The position numbers and the translations under genes were made by a program. 44,785 nucleotides of DNA, taken from positions 13,626 to 58,410 of the forward strand of contig CAMYLP010000002.1 of assembly GCA_947259245.1 (NCBI GenBank), in the 5' to 3' direction. Positions within the stretch are counted from its first letter, which is position 1; every line of letters starts with the position of its first letter. Origin of the DNA: an uncultured Patescibacteria group bacterium (GTDB lineage Bacteria > Patescibacteriota > Minisyncoccia > Phycocordibacterales > UBA12088). Below the pieces are notes generated by a model. That model was not told the origin of the DNA. It saw only the letters and a list, made by a program, of their open reading frames with translations, and did no database searches. Shown here one piece after another: positions 1 to 44,785 of this stretch.

Positions 1-215
1 ACCTTGCCCTTGTGCTCCTTCGAGTGCTTTATCGCGGTAATGATGTGCGACGGTACGTTCGCATAGACCCCATGAATCTTTCGACCTTCAACGATGATTG
101 TCGAACGTTCGGTCTCCTGCGGAGTCAGTCCCTCACTCACCAACATCGTAGCGATCTGCTCATTCGTATTGTCTGCAAGTGGTTGTACGTACAATGTCGT
201 GCGTCTTTTACCCAT
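1..215 (-). CDS. Small protein of unknown function, C-terminus cut by the window
   Basis: About 71 codons are visible, beginning MGKRRTTLYVQPLAD and running off the left edge. The start is fixed by an AGGAGG Shine-Dalgarno sequence 6 nt before the ATG, and an extended -10 (TGC-TATACA) lies about 30 nt upstream. The visible part is hydrophilic, with no signal peptide or membrane segment. It has a stretch reading TPQETERSTIIVEGRKIHGVYANVP that could form alternating strands. I do not recognise the family. It is divergent from nothing and lies downstream of no other gene in its strand except the ABC pair, from which it is separated by its own promoter, so it is probably a separate unit. Confidence 0.6.
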   Translation of the reverse strand, partial: MGKRRTTLYVQPLADNTNEQIATMLVSEGLTPQETERSTIIVEGRKIHGVYANVPSHIITAIKHSKEHKGK

Positions 216-244
216 CGTTGTCCTCCTGCCTGTGTACTGCTCCC

Positions 245-253
245 TGTATAGCA
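245..253 (-). promoter_or_regulatory. Extended -10 promoter element
   Basis: On the minus strand the element reads TGC-TATACA and ends 29 nt before the ATG at 215. The leader between them contains AGGAGG. No clear -35 was seen, as expected for an extended -10. Confidence 0.45.
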
Positions 254-276
254 CAGGTGCACCTTTGTCACAATTA

Positions 277-1044
277 CTACACACGGAGGCGCCACCCCCG
301 CGAAAAGAGCGTCACCACTACTGCAAATAGAACGATCACGAGACCTGCGATGATAGAGATGCCTGTTACCAGTGAAGCCTCATGAAAGCCGGTCATGCTG
401 TAGCGCAGACCATCATTGAAGTAGAAGAATGGATTCCATAGTGTAATCTTTTGAAGTATCGGTGGCAGCATGTCGAGTGAATTGAACATACCCCCCAAGA
501 AAGAAAGTGGCGTAATAACGAACGTGGTGAGCACAGCGAGCTGTTCGAAGCCCTCAGCCCACAGGCCTACAAGCATGCCAAGCAGTGCGAAGACAGTTGA
601 TACCGCAAGAATATACACCAAGAAAAGGCCGATGTTATGCATGCTTGCAGCGCCAAAGAGCACACCAATGACGAGAATGCCGGCCCCGATGAGCATACCG
701 CGAATAAGTGCACCTATGATATATCCGAAAATCATTTCAGCATGCGATAGTGGTGCGACGAGCACTTCTTCAATATGTCGGGCAAAACGTTGGAAGTAGA
801 GCGATGAGCTTGAGTGTGAGAAAGCACTCGTCAGTACATTCATCATAAGGATGCCGGGTAGCACAAACTCTATGTACTGTATGCCCGCTATGGTATCAAT
901 GCGAGAGCCGACGATCTTACCAAAAATAAAGATGAAGAGAACGGCGCTTATCCAGGGACTCACTAACGTCTGCACAGAAACACGTAAGAAGCGAATGACC
1001 TCCCGTCGGACGAACGTATAGAGTCCAATCCAGTTTTGTATCAT
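277..1044 (-). CDS. ABC-2 type transporter permease
   Basis: A 255-residue integral membrane protein with about six hydrophobic segments, matching the usual length and layout of ABC-2/DrrB-type export permeases. It has a cytoplasmic N-terminus (IGLYTFVRREVIRFLRVS), an early PWISAVLFIFIFG segment, and the conserved middle region with a glycine- and phenylalanine-rich LSFLGGMF motif. That motif is the ABC-2 signature near the fifth membrane segment. Its ATG overlaps the TGA of the upstream ATPase gene (ATGA), so the two are translationally coupled. The pair would form an exporter of an unknown compound, such as a drug, lipid or glycan. The substrate cannot be read from sequence. Confidence 0.9.
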   Translation of the reverse strand: MIQNWIGLYTFVRREVIRFLRVSVQTLVSPWISAVLFIFIFGKIVGSRIDTIAGIQYIEFVLPGILMMNVLTSAFSHSSSSLYFQRFARHIEEVLVAPLSHAEMIFGYIIGALIRGMLIGAGILVIGVLFGAASMHNIGLFLVYILAVSTVFALLGMLVGLWAEGFEQLAVLTTFVITPLSFLGGMFNSLDMLPPILQKITLWNPFFYFNDGLRYSMTGFHEASLVTGISIIAGLVIVLFAVVVTLFSRGWRLRV

Positions 1045-1784
1045 GATGTACTTGTATTCTGTGCAGTGAGCTCTAGGTACTTGTCTTCGAGCTTTCCGCC
1101 GTTTTGCGTGAACGCCTCCTTGTCATCTACAACCACGATCTTGCCCTGATTTATCATGGCAATACGATCACACAAGAGCTCCACCTCCTCAAGGTAGTGG
1201 CTCGTAAGCAGAATGGTCGTGCCGTCCTCGTTGAGCTCGCGCAAGTACTTCCATAGTTCACGACGTAGCTCCACATCTACACCCGCTGTTGGCTCGTCAA
1301 GGATAAGGAGCTTCGGTTTGTGTACCATGGCTCGTGCGAGGAGCACCCGGCGCTTGAGGCCGCCGGACAACATTCGAAACTCTTTTCTACGGTGCTTTTC
1401 CAGATTGAACCGTTCAAGGAGCTCGTCCACGCGTTCTTTCCTCAGCGCTTTGTGCAAGCCGTAGTACCCGGCAACAAAATCAAGAATGTTATCGACCTTT
1501 TCAAAGATGTCGACGTTGAACTCCTGGGGTGAGAGACCAACTTTTGTGCGCGCCTCACGGTATGACGTATTCACGTCTGTTCCAAAGACGCGAATCCTAC
1601 CTTTGGTCAACCGCGCGATGCCGGTGATGAGGTGGATGGTTGTGCTCTTTCCAGCACCATTTGGTCCAAGAAATCCAAAAAACGCCCCCTGCTCTACTGT
1701 CATGTTTATATCATCGAGTGCTGTAGATGAACCATACGATTTAGAAACATGTTCTATACTCAATGCGGGAACGGTATCTGACAT
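1041..1784 (-). CDS. ABC transporter ATP-binding protein (ABC-2 exporter)
   Basis: The nucleotide-binding subunit for the adjacent permease, 247 residues. Walker A is GPNGAGKS (residues 40-47), the ABC signature is LSGGL (139-143), and Walker B is LLILDEP (159-165) with the catalytic Glu after the Asp. A switch His lies in LLTSHYLEE. The family is the DrrA/CcmA-like export ATPases. I place the start at MSDTVPAL rather than at the upstream in-frame ATG. The sequence TGG-TACGAT ends 8 nt before this ATG and looks like its -10, so the longer reading would begin upstream of the transcript. The gene overlaps the permease by four bases. Confidence 0.93.
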   Translation of the reverse strand: MSDTVPALSIEHVSKSYGSSTALDDINMTVEQGAFFGFLGPNGAGKSTTIHLITGIARLTKGRIRVFGTDVNTSYREARTKVGLSPQEFNVDIFEKVDNILDFVAGYYGLHKALRKERVDELLERFNLEKHRRKEFRMLSGGLKRRVLLARAMVHKPKLLILDEPTAGVDVELRRELWKYLRELNEDGTTILLTSHYLEEVELLCDRIAMINQGKIVVVDDKEAFTQNGGKLEDKYLELTAQNTSTS

Positions 1785-1792
1785 AGTACTGT

Positions 1793-1801
1793 ATCGTACC
1801 A
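1793..1801 (-). promoter_or_regulatory. Extended -10 giving a leaderless transcript (ABC operon)
   Basis: Minus-strand TGG-TACGAT ends 8 nt before the ATG at 1784. No Shine-Dalgarno sequence could fit. Transcription would start at or next to the A of the ATG. Confidence 0.5.
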
Positions 1802-1818
1802 TGCGTACAGGTTCGATA

Positions 1819-2241
1819 CTAAAACTGTATCAAAGCAGCTACGAGTGCACCGAGCCACGAGGTGGTGGATATAAGCCCACTACCGTACAGTACACGTCGC
1901 GTGGTACGCGGAAGGTCGACAAAACGTGCTCGTATCGCGTAGCCCATGAAGTGATGAATGACGGCTGCGTTGATGACGAGCGCGAGGACGAAAAACATTT
2001 TCACGAGGAACGCCGGTTCGCGCAAGAGGTATGCAAGCTGTGTGGATGCCATGTAGCCGCCGCTCAGTATCATGAGCGTGAGACCCAGAGCGACCGCACT
2101 GTGCAGGTTGCGCAACTTCCTCGCACCAAGCGTCGTCTCGTTTCCACGAATCCAACGCAGAGCATACGAATCGACATATACAATGACGGAAAGGGTGCAT
2201 ATAAGCGTGATGATATGAACGCCGAGAATGGTGCTATACAT
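1819..2241 (-). CDS. Four-helix membrane protein of unknown function
   Basis: 140 residues starting MYSTILGVHIITLI, with four hydrophobic stretches (about residues 3-24, 48-68, 77-98 and 119-138). Short basic loops such as RWIRGNETTLGARKLR separate them. Histidines occur near the membrane segments (H9, H48 and an HH pair in the third segment). This could fit a haem- or metal-binding membrane protein, but that is speculation; the general layout resembles small DUF2214/CopD-like proteins. The upstream ATG at 2304 was rejected because the extra residues are cysteine- and histidine-rich non-membrane sequence that overlaps the divergent promoter region. The gene is divergent from the oxidoreductase gene at 2324. 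Confidence 0.75.
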   Translation of the reverse strand: MYSTILGVHIITLICTLSVIVYVDSYALRWIRGNETTLGARKLRNLHSAVALGLTLMILSGGYMASTQLAYLLREPAFLVKMFFVLALVINAAVIHHFMGYAIRARFVDLPRTTRRVLYGSGLISTTSWLGALVAALIQF

Positions 2242-2256
2242 GGTGTTGTGCTGCTC

Positions 2257-2265
2257 AGTATCGCA
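2257..2265 (-). promoter_or_regulatory. Extended -10-like element for the four-helix protein
   Basis: Minus-strand TGC-GATACT ends 15 nt before the ATG at 2241. It is back to back with the plus-strand element at 2312. Confidence 0.35.
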
Positions 2266-2311
2266 TGAATGTTCGTGTACGCAACCGTGGCACACACATA
2301 TCAAAGCGCGG

Positions 2312-2317
2312 TATCAT
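2312..2317 (+). promoter_or_regulatory. -10 element giving a leaderless transcript
   Basis: TATCAT ends 6 nt before the ATG at 2324. A weak -35 candidate (TGGCAC) lies upstream, and there is no Shine-Dalgarno sequence. Confidence 0.4.
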
Positions 2318-2323
2318 GTAGCA

Positions 2324-2905
2324 ATGAAGAACAGGATACTTGTCATACTCGGCCACCCGAACAAGGTCAGTTTCTGCAACACGCTGGCCGAAGCGTATGT
2401 GAGTGGAGCACGTGAGGCAGGTGCACAGGTACGGTTCGTACAACTTGGCGAGCTGGACTTTGATCCAATACTGCACGAGGGGTACGCGGCGATACAAGAG
2501 CTCGAAGATGACCTTGTGAGTGTACAGAAAGACATACTATGGGCTGAGCACATTGTCATCGTGTACCCAACGTGGTGGGGGGGCGTACCGGCACTTCTTA
2601 AGGGATTCATCGAACGCACGATACTGCCGGGCTTTGGTTTCAAATACAAACATAAATCAGCGCTCTGGCAGAAGAAGCTCAGAGGCCGCACTGCACACCT
2701 CATCACAACCATGGACAGTCCGCGCTGGTATCAGGCACTCACTATCGGGAGCCCCGGGTACACGATGCTCAAACACGCCACACTTCGCTTTTGCGGTGTC
2801 TGGCCTGTACGTTACACGGTACTTGACCGTCTCCGCTTTCGGACAGACGCGTGGCGAATGATGAAGGTTGAAAAAGTACGTACACTGGGTCGCAAGTTAC
2901 TGTAA
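2324..2905 (+). CDS. Flavodoxin-fold NAD(P)H oxidoreductase
   Basis: 193 residues starting MKNRILVILGHPNKVSFC. The N-terminal strand followed by GHPN and a Ser, and the YPTWWGGVPALLKGFIER segment, are hallmarks of the NQO1/MdaB/KefF family. These are soluble FMN- or FAD-dependent enzymes that reduce quinones or other acceptors with two electrons from NAD(P)H. A late segment with two arginine-rich stretches replaces the usual C-terminal helix. The start is set by the -10-like TATCAT just upstream; the longer reading frame from 2228 would run through the divergent promoter. The exact substrate cannot be inferred. A hairpin terminator follows the stop. Confidence 0.88.
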   Translation: MKNRILVILGHPNKVSFCNTLAEAYVSGAREAGAQVRFVQLGELDFDPILHEGYAAIQELEDDLVSVQKDILWAEHIVIVYPTWWGGVPALLKGFIERTILPGFGFKYKHKSALWQKKLRGRTAHLITTMDSPRWYQALTIGSPGYTMLKHATLRFCGVWPVRYTVLDRLRFRTDAWRMMKVEKVRTLGRKLL

Positions 2906-2910
2906 TAGAA

Positions 2911-2934
2911 AAGGGCCCCGTAAACGGAGCCCTT
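2911..2934. terminator. Bidirectional hairpin terminator
   Basis: Stem AAGGGCCCCG / CGGAGCCCTT with a TAAA loop and one mismatch. On the minus strand it is followed by TTTTCTATT, so it suits the small genes at 2986-3405. On the plus strand it sits directly after the oxidoreductase stop. Confidence 0.65.
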
Positions 2935-2985
2935 AAGTACTACTGTCCCCCCAAGGGGGTGTACGGCTTGCGCCTGTGCGTCTTC

Positions 2986-3186
2986 CTACTGTCTAGAATT
3001 CTTGCTTGTCGTACCATTAACCATGACATCGAATTCGGCCTCAGCCGCTATGATGCAGCCAGACTTGTTTTTGACGATCATGAGATCGGTTCCGGTTATC
3101 TGGTATGATTTCAAGCTGTGTACTTCGGTCCCGTCGCGTGCCGTACCATGGTGAATGGTCCAGTCACTACCAGGGATAGAGTTCAA
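2986..3186 (-). CDS. Small protein of unknown function (possible TTG start)
   Basis: A 66-codon open frame that can begin only at a TTG, 21 nt after the stop of the upstream small gene. It includes the segment TDLMIVKNKSGCIIAAEAEFDVMV, which has alternating polar and hydrophobic residues as in a beta-rich domain. No signal peptide or known motif is visible, and the Shine-Dalgarno match is weak (AGGG). Support comes from the tight spacing to the neighbouring small gene and from the terminator, which has its T-run on this strand, about 50 nt beyond its stop. It could still be a chance frame. Confidence 0.42.
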   Translation of the reverse strand: MNSIPGSDWTIHHGTARDGTEVHSLKSYQITGTDLMIVKNKSGCIIAAEAEFDVMVNGTTSKNSRQ

Positions 3187-3207
3187 GTTGATAGAACCCT
3201 GTGCGCG

Positions 3208-3405
3208 CTACAAGGTCTTTAGTTTTCGATGTGAAAGATACCAGACTGTTGCCCCGATAATCATCGTAGCACCGCCAAGGGTAGCAGCATCAAACCCCGC
3301 TGGCACGAGTCCCTCGGGATTCTCTGCCACAAGAAGATATGTGGCACCAGCGACCATCGCTACGAGTGACCATGTTTGCGCATTTCGAAGTGTACTTTTT
3401 TTCAT
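3208..3405 (-). CDS. Small two-helix membrane protein
   Basis: 65 residues starting MKKSTLRNAQTWSLVAMVAGATYLLVA. Two hydrophobic segments (about 11-27 and 39-56) are joined by a short loop rich in glycine and proline (ENPEGLVPAGFDAATLGG). A basic C-terminal tail (SHRKLKTL) suggests that both ends are cytoplasmic. No family is recognised. It is likely cotranscribed with the frame at 2986 and would be the first gene of that unit. A CATTAT sequence lies 5 nt before the ATG and there is no Shine-Dalgarno sequence. Confidence 0.6.
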   Translation of the reverse strand: MKKSTLRNAQTWSLVAMVAGATYLLVAENPEGLVPAGFDAATLGGATMIIGATVWYLSHRKLKTL

Positions 3406-3505
3406 ATGAAATAATGTTTACCGTTGACCACATCACCATAGTAGCAAGCATTGCCCGGTAGTCATAGCTCAACACAGGTCGAACCTGTGGTTATCGTACA
3501 GTACC

Positions 3506-3961
3506 TTACGTCACCGTAGCGCGTATGACGAGTGCATGCTCTTTCGACACCGGCGTGACAGAGAGACGGCTACCCTTTTGTGCCACACGCATGTCGCATA
3601 GGTTGTTTACTGACCGTATCTGCGCGAGAGACAACCCACATGCATACTTTTTCTTGAAACATATATCAACAAGGTACCAACGAGGTGACTCTCGTGAAGA
3701 CTTCGGATCGTAGTGCGGGTCTTGTGCATCGAATGCTGTCTCGTCTGGGTACGGTGTGCTGCAAACTGCTCCCTCTCCCACGATACCCGGTTCCTTGATG
3801 TTACTGTGATAGAAAAAGATGACATCACCCACTTTCATCTCGTCTCGCATGAAATTGCGCGCCTGATAGTTGCGAACTCCATCCCACGGTGTCCTGCCGT
3901 CGCGCGCAAGATCGTCTATCGAATATGCAGCAGGTTCGCTCTTGAGAAGCCAATACTGCAT
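3506..3961 (-). CDS. EVE domain-containing protein
   Basis: 151 residues starting MQYWLLKSEPAAYSIDDL, which is the typical N-terminus of the EVE family (formerly DUF55, thymocyte nuclear protein 1-like). The next conserved parts are WDGVRNYQARNFMRDEMKVGDVIFFYHSN and PGIVGEGAV. EVE domains share a fold with YTH and PUA and have been linked to recognition of modified bases in DNA or RNA. The start lies one base beyond the TAA of the M23 peptidase gene (TAACATG), so the two are translationally coupled. A longer reading starting inside the peptidase gene was rejected because family homology begins at MQYW. Confidence 0.92.
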   Translation of the reverse strand: MQYWLLKSEPAAYSIDDLARDGRTPWDGVRNYQARNFMRDEMKVGDVIFFYHSNIKEPGIVGEGAVCSTPYPDETAFDAQDPHYDPKSSRESPRWYLVDICFKKKYACGLSLAQIRSVNNLCDMRVAQKGSRLSVTPVSKEHALVIRATVT

Positions 3962-3962
3962 G

Positions 3963-5030
3963 TTAGCCGGTTTGTATGTGGGCACGTGTGAGCGGCCCAA
4001 GGTAACCGATTGCTGGTGAAATATCAGCGGCATGTTGGTATTCGGCAAGCGCCCGCTCAGTCAGTGGTCCAAAGTATCCTGTTGCCCCGGTACGCTGTAA
4101 GGAAAGCGCAGCATCGCCGGTCGCCGTAGTGATAAGAAACTCCTGTAGTACGGTAACGTCTGAGCCGGTATCGCCGAGCTCAAGGTCACGGGTGAAATGT
4201 GGTGATACTGTGCCTGATGTCCTGCCAGTGGCGACTCGTACGGTACTGGAGTCCATGAGCAGTGTCACTAGCGCTGGCAAGCGTACCCTATCGGCCTGTG
4301 CCTCACGAAATACGTTCCCATAGCGAGAGACGTAGGTCTGCGCAAGCGCAAGGCGGTCCGGCGCGTTCTCCACCATCGTAAGCTGACTACTGAGCGCTTC
4401 CACGCGGTCCCGGGTGTTGAACGTACGTGTTAACCGTGGGTAAGGGTTGTGTGCCCCTCTCTTATATATTGTGAAATGCAAGTGCGTCGGTCCGCCTGCG
4501 GCGTTACCCGTGTTGCCGACGTAGCCAATTAGATCTCCTCTATTGAGACGTTGCCCCTCTCGCAGACCGTCTGCGTACCCATCCAGGTGGGCGAAGTAAA
4601 ATCGTTCACCTCCAGGATTGTTTGTATACACATACTTACCGCCAAGTCCGTAGGTCCCTATTTTTGCAACGACCGCGTTTGTGGGACTGACTATCAATGA
4701 GCCCCTCGGCGCCATAATGTCGATACCTTCATGGGTGCGACCATTGCTGCGCGCGTCACCCCACGTGTCAACAAGATCATTCACCTCGACACCTATGAGT
4801 ATGGGTATGGTAAGGTCATCCTCTGCTTCACCTCCCAATGAGCGTGAGCGCCGCCACTCGCGATCATCATCGTCAGCATCATTAGCAGTTTCCTGCACAT
4901 CCTCACGTGCATCTAAACCCATTTGGACTCTGCTGTCAGGATTAAGACCCGCAAGTGCGCTGCTGGGCATTGTACTTGCTATAAAAAAAAGTGCCGCGGC
5001 ACCTGGCAACAGTAGACGAGCATGTCTCAT
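3963..5030 (-). CDS. Secreted M23 peptidase with peptidoglycan-binding domain
   Basis: 355 residues. An N-terminal signal sequence (residues 1-28, core LLLPGAAALFFIAS, then ALAG) is followed by an acidic linker (about 40-72). The M23 domain (about 75-200) has the zinc ligands H100-x3-D104 and H185 in HLH (183-185), with catalytic-type H148 in FAHLD. The C-terminal 75 residues resemble the PG_binding_1 fold (LELGDTGSDVTVLQEFL, then GYFGPLTERALAEYQ). It probably cleaves cross-links in the wall outside the membrane. The start is chosen because TGT-TATACT ends 8 nt before this ATG. It is the first gene of a two-gene unit with the EVE gene. Confidence 0.92.
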   Translation of the reverse strand: MRHARLLLPGAAALFFIASTMPSSALAGLNPDSRVQMGLDAREDVQETANDADDDDREWRRSRSLGGEAEDDLTIPILIGVEVNDLVDTWGDARSNGRTHEGIDIMAPRGSLIVSPTNAVVAKIGTYGLGGKYVYTNNPGGERFYFAHLDGYADGLREGQRLNRGDLIGYVGNTGNAAGGPTHLHFTIYKRGAHNPYPRLTRTFNTRDRVEALSSQLTMVENAPDRLALAQTYVSRYGNVFREAQADRVRLPALVTLLMDSSTVRVATGRTSGTVSPHFTRDLELGDTGSDVTVLQEFLITTATGDAALSLQRTGATGYFGPLTERALAEYQHAADISPAIGYLGPLTRAHIQTG

Positions 5031-5038
5031 TGCACGGT

Positions 5039-5047
5039 AGTATAACA
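5039..5047 (-). promoter_or_regulatory. Extended -10 giving a leaderless transcript (M23 peptidase)
   Basis: Minus-strand TGT-TATACT ends 8 nt before the ATG at 5030. This is the cleanest example of the leaderless pattern on this strand. Confidence 0.55.
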
Positions 5048-5094
5048 TGTTGGTTTCTATGAACATACGTTGTTTATCCTGATGGTAAAACAAT

Positions 5095-5116
5095 AACAGG
5101 TCTCAGAAGACCTGTT
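5095..5116 (-). terminator. Rho-independent terminator
   Basis: A perfect 9-bp stem, AACAGGTCT / AGACCTGTT, with a 4-base loop. It is followed on the minus strand by TATTGTTTTA. It lies about 40 nt after the stop of the 66-residue gene at 5156. Confidence 0.7.
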
Positions 5117-5155
5117 AAAGGAATGCGTGATGATATTTCGTTGTGTGACAAACCA

Positions 5156-5356
5156 CTAGTGTAGCGGATGTCTTCTACGGTACCGCGCAGCGAAGCTGTG
5201 TTCGCTATTAGGGTACTGCGACCAGAACAATGCAAGCTGGTCCGCAGTAGGTGTCGGATCTCCCGTTATGCACCAATAGATTTCCCGTTGAGGTTCGCTC
5301 TCTATTTGGGCAAGTTGACACCTTACGTCTTCGTCTGGATCAAAGAACTTAGCCAT
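5156..5356 (-). CDS. Small hydrophilic protein of unknown function
   Basis: 66 residues starting MAKFFDPDEDVRCQLAQIE. It is acidic at the N-terminus and basic at the C-terminus (AARYRRRHPLH), with a central YWCITGDPTPTADQLALFW stretch. Its reality is supported by a strong GAGGAGG Shine-Dalgarno sequence 7 nt before the ATG and by a clean terminator downstream, although no known domain is seen. It belongs to the set of short genes in this window that use strong ribosome binding sites rather than leaderless starts. Confidence 0.7.
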   Translation of the reverse strand: MAKFFDPDEDVRCQLAQIESEPQREIYWCITGDPTPTADQLALFWSQYPNSEHSFAARYRRRHPLH

Positions 5357-5500
5357 AATACACCTCCTCAGAATGCGTATGGCACACTCACTTTCATTAA
5401 AGTACTACGCCATATAATGTCAAGTGTTTTTGGTGCACAACAAGTAACCAACCTGTGGCATTGTAGCGTAGGCCCATTATACGTTACAATACAAAGGTAT

Positions 5501-5842
5501 ATGTCACCACATGATCAGAAAGAGCCAGAGCACGTCGTGGGTACTCCCCACAAGCAGAATACGGGCATGGCCGTTGTTGCGTACGTACTCTTCTTTGTGC
5601 CGCTCCTCACGGATGCACGGGATGATCCCTTCGTGAGATTTCACGTGAAGCAGGGCTTCGTACTCTTCCTATGTGCAGTTGCCACATCCATACTCTCATG
5701 GCTGCCGTTCATTATGTACGTTGCTTGGATATTGCACGTCGGCATCATCGTACTCTTTGTACTAGGTGTCTTGAACGCTCTCCGCGGCGAGGAAAATGCA
5801 CTACCCTTGGTAGGACACCTTGCTGACCACTTCAAATTCTAA
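5501..5842 (+). CDS. DUF4870/Tic20-like membrane protein
   Basis: 113 residues starting MSPHDQKEPEHVVG. A polar tail is followed by three hydrophobic segments (about 24-40, 52-73 and 76-96). The motif DPFVRFHVKQGFVLFL between the first two is characteristic of the DUF4870/Tic20-like family, whose function in bacteria is not established. A TACAAT sequence ends 10 nt before the ATG, leaving a leader of about 4 nt. The upstream frame from 5168 was rejected because it runs across the divergent 66-residue gene and its promoter region. It overlaps the next gene by 23 nt. Confidence 0.82.
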   Translation: MSPHDQKEPEHVVGTPHKQNTGMAVVAYVLFFVPLLTDARDDPFVRFHVKQGFVLFLCAVATSILSWLPFIMYVAWILHVGIIVLFVLGVLNALRGEENALPLVGHLADHFKF

Positions 5843-6644
5843 GCGGCCTGTGAAGAAGAATATTGTGCGCTATCTATACCTGCCGCGCGACTTGATCATC
5901 GTTCCGGTGGCCTACGTACTTTTCGGAGCGTTTCTTTTTTTCAATCAGTCAAATCTTATCTATATCACCGACGAACGACCGTTTGATGCGTGCAGCGAGC
6001 TAGTGGACGCGGACGTCATCGAACACGGTTCAGTGCGCGCATACTATCGTTATGTCGGTCCACGGCTCGTAGTTTTTTACCACGGCAACGCAGGTAATGC
6101 GTGTGACCGTGCCTTTCTTGCGAACTATCTCGCAGAAAGTGGTTACTCATACCTCTTCCCCGAGTATCCCGGTTATGGGGAGATAGAAGAGCCAAGCGAC
6201 GAACGAATCAAAACTGCAGTACGTGAGCTCATCGACCTCGTGCGTGCGTACAAGCACAACGAGGTGCTGCTCGTGGGTAAAAGTCTTGGCGCTGCTGTCG
6301 CCGCCTACCATGCAAGCATTGCTCCACCAGAGAAACTCGTTCTCATTACACCCTTTGACTCACTTGCTTCGGTAGCGCAGCGGAAGGTACCGATCTACCC
6401 TGCACGGCTTTTGCTCACAGAAGTGTACGAGACGGCGCGGTGGACGAACAGTGCCTCATCAGTCCTGGTCATCGCAAGTGCACATGACAAAGTGGTGCCT
6501 CTCGTACACGCACAAGACCTGTATGCAACAATACTAGTTGAGGACAAGACCTGGGCACTGATTGATACCAGCGGACACAACGACCTCTTTGGCGACCCCG
6601 CGTTGTATGAAGCCATGATGACGTACCTTTCGGACGAACAGTAG
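5820..6644 (+). CDS. Membrane-anchored alpha/beta hydrolase (BEM46/ABHD-like)
   Basis: Up to 274 residues. A single N-terminal membrane anchor (about 22-42) is followed by an alpha/beta hydrolase domain. The oxyanion region reads FYHGNAGNAC, the nucleophile is S155 in GKSLG, the acid is probably D223 (SAHDKVV), and the His is H253 (SGHND). The layout matches BEM46/ABHD13-type serine hydrolases, whose natural substrates are mostly unknown. The start is uncertain: a TTG at 5820 overlaps the previous gene by 23 nt, and a GTG at 5850 is the alternative. Coupling to the upstream membrane protein gene is likely. Confidence 0.88.
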   Translation: MLTTSNSKRPVKKNIVRYLYLPRDLIIVPVAYVLFGAFLFFNQSNLIYITDERPFDACSELVDADVIEHGSVRAYYRYVGPRLVVFYHGNAGNACDRAFLANYLAESGYSYLFPEYPGYGEIEEPSDERIKTAVRELIDLVRAYKHNEVLLVGKSLGAAVAAYHASIAPPEKLVLITPFDSLASVAQRKVPIYPARLLLTEVYETARWTNSASSVLVIASAHDKVVPLVHAQDLYATILVEDKTWALIDTSGHNDLFGDPALYEAMMTYLSDEQ

Positions 6645-6693
6645 CGACACCGTCATATGTTGGTGTGGTTGGTTGTGCAGGGGATACTCTGCG

Positions 6694-7065
6694 CTACTTG
6701 AGCTCAAGCGAGACTGAGTTTATGCAGTACCGTTTACCACCCTGGTCTTGAGGGCCATCATCAAAAACATGCCCAAGGTGGGCATCACAGGCGGTGCACA
6801 CAACCTCGTTGCGCAAGGTTCCGTTGCTCGTGTCCTCCCGTAGTGCGACAGCAGCGTCGGTTACCGGTGTCGTAAAACTAGGCCATCCAGTTCCCGAGTC
6901 GTACTTGCTACGTGAAGAGAACAACTCCGCTCCACAAACAGCACATCGGTACGTGCCTTCTTCATGCGCATTCCAGTACTTGCCTTGGAAGGCTGGCTCT
7001 GTCGCTTTTTCACGCGCGACTTGGTATAACTCCACCGAAAGTTCACTATCGTGTTTCATATACAT
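6694..7065 (-). CDS. msrB: Peptide-methionine (R)-S-oxide reductase
   Basis: 123 residues. It reduces the R-form of methionine sulfoxide in proteins, using thioredoxin-type reductants. The structural zinc site is formed by two CxxC pairs (CAVC and CTAC). The substrate motif GTGWPSF is present, and the catalytic Cys is C114 in RYCINS. The length is normal for a single-domain MsrB. The first ATG (MYMKHD) is used here; the second, two codons later, is equally possible. An extended -10 (TGC-TACACT) lies 19 nt upstream. No msrA is nearby. Confidence 0.96.
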   Translation of the reverse strand: MYMKHDSELSVELYQVAREKATEPAFQGKYWNAHEEGTYRCAVCGAELFSSRSKYDSGTGWPSFTTPVTDAAVALREDTSNGTLRNEVVCTACDAHLGHVFDDGPQDQGGKRYCINSVSLELK

Positions 7066-7084
7066 GCTGTTTATTTATCTGTTC

Positions 7085-7093
7085 AGTGTAGCA
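7085..7093 (-). promoter_or_regulatory. Extended -10 promoter of msrB
   Basis: Minus-strand TGC-TACACT ends 19 nt before the ATG. The short A/T-rich leader has no obvious Shine-Dalgarno sequence. Confidence 0.4.
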
Positions 7094-7167
7094 CATCAGT
7101 GTACAGTTCGTTGAAGCATTAGCGTTGTGTGCACACCCTCCTCATGCTAGGCAGAACCAGTACGTAC

Positions 7168-7176
7168 TGATAGCAT
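7168..7176 (+). promoter_or_regulatory. Extended -10 giving a leaderless transcript (VTT protein)
   Basis: TGA-TAGCAT ends 6 nt before the ATG at 7183, with no Shine-Dalgarno sequence. Confidence 0.45.
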
Positions 7177-7182
7177 ACACAT

Positions 7183-7764
7183 ATGACATCACAGACGCGC
7201 ACACAGAACAATGCCAAGGTCGCCTTTTTCGTTGTGCTGCTCCTACTCGCTGTCGTTTGGGTCGGCATATTCTACTATGTAGACCCAGCTGAATTTGTGC
7301 AGACCATTGGCGTCCGGAACGGTTACATTTTCGTTTTTCTCATTGCGCTGTTTGGTGGTGTCTCCTCGCTTACGTTCAGCACGTACATTGGAACTCTTTT
7401 GCTCCTCTCCTCCGGCGGACTCAATCCATACCTACTTGGTCTTGCCTCTGGTCTCGGTGTTGCGATCGGGGACAGCGTTTACTTTTACCTTGGTCGACAT
7501 GGCAGGGCATTGTTGAAGGGCGGATCAATTACCCAGCTTGTGACCCGTCTTACTCGCTGGCTTGATTCTAAACGCCCATGGGTCGCCTCCGTCATCACGT
7601 ACCTGTATGTGAGTTTTACGCCTCTTCCAAACGACTTGATTGCTATCGCCATGGGACTCTCAGGACGCCGGTACATCCCCATTATCATACCGCTTGTGCT
7701 CGGCAACATGACGCATACGATACTCATCGCTCTTTTTGGGACAACGCTGTCGCTCCTGTGGTAG
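7183..7764 (+). CDS. VTT/DedA-like membrane protein
   Basis: 193 residues with about five hydrophobic segments and a polar N-terminus. The central region (LTFSTYIGTLLLLSSGGLNP, then GLGVAIGDSVYFYLGRHGR) has the glycine-rich, re-entrant character of the VTT (formerly SNARE-associated, DedA/TMEM41/YqaA) family. A second such region is SFTPLPNDLIAIAMGLSGRRY. Members are linked to lipid scrambling or transport and envelope homeostasis. The start is set by the -10 element 6 nt upstream. Its 3' end overlaps the convergent metalloprotease gene by 41 nt. Confidence 0.82.
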   Translation: MTSQTRTQNNAKVAFFVVLLLLAVVWVGIFYYVDPAEFVQTIGVRNGYIFVFLIALFGGVSSLTFSTYIGTLLLLSSGGLNPYLLGLASGLGVAIGDSVYFYLGRHGRALLKGGSITQLVTRLTRWLDSKRPWVASVITYLYVSFTPLPNDLIAIAMGLSGRRYIPIIIPLVLGNMTHTILIALFGTTLSLLW

Positions 7765-8341
7765 CAGTGTCTGCGATCGCGTCACGTGCAACGTTGTTCA
7801 AGTAAGCACGACATGATGTATAGTCTGGCACGGTGCGGGCAACAAGGTCCCAGAAGCGGCCTCCATGATTCAACTCCTTAAGGTGACATAGTTCGTGCAC
7901 GAGGAGGTAGTCCTGCACGTGTGGCGGTAGATACACGATACGGTAGTCGAACGAGAGATTGCCCGCGCTACTGCAGCTGCCCCACCGGGTTCTGTTGCAG
8001 CGTATGGACACCCGATTATAGTGGAACCCGTAGTTGGTGTTCAACGCCTGTAATCGCAAGTGCACGAACATCCTCGCCCTCTCACGATAGTGCAGGTATC
8101 GTGCACGCTCCTTGTCAGTATCAACCACGTGTCGTGCATGACTCCACGCTGCTTCTAACCATTTCCGTTTACGACGCACGTACTGTTCAGCTTCACGTAT
8201 GCTGCTCCAGCGTGGAATGGTCAATCGCACACGACCATCCTCGTGCATTGTCAGTGTTAGTGATCGATGACCCCGACGCTTGCAAATCGTGTAGACACAC
8301 GTGCCTGACGGGAGCGCGACACTTCGTGTGTAGGTTGCCAT
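7724..8341 (-). CDS. YgjP-type zinc metallopeptidase (DUF45)
   Basis: 205 residues starting MATYTRSVAL. The zinc site is HELCH (H149, E150, H153) followed by H159 in ELNH. The flanking sequence TRWGSCSSAGNLSFDYRIVYLPP is the conserved block before the active site in the YgjP/DUF45 family, related to SprT and M48 peptidases. The protein is basic and soluble. A start 11 codons upstream is possible but family similarity does not reach it. The start lies 4 nt after the DUF2061 stop, so both genes are probably on one mRNA. Confidence 0.9.
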   Translation of the reverse strand: MATYTRSVALPSGTCVYTICKRRGHRSLTLTMHEDGRVRLTIPRWSSIREAEQYVRRKRKWLEAAWSHARHVVDTDKERARYLHYRERARMFVHLRLQALNTNYGFHYNRVSIRCNRTRWGSCSSAGNLSFDYRIVYLPPHVQDYLLVHELCHLKELNHGGRFWDLVARTVPDYTSCRAYLNNVARDAIADTATTGATALSQKER

Positions 8342-8345
8342 GGTA

Positions 8346-8555
8346 CTATCGAACCAGCACCTTGCCCCATGCAACTCTCTCCCACGCTCGCTCGTGCATG
8401 TAGTAGAAAGTCAGTTTTGCCAGTACCTCTAGTACACCAACCTCGGCCATGAGCATAAGGTCGCCGGTGAACGCGTAGACAAGTCCCATGGTGGTTACAC
8501 TTGCAACGATGCGCCATGTTACACCCTTCGTAACACTTCTTGTGTGTGAGTCCAT
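8346..8555 (-). CDS. DUF2061 membrane protein
   Basis: 69 residues starting MDSHTRSVTKGVTWRIVASVTTMGL. Two hydrophobic segments end in the signature EVGVLEVLAKLTFYYMHERAWERVAWG. The WRI block near the start and the YYxHERxW block near the end identify DUF2061, which has no assigned function. I prefer this ATG over one 30 nt upstream because TGC-TATACT ends 7 nt before it, a position that would place the upstream ATG ahead of the transcript. Confidence 0.85.
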   Translation of the reverse strand: MDSHTRSVTKGVTWRIVASVTTMGLVYAFTGDLMLMAEVGVLEVLAKLTFYYMHERAWERVAWGKVLVR

Positions 8556-8562
8556 AGAATGG

Positions 8563-8571
8563 AGTATAGCA
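8563..8571 (-). promoter_or_regulatory. Extended -10 giving a leaderless transcript (DUF2061 gene)
   Basis: Minus-strand TGC-TATACT ends 7 nt before the ATG at 8555, so transcription would start at or one base from the A of the start codon. Confidence 0.55.
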
Positions 8572-8590
8572 CCAGGAGACAGCATTTCCT

Positions 8591-9868
8591 TTACTTCTTT
8601 CCACGCCTCGTACGAACAGCTTTCGCTCGGCCCGTCTTGTGGTCAAGCAGTGTCTCTTGGTGCGGGGAGATGATGTGACGCGGCTCGACACGCTCTATGG
8701 GGACCTCCCTTTCAAATGCGGCAAAGTAGCGAAGACGACCCGCTTGCGTGGTCAGTGGGTGTACTCGGAGGTATGCGCCATAAAACTCTCCTGTTTTTTT
8801 TCTGTTCAGCAGATACCCTGAATATACTTGCTTCTCTTGTTTAACTTGTCTCCACAAATCCTGATAAAAATCAGGTGTCATATTACCACCCCAGAGGTCG
8901 GGCCCTCCATGACGCTTACCCAACATTTCTTCGAGCGGGAATCCGGTCATCTCCACAGCGGCACGATTTGCATAGATAATAAGACCATTCGAGTCAGTAA
9001 TCACTACGTGGTCTGCGAAGTGGTCGAGTGCAAACTTGAGTCGCCCCAACTCCTCTTTTTGTTTGCGAAGCTTGTTGTGCGCTTCTTTCATGTCGGTGAT
9101 GTCAAAACAACTTCCCGTGTAGCCCTCAAAGACAGCATCTTCCGCAAATCGTGGTACTGCGAGCTCGCGTATCCACCGATACTCTCCACGGCGGTTGCGT
9201 AAGCGATACTCGTGCTCATATGGGCGCAGTTCACGTGCATGTTGTGAGAAGGCATCGCTGTATCGCGATTTGTCTCGACCATGCAAACCAGCCATCCATC
9301 CGAGACCATACTCATCACGCAGTCCTCTCCCCGTATAGTGCAACCATGTACTGTTGAAGTAGATACGCCGTCCTTGCATATCTGATAGCCACATCAATGC
9401 CTTAGGCGAGTGTGTCATCGAAAAAAGACGCTTTTGTTGTTCATGTTCGTGCTCCTCTGACAATTTTCGACGACTGATATCCCGGGAAATACACACCACC
9501 TCTTCCTCGGGTGTACCATGTTGAACAACGTTACTCCGGGTCTCGACCCAAATATGATTGCCACGTTTAGTGCGCATACGATAGGTGATGGTGTGCGACG
9601 CATTTGGTTTCTGTAGCACATGCGAGAGACCAGACTGCACAGTGTGTTTGTCATCTTCATGCACGAACTCAAGTGGCTTGTGGCCCGCGAGCTCGTCGGG
9701 TTCATACCCTAGCATCTGCCTGCTTGAAGGAGACACGTATACATACACACCATTTCGCTTGTGTGTGGTAATGAGATCCGCGCACGACTCAATAAGGAAT
9801 CGCCATCTCGCTTCTTGTGCGCGAGGTGTGTCGGCTTGCGAGTCGGCACGCCTTGGCATTACCTCCAT
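8591..9868 (-). CDS. Triple-PAS protein without an output domain
   Basis: About 425 residues. Three PAS modules are visible: one with LITTHKRNGVYVYVSPSSRQMLGY and a PAC tail (WVETRS...CISRDISRRK); a second from MTHSPKALMWLSDMQGRR to GSCFDITDMKEA; and a third after a short coiled coil (KLRKQKEELGRLKFALDHF) with VVITDSNGLIIYANRAAVEMTGF. The end is a basic tail (KAVRTRRGKK). No histidine kinase, GGDEF, EAL, HTH or STAS domain and no membrane segment is present, so signal output must go through a partner or the tail. The start could be either of two ATGs nine bases apart. The stop lies 35 nt before the DUF2061 start. Confidence 0.9.
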   Translation of the reverse strand: MEVMPRRADSQADTPRAQEARWRFLIESCADLITTHKRNGVYVYVSPSSRQMLGYEPDELAGHKPLEFVHEDDKHTVQSGLSHVLQKPNASHTITYRMRTKRGNHIWVETRSNVVQHGTPEEEVVCISRDISRRKLSEEHEHEQQKRLFSMTHSPKALMWLSDMQGRRIYFNSTWLHYTGRGLRDEYGLGWMAGLHGRDKSRYSDAFSQHARELRPYEHEYRLRNRRGEYRWIRELAVPRFAEDAVFEGYTGSCFDITDMKEAHNKLRKQKEELGRLKFALDHFADHVVITDSNGLIIYANRAAVEMTGFPLEEMLGKRHGGPDLWGGNMTPDFYQDLWRQVKQEKQVYSGYLLNRKKTGEFYGAYLRVHPLTTQAGRLRYFAAFEREVPIERVEPRHIISPHQETLLDHKTGRAKAVRTRRGKK

Positions 9869-10021
9869 TGTCCAGTAAATATGAGATTCGCGCAACTATG
9901 AGCACTTTTCGTGTACCAGTTCGTGCAAGAACATACTATCTCAACCTGCTACAGGACATGTGCCGTACCTTTCTCATGGGCTCAATGTGGGGTGTGAAGA
10001 CGTGCGGCCGAACACGAAAAG

Positions 10022-10050
10022 TTGACAGACAACTAGTGAAGTTGTATAAT
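10022..10050 (+). promoter_or_regulatory. Perfect consensus sigma-70 promoter
   Basis: TTGACA at 10022-10027 and TATAAT at 10045-10050 are separated by exactly 17 bp, so both hexamers and the spacer match the consensus. It faces the zinc-finger-like gene at 10110 and would give a leader of about 53 nt ending in a GGAGGAGG ribosome binding site. Confidence 0.88.
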
Positions 10051-10109
10051 ACCACGTAGCGAATTATGTCAATCCATGCATACATGAAGATGCATGGGAG
10101 GAGGTAATC

Positions 10110-10316
10110 ATGTGCCACGTCAGGACATTTGGAATACACTGTCACCGGATCGGATGTGGTCAAGAAGTCCCCGTTACAAACTATGTAGTAATGCCGGGAA
10201 CGGATGGCAAACTACACTCATACCACAGGTCCTGCTGTCTCGCAGAGTTGAGGGAACGAGCGGTGAAACATCCCCTACCCGGCTATAGCAACCTTCCACG
10301 TACGTTCGTGTTCTAA
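10110..10316 (+). CDS. Small zinc-finger-like protein, strongly expressed cassette
   Basis: 68 residues starting MCHVRTFGIHCHRIGCGQEV. It is rich in possible metal ligands: C11-x4-C16, then H36, H39-x2-C42 and C43. This order resembles a short treble-clef or PARP/LIM-like finger with a loop of about 22 residues between the ligand pairs. It has its own perfect promoter, a GGAGGAGG Shine-Dalgarno sequence 6 nt before the ATG, and a terminator that begins at its stop codon. No family is recognised, and zinc binding is inferred from the spacing only. The gene is likely one of the most strongly expressed in the window. Confidence 0.75.
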   Translation: MCHVRTFGIHCHRIGCGQEVPVTNYVVMPGTDGKLHSYHRSCCLAELRERAVKHPLPGYSNLPRTFVF

Positions 10317-10360
10317 GCCCCCGTCGAGTTCGCAGCTGTTCGGAAAGCTGATGGGGGCTT
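10315..10360 (+). terminator. Rho-independent terminator of the zinc-finger-like gene
   Basis: Outer stem AAGCCCCC (10315-10322) / GGGGGCTT (10353-10360), with an inner CAGCT / AGCTG stem. It overlaps the TAA of the gene. The T-run after it is short (TTTCCC). Confidence 0.7.
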
Positions 10361-10387
10361 TCCCGCACACTGCACATCAACCAAGTA

Positions 10388-10408
10388 CCAGCTGCTGCTG
10401 GATTTTTT
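10388..10408 (+). terminator. Second hairpin with a T-run
   Basis: CCAGC-TGCT-GCTGG followed by ATTTTTTATT. It lies 28 nt after the first terminator and probably backs it up. The remaining stretch to 10540 holds no gene I can support; one isolated TTGACA at 10443 has no good -10. Confidence 0.55.
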
Positions 10409-10543
10409 ATTACGTTGAGCAGATGCTTCCCAACGAGTAAAATTGACACGTGTTGGATCATGATGAGTAGTACGACCTTACGTTGACCATGCGCGCATCG
10501 ATGCATGATGTCTCCCTTGGTGACGGTGAGAGCGTGCTACACT

Positions 10544-10552
10544 TGGTATACT
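10544..10552 (+). promoter_or_regulatory. Extended -10 giving a leaderless transcript
   Basis: TGG-TATACT ends 6 nt before the ATG at 10559, with no Shine-Dalgarno sequence. Confidence 0.5.
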
Positions 10553-10558
10553 CATCCA

Positions 10559-10924
10559 ATGGAACATCCTCCGCACAATGAAAATGCGCCGCTCGACCTT
10601 GAAAAGGAAGTCTACGCTGGGCTGTCGGCTACATGGTTCAAGACCGTTCAGGAGATACTTCCGGGACACTTACGCGACCTACCGAAAGCAAAACTCACGG
10701 AAGAGGAGCTGCAGTTATACAATGATGCATATACCGTACTCGGCAATATGGTGAAAGAAAAAAACGTGGAGGTATCGTTTCGTGAAGAGGAAACTCCGGT
10801 GTCAGGAGACGGCACTTCTCATACGACCCTACGCCGTCCACAGTTCAAACTAAAGACAGAAAGAGGCAAGAAGGAGGACACTCCTCGTCAGATACACACA
10901 CCTAGTACCGATACTCCAACTTAA
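10559..10924 (+). CDS. Hydrophilic protein of unknown function
   Basis: 121 residues starting MEHPPHNENAPLDLEKEVYAG. The first two thirds are predicted helical (LSATWFKTVQEILPGHLRDLPKAKLTEEELQLYNDAYTVLGNMVKEK). The last third is low-complexity, rich in Lys, Glu, Thr and Pro, and likely disordered. It has no membrane segment, signal peptide or known domain. The upstream in-frame ATGs at 10505 and 10508 were rejected because the -10 element ends 6 nt before the chosen ATG. It converges on typA, leaving 18 nt between the stops. Confidence 0.7.
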   Translation: MEHPPHNENAPLDLEKEVYAGLSATWFKTVQEILPGHLRDLPKAKLTEEELQLYNDAYTVLGNMVKEKNVEVSFREEETPVSGDGTSHTTLRRPQFKLKTERGKKEDTPRQIHTPSTDTPT

Positions 10925-10942
10925 AACGGTGCGCTCCCATTG

Positions 10943-12748
10943 TCACTTCCTTCGCGAACGTGAGCGTTCTACTTCCGTGAGGTGCTGTTTGCGGAGCCGA
11001 ACCGACGTGGGGGTGACTTCCAGATACTCATCGTCATGCATTATCTCGAGTCCCGACTCTATGGTGAGTAGTTTTGGAGGTACCAGCTTGATGGCTTCGT
11101 CAGAAGCTTTGGAACGTACGTTCGTGAGGTTTTTGCCCTTCGTCGGGTTGACCACCATTTCATCACCACGGCTCGTGCCGCCGATGACCTGTCCTTCATA
11201 GACGTCGACGTTCTCCTTGATGTACAGCGTGCCACGTGTCTGGAGGTTGTCGAGCGCGTAAGCGAGTACTTTTCCGGTCACCGCAGATATCATAGAGCCG
11301 CTTTCATGTTTTTCTATGTCACCGACGTGTGGGCGGTAGCCAATAACGCGCGTTGCGAGTACACCTTCACCCTTCGTGTCAATGACGAACTGATTACGGT
11401 AGCCAAAGAGACCTCGCGTTGGACACGTAAAGAGGAGACGCACGTGCCCGTCACTTGGCACCATCTCAACCATACGCGCGCCGCGCTTTCCCAGTTTTTC
11501 TATGATAGCGCCCTGGTGTTCTAGGGGCGCATCGATGGTGACCTCCTCAAACGGTTCGTGCTCCACACCATCAATAGTTTTCAGTATGACGTTTGGCTGA
11601 CTCACCTGAACCTCATACCCTTCCCTACGCATGTTCTCAAGCAGTATGGCTATGTGCAGCTCACCGCGCCCCCGTACTGTGAACCGTTCACCACCTCCGG
11701 TGTGAAAGTCGACACGCAAGCCTACGTTCACCTCAAGCTCCCGCTCAAGGCGTGCTCGGAGTTGGCGGCTCGTCACGTACTTGCCCTCGCGTCCTGCAAA
11801 CGGAGAGTCATTTACCAAAAACGAGAGCTCTATCGTAGGTTCATCGACGGAAATGAGTGGCAGCAACTCTGCGTCTGGCTCCCCTGACAATGTCTCACCA
11901 ATGTATATGTCCGGGAGTCCTGCCACAATTGCGATGTCGCCTGCTTGTACCGTCACTGCGTCCTGTCGTGAGAGACCATGAAAAGTAAAAAGCTTCGTTA
12001 CCTTACCACGGTGTGCAGTGTCAGCACTTCGCGCATACACGGTATCACCCACAGTAAGCGAGCCATTGTACACCCGTACAATACCGAGCCGCCCGAGGTA
12101 GTTGTCGTACGCCAGATTGAAAGGCTGCGCACGTAGCGGTGCGTTGGCGCTTCCTCGTGTTGGCTCTATGTGCTCGAGGATGAGATCGAGCAGTGGAGTG
12201 AGGTCACTGCTTGCATCCTCCAATGAGCGTTTCGCAACACCGTCTCTCCCTATAGCAAGGATGGTTGGAAAGTCGAGTTGTTCGTTTGACGCGCCAAGTT
12301 CCGCGAAGAGATCGAAGACCTTGTCGTGTGTACGGTCAATGTTTGCAGCGGGCTTATCGATCTTGTTGATAACCACAATTGGCCGGAGACCAAGCTCTAA
12401 AGACTTTTTCAGTACAAAGCGCGTCTGTGGCATGGGACCCTCCTGCGCGTCGACCACGAGCAGTACGGAATCAATGCTACGTAACACTCGCTCCACCTCG
12501 CTTCCGAAATCGGCGTGGCCAGGTGTGTCTACGATGTTGATTTTAGTGCCCTTGTACATGCAGGCAGCATTCTTGCTGTATATGGTGATGCCGCGTTCTC
12601 GTTCGATCGCGTTCGAGTCCATCGAGGTACCAACCTCGATCGCTCCTGTTTGTTGAAGAAGTGCGTCTGTGAGCGTAGTCTTACCGTGGTCGACATGCGC
12701 TATGATCGCAATATTTCGAACATCCATCGTAGGATTCTTCTCATTCAT
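10943..12748 (-). CDS. typA: GTPase TypA/BipA
   Basis: 601 residues, the normal length. It is a ribosome-associated translational GTPase of the EF-G family, involved in ribosome assembly and stress growth. G1 is AHVDHGKTT (17-25), the switch I region has ERERGITI, G3 is DTPGHADFG and G4 is NKIDK. The C-terminal part has the EF-G-like domains and the TypA-specific block GGTSRGDEMVVNPTKGKNLTNVRSK near the end. The final tail is basic. TGG-TATAAC ends 7 nt before the ATG, so the mRNA is probably leaderless. Confidence 0.98.
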   Translation of the reverse strand: MNEKNPTMDVRNIAIIAHVDHGKTTLTDALLQQTGAIEVGTSMDSNAIERERGITIYSKNAACMYKGTKINIVDTPGHADFGSEVERVLRSIDSVLLVVDAQEGPMPQTRFVLKKSLELGLRPIVVINKIDKPAANIDRTHDKVFDLFAELGASNEQLDFPTILAIGRDGVAKRSLEDASSDLTPLLDLILEHIEPTRGSANAPLRAQPFNLAYDNYLGRLGIVRVYNGSLTVGDTVYARSADTAHRGKVTKLFTFHGLSRQDAVTVQAGDIAIVAGLPDIYIGETLSGEPDAELLPLISVDEPTIELSFLVNDSPFAGREGKYVTSRQLRARLERELEVNVGLRVDFHTGGGERFTVRGRGELHIAILLENMRREGYEVQVSQPNVILKTIDGVEHEPFEEVTIDAPLEHQGAIIEKLGKRGARMVEMVPSDGHVRLLFTCPTRGLFGYRNQFVIDTKGEGVLATRVIGYRPHVGDIEKHESGSMISAVTGKVLAYALDNLQTRGTLYIKENVDVYEGQVIGGTSRGDEMVVNPTKGKNLTNVRSKASDEAIKLVPPKLLTIESGLEIMHDDEYLEVTPTSVRLRKQHLTEVERSRSRRK

Positions 12749-12755
12749 GCATGAC

Positions 12756-12764
12756 GTTATACCA
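12756..12764 (-). promoter_or_regulatory. Extended -10 giving a leaderless transcript (typA)
   Basis: Minus-strand TGG-TATAAC ends 7 nt before the ATG at 12748. The 97 nt between here and the trkH stop hold nothing else I recognise. Confidence 0.5.
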
Positions 12765-12861
12765 CGTATTCGTTCGCTCGGACATACAAAACCTCACACG
12801 TATACCGTACGGAAAACATGTAGTGTACATGAGCAGCAGTGAACGTATCCCGCGTACAGTA

Positions 12862-14307
12862 TCAATACCTGCGCCAGAAGTACGGTGTCAGCAGGATAAG
12901 CACCGTAAAGAGCTCAAGACGCCCTACTATCATGAGTGACGAAAGAAAGTACTTAACACCGCCATGCAAGTGTGCGTACGTCTGAGACGGGCCGACATCG
13001 CCTATGCCTGGACCGATGTTGCCGAGCGTAGCTGCAGCAGCTCCCACCGCAGTCTGCATATCTAAGCCGGAGAGCAGCAAAATGAACACGCTTACTACAA
13101 ATATGAGGATGAACATGACAAAGAAAGCACTCACTCTGTAGAGCGTTGCCTCGGGGATGCTGATGTTGTTGAACCGCAGCGGCAGGATCGCATCACGGTG
13201 TATGTGTTTTCTGAATTCAAGGAGCGTACCTTTTATGAGGAGTACGTACCGTACGATTTTTATGCTGCCAGTGGTGGAGCCGCTCATGCCTCCCACAAAC
13301 ATAAGTGCAACAAGCAAGAATATGAGCGGAGGTGCCCATTGTGTGTAATCGGTGCTCACAAAACCTGTGGCGGTAGCGATTGAGACAACCTGGAACGTGC
13401 CATGGCGCACCGCGTCTGCAAGTGTGCTTCCCTGCAAGAAGAGGTAGAGCGCCGCGAGAAAGCTGCTCACCACCAGAACAGTTATGTATGCCTTGAATTC
13501 ATCATTCTGCCAAAAAGAACGCAGTCGTCCGGTAAGACCAGCGTAGAGTAGAGCATAGTTGGTCGCAGTCAGGAACATAAAGAGTATCACTACGTACTGT
13601 ACGAACGGCGAGAATGCGCCGATACTCGTCTGTCGTGTAGAGAAACCACCGCTCGCCATTGTCGTGAATGCATGTGCAACTGCGTCAAAGATGCCGAGAC
13701 CTCCGACCAAGAGTAGTAGAAACGCAAGTACGGTCAGACTAGAGTATACGATCCACATGATAAGTGCAGTTTCCTTAACACGTGGCCTCAACCGGTCGAT
13801 CATGACGCCGGGTGATTCTGCGTTAAAGAGCTGCATACCCCCAACACCGAGCAGCGGAATGATCGCGATCATGAGCACAACTATACCCATACCACCTATC
13901 CACTGTGTGAGACTTCGCCAGAGCAGTATGCTTTGTGTCTGTGCTTCAATATCAGTTAAGACGGTAGCTCCTGTGGTCGTAAAACCAGACACAGTTTCAA
14001 AGAACGCATCAGTGTATGTTTGCACCGTACCGGTCAAAACGTACGGTACCGCTCCAAACAGCGAGACCAGTATCCATCCAAGCACAACCACCAAGAAGAT
14101 ATCACGGCGTTTGAGGCGACGCTCCGTTCTGTTTGGCAACCACAACAGGAGACCCACGCTCGCAGTTGCTATCATTGTCGTCAGATATGCAAGATACTGA
14201 CCATCCTGCTGTACGAGTGATACCACCAGTGGGACACAAAAGAAGAGGGACTCGGATATCAAAATGAGACCGAGGATGTATAAGATCGAACGAGGGTGAA
14301 GAGCCAT
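12862..14307 (-). CDS. trkH: Trk-type potassium uptake protein, membrane subunit
   Basis: 481 residues with repeated membrane-pore-membrane units. Selectivity-filter-type loops are recognisable as SGFTTTGATVL, ASGGFSTRQ, ATATGFVSTDY and TLGNIGPGIG, giving four pore loops with the expected glycines. The conserved GGMSGSTTGSIKIVR segment precedes a cytoplasmic loop. It takes up K+ across the inner membrane together with the TrkA subunit. The start is 1 nt after the TAG of trkA, indicating translational coupling. A longer frame starting inside trkA was rejected. Confidence 0.96.
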   Translation of the reverse strand: MALHPRSILYILGLILISESLFFCVPLVVSLVQQDGQYLAYLTTMIATASVGLLLWLPNRTERRLKRRDIFLVVVLGWILVSLFGAVPYVLTGTVQTYTDAFFETVSGFTTTGATVLTDIEAQTQSILLWRSLTQWIGGMGIVVLMIAIIPLLGVGGMQLFNAESPGVMIDRLRPRVKETALIMWIVYSSLTVLAFLLLLVGGLGIFDAVAHAFTTMASGGFSTRQTSIGAFSPFVQYVVILFMFLTATNYALLYAGLTGRLRSFWQNDEFKAYITVLVVSSFLAALYLFLQGSTLADAVRHGTFQVVSIATATGFVSTDYTQWAPPLIFLLVALMFVGGMSGSTTGSIKIVRYVLLIKGTLLEFRKHIHRDAILPLRFNNISIPEATLYRVSAFFVMFILIFVVSVFILLLSGLDMQTAVGAAAATLGNIGPGIGDVGPSQTYAHLHGGVKYFLSSLMIVGRLELFTVLILLTPYFWRRY

Positions 14308-14308
14308 A

Positions 14309-15655
14309 CTACAGGAGCCGCTGAAACTCTTCACGGCATGAGTCATGGCACGCTGCTACGACTGTATCGCCCGGCAAGAACACTAACGTATCGTCGATGG
14401 GTAAGGGCTTATTGTGCCGTAAGACGCCACCTAGTATCACACGAGATTGGCGCAGCAGTTCAAGCTTTGACGCTTCCCGTTCCGCGAGGAGAGATGATTC
14501 ACGTACAACAAACTCCATAGTCTCCATGTGGAGACCAGGGATGGTGGCGACAGAGATGACGTTTCCACGCTTCACGTGCCGCACGATATAGTCGGCTGCG
14601 AGCATCTTCTTGTTAATAAGTTTGTCGACGCCAAATTCATGCGTCAGGTTCAGGTAATGTACATCTTTCACCAAAGCCACTGTGTGGGGTACAGCATGAC
14701 GTTTTGCAATAAGGCAGGTCACCATATTAAATTCCGGATCACCCGTAGCTGCCACGAGCGCGTCCATATCCTCAATGTCGTGCTCTTCCAGAAATCCAGG
14801 CTCTTGCGCGCTCCCGTGAAGAACGAGGACACCCGGCAACCATTCGGCGAGCTCTTCGGCATAGTCACGCCGAGCATCAACCAGTGTGACCTGATACTTC
14901 CGTTTCTGTAGACGTCGAGCGGTCTCTATTCCCGCACGGGTGCCGCCCAAGATGAGTGCTCTGCGCACGCGTCGTTCGCTTCCATGTGCGAGTCGAGACA
15001 GTGCTGCAACACCGCTCCGTGTAGCAACAAAATAGACCAGATCATGACGCTCAAGCGTAAGTTCATCAGCGACGATGTGGGTCTTTTCCCCACGCACCAA
15101 TGCGATGGGTCGATACTCCTGAGGAGTAGTATTGCTCTCGAGTTCACGAAGGGAGCGCCCGATCAATTTGTCACCCTGCTCAACAGCTATACCAACAACA
15201 GAAAATCGTCCCTCAGTAAAACTAACAATGTCAGTAAAGACACGTTTCTCCAGCAGCATCTCGATCTCAGATGCGGCAAGTGTGTCTGGGGAAATTATGT
15301 CGTCAATACCCAACTCGTGGAAACGGAATACGTCGTCATGCTGCATCAACTTACTGTGACGAATGCGCGCCACAACGCGACGTGCGCCCATACGCTTTGC
15401 AAGTATTGCTGCCATGAGGTTGAGCTCTTCTGATTGTGTAGCAGCCACAAAAAGATCTGCACGCTCTATACGTACGAAGCTCAGGTTGTCATACGAAAGC
15501 ACACTGCCCTTCTTCACGACAATGTCGTACTTGCTCAACAACGTATCAAGTCGCTCCTGGTAAGTGTCCACGACAGCTATTTCATGGTTCTCTTCAGTGA
15601 GTTTGTCGACCAGGTACGTTCCAAGGTCCCCTGCTCCTGCAACCACTATACGCAT
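14309..15655 (-). CDS. trkA: Trk potassium uptake regulatory subunit
   Basis: 448 residues made of two tandem halves, each an RCK (TrkA-N) Rossmann domain plus a TrkA-C domain. The first nucleotide-binding motif is VVAGAGDLGTYL at the N-terminus; the second is LILGGTRAGIETARRL near residue 230. It gates the TrkH channel in the cytoplasm in response to NAD(H) and adenine nucleotides. It is the first gene of the trkA-trkH pair and has a promoter with recognisable -35 and -10 just before the start, leaving a leader of only a few bases. Confidence 0.96.
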   Translation of the reverse strand: MRIVVAGAGDLGTYLVDKLTEENHEIAVVDTYQERLDTLLSKYDIVVKKGSVLSYDNLSFVRIERADLFVAATQSEELNLMAAILAKRMGARRVVARIRHSKLMQHDDVFRFHELGIDDIISPDTLAASEIEMLLEKRVFTDIVSFTEGRFSVVGIAVEQGDKLIGRSLRELESNTTPQEYRPIALVRGEKTHIVADELTLERHDLVYFVATRSGVAALSRLAHGSERRVRRALILGGTRAGIETARRLQKRKYQVTLVDARRDYAEELAEWLPGVLVLHGSAQEPGFLEEHDIEDMDALVAATGDPEFNMVTCLIAKRHAVPHTVALVKDVHYLNLTHEFGVDKLINKKMLAADYIVRHVKRGNVISVATIPGLHMETMEFVVRESSLLAEREASKLELLRQSRVILGGVLRHNKPLPIDDTLVFLPGDTVVAACHDSCREEFQRLL

Positions 15656-15665
15656 AGGTACTAAA

Positions 15666-15693
15666 AGTATAGCGCGTCAACGTTCTCTCACAA
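15666..15693 (-). promoter_or_regulatory. Promoter of trkA-trkH
   Basis: On the minus strand TTGTGA (15693-15688), a 16-bp spacer and TATACT (15671-15666) end 10 nt before the ATG at 15655. The leader would be about 4 nt. Confidence 0.55.
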
Positions 15694-15747
15694 TATACGG
15701 CAGTGTGCAACGGTGCATAAATGTAAACAAGACGTTCGGGATCTTTA

Positions 15748-15756
15748 TGCTAAGAT
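15748..15756 (+). promoter_or_regulatory. Extended -10 giving a leaderless transcript (CapA-like gene)
   Basis: TGC-TAAGAT ends 9 nt before the ATG at 15766. Confidence 0.45.
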
Positions 15757-15765
15757 ACTTGCACT

Positions 15766-16722
15766 ATGTCTCTCTCTACGACAGTAGCAATGGTAGGCGT
15801 ACCTCTATATGTGCTTGGTTCGCTCGTTTCTGGATACCTCGCGATATTGCTCGAACAGCAGGATGAGCCAACTGAAATACGCCTGACCTTCGTCGGCGAC
15901 ATGATGTTCGATCGATACGTCCGTGAGCAAGCAACACAGCACGGTTACGACAGCATCTTAGCCGACATGGCACCTTCACTGAAACAAAGTATAGCGATTA
16001 TTGGTAATCTCGAAGGCCCCATCACTACGTTCACACCGGTTGCAGACTATCGTGATCAGGGACCAGATCACTACAAGTTTACCTTTGCCACACGTACCGC
16101 GACCGAGCTTGCGTCTGCAGGTTTCGGTGCTGTTTCTCTTTCAAACAATCATATACAGAACTTCGGTACCGATGGCATAACTCAGACGAAGGAGTGGCTT
16201 ACAGCGGAGGGCGTCGGATACTTTGGCGGACCTGCAGACTCGTACCGTCCTTGGCGCCTCTCAACTGGGGGGCTTGATATTGCCGTGTACGCCTATGACA
16301 TGTGGTATGCACATGACGTACGTGAACTTGCTGTGCAAGTTTCGCAGGAGGAGAGTGCCTTTGTTATCGTATACGCGCACTGGGGCGAGGAGTACGATTC
16401 GACGCCGAACGCAGCCGAGAGGGAGATCGCACATGCACTCATCGACGTCGGTGCTGACCTTATTGTTGGAAGTCATCCGCATGTTGTGCAACACAAAGAG
16501 ATCTACAAAGACCGTCTGATCTACTATTCGCTTGGCAACTTTGTCTTCGACCAATACTTTAGTCCTGCGGTACGTTGCGGTGCGGTTATACATGTGGTGT
16601 TACGTGATGACCAAACGTACACAGTAGAAGAAACGTTTGCAGAGCTTGCTTCTGACGGTACAACAGAGCCATCTGACTGTATGAAAGAGGTCACGTTACA
16701 GAATATCGAGCCGGTACAGTAA
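15766..16722 (+). CDS. CapA-family metallophosphatase-like protein, membrane-anchored
   Basis: 318 residues. One N-terminal membrane segment (about 8-29) is followed by a CapA (PGA_cap) domain with the metal-binding motifs of the calcineurin-like fold. These are FVGDMMFDR, GNLEGPIT, LSNNHIQNFG, YAHWGEEY, GSHPHVVQ and YSLGNFVFDQ. In Bacillus, CapA takes part in poly-gamma-glutamate capsule export; most bacterial homologues act on unknown envelope substrates. No capB or capC lies nearby, so a capsule role is not supported here. It faces outward if the anchor is N-in. Confidence 0.9.
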   Translation: MSLSTTVAMVGVPLYVLGSLVSGYLAILLEQQDEPTEIRLTFVGDMMFDRYVREQATQHGYDSILADMAPSLKQSIAIIGNLEGPITTFTPVADYRDQGPDHYKFTFATRTATELASAGFGAVSLSNNHIQNFGTDGITQTKEWLTAEGVGYFGGPADSYRPWRLSTGGLDIAVYAYDMWYAHDVRELAVQVSQEESAFVIVYAHWGEEYDSTPNAAEREIAHALIDVGADLIVGSHPHVVQHKEIYKDRLIYYSLGNFVFDQYFSPAVRCGAVIHVVLRDDQTYTVEETFAELASDGTTEPSDCMKEVTLQNIEPVQ

Positions 16723-16799
16723 GACACTGTCACACGAGCTTTTTCTGAACGGCTTGCAGTGTGGTAGAGTGTGTGTTACTTATATTGCCTATATATTGT

Positions 16800-18995
16800 A
16801 TGAGCACACTTGTTATCGTTGAAAGCCCTGCAAAGGCAAAAACCATAGAGAAGTACCTCGGGACCGGCTATACCGTTAAGGCGTCTGTTGGTCACGTGCG
16901 TGACCTACCCAAGTCCAACAAAAACGCCATCGACATCGATAGCGGTTTTGTACCGCACTACGAGGTGGTGAAGAACAAGGAGAAGGTCATCTCGGAGTTG
17001 CGTGCTGCCGTCAAGGAGGCAGACGAGGTCATACTTGCGACTGACCCGGATCGTGAGGGTGAGGCGATTGCGTGGCACCTCTACGAGGCGCTCAAGCTGC
17101 CAAAGACCAAAACCAAGAGAATCGCATTCAATGAGATAACAAAGCAAGCTGTACGGGAAGCACTCGAGCATCCCCGCCCGATAGACCAAGACCTTCGCAG
17201 GGCACAGGAGGCACGACGAGTGCTAGACCGCCTTGTGGGTTACGACCTCTCCGGCCTTATCTGGAAGAAGGTACGCTATGGCTTGTCAGCCGGACGTGTC
17301 CAGTCCCCTGCACTTAGAATAATCATGGAGCGCGAGCGAGAAGTACGTTCGTTTATACCAGAAGACTATTGGGTCATTACGGCGGATCTCGCACCACGGA
17401 AGGAGGCGGTCACATTTACCTGTACGGAAGAACCACGCAGCGAGAAAGAAGCGGAGCGTATTGTTGAGATCGGAAGGAAACAGCATTGGAAGGTTGTGTC
17501 GGTGAAGGAGTCGGAACAAAAGCGAAGTCCGTACCAGCCATTCACCACGAGTACCCTGCAACAGACCGCAAGCACGCGCCTTGGCTACAGTCCGGCACGT
17601 ACGATGGCTCTCGCGCAGAAGCTCTACGAAAAGGGATTTATCACATACATGCGTACAGACAGCCCGACACTTTCCAAAGCTGCACTCGGAGCGCTCGCTA
17701 AAACGGTGGAGCAACAGTACGGCAAAGAGTATGTCGATGTAAAGAATTTTAAAAGCCGCAGCAAGAACGCACAGGAAGCCCACGAAGCTATCCGTCCCAG
17801 CAACCCCACCAAAGAGATGGCCGGTCACACGGACGAGCAGAAGCGCCTCTACAAGCTTATATGGACACGTGCAGTGGCAAGCCAGATGCAACCAGCAAGG
17901 GTAATGAAGACAAAGGTAAGCGCAAATGTGGCAAGCGCCGACATACCGGACTTCGCAGTCAACGGCAGTCGTGTCATGGAACTCGGCTGGCTCAAGGCAG
18001 ATCCGGCAGCACGCGGTGAGGACGTGGAGCTCCCTGCTCTTCACGAGGGTGACACGCTCGCGCTGCGCGACATACAGTCTGAAGCAAAACAGACCACACC
18101 ACCAAACCGCTACAGTGAAGCCGGGCTTGTGAAAGAGCTTGAGAAACGTGGCATTGGACGACCGTCGACGTACGCGAGCATCATGAAGAACCTCGCCGAC
18201 CGCGGGTACGTCGAAAAACAGGGCAAGACGCTGATACCGACGGATACAGGCGATGTAGTCTCCACCTTCCTCGAGCAGAACTTTGCAGACTACATCAGTG
18301 ATAACTTCACAGCCGAGATGGAGGACCAACTCGATGACATCGCTGATGGGGAGCTTGAGTACGAGAAGACGTTGACTACATTTTATGGCGCGTTCAGTAA
18401 AGAGCTCAAATCAAAAGAAGATATTCCAAAGCTCACGAACCTCGGCCCTGCTCCCGACGAGTTCAAGTGCCCGCTCTGTGAAGCCGCGATGGAGTTTAAG
18501 CTTGGTCGTGGCGGCAAATTCATGAGCTGTACCCAGTATCCAGACTGTACCGGCGCGCGTACGGAGGCAGGCAATGTTGTGGAGCCAGACAAACCACTCG
18601 GCAACTACCCAGAGACGGGCGAACCGATCTTTGTGCTCGAAGGACGCTTCGGACCATATGTACAGGTAGGAGACCCAAAGAATGCAAAAGAGAAAGGAAA
18701 GAAAAAGGTGAAACCAAAGCGCGCGAGTTTACCGAGAGGTGTCAATCCGAACGAGGTCACGTACGATGACGCATTGAAGTACCTTTCAATACCACGCGTT
18801 CTCGGCAACCATCCAAAAACCAATGAGCCCATTACGGCGAGTGTTGGCCGTTTTGGACCGTACGTTGTCCACGAGGACGACTTCCGCTCACTGAAGACCG
18901 ATGACGTCTATTCGATAGAGCTCCCACGCGCGCTTGAAATATTCGCAGAGCCAAAGAAAAAAAGCCGTCGAGCTGTTAAAAAGAAAGAGAAGTAG
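16800..18995 (+). CDS. topA: DNA topoisomerase I
   Basis: 731 residues, type IA enzyme that relaxes negative supercoils. It has an N-terminal Toprim domain (VIVESPAKAKTIEKYLG, then ATDPDREGEAIAWH) and the active-site tyrosine Y283 in FITYMRTDSP. There is one four-cysteine zinc finger (C557, C560, C577, C583). Two C-terminal repeats follow, with the shared pattern N-x-P-x-T-x-EPI ... GRFGPYV, then a Lys-rich tail. The start is placed at MSTLVIVES because the Toprim strand begins there. A TGG-TAGAGT extended -10 at 16762-16770 would give a 29-nt leader without a Shine-Dalgarno sequence. Confidence 0.97.
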   Translation: MSTLVIVESPAKAKTIEKYLGTGYTVKASVGHVRDLPKSNKNAIDIDSGFVPHYEVVKNKEKVISELRAAVKEADEVILATDPDREGEAIAWHLYEALKLPKTKTKRIAFNEITKQAVREALEHPRPIDQDLRRAQEARRVLDRLVGYDLSGLIWKKVRYGLSAGRVQSPALRIIMEREREVRSFIPEDYWVITADLAPRKEAVTFTCTEEPRSEKEAERIVEIGRKQHWKVVSVKESEQKRSPYQPFTTSTLQQTASTRLGYSPARTMALAQKLYEKGFITYMRTDSPTLSKAALGALAKTVEQQYGKEYVDVKNFKSRSKNAQEAHEAIRPSNPTKEMAGHTDEQKRLYKLIWTRAVASQMQPARVMKTKVSANVASADIPDFAVNGSRVMELGWLKADPAARGEDVELPALHEGDTLALRDIQSEAKQTTPPNRYSEAGLVKELEKRGIGRPSTYASIMKNLADRGYVEKQGKTLIPTDTGDVVSTFLEQNFADYISDNFTAEMEDQLDDIADGELEYEKTLTTFYGAFSKELKSKEDIPKLTNLGPAPDEFKCPLCEAAMEFKLGRGGKFMSCTQYPDCTGARTEAGNVVEPDKPLGNYPETGEPIFVLEGRFGPYVQVGDPKNAKEKGKKKVKPKRASLPRGVNPNEVTYDDALKYLSIPRVLGNHPKTNEPITASVGRFGPYVVHEDDFRSLKTDDVYSIELPRALEIFAEPKKKSRRAVKKKEK

Positions 18996-19008
18996 TCCAT
19001 CGACCTGG

Positions 19009-19038
19009 TTGACGATGTGCGCCCTTAGGGTGTACTGT
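19009..19038 (+). promoter_or_regulatory. Promoter of glgC, nested in an inverted repeat
   Basis: TTGACG (19009-19014), an 18-bp spacer and TACTGT (19033-19038). The promoter sits between two 10-base arms, GTCCATCGAC (18995-19004) and GTCGACGGAC (19040-19049). These pair with one mismatch, so the arms could be an operator or part of the topA 3' hairpin. Confidence 0.5.
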
Positions 19039-19076
19039 AGTCGACGGACCACACTTTCACATGGAGGAATACCAGA

Positions 19077-20369
19077 ATGGAAAAACCGATCATGACGAAC
19101 GTCGGTACGTTTGCACTTGCAGGAGGTGGCGGCACACGTTTGTATCCGTTAACGGACAAGCGTGCAAAGCCAGCAGTACCCTTCGGTGGCAAATGGATCA
19201 TAGGCGATTTTGTCTGTAGATGTCTCTACTATAGTGGACTACGTGAAGTAGGAGTGCTTACTCAAGCGGAAGGCGCGCCACTCTGGCGTCACATTCGCAA
19301 TGCCTGGCCTGAATGGCCCGGCGGCACGGGAGATTACTTTGACGTGCTCTCACCAAGAGGCATAGACGGACACTATCGTTACACGGGCACTGCTGACGCA
19401 GTGTATCAGAACCTTGACTTTGTGGCAGGTAAGGAACACGTTCTCGTTGTTGCGGGTGACCATCTTTACATGGCCGACTTCAGCAGGTTCCTGCAGTTTC
19501 ATGAGGAACGCAATGCTGATGTTTCCATCATGGCGGTCACCACATCGCTTGCGGAGGCACGCGGGCTTGGCGTCTTGGGCGTTAACGGTAAATGCGAGAT
19601 CATAAAGTTTGTTGAGAAGCCAGAGAATCCTGATCCCATACCCCACGACTCTGACCATTCCTACTGTTCGATGGGTGTATACGTGTTCAAACGGGAGGTC
19701 CTCGAACGATACCTTGAGGACGACTCCTCGGACAGGCGATCGGGGCACGATTTTGGATACAATGTCATTCCAAAGATGGTTAACGACGGGCTGCGGGTTG
19801 TTGCGTTTCCATTCTCTGATCATCCAGCACCCGGACAGCGCAAAGCGGTCTGGCGTGACATCGGTACCATAGACGCGTACTGGGAAGAGCATCAGAATTT
19901 TAACAGCAACTACCCAGAGCTGAATCTTCTCAGCATGCAGTGGCAGATGAGAACCATTTCCGACCAGACACCGCCATTTAAGGAGGGCGGCCCCAATGAC
20001 GCAGAGTCCGGGCGACCGGCAGACAACATCACGTCAAACAATCATTGGTCTGGTGGTGATGTGTGTACAGGGTCGACTGTTCGCTACACGACGTCTGGTA
20101 GATACGTCAGTATCTCGTACTCTACCGTCCAGCGCTGCATTCTCCTAGGAAGAACGATTGTCGAACCAGACTGCGTACTCAACAAGGTGATCGTCGATGA
20201 TCCTCGCGATAAGCCAAACAACGTCCGACATGTTATACCAGCAGATACGAAGATCGGAGAAGATCACGATGAAGATCGGGCACGAGGATTCCACGTTACC
20301 GATTCAGGAATCGTGGTTGTACCGCACACTTGGTTTGCAGAGCATGAGTATAAAGTTGAAGTAGATTAG
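19077..20369 (+). CDS. glgC: Glucose-1-phosphate adenylyltransferase
   Basis: 430 residues, normal length. It makes ADP-glucose from glucose-1-phosphate and ATP, the first committed step of glycogen synthesis. The nucleotidyltransferase signature is ALAGGGGTRLYPLT with RAKPAVPFGGK. Further conserved parts are VVAGDHLYMAD, EKPENP, YCSMGVYVF and a C-terminal left-handed beta-helix (GSTVRYTTSGRYVSISYSTVQRCILLG). A GGAGG Shine-Dalgarno sequence precedes the start, although a second ATG five codons in is possible. No glgA or glgB is present here, so the product could also feed another ADP-sugar route. A strong terminator follows. Confidence 0.95.
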   Translation: MEKPIMTNVGTFALAGGGGTRLYPLTDKRAKPAVPFGGKWIIGDFVCRCLYYSGLREVGVLTQAEGAPLWRHIRNAWPEWPGGTGDYFDVLSPRGIDGHYRYTGTADAVYQNLDFVAGKEHVLVVAGDHLYMADFSRFLQFHEERNADVSIMAVTTSLAEARGLGVLGVNGKCEIIKFVEKPENPDPIPHDSDHSYCSMGVYVFKREVLERYLEDDSSDRRSGHDFGYNVIPKMVNDGLRVVAFPFSDHPAPGQRKAVWRDIGTIDAYWEEHQNFNSNYPELNLLSMQWQMRTISDQTPPFKEGGPNDAESGRPADNITSNNHWSGGDVCTGSTVRYTTSGRYVSISYSTVQRCILLGRTIVEPDCVLNKVIVDDPRDKPNNVRHVIPADTKIGEDHDEDRARGFHVTDSGIVVVPHTWFAEHEYKVEVD

Positions 20370-20379
20370 TACTATGCAC

Positions 20380-20402
20380 AACCCCGGCCATTGGCCGGGG
20401 TT
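20380..20402. terminator. Strong hairpin terminator between glgC and lysS
   Basis: A perfect 10-bp stem, AACCCCGGCC / GGCCGGGGTT, with a 3-base loop. It is followed on the plus strand by ATTTGTATGTTTG. It lies 10 nt after glgC and could also act on the convergent lysS transcript. Confidence 0.8.
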
Positions 20403-20478
20403 ATTTGTATGTTTGTAGTAGTACTATGACGTTGGTCGTACCACAAGCGTACGTCCACTCGAATACTTCCTGTGGTCG

Positions 20479-21963
20479 TTACGATTTGGGCCGCATGAGC
20501 GGGAAGAGTTGTCCTTCACGCACCGGGACATCTTCCAGGAAGCTGTACAAACGTTCAGATACACCGAAGCCAAATGTTGGTGGCATGCCGTACTCAAGTG
20601 CCTCCACAAAGTTTGCATCGGCAAACTGCGCTTCGTCGTCGCCTGCCTTACGAAGCTCTTCCTGCCGTGCGAATCGCTCTGCCTGATCGATAGGATCGTT
20701 GAGTTCCGAAAATCCCTTTCCCACTTCACTACCGGCAAGTATGATTTGGAACCTATCAACAACAGTTTCATCCGTCTCGCTGCGTTTTGCCAGTGGCTCA
20801 AGGTACACAGGTACGTTCACGAGATACCCAGGACCTGAAAGCGCCGCACGACAGGCTTTCCAAAGCATGTCGACTGCCCTTTCGCGATTCATCGGCTTAC
20901 CCGCACCGGGCTGTATGCCAGCTTTCTCAAGCGCGGCAATCGCTTCCTCCTCTACGACGGTCCTTGGGTCGAATCCATAGCTGTCTTGGATGATCTGTGA
21001 AAAGTCATAATCCTCCCACTCTGCACTAAGATCTATCTTATGGTCTCGAATGATAAATTCCGTCCTGCCAAAGGTTTCCTGTGCCAGGTGTATATACAGT
21101 TCACGCACCAGTTTTTTACCTTTTTCATAGTCGCTGTACGCCTCGTAAAACTCAAGCTGCGTGTAGTCTTGCAGGTGTTCACTACTCATACCCTCGTTGC
21201 GAAAGATGCGTCCGATCTCAAACGTTTTGGGTAGTCCTGCTACCATAAGTTTCTTTTGCCAAAGCTCACCTGCAGAAATTCGTAAATGTACCTCCATGTC
21301 CAGAGCATTGTGGTGTGTGGTAAACGGTCGTGCTTCAGCACCGCCGGGTGCAGTCTCCAGTACCGGGGTTTCAACCTCTAGAAAGTTGCGTGACAACAGG
21401 AACCCTCGTGCGGCACTCCAAAACTTTGAGCGTCTTCGCACACGCTCTGCTAGTTCCGTATCCAATAGAATATCCAGGTACCTCTTGCGATATCGCTCAT
21501 CTTCATCTTTGATACCAAAATGTTGTGTGGGCACCGGTAGCAGACTTTTTGCGAGCATTCGCCAGACATCAGCCAATAGTGAGGGCTCCCCACGTTTGGT
21601 GGTCATGAGCGTTCCGGATAGTTCCAGTATATCTCCTCGGTCGACGGTATCCGCAAAGAGGTCAAAGGTCTCCTCCCCCACCTCATCTCGCTTGAGGTAT
21701 CCCTGTAGCGTTGAGGTACCATCGAAGATGTCCACGAACATGGCGCCTCCATGCCTTCGTATGCTCATAACACGGCCGGCAACCGTAATCTTTTCCTCGG
21801 ATTGTTGCAGGGCTTCAAAACGTTCGCGCACTACACTGAGCTCGTGCGTTCGCTTGCTCTCGCTCGGATAGAGCTTATACCCGCGCTGTTGGAGAAGCGC
21901 ACCTTTTTCAATACGCTCAGCGCGCAACTCTTCAAGTGTTTCTGTGCGCTCCTCGTCAGTCAT
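20479..21963 (-). CDS. lysS: Lysyl-tRNA synthetase, class II
   Basis: 494 residues. It charges tRNA-Lys. An N-terminal OB-fold anticodon-binding domain (KITVAGRVMSIRRHGGAMFVDIFDGT) is followed by the class II core. Motif 2 is FRNEGMSSEHLQDYTQLEFYEAY. Motif 3 reads GFGVSERLYSFL rather than the usual GLGIGIDRL form, but the key Arg is kept. The C-terminus ends with FPLMRP, as usual for the family. The start is 5 nt after the greA stop with GGAG upstream, so the two are one operon. Confidence 0.97.
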   Translation of the reverse strand: MTDEERTETLEELRAERIEKGALLQQRGYKLYPSESKRTHELSVVRERFEALQQSEEKITVAGRVMSIRRHGGAMFVDIFDGTSTLQGYLKRDEVGEETFDLFADTVDRGDILELSGTLMTTKRGEPSLLADVWRMLAKSLLPVPTQHFGIKDEDERYRKRYLDILLDTELAERVRRRSKFWSAARGFLLSRNFLEVETPVLETAPGGAEARPFTTHHNALDMEVHLRISAGELWQKKLMVAGLPKTFEIGRIFRNEGMSSEHLQDYTQLEFYEAYSDYEKGKKLVRELYIHLAQETFGRTEFIIRDHKIDLSAEWEDYDFSQIIQDSYGFDPRTVVEEEAIAALEKAGIQPGAGKPMNRERAVDMLWKACRAALSGPGYLVNVPVYLEPLAKRSETDETVVDRFQIILAGSEVGKGFSELNDPIDQAERFARQEELRKAGDDEAQFADANFVEALEYGMPPTFGFGVSERLYSFLEDVPVREGQLFPLMRPKS

Positions 21964-21968
21964 GGACG

Positions 21969-22436
21969 TTACTCCACCGAGACAATCGTATACTTCTGAC
22001 GACCGCTTGGCGTTTCAAAGGTAAACTCTTCACCTTTTTTCTTTCCCATCATCGCCTCGCCAAGCGGGGATAGGTGCGAGAGTTTCCGCTCGAGCATGTC
22101 CGTTTCTTCAGAACCAACGATGCTGTATTCATGTGTTTCCTTCTCACCCTTCTTTGAGATGGCAACTTTTGACCCAAGGGTCACTGCATCGCTCTTCTTA
22201 TGTTTTAGGATCTGCGCCGTCGCAAGTATGCCTTCCAAATGACGTATACGTTCCTCAGTTGCTGCCTGTAGTTCACGTGCTTCAGCATACTCAGCGTTTT
22301 CAGAAAGGTCACCGAGTGAACGCGCATACTCCAAACTTTCAGCTATTTCCTTTCGACGAGTCGTCGTAAGGTACTGAAGCTCCTGTTTGAGTTCATCGTA
22401 TTTTTCTTGTGTTAGATATTGGGTTTCGTCGTTCAT
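21969..22436 (-). CDS. greA: Transcription elongation factor GreA
   Basis: 155 residues. It rescues backtracked RNA polymerase by stimulating transcript cleavage. The N-terminal coiled coil carries the acidic tip motif GDLSENAEYAEARE with the catalytic Asp and Glu. The C-terminal FKBP-like domain holds the conserved EEFTFETPSGRQKYTIVSVE ending. It is the first gene of the greA-lysS operon, with an extended -10 about 40 nt upstream. The leader contains the sequence TTGACACGATTGC directly before the ATG, without a Shine-Dalgarno sequence. Confidence 0.97.
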   Translation of the reverse strand: MNDETQYLTQEKYDELKQELQYLTTTRRKEIAESLEYARSLGDLSENAEYAEARELQAATEERIRHLEGILATAQILKHKKSDAVTLGSKVAISKKGEKETHEYSIVGSEETDMLERKLSHLSPLGEAMMGKKKGEEFTFETPSGRQKYTIVSVE

Positions 22437-22476
22437 GCAATCGTGTCAACGGACGGTTAAATATGTGGTCTAGGCG

Positions 22477-22485
22477 AGTATACCA
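22477..22485 (-). promoter_or_regulatory. Extended -10 promoter of greA-lysS
   Basis: Minus-strand TGG-TATACT lies 40 nt before the ATG at 22436. It is the same nonamer as at 10544 and 39812. Confidence 0.45.
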
Positions 22486-22529
22486 CGGGTAAGTATGAAA
22501 ACAAACACGCCGCATCCTACATGCAAACA

Positions 22530-24230
22530 CTACTCGTCGGTCGTGAGTCCAAGATATTGGGGCGTATGTTCGTGCATCCAGTCAAGAAATTGACGCATGA
22601 CGTAGGTGCCCCCAATAAGGTTCTTTCGCGGCCCATGCTCCATCATGACGACGAAGGCGTATCGTGGCTCCTCGTACGGGAAAAAGCCCATGGTCCAGGA
22701 ATGTACGTGATCTTTGCTCACTCCAACCTCAGCTGTTCCCGTCTTTGCTGCAATGGCAACATACGGCACATTCAGACCTTGCGAGGTGCCGTCCAGTACA
22801 GCTTGGCGCATACCCTCTCGTACCACCTGAAGATGCGTGTCTGGAATGTCGATCGGTCGAGCACCATACTGTGTAATATCGGTTTCGAGACGTGGGGTGA
22901 GCAGCAGACCGTTATTTGCAATCGCAGCGACCGCACGGACGACCTGTATGGGCGTCACCTGAAATCCGTACTGACCTATGGCAGTATTGTATGTGTCGCC
23001 TATACGCCACTGCGCGTCATCAGGGAACGACTCCTCCTTCCATGCAGGTGATGGTATGGTGCCATGGCGTTCTCCCGCTAACGCTATGTTGGTGGGCATA
23101 CCGAAACCAAACAAGCGCATGTACCGTTCAATTCTTTCAATTCCAAGTCCCTCTTGATCATTGAAACCTCCTCCGATGTAGTAAAAGTACACATTTGACG
23201 ATACAGCAAGCGCTCGACGCATATCCACCACACCGTGAGCCCTCCAATCCGTAAACGTTGAATACTGACCCGGTATGTACGGATTTGCCAGACGAAGTGC
23301 GCCTGTTGATATAAAACTTGTCTCTGGACGCACTATGCCCTCGTTTAATGCGGCTGCTGCTAGGTAGGGTTTGACTATGGAACCGGGGGTGTACTGGCCT
23401 GCAACCGTACGATTGAGAAATGGTGTACGAGCATCCGTAGTGTAGAGAGCGATACGATCAACGTCACCCGCCACCATGTCGTCAGAGATAAATTCGGGAT
23501 AGCTTGTGAGCGCGAGGATCTCTCCTGACTTCACGTCCATGAGAATAGCCGCGCCTCCACGGAAGGGTATCTCGTCGGCCAACTGTGCAATGAAGTTATT
23601 GAGCGACTGTTGTAGTCGCGAATCGATCGACAAGCGCACGTGCTTACCCGGAACCGGTTCTTCCACCACGCCCTCGCTCACTATCTGCATACGTGCGTCA
23701 GTCTCAACAATCTTTGAACCGTTCTTACCTCGCAAGCGTTCATCGTACACAAGCTCTACGCCCGACACACCCTCCACACCTTCACGATATAAGACACCAC
23801 TGGCGTCTCTCGCGGGCATACGGACATATCCAAGCGCATGACCCACGCCCGTCGTAGTTGCGTAGGCGCGATCATCATACTCTTCGATGACGCCATCCTC
23901 AAGATGAGGGACGTTCCACGCAAGCGGTACGTCATTTCGATCGTAGATGATGCCACGCTCCGCAAAAAGTAGTGAGTGCCCCAGACGGTTATTTTCAGAG
24001 AGCAGCGTATACTCTTCTCCCTGTACTGCCATCAGCTGTCCCGTTCGAACAAGTAAAAGAACGCTTACCAATAAAAGTATATATATGAGTGGTGCAAGAG
24101 AAGTGGGACCAATGGGTCTGTTGAGTCGGCCCTCCAACCGTCGAGGATCGTACAACGGTAAATTGTGCGCATCGAGAAGTATCTCCTCAGGAGACATCAG
24201 AGTATCATCATTTTTTCTGTTTCGTGCCAT
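22530..24230 (-). CDS. mrdA: Penicillin-binding protein 2 (elongation transpeptidase)
   Basis: 566 residues, a class B PBP that cross-links peptidoglycan during cell elongation with MreBCD and RodA. One N-terminal membrane anchor (APLIYILLLVSVLLLVRTGQL) is followed by the dimerisation domain and the transpeptidase. Active-site motifs are S284-x-x-K (PGSIVK), S344-S-N and K496-T-G (KTGTAEVG). The start at MARNRKND lies 1 nt after the stop of the mreD-like gene, so a longer reading was rejected. It ends the proS-mreBCD-mrdA cluster. No rodA is seen in the window. Confidence 0.95.
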   Translation of the reverse strand: MARNRKNDDTLMSPEEILLDAHNLPLYDPRRLEGRLNRPIGPTSLAPLIYILLLVSVLLLVRTGQLMAVQGEEYTLLSENNRLGHSLLFAERGIIYDRNDVPLAWNVPHLEDGVIEEYDDRAYATTTGVGHALGYVRMPARDASGVLYREGVEGVSGVELVYDERLRGKNGSKIVETDARMQIVSEGVVEEPVPGKHVRLSIDSRLQQSLNNFIAQLADEIPFRGGAAILMDVKSGEILALTSYPEFISDDMVAGDVDRIALYTTDARTPFLNRTVAGQYTPGSIVKPYLAAAALNEGIVRPETSFISTGALRLANPYIPGQYSTFTDWRAHGVVDMRRALAVSSNVYFYYIGGGFNDQEGLGIERIERYMRLFGFGMPTNIALAGERHGTIPSPAWKEESFPDDAQWRIGDTYNTAIGQYGFQVTPIQVVRAVAAIANNGLLLTPRLETDITQYGARPIDIPDTHLQVVREGMRQAVLDGTSQGLNVPYVAIAAKTGTAEVGVSKDHVHSWTMGFFPYEEPRYAFVVMMEHGPRKNLIGGTYVMRQFLDWMHEHTPQYLGLTTDE

Positions 24231-24231
24231 A

Positions 24232-24534
24232 TCACATAAATGGTATGTAGCGGGTGATTCTGAAGAGGTACAGTGCCAGCGTGCTTGCACATAGTAGTAT
24301 GCTCGTACTCAAAAAATCTCCGACCGGCAGACCGGTGATAGGTGCAAGTACGCTATCGAGAATGACAGTTGCAACAAGCACCTCATACGCACGCACGGTA
24401 AACACAAGCAGCAGTGCAAGCACGACCGTTGGCCAAAACCAACCCATGAACGCCGAAAAAATCACCAGCACATCTCCTATGATACGTGCGAAGTACCATT
24501 GTAGTGGGATAGTGTTGTGCCCGAGCGTGTTCAT
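24232..24534 (-). CDS. MreD-like small membrane protein
   Basis: 100 residues starting MNTLGHNTIPLQWYFARIIGDVL, with three or four hydrophobic segments. It sits exactly where mreD is found in other bacteria, between mreC and the PBP2 gene, with 1-nt spacing on both sides. MreD is usually 160-170 residues, so this one is short. The segment TVILDSVLAPITGLPVGDFLSTSILL has the character of the conserved MreD region. The identity as MreD rests mainly on position and on being a membrane protein; weak sequence conservation is normal for this family. Confidence 0.7.
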   Translation of the reverse strand: MNTLGHNTIPLQWYFARIIGDVLVIFSAFMGWFWPTVVLALLLVFTVRAYEVLVATVILDSVLAPITGLPVGDFLSTSILLCASTLALYLFRITRYIPFM

Positions 24535-24535
24535 A

Positions 24536-25405
24536 CTATTCAGTTACTTCCCCTTGGTTGAGACCCGCACTCTCATCCGCCTCTGGCTGCAAAAGTTCGA
24601 CCTGATGAACCGTATCTACGAGCACGTACCGTACCGAGTAGCTATTCATCGGGGGAGTTACGTATATGGTGTGGAACGCATCCTCCGGCTCGGATTGTAC
24701 CGCAGCAACATAACCAACTGGATAGGTGGGAAACGTTGTAAGAAGAACCGCGTCACCTACGGTAACGTGTACACTTCGCGGCAGACGCATTTCCATGCTA
24801 CCGGCACCATGACCCTCCAACATAACACTCAGGGTACTTGAACCTGCAAGCAGCGCATTTATGCGCGAACTATGCGACGTAAACAAGTAAACAACAGAGT
24901 GCTCGTCAAGCGCACGCACTACAGTCCCCAAAGCAGCACCATCTGTGGTAGTAACCAACATACTTTCGCGTACGCCTCTGTCAGCGCCGACATCTATCAC
25001 CATGGTGCCGTATGGCTCACGCGCATTGTCGTGTAGGACTGCTGCAGGTATGAGACCGGTTTCCCGTTCAGCACGACCGAGCGCCTTACGCAGACGCTCG
25101 TTATCATCTTTGAGTATCGAAACGCTATAGTTCTCACGGCGAAGCGTTGCAAGCTCCTCTGTAAGTGCCACCCGTTCATCAATAAGGCGGTCGTGCTCGA
25201 TGTCCGCAAGTTTGGAATCTTCGTAGTGTGCATGCACTGCATCACGAACATCCCACAGTGGGGCAGCAGCCGCATGCGCCATGTTCGCAAGAAATGTGGG
25301 TACCTCAAACTGCATCACGACCAACACACAGGCAACACCTGCGGGTACGAGCGGCAAAAAGCGCTTCGTTGTTGTGCTACGTCGTCTCGAGGTTTGGTAG
25401 AGCAT
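24536..25405 (-). CDS. mreC: Rod shape-determining protein MreC
   Basis: 289 residues. One membrane segment (about 17-33) is followed by a coiled coil (about 60-105, LIDERVALTEELATLRRENYS) and the beta-rich MreC domain. The latter has GADRGVRESMLVTTTDGA, a Ser/Thr-rich LTTFPTYPVGYV block and a C-terminal VRYVLVDT strand. It links cytoplasmic MreB to the wall-synthesis enzymes outside the membrane. The ATG at 25405 overlaps the end of mreB by 29 nt, suggesting coupled translation. Confidence 0.95.
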   Translation of the reverse strand: MLYQTSRRRSTTTKRFLPLVPAGVACVLVVMQFEVPTFLANMAHAAAAPLWDVRDAVHAHYEDSKLADIEHDRLIDERVALTEELATLRRENYSVSILKDDNERLRKALGRAERETGLIPAAVLHDNAREPYGTMVIDVGADRGVRESMLVTTTDGAALGTVVRALDEHSVVYLFTSHSSRINALLAGSSTLSVMLEGHGAGSMEMRLPRSVHVTVGDAVLLTTFPTYPVGYVAAVQSEPEDAFHTIYVTPPMNSYSVRYVLVDTVHQVELLQPEADESAGLNQGEVTE

Positions 25406-26438
25406 CTTCGTCTAGCAGTATATCACTGTACTCGTGAAGCTTCTCGGCAATCGTACCTGTGCCGCGCGCGACCGAGGTGAGGGGATCATTTGCAATGTTT
25501 ACAGGAAGCTCTAACATTGTCTGAAGTAGCTCAGGGACACCATGAATGAGTGCACCACCACCGGTAAGGTTGAGGCCAACTCCCATGATGTCAGATACGA
25601 CCGTGGGTGGACTTTCCTCCAGTACCTCACGAATCGCTTCAATGATCGCGTCGACGCTTCCCGCTATGGCGTCACGCACATCCTCGTCAGTGATGACCAC
25701 CTCCTTGGGGAGGCCAGTGACAAGGTCACGACCCCGCACTGGTGCTTCAAGGGGAGCATCCTCTTCAAGCACAGAACATACTGCAAACTTCAGATCCTCC
25801 GCTGTACCCTCACCAATAACTATCTTAAACTCATCCCTCAGGTGTGCGATGATGTCGATGTTCAACCTGTCACCCGCAACGTGTAGGTTCTTTGACCGCA
25901 CAAGACCGTTCAGTGCAATAACCGCAATGTCGGTCGTACCGCCGCCAATGTCGACGATCATACTTGCGCGCGGTTCATGTATTGGTAGTCGCATTCCGAT
26001 AGCAGCGGCAATCGGTTCTTCAACAATATACACTTCACGGGCGCCAGCGTTTTTTGCCGCGTCCCTCACAGCACGTGACTCAACGTTGGTTATACCGGAC
26101 GGAACACCGATGACAACACGCGGCCCAATGAGCGCGCGGGTACCCGCTTGTGCCTTGCGCAGAAAGTACGAGAGCATCTCTTCGGTTACCTCAAAATCAG
26201 AAACAACACCGTTCACAAGAGGGCGTACGGCACGTATGTGTTGCGGAGTACGACCAAGCATCTCTTTGGCCTGCCTACCAACCGCCACCACCTGACCGGT
26301 CTTTAAGTTTAGCGCTACAACCGAAGGCTCATTGATTATGATGCCCTTGCCACGTAGGTACACCAAGCTGTTCGCCGTACCAAGGTCTATACCAATGTCA
26401 TTGCTAAACGGTTGTACGAATGTAGAAAAAAGTGTCAT
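25377..26438 (-). CDS. mreB: Rod shape-determining protein MreB (actin homologue)
   Basis: 353 residues. It forms membrane-associated filaments that guide lateral wall synthesis. The actin-fold phosphate loops are clear: phosphate 1 is IGIDLGTANSLVYL and phosphate 2 is MIVDIGGGTTDIAVI; the adenosine motif is NLTGGGALIHGVPELL. An N-terminal PFSNDIGID precedes them. The start at MTLFSTFVQPFSND is chosen because upstream residues overlap the end of proS and are arginine-rich, unlike the family. It is preceded by a GGTGGAAG sequence 4 nt before the ATG. Its presence suggests a rod-shaped cell. Confidence 0.96.
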   Translation of the reverse strand: MTLFSTFVQPFSNDIGIDLGTANSLVYLRGKGIIINEPSVVALNLKTGQVVAVGRQAKEMLGRTPQHIRAVRPLVNGVVSDFEVTEEMLSYFLRKAQAGTRALIGPRVVIGVPSGITNVESRAVRDAAKNAGAREVYIVEEPIAAAIGMRLPIHEPRASMIVDIGGGTTDIAVIALNGLVRSKNLHVAGDRLNIDIIAHLRDEFKIVIGEGTAEDLKFAVCSVLEEDAPLEAPVRGRDLVTGLPKEVVITDEDVRDAIAGSVDAIIEAIREVLEESPPTVVSDIMGVGLNLTGGGALIHGVPELLQTMLELPVNIANDPLTSVARGTGTIAEKLHEYSDILLDEDALPNLETT

Positions 26439-26457
26439 GGTCTTCCACCAGCGGTCG

Positions 26458-27705
26458 TTATGAAAGCTCCTCGAGCAGCTGTTCCTCCGTCTGCATCTGG
26501 ACCTCTCCAGAGGACCGAAGCGAAACCTCATACGTACCAGACTCTATCGTCTTGTCGCTTATCACAACGCGGACTGGCAGACCCATGAGATCTGCGTCGG
26601 CAAACTTCTCACCCGGACGAAGCGGGCGTTCGTCGTAGAGTGTATCGACTCCTGTCGCCCTCAACGTCGCGTGCAGGGCGTCAGCACTAGAGACAACACG
26701 TTCGCCATCACCCAAGCGGACAATGTGTACAGCAAATGGTGCCACCTCGCGCGGCCAGACAAGTCCCTTGCTATCAGACAGCACCTCAGCCACCGTGCCA
26801 AGTACTCTGCTAGGACCGATACCGTATGAACCCATTATGACCGGTTGCTCTTGTCCCTGTTCGTCCTTATATGTCAACCCAAGCGCGTCGGAGAACTTGC
26901 TGCCGAGTTTGAATATGTTCCCTACTTCTATCGCCCTATGTTCTACCAGATCCTCTCGTTGTAGATCCAGGTCTGTCAGCACGTCATCATTTAATACTTC
27001 CTTATTGACTGCAACACTGCGTTGTTTATCAACATAGATCGTGTCCTCGCCTGCATCTGATATGGTTTGAAATTCGTGGCTGTATTTACTAAACGAACCA
27101 CCGCTTGCGAACGTTTTGTATGTGGATGCACCGAGTCCTACACGCTCAAAAATTCGGAGGTATGCGTCAGAAGCTTCATTGTAGAATTCTTCAAGCCCGG
27201 CGGTATCACGATTGAACGAGTAGAGATCCTTCATCGGGAATTCCCGCGTGCGCATGATACCACTCTTTGCACGCAACTCATTTCTAAACTTTGTCTGTAT
27301 TTGGTAGACGTAGCGCGGAAGATCACGGTACGAACTAATGTGTTCACGCATCATTCGCGTAATTGGCTCTTCATGTGTAAACCCGAGGCCCAGGTCCGTG
27401 TCATTCTTCAGTTTCGTTTTGAACCACACATCCACATCCCCACTATCCCACCGTCCTGTGGCCTCCCACACGGCCTTATCTTGGAGTGCCGAACAAAGTA
27501 TCTCCGTGCCACCGAGTGAATTCATCTCTTCACGAATGATGGTGTTGATGCGTTCGAGAACCCGTAACCCGAGCGGGAGAAACGTATAGACGCCAGCAAG
27601 TTCTTTATGTAGAAAACCGGCACGAATCAGGAGCTGTGCATTGTTCGATACCTCGTCAGAGGGTGCGTGTTTACGTGTTCTCGTGAAGAGCTGTGATTGA
27701 CGCAT
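26458..27705 (-). CDS. proS: Prolyl-tRNA synthetase, short form without the editing insertion
   Basis: 415 residues. The class II core is complete: LRVLERINTIIREEMNSLGG, motif 2 around TKFRNELRAKSGIMRTREFPMKDLYSF, and motif 3 in IMGSYGIGPSRVLGTVAE. The C-terminal anticodon-binding domain starts near VHIVRLGDG. Bacterial ProS normally has about 570 residues because a 180-residue YbaK-like editing domain sits between motifs 2 and 3. Here motif 2 is followed by only about 120 residues, so the domain is missing. Such short forms are known from alphaproteobacteria and from Patescibacteria. A TACAAT lies 20 nt before the start. The mreB gene follows 19 nt downstream. Confidence 0.95.
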   Translation of the reverse strand: MRQSQLFTRTRKHAPSDEVSNNAQLLIRAGFLHKELAGVYTFLPLGLRVLERINTIIREEMNSLGGTEILCSALQDKAVWEATGRWDSGDVDVWFKTKLKNDTDLGLGFTHEEPITRMMREHISSYRDLPRYVYQIQTKFRNELRAKSGIMRTREFPMKDLYSFNRDTAGLEEFYNEASDAYLRIFERVGLGASTYKTFASGGSFSKYSHEFQTISDAGEDTIYVDKQRSVAVNKEVLNDDVLTDLDLQREDLVEHRAIEVGNIFKLGSKFSDALGLTYKDEQGQEQPVIMGSYGIGPSRVLGTVAEVLSDSKGLVWPREVAPFAVHIVRLGDGERVVSSADALHATLRATGVDTLYDERPLRPGEKFADADLMGLPVRVVISDKTIESGTYEVSLRSSGEVQMQTEEQLLEELS

Positions 27706-27725
27706 AGTAGCACAATCGTACTGCA

Positions 27726-27731
27726 ATTGTA
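27726..27731 (-). promoter_or_regulatory. -10 element upstream of proS
   Basis: Minus-strand TACAAT ends 20 nt before the ATG at 27705, within the 56-nt gap after rseP. It suggests that proS-mreBCD-mrdA can be transcribed separately from frr-rseP. Confidence 0.35.
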
Positions 27732-27761
27732 CGGTATGGTCAAAAAAGACAACAAGGTGTC

Positions 27762-28871
27762 CTAATCAAAAATGTTAATGACGTCGTTCACCGTAATCAG
27801 AAACATGAGAGAGAGGAGGAAAATAAAGCCAATCTGGTTCACGCGCGTCGCTATGATCGGCCGTATTGGGCGACGAATTATCGATTCGATAATGACGAAC
27901 ACAAGTCTGCCTCCATCCAGTGCAGGTATTGGGAGAAGATTAATAACGGCGAGGTTCAATGAGATAAACGCCGTGAATATCAACAGCCAGGACATGCCGA
28001 GTGATGCCATATCACCCACGAGTCCAACAATCCCAACGGGGCCTGCTACCTGGGAGTAGTCCGCATCACCCTGAACTGCATCAACAAGTAGACCCCCCAG
28101 ACCTTGAGTAATGAGGATAAGCGAGATGTATGTCCGCGCGAACGCCTGATGTGCCGCGGATAGAAATGAATGACGTTCCATGACAATAAGGTCCATGCTG
28201 AAGCCGGCAGCCGCGCGTTCAGGGTGCTGTTCGTTGACGCCTATTTCCGGGATGACTGTTACGGTCATTGGATCACCACCCCGCACAATATCCATCGAAA
28301 GCTCCTCATCAGGTCGCTCACTTATGAATGTAGATAGTCCACTTGGAAGCAGGGTTTCCCCATACCCCACGAAGTCGTCCGACGATCTGATACCAGTAAT
28401 GACATCTCCTTCAGTGAGCACTTGGTCAGCAGGTGAATTTGGAACGATGTACTGGACCATCAGTGATGCCTCATGCAGTCGTTCGGTCTCAGTCTCACTG
28501 ATGGATGCGGGTACACCAAACATGTAGACAAGCGTGTAGAGCACGAATGCAAGCAGCACATTCATGGCAACTCCTGCTATCAAGACGGCGGCCTGAACTA
28601 GGCGCGGCTTGTTGACGAAGCTACGTTCGCTATCAGGGTCCTCTGACTGATCTTCCGTGGGGTCCTCACCCCATATCCTTACAAAACCACCTATCGGCAG
28701 CCAGTTGAACGTGTATTCTGTCTCACCCACTTTTTTTCCAAACGCCTTGGGCGGAAACCCGATACCAAACTCATCTACACGTATTCCAAACCACTTTGCG
28801 ACGACAAAGTGACCAAACTCATGAACAAGTATGAGTACAAATAGTACGACAAGAAATAGTACGATGGTCAT
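27762..28871 (-). CDS. rseP: Site-2 protease family zinc metalloprotease (RseP/RIP)
   Basis: 369 residues. An intramembrane protease with zinc motif H17-E18-x-x-H21 in the first membrane segment and the third ligand Asp in ALDGGR near residue 320. One PDZ-like domain lies between them (about 120-200), which is the reduced form compared with E. coli RseP, which has two. Conserved FGIGFPPKAFGKKVGETEY and GGFVRIWGEDP follow the first helix. It cleaves membrane-bound regulators or signal-peptide remnants. It starts 12 nt after the frr stop. Confidence 0.94.
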   Translation of the reverse strand: MTIVLFLVVLFVLILVHEFGHFVVAKWFGIRVDEFGIGFPPKAFGKKVGETEYTFNWLPIGGFVRIWGEDPTEDQSEDPDSERSFVNKPRLVQAAVLIAGVAMNVLLAFVLYTLVYMFGVPASISETETERLHEASLMVQYIVPNSPADQVLTEGDVITGIRSSDDFVGYGETLLPSGLSTFISERPDEELSMDIVRGGDPMTVTVIPEIGVNEQHPERAAAGFSMDLIVMERHSFLSAAHQAFARTYISLILITQGLGGLLVDAVQGDADYSQVAGPVGIVGLVGDMASLGMSWLLIFTAFISLNLAVINLLPIPALDGGRLVFVIIESIIRRPIRPIIATRVNQIGFIFLLSLMFLITVNDVINIFD

Positions 28872-28883
28872 GTACGTGTGGGG

Positions 28884-29432
28884 CTATGCCTGAAGTTCCT
28901 GCTCTTTCTTCTTCGCGAGCTGCTCAAGCTCATCATTGACTTCCTTTACGATCGCTTCCATTGATTCTTTCGCCGAAAACTTTTCATCTTCGCTTAGTTC
29001 CTTATTCTTTTCCTGTTTCTGGATACCTTGCCACGTCTCATCGCGGGCAATACGGACCGCTGTACGTGCGTCTTCAAGTTTTGACCGAGTGAGTTTCGTC
29101 AACTGTTCGCGCCGTTCGCTTGTCAGCTCAGGAAACGAAATACGCACACCCTTTTCATCAGTACTGATAGAGGCGCCTAGGTCGGCTTCGCTGACGGCGG
29201 TTTCAATAGCTTTAACCTGCCCAAGATCCCACGCGGACACGCGCAGCGTCCGTGCGTCTTCTGCTGTGATACCACCTACCTGGTTTAGCGGTACCAGACT
29301 GCCGTAGGATTCAACACGGATACTATCGAGCAGCGCCGGAGCTGCACGACCGGTGCGTATGGCCGCAAGTTCAGTCTTATAGTGCTGCGTGGCAGAGGCA
29401 AGAGCTTCTTTAAGTGAAGTAAAATCGTACAT
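28884..29432 (-). CDS. frr: Ribosome recycling factor
   Basis: 182 residues. With EF-G it splits post-termination ribosomes. The three-helix bundle and hinge are recognisable: LATQ-type N-terminus, LAAIRTGRAAPALLDSIRVESYGSLVPLNQVG, and the C-terminal SERREQLTKLTRSKLEDARTAVRIARDE block. The start at MYDFTSLKEA fits the family length; earlier ATGs would add unrelated residues. The promoter TGC-TACAAT lies 24 nt upstream. It is the first gene of the frr-rseP unit. Confidence 0.96.
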   Translation of the reverse strand: MYDFTSLKEALASATQHYKTELAAIRTGRAAPALLDSIRVESYGSLVPLNQVGGITAEDARTLRVSAWDLGQVKAIETAVSEADLGASISTDEKGVRISFPELTSERREQLTKLTRSKLEDARTAVRIARDETWQGIQKQEKNKELSEDEKFSAKESMEAIVKEVNDELEQLAKKKEQELQA

Positions 29433-29456
29433 AGATGTTTGGTAACGTAGAATCGC

Positions 29457-29465
29457 ATTGTAGCA
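29457..29465 (-). promoter_or_regulatory. Extended -10 promoter of frr-rseP
   Basis: Minus-strand TGC-TACAAT ends 24 nt before the ATG at 29432. Confidence 0.45.
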
Positions 29466-29509
29466 GAAACTGGTAACAGCGTGAAGCAACGTCACCACCT
29501 GCGCCGGGC

Positions 29510-29533
29510 AAAAAAAAGCCACACAACGTGTGG
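29510..29533 (-). terminator. Rho-independent terminator upstream of frr
   Basis: Minus-strand CCACAC-GTT-GTGTGG is followed by a C and eight T residues. It is about 65 nt beyond the stop of the 35-residue gene and ends the unit that lies upstream of frr. Confidence 0.85.
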
Positions 29534-29597
29534 TACTGAACAACCCTGCCCCGTGAAGTGCACGTGAGTATGCTTGTATGATGGTGTTTACCCGCTA

Positions 29598-29705
29598 CTA
29601 CAGTGATGCTACGACCCCTGCAGCGACAAGCGCTATCGTCGCCAACAGAATCGATAGTCGCAGGGCATCACGAGCGAGTCGTTCAGTTGCCATACGCGAC
29701 TTCAT
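29598..29705 (-). CDS. Very small single-pass membrane protein
   Basis: 35 residues starting MKSRMATERLARDALRLSILL. A basic, helical N-terminal third is followed by one hydrophobic segment of about 19 residues (LSILLATIALVAAGVVASL) that runs to the C-terminus. This is a typical tail-anchored small membrane protein layout. A good terminator with eight T residues lies 65 nt downstream on the same strand and otherwise has no gene close in front of it. A weak promoter (GAGACA, 17 bp, TACACT) lies upstream. No Shine-Dalgarno sequence is seen, and it could be a chance frame. Confidence 0.45.
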   Translation of the reverse strand: MKSRMATERLARDALRLSILLATIALVAAGVVASL

Positions 29706-29838
29706 TACTGCTACTTACTGCTAATACGTACAGTGTATCTCAGCAACCAAAGTTTGTCTCTTGCGTCAAGCCCAGCTCGTGGTGGATTGTGTGGACAGCA
29801 TGTTGAAAACGTACATGTTCTCACGTACTCCAGACCCG

Positions 29839-30027
29839 TCAGAGTACAGATGTATATAGACGCAGTACCTTGGGTATAACGATTGCCAGGCCGAGTAAAG
29901 GCAATACAACCATAAGGAGTGACGCTACAAGAAACATCATAAAGTACCTCCGAGTCCGTTCCACCGACTGCAAGATCGCATCAAGCTTTCTCTCAAGTGT
30001 GTCTATTCTCTTTTCAATGTCATCCAT
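29839..30027 (-). CDS. Small coiled-coil and membrane-anchor protein
   Basis: 62 residues starting MDDIEKRIDTLERKLDAILQSVERTRRYF. The first half is an amphipathic helix with heptad-like spacing, likely a coiled coil. The second half is one long hydrophobic segment (FLVASLLMVVLPLLGLAIVIPKVL) with a short tail. This helix-plus-anchor layout is frequent in Patescibacteria genomes but has no known role. The start is 22 nt after the stop of the delta-prime-like gene. A longer frame that begins inside that gene was rejected. Confidence 0.72.
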   Translation of the reverse strand: MDDIEKRIDTLERKLDAILQSVERTRRYFMMFLVASLLMVVLPLLGLAIVIPKVLRLYTSVL

Positions 30028-30049
30028 GATGTACGGTCTCCGTGAGCGT

Positions 30050-30682
30050 CTAGAGCGTGACTGTGAGATGTTCAAGCAGCATTTTCAATGAACTGCTTGC
30101 GTCACCAACGTACTTACGGACGTAAGCCACCTCTACCAATGCCTTCCTAGATTCTCGAGTGTCTCTCTCATAGAGTTCGAGCTCTAGGGCATCACACAAC
30201 TTCCTTGCAGCCACGCGGTCACCTTCCTTTACCATGTGTGCGATGCTCTTACTCCGTGCTGGCGGATCGAGCGCCAGAAACCCTCTTCCCTCTGTGGAAG
30301 CACGTAGCGTCTGAAGCTTCGGCAAATGTGCAAGACGAGAGCGAACGGTTGAGAGTAGTATACGTGCCGTTGGTACAACAAGAATGATCGACGTGTCCGG
30401 TGCCGGTTCTTCCAAAAGTTTTAAGAGCGCGTTTTGTGCAGCGTGAGAAATTCGTTCAAAGGTAAGCACGAATGTCTGGTGTGAGCCCAGAGGTGTCTGC
30501 CCTGCTCGTCTCTTCAACTCTCGCGCATCTTCCACGGTAAAACTGTCTACACTGTGTACAAGGTAGTCAGGGTTGCCGATGGTATGTATGTTGAAAACGT
30601 CGCTCGAGTATTCAGCAGCAGCGGAGAGACCTTCTGCAAGCGGACCTTCAATCAGGATGGCATGATGCTCTATTGGTCTCAT
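30050..30682 (-). CDS. holB: DNA polymerase III delta-prime-like clamp-loader subunit
   Basis: 210 residues. The block SHAAQNALLKLLEEPAPDTSIILV followed by TVRSRL is the sensor 1/SRC region typical of DnaX and delta prime. The N-terminal part lacks a usable P-loop: where GPxGxGK would be expected it reads IEGPLAEGL, as in the ATPase-inactive delta prime. No zinc-binding cysteines are present. The protein is shorter than the 330 residues of E. coli HolB and seems to lack most of domain III. The start at MRPIEHHAIL is chosen because TACTAT ends 7 nt before it. Confidence 0.85.
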   Translation of the reverse strand: MRPIEHHAILIEGPLAEGLSAAAEYSSDVFNIHTIGNPDYLVHSVDSFTVEDARELKRRAGQTPLGSHQTFVLTFERISHAAQNALLKLLEEPAPDTSIILVVPTARILLSTVRSRLAHLPKLQTLRASTEGRGFLALDPPARSKSIAHMVKEGDRVAARKLCDALELELYERDTRESRKALVEVAYVRKYVGDASSSLKMLLEHLTVTL

Positions 30683-30689
30683 GACGTAC

Positions 30690-30695
30690 ATAGTA
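30690..30695 (-). promoter_or_regulatory. -10 giving a leaderless transcript (delta-prime-like gene)
   Basis: Minus-strand TACTAT ends 7 nt before the ATG at 30682; the same hexamer and spacing recur before rplU. Confidence 0.45.
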
Positions 30696-30801
30696 CCGTA
30701 GAATGCAACGACCATACAGCTCAGTACACTAGCGTTGGTAGTGGATTCGTTCTATACACATGCTATCCCCTCTCACATGGAAATGCACGTCTCGCAGATG
30801 A

Positions 30802-30810
30802 TGGTACAAT
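30802..30810 (+). promoter_or_regulatory. Extended -10 giving a leaderless transcript (dnaB-recR)
   Basis: TGG-TACAAT ends 8 nt before the ATG at 30819. Confidence 0.5.
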
Positions 30811-30818
30811 ACGTATCC

Positions 30819-32204
30819 ATGAGTGATAGTCCTACTGGTACACGTGTGCCGCCTCAAGCCATCGACGCAGAAAAAGCACTACTCGGAGCTATCATGCTTA
30901 AAAGTGATTGCATGTACGATATTTCAGACATGCTTTCTGTAGACAAGTTTTATGTAGAAAAACACCGCATCATATACAAGTCGATGCGAGAGCTGTTCAT
31001 AAAAAGTGATCCAATAGACATTCTCTCAGTGTCTGCACGGCTGAAAGCAAACAAGGACCTTGAACGAGCCGGGGGCGAAAGCTATCTTGCAGAGCTTGTT
31101 AATACAGTCCCTGCAACGGCAAATGCGCATCACTACGCAGACCTTGTGCAGAAAAGTGCAACTTTGCGCGGTCTTATAGATGCAGCAGAATTCATCGCAG
31201 AACTTGGTTTTGACGAAAGCAGTGATCTTGAAGAAGTACTGGAAGCTGCAGAAAAACGTATGTACGAGGTTACCGATGCGCCGACACTACACAAGTTTGT
31301 TTCCATGCAGGAGTCGCTGGGCGAGGCGTGGGAACGTATCGATCACCTGCACAAGTCTGGAGACGAACTTCGCGGGGTGCCTACCGGATTCAAAGATCTC
31401 GACAAACTACTTGCGGGTTTCCAGCCGTCGGACCTTATCATTCTTGCGGCAAGACCTTCGATGGGAAAGACGGCACTCGCACTCGATATCGCACGTCAAA
31501 CAGCAATACAGCACAATACGCCAGTCGGGATATTTTCACTCGAAATGAGCAGTCAGCAACTCGTTGACCGCATGCTCGCGGCTGAAGCGCGCGTCGATGC
31601 ATGGAAGTTGCGTACCGGAAAGCTAACGACAGATAAGGAGTTTGAACAGGTGCGTGAAGCCATAGACCACCTCTCCACTGCACCCATGTACATTGATGAC
31701 AAGCCCGCAAATAATATCCTTGCCATGCGTTCTGTTGCGCGACGCCTCAAGAGAGAGCACGGGCTTGGGCTCATTATTGTTGACTACTTGCAAATGATGG
31801 CACCGGCGGGTAAGCATGCTGCGGACTCCCTCGTTCAGCAAGTGACCGAAATATCACGATCGCTGAAGTCGCTCGCACGAGAGCTGGAAGTTCCCGTCCT
31901 TGCCCTGTCCCAACTCTCACGTGCGATTGAACAACGTCGCGGCACGCCACGGCTCTCTGACCTACGGGACTCTGGTTCAATTGAACAGGACGCTGATGTC
32001 GTAATGTTCATTCACCGTGATGATAAGATGAACGATAATTCGGATAGACCAAATATAGCGGAGATAATGGTTGAAAAACACAGAAATGGACCGGTCGGCA
32101 AGATAGAGCTGTACTTTGATGACAAGAAGACTTCGTTCTTGAGCATAGAAAAATCAAGTTTTGCTGCACTGGAAACCTCAAGCACTGGAGAAGACGAATG
32201 GTAG
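30819..32204 (+). CDS. dnaB: Replicative DNA helicase
   Basis: 461 residues. A ring helicase that unwinds DNA at the fork. The N-terminal domain (PPQAIDAEKALLGAIM) is followed by the RecA-like motor. Walker A is ARPSMGKTA with K217, Walker B is GLIIVDYLQMM, and motif H4 includes LSQLSRAIEQR and LSDLRDSGSIEQDADVVMF. No intein interrupts it. The start at MSDSPTGTRVPPQ is chosen because the -10 ends 8 nt before it; upstream ATGs in frame lie ahead of the promoter. The stop overlaps the start of recR (ATGGTAG). Confidence 0.97.
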   Translation: MSDSPTGTRVPPQAIDAEKALLGAIMLKSDCMYDISDMLSVDKFYVEKHRIIYKSMRELFIKSDPIDILSVSARLKANKDLERAGGESYLAELVNTVPATANAHHYADLVQKSATLRGLIDAAEFIAELGFDESSDLEEVLEAAEKRMYEVTDAPTLHKFVSMQESLGEAWERIDHLHKSGDELRGVPTGFKDLDKLLAGFQPSDLIILAARPSMGKTALALDIARQTAIQHNTPVGIFSLEMSSQQLVDRMLAAEARVDAWKLRTGKLTTDKEFEQVREAIDHLSTAPMYIDDKPANNILAMRSVARRLKREHGLGLIIVDYLQMMAPAGKHAADSLVQQVTEISRSLKSLARELEVPVLALSQLSRAIEQRRGTPRLSDLRDSGSIEQDADVVMFIHRDDKMNDNSDRPNIAEIMVEKHRNGPVGKIELYFDDKKTSFLSIEKSSFAALETSSTGEDEW

Positions 32205-32821
32205 GGCCTGTGAGTGACGTTCTGAACAATCTGACGGAGCTCTTGCGCGAACTACCTGGCATCGGCCCGCGCCAAGCTCGTCGTTTAGCGCACTGGTTCG
32301 TACGTAAAGATAAACGCTGGGTCGACAAGTACTGCACCACGCTTATCTCTGCGCAAAAATCAGTCTTTACATGTAGTAAATGCCAGCGGCTGTTTCAAGG
32401 TTCACCCAACGTGAAGGAATGCGCGCTGTGTGCTGATAGTCAGCGCGACAGCACACTACTCATGCTTGTAGAAAAGGACGTTGACCTGGAAAATATAGAG
32501 CGAACTGGAACATACACTGGGAAGTATTTCATACTCGGTGGTACCACCAGCTTGTTGGACAAGGATCCGGAGAAGCGCATCCGTATTAGTACCCTGCTGG
32601 AAAGACTAGCGGAGGACCTGGACCTACGTGAGGTCATATTTGCACTGAGTGCGACAACCGAAGGCGAGGACACCGCTGCGTACGTCAAACAACGTATTGA
32701 AGCGACTGGACGGCAACCAGCGCTTGTGCTTTCGGAACTCGGCAGGGGTTTGTCAACTGGAACTGAGTTAGAGTATGTCGACACCGAAACAATGAAGAAT
32801 GCACTCAGCGGACGACACTGA
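32198..32821 (+). CDS. recR: Recombination protein RecR
   Basis: 207 residues. It acts with RecO (and RecF) in loading RecA at gaps. It has an N-terminal helix-hairpin-helix (LPGIGPRQARRL), a four-cysteine zinc finger (C59, C62, C75, C78), and a Toprim domain containing LMLVEKDVDLENIERTGTYTGKYFILGG. The C-terminal block (LSELGRGLSTGTELEYVDTETMKNAL) is the Walker B-like end typical of RecR. It overlaps dnaB by 7 nt, so it depends on that promoter. RecO and RecF are not in the window. Confidence 0.96.
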   Translation: MVGPVSDVLNNLTELLRELPGIGPRQARRLAHWFVRKDKRWVDKYCTTLISAQKSVFTCSKCQRLFQGSPNVKECALCADSQRDSTLLMLVEKDVDLENIERTGTYTGKYFILGGTTSLLDKDPEKRIRISTLLERLAEDLDLREVIFALSATTEGEDTAAYVKQRIEATGRQPALVLSELGRGLSTGTELEYVDTETMKNALSGRH

Positions 32822-32823
32822 TG

Positions 32824-34644
32824 CTACTCAACGGTTACACTCTTTGCTAAGTTCCTTGGCCGGTCGACATTCACACCCCGCAGCACGCCCATATAGTATG
32901 CAAACAATTGGAGAGGTACGTTTGCCAGTATCGGTGTTAAACACTCCTTGGTTTCAGGTATGTACACGACGTCATCTGCAAGTCGTTCGACCCCAGTATT
33001 GCCGTCAGTTGTAACAATAATCACCTTGCCATCTCGTGCTCGTATTTCCTCAATACTACTTCGCATCTTACTGTAGGTGGAATCAAGCGGCATGATACCC
33101 ACTGTCGGAAATATGTCGTCTATCATCGCTATGGGACCGTGCTTCATTTCGCCGGCTCCGTATCCCTCCGCGTGTACGTATGAGACCTCCTTAAGCTTGA
33201 GGGCACCTTCAAACGCCGTCGGCAGGTTGTACGCACGTCCGATAAACAAGAAATCGTCGTACCCTAGGTACTCCTCTGCAAGTAGTTTAAGTTTATGACG
33301 CTCGCTCAGTATCATCCGCACCTTTTCGGGTAGGCGGAGCAACTCCATAGCAAGTTCTGCGCCCTGCGCCTGAGTGAGCGAACGCATGCGACCCATGTAC
33401 AAGGCAAAGAGCACAAGCAATTCCAACTGACTGAGAAATCCCTTGGTGCTGGCTACGCTCATCTCCGGACCGGCGTGATTGTAGATGCCAACATCAGTCT
33501 CACGTGCGATCGAACTGCCTACGACGTTGACTATACCGACGGTGGTAAGTCCACGTCGTTTTGCTTCCCGAATGGCCGCAAGTGTGTCCGCGGTCTCTCC
33601 AGACTGTGAAATGGCAAGGACTGCCGTGTTCTCATCTGCCAACATCGAACGGTGTCTAAACTCGCTTGCCAATTCTACATGTGCTGGTATACCCACGATG
33701 TCCTCCACCAACAGCTTGCCGACCATACCTGCATAGTACGCGGAGCCGCACCCAACAATAATCAGTCGTTCTACGTCACGTAAGACGTCCTCACGGTCCA
33801 CAAGTCCACCGAGCTTTGCGTTCCCCTCTTTCATGAGAATTCGACCGCGAGTCCCATTTTCCAACACGGATGGCACCTCAAGTATCTCCTTGAGCATGTA
33901 ATGCGGATGTCCGTTCTTATCTGCGTCCTCAACCTGCATGTCCACAATCTCTGGCTCGCGCTCTTGCTGCCGATGTGAAAAAGAGTATACGGTGTAGCCC
34001 TGAGGCGTTACTACAGCGTACTCGCCATCTTCAAGATATATGATCGAGTTTGTGTGTCTCAACATGGGAGCAGCATCACTTGCAACAAAGAACTCTTGTT
34101 CTTTCACACCAATCGCTATTGGACTGCCCAGTCGTACTGCTACTATGGTATCAGGCGTATCTTCAGCCATGACAGCTAACCCATACGTGCCACGCACCGA
34201 TTGCAGTGCTGCCACGACCGAAGCAGGCATGTCGTGGGTTGCCTCATACTCCACTCCGATTAAATGCGCCAATACCTCAGTGTCTGTTTCTGATGTAAAC
34301 GTATGACCCTGTTCGACAAGTTTCTCTCGGAGCTCCATATAGTTTTCAATGATGCCATTGTGTACTAGAAAAATGGTGCCGTTCTGGTCAGTATGTGGAT
34401 GTGCATTTTCCAAGCTCGGATTACCGTGTGTTGCCCAGCGAGTGTGACCCATACCTGCCGTTCCCGGAAGAAGTCCCGGAATTGCGTCGGCCAGAGCTTG
34501 AACAGGGCCAACCGCCTTGTGTACTCCTGCACCAGGCACGTAAAGACCAGCCGAGTCATACCCGCGATACTCGAGCACCTTCAAACCCTCAATGAGTATA
34601 GGACTGGCAGGCTTGCTGCCAGTATATGCGATAATGCCACACAT
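32824..34644 (-). CDS. glmS: Glutamine-fructose-6-phosphate aminotransferase
   Basis: 606 residues. It makes glucosamine-6-phosphate from fructose-6-phosphate and glutamine, the entry to amino-sugar and peptidoglycan precursors. The N-terminal class II glutamine amidotransferase begins MCGIIAYTG, with C2 as nucleophile; GHTRWATHG and NGIIENY follow. Two SIS domains (GCGSAYYAGMVGK with ISQSGETADT, and RAYNLPTAFEGALKLKEVSY) and a C-terminal NLAKSVTVE complete it. The stop is 2 nt from the convergent recR stop. No glmS ribozyme was recognised in the 180-nt upstream region. Confidence 0.97.
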   Translation of the reverse strand: MCGIIAYTGSKPASPILIEGLKVLEYRGYDSAGLYVPGAGVHKAVGPVQALADAIPGLLPGTAGMGHTRWATHGNPSLENAHPHTDQNGTIFLVHNGIIENYMELREKLVEQGHTFTSETDTEVLAHLIGVEYEATHDMPASVVAALQSVRGTYGLAVMAEDTPDTIVAVRLGSPIAIGVKEQEFFVASDAAPMLRHTNSIIYLEDGEYAVVTPQGYTVYSFSHRQQEREPEIVDMQVEDADKNGHPHYMLKEILEVPSVLENGTRGRILMKEGNAKLGGLVDREDVLRDVERLIIVGCGSAYYAGMVGKLLVEDIVGIPAHVELASEFRHRSMLADENTAVLAISQSGETADTLAAIREAKRRGLTTVGIVNVVGSSIARETDVGIYNHAGPEMSVASTKGFLSQLELLVLFALYMGRMRSLTQAQGAELAMELLRLPEKVRMILSERHKLKLLAEEYLGYDDFLFIGRAYNLPTAFEGALKLKEVSYVHAEGYGAGEMKHGPIAMIDDIFPTVGIMPLDSTYSKMRSSIEEIRARDGKVIIVTTDGNTGVERLADDVVYIPETKECLTPILANVPLQLFAYYMGVLRGVNVDRPRNLAKSVTVE

Positions 34645-34750
34645 GGTGTTTGTTACTTCATTTAACGGTAATTCCAGGCAATTGTTATATTGACGAACTA
34701 TCAGCTCGATTGTGTTATAGATGGTCTGAATTCACAGTGCGTGCTAGAAA

Positions 34751-34778
34751 TTGACAAACGCAGATAAAGTTGTATAGT
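34751..34778 (+). promoter_or_regulatory. Strong sigma-70-type promoter
   Basis: TTGACA (34751-34756), 16-bp spacer, TATAGT (34773-34778). It drives the GTG-started gene at 34825 with a leader of about 40 nt. An alternative -10 (TAGTAT, 18-bp spacer) overlaps it. Confidence 0.7.
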
Positions 34779-34824
34779 ATACATGGATTTACAGCATTTC
34801 GTTTCAACTACCTAGGAGCAAGTT

Positions 34825-35193
34825 GTGGAGAGCAACACACAAAAAACGCCTCCACTACCCCGCGAACAGTGTCTCCACGTCTCTGTACGTACGTCAGACC
34901 GTGAATACGACGTTGTAGTGCTCAGACAGCTTCTCATCAAAGCGGCGGTCTTCGCCAGGCAAAGTCCACGCAATCAGGACATCGAGTTCATCTTGCCCGA
35001 AGAGATTGGTCGGCATGATGGACTGAACGGCACACCGCTCTGCATCAAGATACGCGATGAGAGGAGCTTTAGTGACAGGGCTCGCAAACTTCACGTTCAT
35101 CACGCAGCTCGTTCGTTTGGTATAGCACTGAACTGTGTTGCGCGAGACATGGGCGCAGGGGTAGTGTTCAGCAGCACTCTTATACACAAATAG
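34825..35193 (+). CDS. Protein of unknown function with GTG start
   Basis: 122 residues beginning at a GTG that has AGGAG 7 nt upstream. The sequence is mixed alpha and beta: DREYDVVVLRQLLIKAAVFARQ, IEFILPEEIGRHDGLNG, then LHVHHAARSFGIALNCVARDMGAGVVF. It is soluble, with no signal peptide or membrane segment, and has two cysteines. I do not recognise the family. It is a self-contained cassette with its own strong promoter and a shared terminator after the stop, like the zinc-finger-like gene at 10110. Confidence 0.72.
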   Translation: MESNTQKTPPLPREQCLHVSVRTSDREYDVVVLRQLLIKAAVFARQSPRNQDIEFILPEEIGRHDGLNGTPLCIKIRDERSFSDRARKLHVHHAARSFGIALNCVARDMGAGVVFSSTLIHK

Positions 35194-35197
35194 TAAA

Positions 35198-35224
35198 ACC
35201 GCCCGGAGCATGGCTCTGGGCGGT
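35198..35224. terminator. Bidirectional terminator between the unknown gene and rplU
   Basis: Outer stem ACCGCCC (35198-35204) / GGGCGGT (35218-35224), with inner GAGC / GCTC. TCGTTTGTT follows on plus and TTTTACTATTTG on minus. It serves both converging genes. Confidence 0.78.
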
Positions 35225-35230
35225 CGTTTG

Positions 35231-35545
35231 TTACTTCACCTTGTTGACAGCAACCTTCGCGTAGGCCTGTCTGTGACCCATACGTCGCTTATAGCGGCTC
35301 TTGCTCTTGAACTTTTGTATCCAAAGCTTCTTGCCACGCCCCTCCTCCTTGAGAGAGACTTCCACTGTCGTGCCTTTGAGGTATGGGGTACCTACCTTCG
35401 TGGTCTTTCCATCATTCAAAAGCAGTACTTTGTCAAAAACGACCGTGTCACCCTCGGTCTGACCGGTGAGCTTTTCTATACGAAGTACATCGCCTTCGGC
35501 GACCTTGTATTGCTTGCCTCCCGTTTCAATTATTGCAAATGCCAT
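35231..35545 (-). CDS. rplU: 50S ribosomal protein L21 (bL21)
   Basis: 104 residues starting MAFAIIETGGKQYKVAEGDVLRIEKL, the standard L21 N-terminus. The C-terminal KFKSKSRYKRRMGHRQAYAKVAV stretch carries the L21 signature (YKRRxGHRQ). It binds 23S rRNA in the large subunit. In most bacteria the L27 gene (rpmA) follows directly, but here a terminator lies 7 nt after the stop, so L27 must be elsewhere. TACTAT ends 7 nt before the ATG, suggesting a leaderless mRNA; the longer reading from 35566 is rejected. Confidence 0.97.
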   Translation of the reverse strand: MAFAIIETGGKQYKVAEGDVLRIEKLTGQTEGDTVVFDKVLLLNDGKTTKVGTPYLKGTTVEVSLKEEGRGKKLWIQKFKSKSRYKRRMGHRQAYAKVAVNKVK

Positions 35546-35552
35546 AGTCGCG

Positions 35553-35558
35553 ATAGTA
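35553..35558 (-). promoter_or_regulatory. -10 giving a leaderless transcript (rplU)
   Basis: Minus-strand TACTAT ends 7 nt before the ATG at 35545. Confidence 0.45.
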
Positions 35559-35587
35559 TGCACCATTTATCACATTCATGCAAGTGA

Positions 35588-35609
35588 AAACGGGGCAAAA
35601 GCCCCGTTT
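35588..35609 (-). terminator. Rho-independent terminator
   Basis: A perfect 9-bp stem, AAACGGGGC / GCCCCGTTT, with a 4-base loop. TTTTCACTT follows on the minus strand. The stem begins inside the TGA of the 83-residue gene. Confidence 0.8.
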
Positions 35610-35860
35610 CAGTGAGTCGTATCCGTATCAGGCGGTTCTTCGAACATACCCTCATACGTGAGCTGGTCGCGTAAATACTCTCCCAGCGCACGAAAGGTCT
35701 CAATACTCCTGAATGCTTTATCCATCTCCTCATCCGATGCATCAAGAAGTCTCATGAGGATGTGGCGGTTGTACTGGAGTCGCTCCCATTCCTTCGTCGG
35801 CATGTAGAGCGATACAAGACCGAAGAGCTGGAATGCGACGGACTCGAACTGGTCAGACAT
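35609..35860 (-). CDS. Small acidic protein of unknown function
   Basis: 83 residues starting MSDQFESVAFQLFGLVSLYMPTKEWERL. It is predicted mostly helical, with an acidic C-terminal tail (EEPPDTDTTH). It is soluble and has no cysteine. The start is fixed by GGAGG, which lies 8 nt before this ATG. A terminator overlaps the stop. No domain is recognised. It belongs to the strong-Shine-Dalgarno group of small genes. The 60 nt between it and rmuC hold no clear hairpin. Confidence 0.75.
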   Translation of the reverse strand: MSDQFESVAFQLFGLVSLYMPTKEWERLQYNRHILMRLLDASDEEMDKAFRSIETFRALGEYLRDQLTYEGMFEEPPDTDTTH

Positions 35861-35920
35861 GATAGGTACCTCCAAGAGTGACTACCTGCATATAGTCATA
35901 AAAAAATGTGTGTGTCAACA

Positions 35921-36985
35921 CTATCGTTCCGATTCGACCTGCGGTTTCTCGAGCGCCAGGTTGTCCAATGTTGGAGACTCACCTGTGACACGCAGGACGT
36001 CCTTGTCTACCTTTCCCAGTTCTTTCCCCGCTGCATTGTAGTGGTTTACCGTTGTACCGAGCGAGTTGCCCAGTTTTAAGAAGTACTCGTTGTAGGCACC
36101 GAGATGGCGGCCGAGCTGTTCTACCCTTATGCGTATTTCCTTTGCACTCTCCTCTATCTCAAGCGCGCGTAAGCCCTGCAGTACGGTCTGCACATAGGCA
36201 AGGAAACTGGTCGGTGAGACGATAATAACCTTCTTGTCCCTGAATGCATACTCAATGAGATCTCGGGCGCTCGCTTTGACGGCGCCAACCTGATTTACGA
36301 GGAGATCGTAGTAGATACCCTCGGATGGTATGAACATGAAGGCAAAGTCCATGGTGTTCTCCTTGGGGCGTATGTATTTACTGGTCTCATCAATTCTATT
36401 TTTGAGATCCTGACGAAATAGTTTCTCGAGCTTCTCACGTTGACCTGTATCGTGCGCCTCCAATAATCTGTTGTAGTTTTCAAGTGAGAACTTCGAGTCG
36501 ATGGGGAGTATCTTGTCCTTATCGAGGAACATGACGGCATCCACGACCTCCCCGTCCTCGAACTTGTACTGCATTTGATATCTACCCGGCGGCAACACAT
36601 TCTTGAGGACCGACTCGAGGTAGTACTCGCCCAAGACACCGCGTTGCTTTGGATTTTTCAACACATCCTGTAGTCGTTTCAGCTCCTCCGCGAACGAGAC
36701 CACCTGCTTGTTGGTATCATCGAGCTTGGTGAGGCCTTCGGTCACCTCTCGAATAAGTTTCGAGCTTTCACTCAACTGTGAGGTGACGGACTGGTGCACC
36801 TGCTTACTGCTCTCTGACAGCCGTCTGTCGACCGTTTGCGAGAGGTCTTGGAGCTGCTGCTGAAGCATAAGAACACCCTCAGTGTCTTTTGTATCTTTCT
36901 TGCTTCGTACAAGCCACACCACCAAACCGATATTGGTGATGAGTAGCAGTACGACCACTACAACAAGTATGAATTCCATGGTCAT
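35921..36985 (-). CDS. rmuC: DNA recombination protein RmuC family
   Basis: 354 residues. One N-terminal membrane segment (EFILVVVVVLLLITNIGLVVWLV) is followed by a coiled coil (about 35-100). The RmuC nuclease-like core has RGVLGEYYLESVLKNVLPPGRYQMQYKFEDGEVVDAVMFL, then LPIDSKFSLENY and FMFIPSEGIYYDLL. RmuC limits inversions between short repeats and has the fold of restriction endonucleases. Two ATGs, six bases apart, are possible starts; TAGACT ends 6 nt before the second. It lies 26 nt downstream of the P-type ATPase stop and may be cotranscribed with it. Confidence 0.94.
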   Translation of the reverse strand: MTMEFILVVVVVLLLITNIGLVVWLVRSKKDTKDTEGVLMLQQQLQDLSQTVDRRLSESSKQVHQSVTSQLSESSKLIREVTEGLTKLDDTNKQVVSFAEELKRLQDVLKNPKQRGVLGEYYLESVLKNVLPPGRYQMQYKFEDGEVVDAVMFLDKDKILPIDSKFSLENYNRLLEAHDTGQREKLEKLFRQDLKNRIDETSKYIRPKENTMDFAFMFIPSEGIYYDLLVNQVGAVKASARDLIEYAFRDKKVIIVSPTSFLAYVQTVLQGLRALEIEESAKEIRIRVEQLGRHLGAYNEYFLKLGNSLGTTVNHYNAAGKELGKVDKDVLRVTGESPTLDNLALEKPQVESER

Positions 36986-37011
36986 AGTCTACCCTTCGTG
37001 GAGCTTTCGCA

Positions 37012-39735
37012 CTAGCCGCGTTCAAGCACCTCTGCCACCTTTGCATCCTTTTTAAAGGTCTTGCCAAAGAAGAAGTACTTCATCAGCTCGATGGTTGTGA
37101 GGTTGAGCAGCCCAACACCGACAAGGAGTATCATTTCAAACCCGTTCAGCGAGGTGAGCGATAGGAGGTTCTTCAGAGGTGGCCATATTAGGGCGAGGAT
37201 GAGAAGCAATATGCTCGTCACGAGTGCAAGGAGGAGATAGCGGTTGGTGAATGGATTGATACGCCAGATGGGCGTGTCGAGTGACTTCAATGAAAAGCTA
37301 AAGAAGATAGCGTCAAGTGAGAGCGCAACGAACATGACCGTGCGGAGCTCCTCGACAGGTATGCCAAGTGAGAGCAACCAGTAGAAGAGAGCGATCAAAA
37401 GGATGCCTGTGGTGATCGATACGAGAATAATGAGCTTACGAAGTTCTTTCGTGAGTATGCTCTTGGACCGTGCGCTACGCGGGTTGCGCTTCATGGCATG
37501 CGGGTCGCTCTTTTCAAATGCAAAGGAAAAGCTCATCATACCTTCCTCGACAATGTTCGCCCACAAGATCTGCGCAGGTAGGAGTGGCAATGGTGCACCA
37601 CCGATGAGCGCACCACCAATAACAAATATCTCACTGAATGAGGTGGAAAGGAGATATGCGACGATCTTCTTAAGGTTGTCAATGATGCGTCGCCCTTCTT
37701 CTATGGCCGCGACAATAATGGAGAAGCTGTTGTCGATAAGCACGAGGTCACTTGCCTCCTTTGCGACCTCTGTGCCGGCCCCTACTGCCACGCCAATGCT
37801 CGCGGCACGGAGCGCGGGTGCATCGTTGATGCCGTCACCGGTCATCGCAACCACCTCACCGTTGTTCTTCAACACGCGAGCGATACGGAGTTTGTGAGCA
37901 GGAATGGCACGTGCAATGACCCGTACGCTCTGCAGCTTGGTGTAGAGCTCTGCGTCGTTCCAGTCGTCTATTTCGTTACCGCGAATGACGAGCTCATCGC
38001 CTGGCTTGGTGATACCTACCTTTTGTGCAATGTAGTGTGCCGTCTCGGGGTTGTCACCGGTAAGCATAATGACCTGTGCGCCTGCTCCGTGTACCTTCGC
38101 CATGGACTCCCCAACGTCGTCACGTATCGGATCTTCGAACGACATGAAACCCATGAAGACAATATTCTTCATGAGTGTGTCGGACTCGGGGTCTTCTTCC
38201 GGTATCACTTCGATAGACATGTCACGATATGCAACAGCAATGAGGCGTTTGCCCATGCTCGTCTGCTCAGCCAGCACTTCGGTAAAGCGTTTTCGCTCAT
38301 GGTCGGTGATCTTTTGTTTCTTGCCTTCCAGGTGTATGTAGCCAGATGATGCCAGCAGCTTCTCCGGTTCGCCTGTAAATATGAGGCGACGGGTTTTCTT
38401 TTTATGCTGTGTATGGAGGCTAGCGCCGTAGCGTCGTATGGACGTGAACTGTAGGTAGTCGAGGCGTTTGTGCTCCTCGAGGAGCTGGTCTTGGGCGATG
38501 CCCGCCTCAAGCCCCGCCATCACCACGGCTTTCTCCATGGGCCGACCGTGTACCGTGAGCTTGGCCGGTGCGTCCTCACCCTCCTCAATGAAGGCGTCAG
38601 ACTCAAGTACGGCGAGCTCAAGGAGGTAGCGATTGTCGTTGGTAGGCGCCACAGAGTGGTCGCGAATGCCCTGGTAGCTATGGAGCGCCGTAAGACGCAT
38701 GTGTGCTTGTGTGAGGGTACCGGTCTTGTCTGTGAGGATAACGGTCGTTGCACCAAGTGTTTCTGCGGCAAGGAGGTTTCGTACGAGGCCGCCGCGTTTC
38801 AGTATCTCTTCCATACCCACCGCAAGCACCACAGTGACCGCTGCAGGGAGACCAGACGGTATGGTTGCCACAGCAACGGCAATAGCAACAAGCATCAGGT
38901 CCTGCAGTGGTATGTTGTTGAGAAGGCCGAGAATGCCGATACCAACAAGTGCACCAGCGACGACGTATGAGAGAAAGCGTGCGACCCGCCGGATATTCTT
39001 CTGGAGGGGTGTAACCTGGTCTTCGATGGTGCCAAGCTCAAGTGCTATTGCGCCCACCTGTGTTTTGCTGCCTGTTGCTACGACGACTCCTTTTCCATAG
39101 CCAGACTCGATGAGCGTTCCCATCCACGCCATGTTCGCACGCTCTGCAAGTGGCAGTCCCGTTTCAAGTTTCTCGCTTGTCTTTTCAACCGCGAGCCACT
39201 CGCCGGTGAGTGCCGCTTCATTTATCTTGAGGTCCTTTTTCTCAGTGATACGTAGGTCTGCCGGTACGAAGTACCCACCCTCGAGTATGACTATGTCACC
39301 CGGTACGAGGTTCTCTGTTGGTACGTTGGTGCGCTTGCCGTTTCGGATAACGATAGCGCGGCGCTGTTGTGAGGCGTTGAGCTTTTCAAACGCTTTACCT
39401 GCGCGCTCCTCCTGCAGGACGCCTATGATGACATTGATGGCAAGTGCAAGGAATATAACGATGGTGTCCACGTACGCCTCGTGGTCGACGTAGATCGTGA
39501 TAAAAAGCGTGGCAATACCAGCAGCAAGGAGTATAAGGGCAAGTGAGCTCTTGAACTGCGCGAGCACTCTTCCTAATAGTCCGAGATCTTTCTCCTTCGT
39601 GAAGACATTCTCTCCATACAGCTCGATACGACGTCTCACCTCGTCTTGTGTTAAGCCCTCGCTGTAGTCAATAGCAAACAAACGGTGCACCTCGTCGAGC
39701 GACATGCACTCCCATGCCTTTTTTGAAGGATCCAT
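37012..39735 (-). CDS. P-type cation-transporting ATPase (P2-like)
   Basis: 907 residues. An N-terminal cation ATPase domain is followed by the TGE-type actuator motif (LTGEW), the phosphorylation site D336 in DKTGTLT, and the hinge GDGINDAPALR. Eight to ten membrane segments and the C-terminal cation ATPase domain complete it. The overall type is the P2A/Ca2+-ATPase class. The ion-site positions differ from SERCA: the fourth-helix motif is IPSGLP instead of IPEGLP, helix 5 reads STSFSEIF, and helix 6 reads ANIVEEG instead of VNLVTDG. The transported ion is therefore uncertain. TATACT ends 7 nt before the chosen start (MDPSKK). Confidence 0.94.
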   Translation of the reverse strand: MDPSKKAWECMSLDEVHRLFAIDYSEGLTQDEVRRRIELYGENVFTKEKDLGLLGRVLAQFKSSLALILLAAGIATLFITIYVDHEAYVDTIVIFLALAINVIIGVLQEERAGKAFEKLNASQQRRAIVIRNGKRTNVPTENLVPGDIVILEGGYFVPADLRITEKKDLKINEAALTGEWLAVEKTSEKLETGLPLAERANMAWMGTLIESGYGKGVVVATGSKTQVGAIALELGTIEDQVTPLQKNIRRVARFLSYVVAGALVGIGILGLLNNIPLQDLMLVAIAVAVATIPSGLPAAVTVVLAVGMEEILKRGGLVRNLLAAETLGATTVILTDKTGTLTQAHMRLTALHSYQGIRDHSVAPTNDNRYLLELAVLESDAFIEEGEDAPAKLTVHGRPMEKAVVMAGLEAGIAQDQLLEEHKRLDYLQFTSIRRYGASLHTQHKKKTRRLIFTGEPEKLLASSGYIHLEGKKQKITDHERKRFTEVLAEQTSMGKRLIAVAYRDMSIEVIPEEDPESDTLMKNIVFMGFMSFEDPIRDDVGESMAKVHGAGAQVIMLTGDNPETAHYIAQKVGITKPGDELVIRGNEIDDWNDAELYTKLQSVRVIARAIPAHKLRIARVLKNNGEVVAMTGDGINDAPALRAASIGVAVGAGTEVAKEASDLVLIDNSFSIIVAAIEEGRRIIDNLKKIVAYLLSTSFSEIFVIGGALIGGAPLPLLPAQILWANIVEEGMMSFSFAFEKSDPHAMKRNPRSARSKSILTKELRKLIILVSITTGILLIALFYWLLSLGIPVEELRTVMFVALSLDAIFFSFSLKSLDTPIWRINPFTNRYLLLALVTSILLLILALIWPPLKNLLSLTSLNGFEMILLVGVGLLNLTTIELMKYFFFGKTFKKDAKVAEVLERG

Positions 39736-39742
39736 ACATAGA

Positions 39743-39748
39743 AGTATA
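39743..39748 (-). promoter_or_regulatory. -10 giving a leaderless transcript (P-type ATPase)
   Basis: Minus-strand TATACT ends 7 nt before the ATG at 39735. Confidence 0.45.
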
Positions 39749-39811
39749 AAGAACATACGGCACTCAACAAAGGACGAATTCCACTGCTGTGGATTTACAG
39801 TATGGACCCTG

Positions 39812-39820
39812 TGGTATACT
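39812..39820 (+). promoter_or_regulatory. Extended -10 promoter of yqeY
   Basis: TGG-TATACT ends 13 nt before the ATG at 39834, giving a leader of about 6 nt. Confidence 0.45.
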
Positions 39821-39833
39821 GACGGCACAGGTT

Positions 39834-40289
39834 ATGTCATTGCAAGAGCAAGTCCGTGAAGACATGAAAGCTGCCATGAAGGCGAAGGAGACAACGCGCC
39901 TCACGGTGTTGCGGGGACTTGTAACCAGCTTCACGAACGAACTCACCGCCACAAAGCGTACCCCACAGGACAAGCTGAGCGACGAAGAAGTACTCGACCT
40001 CATACGGCGCGCGGTCAAACAACGTAAGGACGCGTGCGAACAGTTTCGCAAGGGCAAGCGGGATGACCTCGCAGACCTTGAGGAAGAAGAGTCGAAGATG
40101 TTGGAAGTGTACCTACCTGCGCAGATGAGCAAAGAGGACGTGGAACGTGTGGTGCGTGAAAAGAAAGAGGCACTTGACGTCTCAGACAAGTCTGACATGG
40201 GCAAGCTCATGGGTGCGGTGATGGGTGAACTCAAGGGAAAGGCAGATGGTACCCTCGTGAAAGAGGTTGTTACTGAAGCATTGCTGTAG
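39834..40289 (+). CDS. yqeY: GatB/YqeY domain protein
   Basis: 151 residues starting MSLQEQVREDMKAAMKAKE. It has the all-helical YqeY fold, related to the tail domain of GatB: LRGLVTSFTNELTATKR, SDEEVLDLIRRAVKQRKDACEQF, YLPAQMSKEDVERVV and a final MGKLMGAVMGELKGKADGTLVKEVV. The free-standing form is widespread, with an unclear role that may relate to tRNA-dependent amidation. The start is placed after the -10; the frame from 39789 includes the promoter. The next gene starts 4 nt after its stop. Confidence 0.93.
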   Translation: MSLQEQVREDMKAAMKAKETTRLTVLRGLVTSFTNELTATKRTPQDKLSDEEVLDLIRRAVKQRKDACEQFRKGKRDDLADLEEEESKMLEVYLPAQMSKEDVERVVREKKEALDVSDKSDMGKLMGAVMGELKGKADGTLVKEVVTEALL

Positions 40290-40293
40290 TCAT

Positions 40294-40641
40294 ATGAGCC
40301 ACGAGAAACCCCCAGAGATCAAAAACGACGCCATAAAGGCAGCAGAGGGCGATAAAGAGGCGCGCAAGCGGCAACAAGCTCGTGGTAGGAAGGGTGGCCG
40401 CGTGGCTGCACAGAAAAGGAAAGAGCAAATACACATAGACGAGGCCGAGCTAAGTGAACGTGAGGAGCAGCAGGTCAAGCACGAGATCGCACGACTGAAA
40501 GAGTCCTTTCCGGAGGGCATCGGACCGGAGGGCGAAGAGTTGTCGGAAGAATGGTACGAAGAGGAGGCTATAGCGACCGTGCGTGCCATAGAGCTAATGA
40601 AACAACGACAAAAAGAGATGCTTAGTAAGAGGGAGAAGTAA
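40294..40641 (+). CDS. Highly charged helical protein of unknown function
   Basis: 115 residues starting MSHEKPPEIKNDAIKAAEGDKEARKRQQ. The first part is very basic (ARGRKGGRVAAQKRKEQ), then a long acidic and basic helix (SEREEQQVKHEIARLKESF) and a C-terminal helix (EEEAIATVRAIELMKQRQKEMLSKREK). No membrane segment and no cysteine. The basic RGRKGG patch could bind nucleic acid, but this is only composition. It is probably cotranscribed with yqeY and overlaps the convergent truB gene by 20 nt. Confidence 0.75.
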   Translation: MSHEKPPEIKNDAIKAAEGDKEARKRQQARGRKGGRVAAQKRKEQIHIDEAELSEREEQQVKHEIARLKESFPEGIGPEGEELSEEWYEEEAIATVRAIELMKQRQKEMLSKREK

Positions 40642-41287
40642 GTTGCATCGCATCTACCACTCTGTACTCACCAACCTGCGTCCGACGAAGGTTTTCCAGA
40701 CGTGCGGGGTACCCAAGACGTCTTCCAAACTCCTCGGCAAGTGATCTGACATAGACACCGCTTTCAACTGAAAATTCTACGTTAATGAATGTACAACGGT
40801 CTCCCGTTCTTTGTGACAAGAGCTTTGCACGGGTAACGTGCATCTCTCTGACGGGCACTTGCACGTGCTCTCCCCTTCTTGCCTTTTTGTAAAGCGCTTC
40901 CCCACCCTGTTTGATGGCCGAATACTTTGGTACGGGTAGTCTCAGTACAGCTTCCATATCACTGAGTACGCTGCGAATCGTTTCTTCAGATAGCGGAGCC
41001 ACGTTAGTGCGCTCTAGGATCTCACCTTCCCTGTCACCTGTGTCACTCTTTTCACCAACACATATCTCCGCGACATACGTTTTTGGTAGCTTGAGGAACT
41101 CGTGCAAAAGTTTTGTGGCAGCACCTTCGGCAACAATGAGGAGCCCCGACGCAAGCGGGTCGAGCGTGCCAGCGTGCCCCATCTTTTTTGTGCCCCGCAG
41201 ACGGCGCAGCTGGCGAATGATATCGAACGAAGAAACGCCAACCGGCTTATCAATGAGCAGCACACCATCTGGGAGCAATGAAGACAC
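40622..41287 (-). CDS. truB: tRNA pseudouridine(55) synthase
   Basis: 221 residues. It makes pseudouridine 55 in the T-loop of tRNAs. Conserved motifs are LLIDKPVGVSSF, MGHAGTLDPLASGLL with the catalytic Asp in GTLDP, KTYVAEICVGEKSDTGDREG, PKYSAIKQGGEALYKKAR and SGVYVRSLAEEFG. It lacks a C-terminal PUA domain and is thus shorter than the E. coli enzyme (314 residues). It starts 3 nt after the stop of the antiporter gene, so it depends on that promoter. Confidence 0.96.
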   Translation of the reverse strand: MSSLLPDGVLLIDKPVGVSSFDIIRQLRRLRGTKKMGHAGTLDPLASGLLIVAEGAATKLLHEFLKLPKTYVAEICVGEKSDTGDREGEILERTNVAPLSEETIRSVLSDMEAVLRLPVPKYSAIKQGGEALYKKARRGEHVQVPVREMHVTRAKLLSQRTGDRCTFINVEFSVESGVYVRSLAEEFGRRLGYPARLENLRRTQVGEYRVVDAMQLTSPSY

Positions 41288-41290
41288 GGT

Positions 41291-42268
41291 CTACGCCTGA
41301 CAGCAACTCTGTACCAGCTGCAGTATGAAGAACACATAGAGCACCAAGAACATGATACCCTCCCACCTATGTAGTTTATGTGCCAGTCCAATGATGAGAA
41401 AAATAAATGACGAGACGAGAAGCACTGGAAGTCCGATAGCAAAAGTCGGAGCATCCATCGGTAGTGTGACAAAAAGGCCAGGCACACCCACTGCCACGAG
41501 CAGGTTGAAAGCATTGCTGCCAAAAATGTTACCTATTGCGACTTCTGTTTGCTTTTGAGCGAGTGCCTTTAACGACACGACCAGTTCCGGAAGTGATGTA
41601 CCGAATGCGATTGCGGTAATGGAAATGGCACCAGGAGGGACAGAAAGTAGTGTTGCGAGAACTATCACTGCATCAATGACATACTTCGCACCCACCAAGA
41701 GTCCTGTTAATCCCAGCACGAGAAGAGCCACGGTGCGAAACTCTGAAGATCGAAAAAAGGTGAAACGCTCATGCTGTACCTCTTCCTTTATTGCGTCAAC
41801 TACCGATCCGCTCTCGTACTCCTCAGAAAAAAGAAAGATCATGTACACGACGAACGTCGTTGTCAGAAGCACAGACTCAATGAACATGATCTGGCCATCA
41901 AATGCAATTTCCGCAAACAGTGCCGTGGATATGACAAAGAATGGCAACTCTGCTTCCAACAGATTTCTATCGATAGTGATGTGCTTGCCTACGAAAGCAA
42001 GTACACCACCGATAAAGAGAATGTTCGCAATATTGCTTCCGATTGCATTACTAGCGACAATTGAAGGTGCCTGGGCCAGTACAGCAAGTAGAGAGCTTGT
42101 AAGTTCAGGCAACGATGTCCCAAATCCCACGATAATGACGCCAATGACGAATGAGGATAGACCCATCCGTACGCCGACAAGCTCCGCATTCTTCAAGAAA
42201 ATCTCTGCACCGCCTATCATGATCGCCAAAGCCACTAGGAGTATCACTATCCACACTATCAGTTCCAT
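41291..42268 (-). CDS. Calcium/sodium antiporter, CaCA family (YrbG-like)
   Basis: 325 residues with ten hydrophobic segments arranged as two inverted halves. The two alpha-repeats that form the ion site are clear: GFGTSLPELTSSLLA with SNAIGSNIANILFIGG, and AFGTSLPELVVSLKA with GNIFGSNAFNLLVAVG. Both keep the acidic GTSLPE residues. It exchanges Ca2+ against Na+ or H+ across the membrane. The -10-like TACGAT ends 8 nt before the start. It forms an operon with truB. With the P-type ATPase nearby, this stretch is rich in cation transport. Confidence 0.95.
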   Translation of the reverse strand: MELIVWIVILLVALAIMIGGAEIFLKNAELVGVRMGLSSFVIGVIIVGFGTSLPELTSSLLAVLAQAPSIVASNAIGSNIANILFIGGVLAFVGKHITIDRNLLEAELPFFVISTALFAEIAFDGQIMFIESVLLTTTFVVYMIFLFSEEYESGSVVDAIKEEVQHERFTFFRSSEFRTVALLVLGLTGLLVGAKYVIDAVIVLATLLSVPPGAISITAIAFGTSLPELVVSLKALAQKQTEVAIGNIFGSNAFNLLVAVGVPGLFVTLPMDAPTFAIGLPVLLVSSFIFLIIGLAHKLHRWEGIMFLVLYVFFILQLVQSCCQA

Positions 42269-42276
42269 ATGGGCGT

Positions 42277-42282
42277 ATCGTA
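42277..42282 (-). promoter_or_regulatory. -10 giving a leaderless transcript (antiporter-truB)
   Basis: Minus-strand TACGAT ends 8 nt before the ATG at 42268; the same hexamer precedes the ABC operon. Confidence 0.4.
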
Positions 42283-42369
42283 ACGCATGCTAGCCCGAAA
42301 TGCCACTGGTGTTGGTGGATTCGTGGCACGACAGGTGACATCTTTCGAATACGTATTATGATGATAGTA

Positions 42370-42576
42370 ATGTCTTCACCGGAAAAGCCAGTCGATATTA
42401 AGAACGAGTACGATGGAACCGAGTCACCGGAACTTCAGATAGTTCCGCCCACTCCGGAGGAGAAACAGCGCGACGAGATTAAAAGTACCTGGCCAGTAAT
42501 ATCTGAACTGCCGGATGACGATGAGCTTCCCGGGGAGAAAATGCCAAATGAAGAGAAGAAAGACATACTGCACTAG
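42370..42576 (+). CDS. Small acidic, proline-rich protein
   Basis: 68 residues starting MSSPEKPVDIKNEYDGTESPELQ. It is rich in Asp, Glu, Pro and Lys and is likely disordered, with repeated acidic clusters (ELPDDDELPGEK). It has no hydrophobic core, signal or cysteine. TATTAT ends 10 nt before this ATG, which is why I prefer it to the ATGs at 42358 and 42361. The function is unknown. Confidence 0.55.
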   Translation: MSSPEKPVDIKNEYDGTESPELQIVPPTPEEKQRDEIKSTWPVISELPDDDELPGEKMPNEEKKDILH

Positions 42577-42647
42577 CATAGCTGAGTTGCCTCTACTTTA
42601 CTCCATGAGGAATACGTACTAGGATGTTGCATACTGTCCGACAGGAT

Positions 42648-42719
42648 GGCCCCATCGTCTAACGGCTAGGACATCGGCTTTTCACGCCGGCAATCGGGGT
42701 TCGATTCCCCGTGGGGTCA
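42648..42719 (+). tRNA. tRNA-Glu (UUC anticodon)
   Basis: 72 nt folding as a full cloverleaf. The acceptor stem pairs GGCCCCA with TGGGGTC (one G-T pair). The anticodon loop is TTTTCAC with anticodon TTC, and the T-arm has GGTTCGATTCC. The discriminator base is A; the CCA end is not encoded. It is the only RNA gene recognised in the window. Confidence 0.97.
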
Positions 42720-42720
42720 C
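42701..42720 (+). repeat. Direct repeat, copy 1 (3' end of tRNA-Glu)
   Basis: The 20 bases TCGATTCCCCGTGGGGTCAC include the T-arm 3' half and the acceptor 3' strand. They recur exactly at 42882-42901. Sequences on both sides differ between the copies. Confidence 0.9.
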
Positions 42721-42721
42721 A

Positions 42722-42766
42722 TGTACACAATAAGCCCTGTGCTCTGCACGGGGCTTATTGTGTACA
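42722..42766. terminator. Long perfect hairpin just after tRNA-Glu
   Basis: A 16-bp perfect stem, TGTACACAATAAGCCC / GGGCTTATTGTGTACA, is capped by a GTGC / GCAC stem-loop. It starts 2 nt after the tRNA. A T-run is lacking, so it is either a terminator, a processing signal or part of a longer structured RNA. A smaller hairpin, GTCTCC / GGAGAC, follows at 42771-42786. Confidence 0.6.
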
Positions 42767-42786
42767 GTGAGTCTCCTTACGGAGAC

Positions 42787-42881
42787 AATCGAAAGCCGGA
42801 CTGAGCGTAGCGAGGGAGGCAGGACAGGAGCCACACAATATTCCTGGAGCAAAGCGAACAAGAATATTGATGTGAGCTGCG
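42787..42881 (+). other. Structured non-coding stretch between the tRNA-end repeats
   Basis: About 95 nt without a supported gene. It holds GAGCGTAGCGAGG-type sequence and an inverted pair, CAATATTC (42836-42843) / GAATATTG (42862-42869). The pair can be extended by CACA / TGTG after a one-base bulge. It is transcribed if read-through from tRNA-Glu occurs, because the nearest T-run terminator lies at 42908. Confidence 0.4.
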
Positions 42882-42901
42882 TCGATTCCCCGTGGGGTCA
42901 C
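42882..42901 (+). repeat. Direct repeat, copy 2 (tRNA-Glu 3' end duplicate)
   Basis: An exact 20-base copy of 42701-42720, with no tRNA body in front of it. It is consistent with an attachment-site scar or a remnant of a duplicated tRNA. Confidence 0.85.
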
Positions 42902-42907
42902 GATTAT

Positions 42908-42940
42908 AAAATGCTCCCTTACAAACCAGGGAGCATTTTT
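42908..42940. terminator. Rho-independent terminator
   Basis: A perfect 11-bp stem, AAAATGCTCCC / GGGAGCATTTT, with a 10-base loop and five T residues at the end on plus. On minus, TTTTATAATC follows the stem, so it can also end the 59-residue gene. Confidence 0.85.
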
Positions 42941-42966
42941 GGGTAGATAAGAAAGCAGCCGGCTGC

Positions 42967-43146
42967 TCATTGTTTCTTGTAATCGAAGAGAGAGCCGCTC
43001 CAGTTTCTATCGCCACTGTCACATGGTACAGCAGGTTCGTTAGCTCGCATTGAGGCGCCACCGCGGCTAGTGAGCATGTCGCCAACCAACATGTCGAGCT
43101 CCTGTCGCTCTGCATGCGCGGCAGCTATCATTTCTTCATAGTTCAT
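42967..43146 (-). CDS. Small protein of unknown function
   Basis: 59 residues starting MNYEEMIAAAHAERQELDMLVGDML. The N-terminal half is an amphipathic helix. The C-terminal half is polar with one Cys and ends in an aromatic and basic WSGSLFDYKKQ. A GGGAGA Shine-Dalgarno sequence lies 6 nt before the ATG, and a terminator follows 27 nt after the stop. A -10-like TATAAA is seen upstream. No family is recognised. It lies divergent from the PIN-PhoH gene. Confidence 0.6.
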   Translation of the reverse strand: MNYEEMIAAAHAERQELDMLVGDMLTSRGGASMRANEPAVPCDSGDRNWSGSLFDYKKQ

Positions 43147-43268
43147 GATTAGTCTCCCTTAGGTCACGTGTCTACCAAAAGTTTATACTCATTAATTTAA
43201 GAACACAATATGATGCATTAGCATCCATAACGGGTTTAAATCAAATATCGTTAGGCTCACAAGTGCCA

Positions 43269-43306
43269 AAACAAACACCATGGGTGCATACCCAGGGTGT
43301 TTGTTT
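43269..43306. terminator. Hairpin in the divergent intergenic region
   Basis: An 11-bp outer stem (AAACAAACACC / GGTGTTTGTTT) is separated by one unpaired base per side from an inner TGGGT-GCAT-ACCCA. It lies in the 286-nt gap between divergent genes where no terminator is needed, so it may be an operator, an RNA, or the end of an unseen transcript. I see no further gene in this gap. Confidence 0.45.
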
Positions 43307-43432
43307 GCACTCACTGAATTGACTGAGATTGTAGGCTAATGGACTGAGCACGATTTGCATAGCGCTTGTCTTAATCGAGAAGTGGCGTAAAGTGTAGCCA
43401 GGCCAATGTTCTATACAATAGAGGAGTTACAT

Positions 43433-44785
43433 ATGACTACCAGAACTCGTGCGGTACACGTACGTTCAGTAGGTACTAACAGGCAACCAAAGGACACACG
43501 TACGAAAACAAAACGTGGTGACCATTTGAAACAAAAGATACCAACTCGTACCCAGAAACGTATCCTTACCCTGGACACAAACACGTTCATAAATGCTCAG
43601 CGAGCTATATATGTTTTCCAGGAACATGACGTGAGAATCCCCTTTAGGGTGCTCATGGAGCTTGATACTCTGGCTCATAGCAGCGATGCTGAACTCAAAA
43701 AGAAAGCAAAGGCTGCAATAGCAGAACTTCTCATGCTGGTTGAGTCATTTGACAAGAAGCAGCGTAAGGAAGTTCTTAAGAGCGGGATTCCAGTCTCTCG
43801 AAAGGCTCGCGGCGGTCCAAAGCTCTATTTTGAGAAACCTTCGCAAGAGCAGCTAGATGGCAGTCTCGGTTTCAGGGCTGACAAGGAAATAATCAGCTCG
43901 TGTCAGAAAGCAGCGGAAAACGTGCCTTCAGACACCGAGCATCATGTACTTGTAACTGACGACAAGCTCATGCGTCTCGTTGCTCTGCTTGTAGGCGTAT
44001 CGGCTGAACCATTTGGACATGTTGCCGTTGGTGAAGAAGCACGCCTGTCGACAGGTATCCATACAATGCCTGACTCGTTCTGGCGTAAGCAGGACAAGTC
44101 TGAGCTACGGATAGAGACACACGCGGACTTGGATAGCAACGGTCTTCATTTTCTGAACGATCGCTTTCCCCTGTACAAACACCGTGTGTTTTTCAGACTT
44201 GAGGACAAGGATGAAAAAGGATCCCTCGACAACGTGTGCGTTAACGAGTTTCTTGAGATTCCCAAGGGAAACAAGAAATTTGAGCGTCTTCAGGTGGTCT
44301 CAAAGCCAACTCCTAGCTCAGCAATAGCGGTCAGAATTGTAAACTATCTCAACAAGAAGGTGTTTGGCATCTGTGCGCGCGATCATGAGCAGTCATACGC
44401 TCTTAATCTACTCATGAATCCATGGATACCATGGGTAATCCTTGAGGGACCGGCTGGCTGCGGAAAGAACTTCCTGGCACTTGCTGCAGGTCTCGAACAG
44501 GTAGAACGTGGCGCGTACCACGGAATCATTGGCACACGCGACGTGATACCGGTGGGGCGCGAAACAGGCTACAAACCGGGAGGTGAGCATGACAAGATGT
44601 TGCCGTGGATGGCTGGAATGACAGACAACCTGGAGGTGCTCGTGCTCGAGGAAGCGGATGCCAACCTCGATCCGGAAGGGCAGGGTTTGCTCGGCTTGTA
44701 CGTGGGGGTGCCGCTGCCGGAACGGGGGGCAGATTATGCCGGTGAACTTCCCGACGTCATCTATATCTTCCGCCGACCACACCTC
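43433..44785 (+). CDS. PIN-PhoH family protein with altered Walker A, C-terminus cut
   Basis: 451 codons are visible, from an ATG with GAGGAG 7 nt upstream and TACAAT at 43414-43419, to the window edge. After a basic N-terminal extension of about 40 residues comes a PIN domain (LTLDTN with D48, then RIPFRVLMELDTL and LVTDDKLMRLVALL). The PhoH ATPase domain follows (ARDHEQSYALNLLMNPWIPWVILEGPAGCGKN, then DVIPVGRETGYKPGGEHDKMLPWMAG). Fusions of this type (YlaK-like) are thought to be RNA-cleaving toxins or helicases. In Walker A the residue after K345 is Asn instead of Thr or Ser. Walker B lies outside the window. Confidence 0.88.
   Translation, partial: MTTRTRAVHVRSVGTNRQPKDTRTKTKRGDHLKQKIPTRTQKRILTLDTNTFINAQRAIYVFQEHDVRIPFRVLMELDTLAHSSDAELKKKAKAAIAELLMLVESFDKKQRKEVLKSGIPVSRKARGGPKLYFEKPSQEQLDGSLGFRADKEIISSCQKAAENVPSDTEHHVLVTDDKLMRLVALLVGVSAEPFGHVAVGEEARLSTGIHTMPDSFWRKQDKSELRIETHADLDSNGLHFLNDRFPLYKHRVFFRLEDKDEKGSLDNVCVNEFLEIPKGNKKFERLQVVSKPTPSSAIAVRIVNYLNKKVFGICARDHEQSYALNLLMNPWIPWVILEGPAGCGKNFLALAAGLEQVERGAYHGIIGTRDVIPVGRETGYKPGGEHDKMLPWMAGMTDNLEVLVLEEADANLDPEGQGLLGLYVGVPLPERGADYAGELPDVIYIFRRPHL

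Follow-up and report, generated by a model that had tools for sequence, protein, structure and literature searches.

The window analyzed here, a stretch of 44,785 nucleotides from an uncultured Patescibacteria group bacterium, holds a compact single-gene unit in which a sigma-70-type promoter is followed by a leader hairpin, a Shine-Dalgarno sequence, a frame of 68 codons (ORF68) and two further hairpins (Table 1). The fully consensus promoter and the ribosome binding site of the original prediction were both recovered as described. Of the two tandem terminators it proposed, the distal one is clear, while the proximal one, a GC-rich hairpin that starts at the base following the stop, is only a probable terminator, as its T run is weak (TTT) and the consensus terminator scan did not list it. 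The predicted isolation of the gene also holds in the sense of a separate transcription unit, its neighbours being a divergent gene for a multi-PAS protein, in which Pfam found no output domain, the orphan frame ORF121, and typA, which converges on the unit. The leader (10056–10125) folds at −20.1 kcal/mol (z −1.85), with 11 of 200 shuffles folding equally well. Both the leader hairpin and the dyad in the promoter spacer are absent from the earlier sequence-only description.

Table 1. Features of the ORF68 unit and its surroundings, in window coordinates.
Feature	Position	Strand	Description
Sigma-70-type promoter	10022–10050	+	TTGACA (10022–10027), 17-base spacer, TATAAT (10045–10050); 12/12 consensus
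Dyad ACAACT-AGTGA-AGTTGT	10029–10045		nearly exactly fills the promoter spacer; putatively operator-like, from sequence
5′ leader hairpin	10073–10098	+	9 bp, loop of 8; 3′ arm runs into the Shine-Dalgarno sequence
Shine-Dalgarno GGAGGAGG	10097–10104	+	5 bases before ATG at 10110; from sequence
ORF68	10110–10316	+	68 aa; ATG 10110, TAA 10314–10316; putative one-domain zinc-finger-type protein
GC-rich hairpin, probable first terminator	10317–10358	+	42 bases, directly behind TAA; −21.4 kcal/mol
Intrinsic terminator CCAGC-TGCT-GCTGG-A-TTTTTT	10388–10408	+	hairpin 10388–10401; from terminator scan and fold
Three-PAS-domain gene	upstream of ORF68	divergent	from Pfam
ORF121	10559–10924		orphan frame, 243 bases downstream of ORF68
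typA	beyond ORF121	opposite direction	converging on the ORF68 unit
Second small cassette	5156–5356 (to 5360)	−	66 aa; TTGACA-16-TTTAAT, GAGGAGG; promoter about 5400–5430

In regard to the coding nature of the frame, 20,000 dinucleotide shuffles of the interval 10056–10420 yielded an ATG frame of at least 60 codons in 4,248 cases when no Shine-Dalgarno sequence was required, while a GGAGG followed by an ATG and such a frame occurred in 53, and GGAGGAGG anywhere in the interval in 58. As the frame alone is frequent and its coupling to a Shine-Dalgarno sequence rare, the signal lies in the combination and not in the frame, and the cassette beats chance as a coding unit. Alternatively, the transcript could be a non-coding or regulatory RNA on which the 68-codon frame and its Shine-Dalgarno sequence are fortuitous or decaying. 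The non-adapted codons discussed below and the frequency of frames of this length in the shuffles fit such an explanation, which, however, leaves unaccounted for the rarity of the combined signal and the stop of the frame directly before the hairpin. Furthermore, the fold of the 357-nt RNA does not surpass that of its shuffles (z −1.42), and every Rfam family stays below its cut-off over it, the only match being the CPEB3 ribozyme, on the opposite strand and with 14.4 bits against a cut-off of 35. For the latter two reasons a stable non-coding RNA was rejected as the first choice, and we consider the RNA alternative as a whole quite unlikely.

The synonymous-codon LLR of ORF68 amounts to −3.47, against 3.36 ± 2.49 expected of the genes of the window (P 0.004 under the gene model and 0.46 under the background). 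In the first codon test, which drew on 28 gene intervals with two left out, all six frames score alike; the later test used 25 intervals from the list of open reading frames. Such codon use is not what one would expect of a gene with a long residence and high expression; between a non-gene and a gene that is young or foreign it does not decide. Atypical codons are nevertheless no disproof of coding in this genome, since L149, a certain gene of like promoter and Shine-Dalgarno layout, is equally atypical (P 0.0 of 500), a further point against the RNA alternative. A 200-residue piece of its 333-codon frame matches the Pfam peptidase family S41 (E 1.4e-8). L149 combines a near-consensus promoter and a terminator-like hairpin of its own with these very atypical codons, and may have been recently acquired.

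Perfect consensus promoters had been called rare in chromosomes. With spacers of 16–18 bases there are seven in the 949,805-base genome, a number far above chance, the reversed pattern being found nowhere, and ORF68 shares this trait with six other sites. Behind these lie, among others, grpE and two genes with a sortase domain and a lytic-transglycosylase domain, respectively, which indicates that such promoters serve ordinary genes in this genome. The complete layout also recurs. The pattern TTGACA-N16-18-TAnnnT-N20-50-GGAGG occurs at 12 sites of the genome, compared to one for the control, and behind 11 of them, that of ORF68 included, there is a start codon with a frame, while one has none. 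Besides the 68 codons of ORF68, the ten further frames, most of which are short, measure 146, 163, 286, 333, 497 (this one running off its locus), 66, 95, 58, 64 and 151 codons, and in most of those that are complete a hairpin, as judged by eye, follows soon after the stop. Several single-gene units thus share one build, ORF68 among them. A second small cassette of this build lies in the window (Table 1), and its 66-aa product has no Pfam match. Neither this protein nor that of ORF121 has a convincing match in 40 other genomes, the 66-aa protein having one match, at E 0.0023, and both frames are codon-atypical. In another locus (L028, 1501–1750), a consensus promoter precedes a transcript of about 170 bases that has a GGAGGAG before a 16-codon frame and ends in a terminator-like hairpin, CCCCGTC...GACGGGG; this stretch has no Rfam match and may encode a small RNA or a leader peptide.

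When the stretch of the promoter spacer was shuffled 20,000 times, a dyad with an arm of at least six bases appeared in 90 cases; of 14,922 19-mers sampled from the window, 71 contain one. Of two traits of operator control, one is present, the 6+6 dyad overlapping the core promoter of ORF68, while the other, the same operator at further promoters or a cognate regulator, was not found. Allowing up to two mismatches, the motif has 30 genomic sites against 82 for the reversed control, and the site at ORF68 is its sole exact copy. The motif was accordingly rejected as a regulon motif or global operator, being not enriched in the genome. Three of the sites with one mismatch were inspected by eye; two seem coding-like and one lies before a gene. 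The spacer dyad is a possible locus-specific repressor site, and if it acts as an operator, the gene may be a switchable one. With a strong promoter and a dyad in its spacer, a switchable gene may be as plausible as a constantly high one. The proposal that the protein is needed at high level loses its footing, as the codons are unlike those of the genome's genes and the dyad fits a switchable gene equally well. It is barely conceivable that the ORF68 protein itself binds the dyad in its own promoter and that a burst of expression follows once zinc or a partner is released, in the manner of a metal or stress switch; if this were so, minimal autoregulated units of one gene would be found repeatedly across Parcubacteria as cassettes limited to a species.

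The predicted protein carries cysteines at positions 2, 11, 16, 42 and 43 and histidines at 3, 10, 12, 36, 39 and 54, and the ligand groups originally noted, C-x4-C and H-x2-CC, are indeed there, in the arrangement C11-x4-C16-x22-H39-x2-C42-C43. Cysteines and histidines together number 11 among its 68 residues. Of random proteins drawn from the composition of the window's genes, 0 in 100,000 have as many, and 441 in 100,000 do with background composition. The general zinc pattern C-x2-4-C...[CH]-x2-3-[CH] was found in 5 and 1,155 of 100,000 such proteins, respectively, but in 15,470 of 100,000 shuffles of ORF68's own residues, which means that most of the signal stems from composition. With fewer than 70 residues and two C/H pairs (C11-x4-C16 and H39-x2-C42), ORF68 shows two traits of one-domain zinc finger micro-proteins. 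A single-sequence AlphaFold model, of low confidence (mean pLDDT 46.2, pTM 0.26), places strands at 25–29 and 35–39 and a helix at 40–53, directly behind the knuckle. Taken together, the ligand spacing and this model weakly fit a treble-clef zinc finger.

eL24 and Rlp24 are treble-clef zinc proteins. At least 16 of their chains stand among the 50 Foldseek matches listed for the model, at E about 1–3, and the order of knuckle, beta-hairpin and helix in the low-confidence model resembles theirs. On the other hand, ORF68 has CxxxxC and HxxC(C), the Foldseek values are as weak as stated, and a sequence search of PDB chains, in a library including eL24 chains, gave no match at E ≤10. In VIA-align 2, three of 675 chains reach Z ≥2 and no eL24 chain is among them. 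Kinship with eL24, considered in view of the Foldseek matches, was dropped on this alignment.

Searches for homologues returned ORF68 itself. Within its own genome it has no match but itself, and in a sample of 98 genomes of relatives, which includes its own genome, five others of the genus and four others of the family, only its own genome appears below E 0.008. Six weak foreign matches at E ≤1, in five genomes (E 0.009–0.17, the best 0.0086), are pieces of other frames or contain stops, the best one having a stop inside. None of the five genus genomes and none of the four family genomes holds a convincing match, one of the latter having two weak pieces at E 0.12–0.15. Larger, overlapping samples from the order (397 genomes) and the phylum (379) gave no convincing match either; their best foreign matches (E 0.0057–0.0086, 36–53 residues) all contain stops and were rejected as chance. 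On the DNA level, the interval 10020–10560 has, besides its own locus, only pieces of 16–32 bases in 61 genomes. Exact-peptide seeds gave no homologue in 84,980 GTDB species, and Pfam, NCBIfam, PHROGs and PDB sequences gave no match (for Pfam and PDB, none at E ≤10). These scans favour close relatives, and ORF68 may belong to a fast-evolving family. The original prediction had itself named absence of the gene from close relatives as refuting, and this outcome came about, with no convincing homologue in the genus, family, order and phylum samples.

These results bear on the suggestion that ORF68 is a conserved housekeeping zinc protein, associated with the ribosome or RNA polymerase, that has diverged past recognition by sequence. 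The strong expression signals would suit it, as would the fold, which weakly resembles that of zinc proteins of the eL24 type. However, a protein of this kind should be recognizable where TypA is still 75–78% identical (the five genus genomes span 73–78%), and instead it was not found in these or in the four family genomes, other genes occupy the interval beside typA, and the codons are non-adapted. We regard this explanation as very improbable, and the claimed association with ribosome or RNA polymerase is left unsupported by the relatives, with no convincing homologue in them and other genes next to their typA.

In the genus genomes, the stretch behind typA holds, in place of ORF68, antiporter-like and YgjP-like genes (G004), a helicase-like gene (G002 and G005) or response-regulator-like genes (G003), all named by eye, while in G001 this stretch covers 1,296 bases, to the contig end. 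Judging from this gene content, the site of ORF68 next to typA is a variable spot. By TypA, named relatives are Candidatus Kaiserbacteria and other Parcubacteria. Within the window, the stretch from the YgjP-like gene to typA (8591–10924) looks like a variable spot. The PAS gene, ORF68 and ORF121 in it all show codon use below expectation, with P 0.008 for the PAS gene and 0.02 for ORF121 under the gene model.

Such a setting raises the possibility of import with a phage or mobile element, in which case ORF68 could be an early or anti-defence protein of small size whose strong promoter is open to repression. The consensus promoter with its spacer dyad, the atypical codons, the lack of relatives and the variable spot are all in line with this origin. 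Nevertheless, the closest matches lie no lower than E 0.3 in 50,697 phage records and E 0.8 in 72,556 plasmids, exact-peptide seeds gave no relative in IMG/VR, PHROGs contain no match, no integrase or phage gene was seen in the list of open reading frames around ORF68, and its GC content of 0.512 equals that of the window (0.511) almost exactly. We therefore hold a mobile origin to be unlikely.

The reading we favour, with moderate confidence in it as a whole, is that of a monocistronic unit for a species-restricted accessory protein with one treble-clef-like zinc site. The strong sigma-70 promoter would drive an mRNA of roughly 350 nt, whose stem-loop leader and strong Shine-Dalgarno sequence would lead to translation of the 68-residue protein. 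In the protein, C11/C16 and H39/C42(C43) would most likely hold a single zinc ion in a treble-clef-like manner, with the knuckle followed by a beta-hairpin and by a helix starting from HxxC, and the product could serve as a small accessory that binds nucleic acid or protein. The gene itself would be an accessory one, of recent origin or evolving fast, in the variable spot next to typA. The signals and the frame are established, and so, within the collections searched, is the lack of a recognizable relative; expression of ORF68, zinc binding by its product and a role of the dyad as operator are inferred. Since no other genome searched has yielded it and this bacterium has several such small units, ORF68 is in all likelihood an accessory gene of an ordinary kind, specific to its species. 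Of the original idea of a new small zinc protein, a putative zinc-type protein from a strong unit of its own thus persists as the best reading, without the high level and the ribosome or polymerase association.

Small proteins of this type have a parallel in the archaeon Haloferax volcanii, where single-domain zinc finger micro-proteins of less than 70 aa are known; of 16 deletion mutants there, not one differed when conditions were optimal, and 12 of 16 differed under some condition (PMC6562870). ORF68 resembles these micro-proteins in having fewer than 70 residues and one putative zinc site, although they are archaeal and the likeness is one of size and putative site, and their conditional phenotypes would suit an accessory gene (PMC6562870). 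For Patescibacteria, a published count lists 54,343 clusters that are lineage-specific and of unknown function, and it places 45,788 at species level, with lineage-specific requiring at least two genomes (PMC9132574). ORF68 behaves like these species-level unknown genes, with the difference that the definition given there needs at least two genomes (PMC9132574).

Many single-gene units of this genome have a consensus promoter and a strong Shine-Dalgarno site in front of them, and several of these units are short and belong to no known family. Strong signals by themselves thus do not tell whether a gene is conserved or essential. Provided that it is expressed, ORF68 would be one more species-restricted small protein with a putative zinc site.
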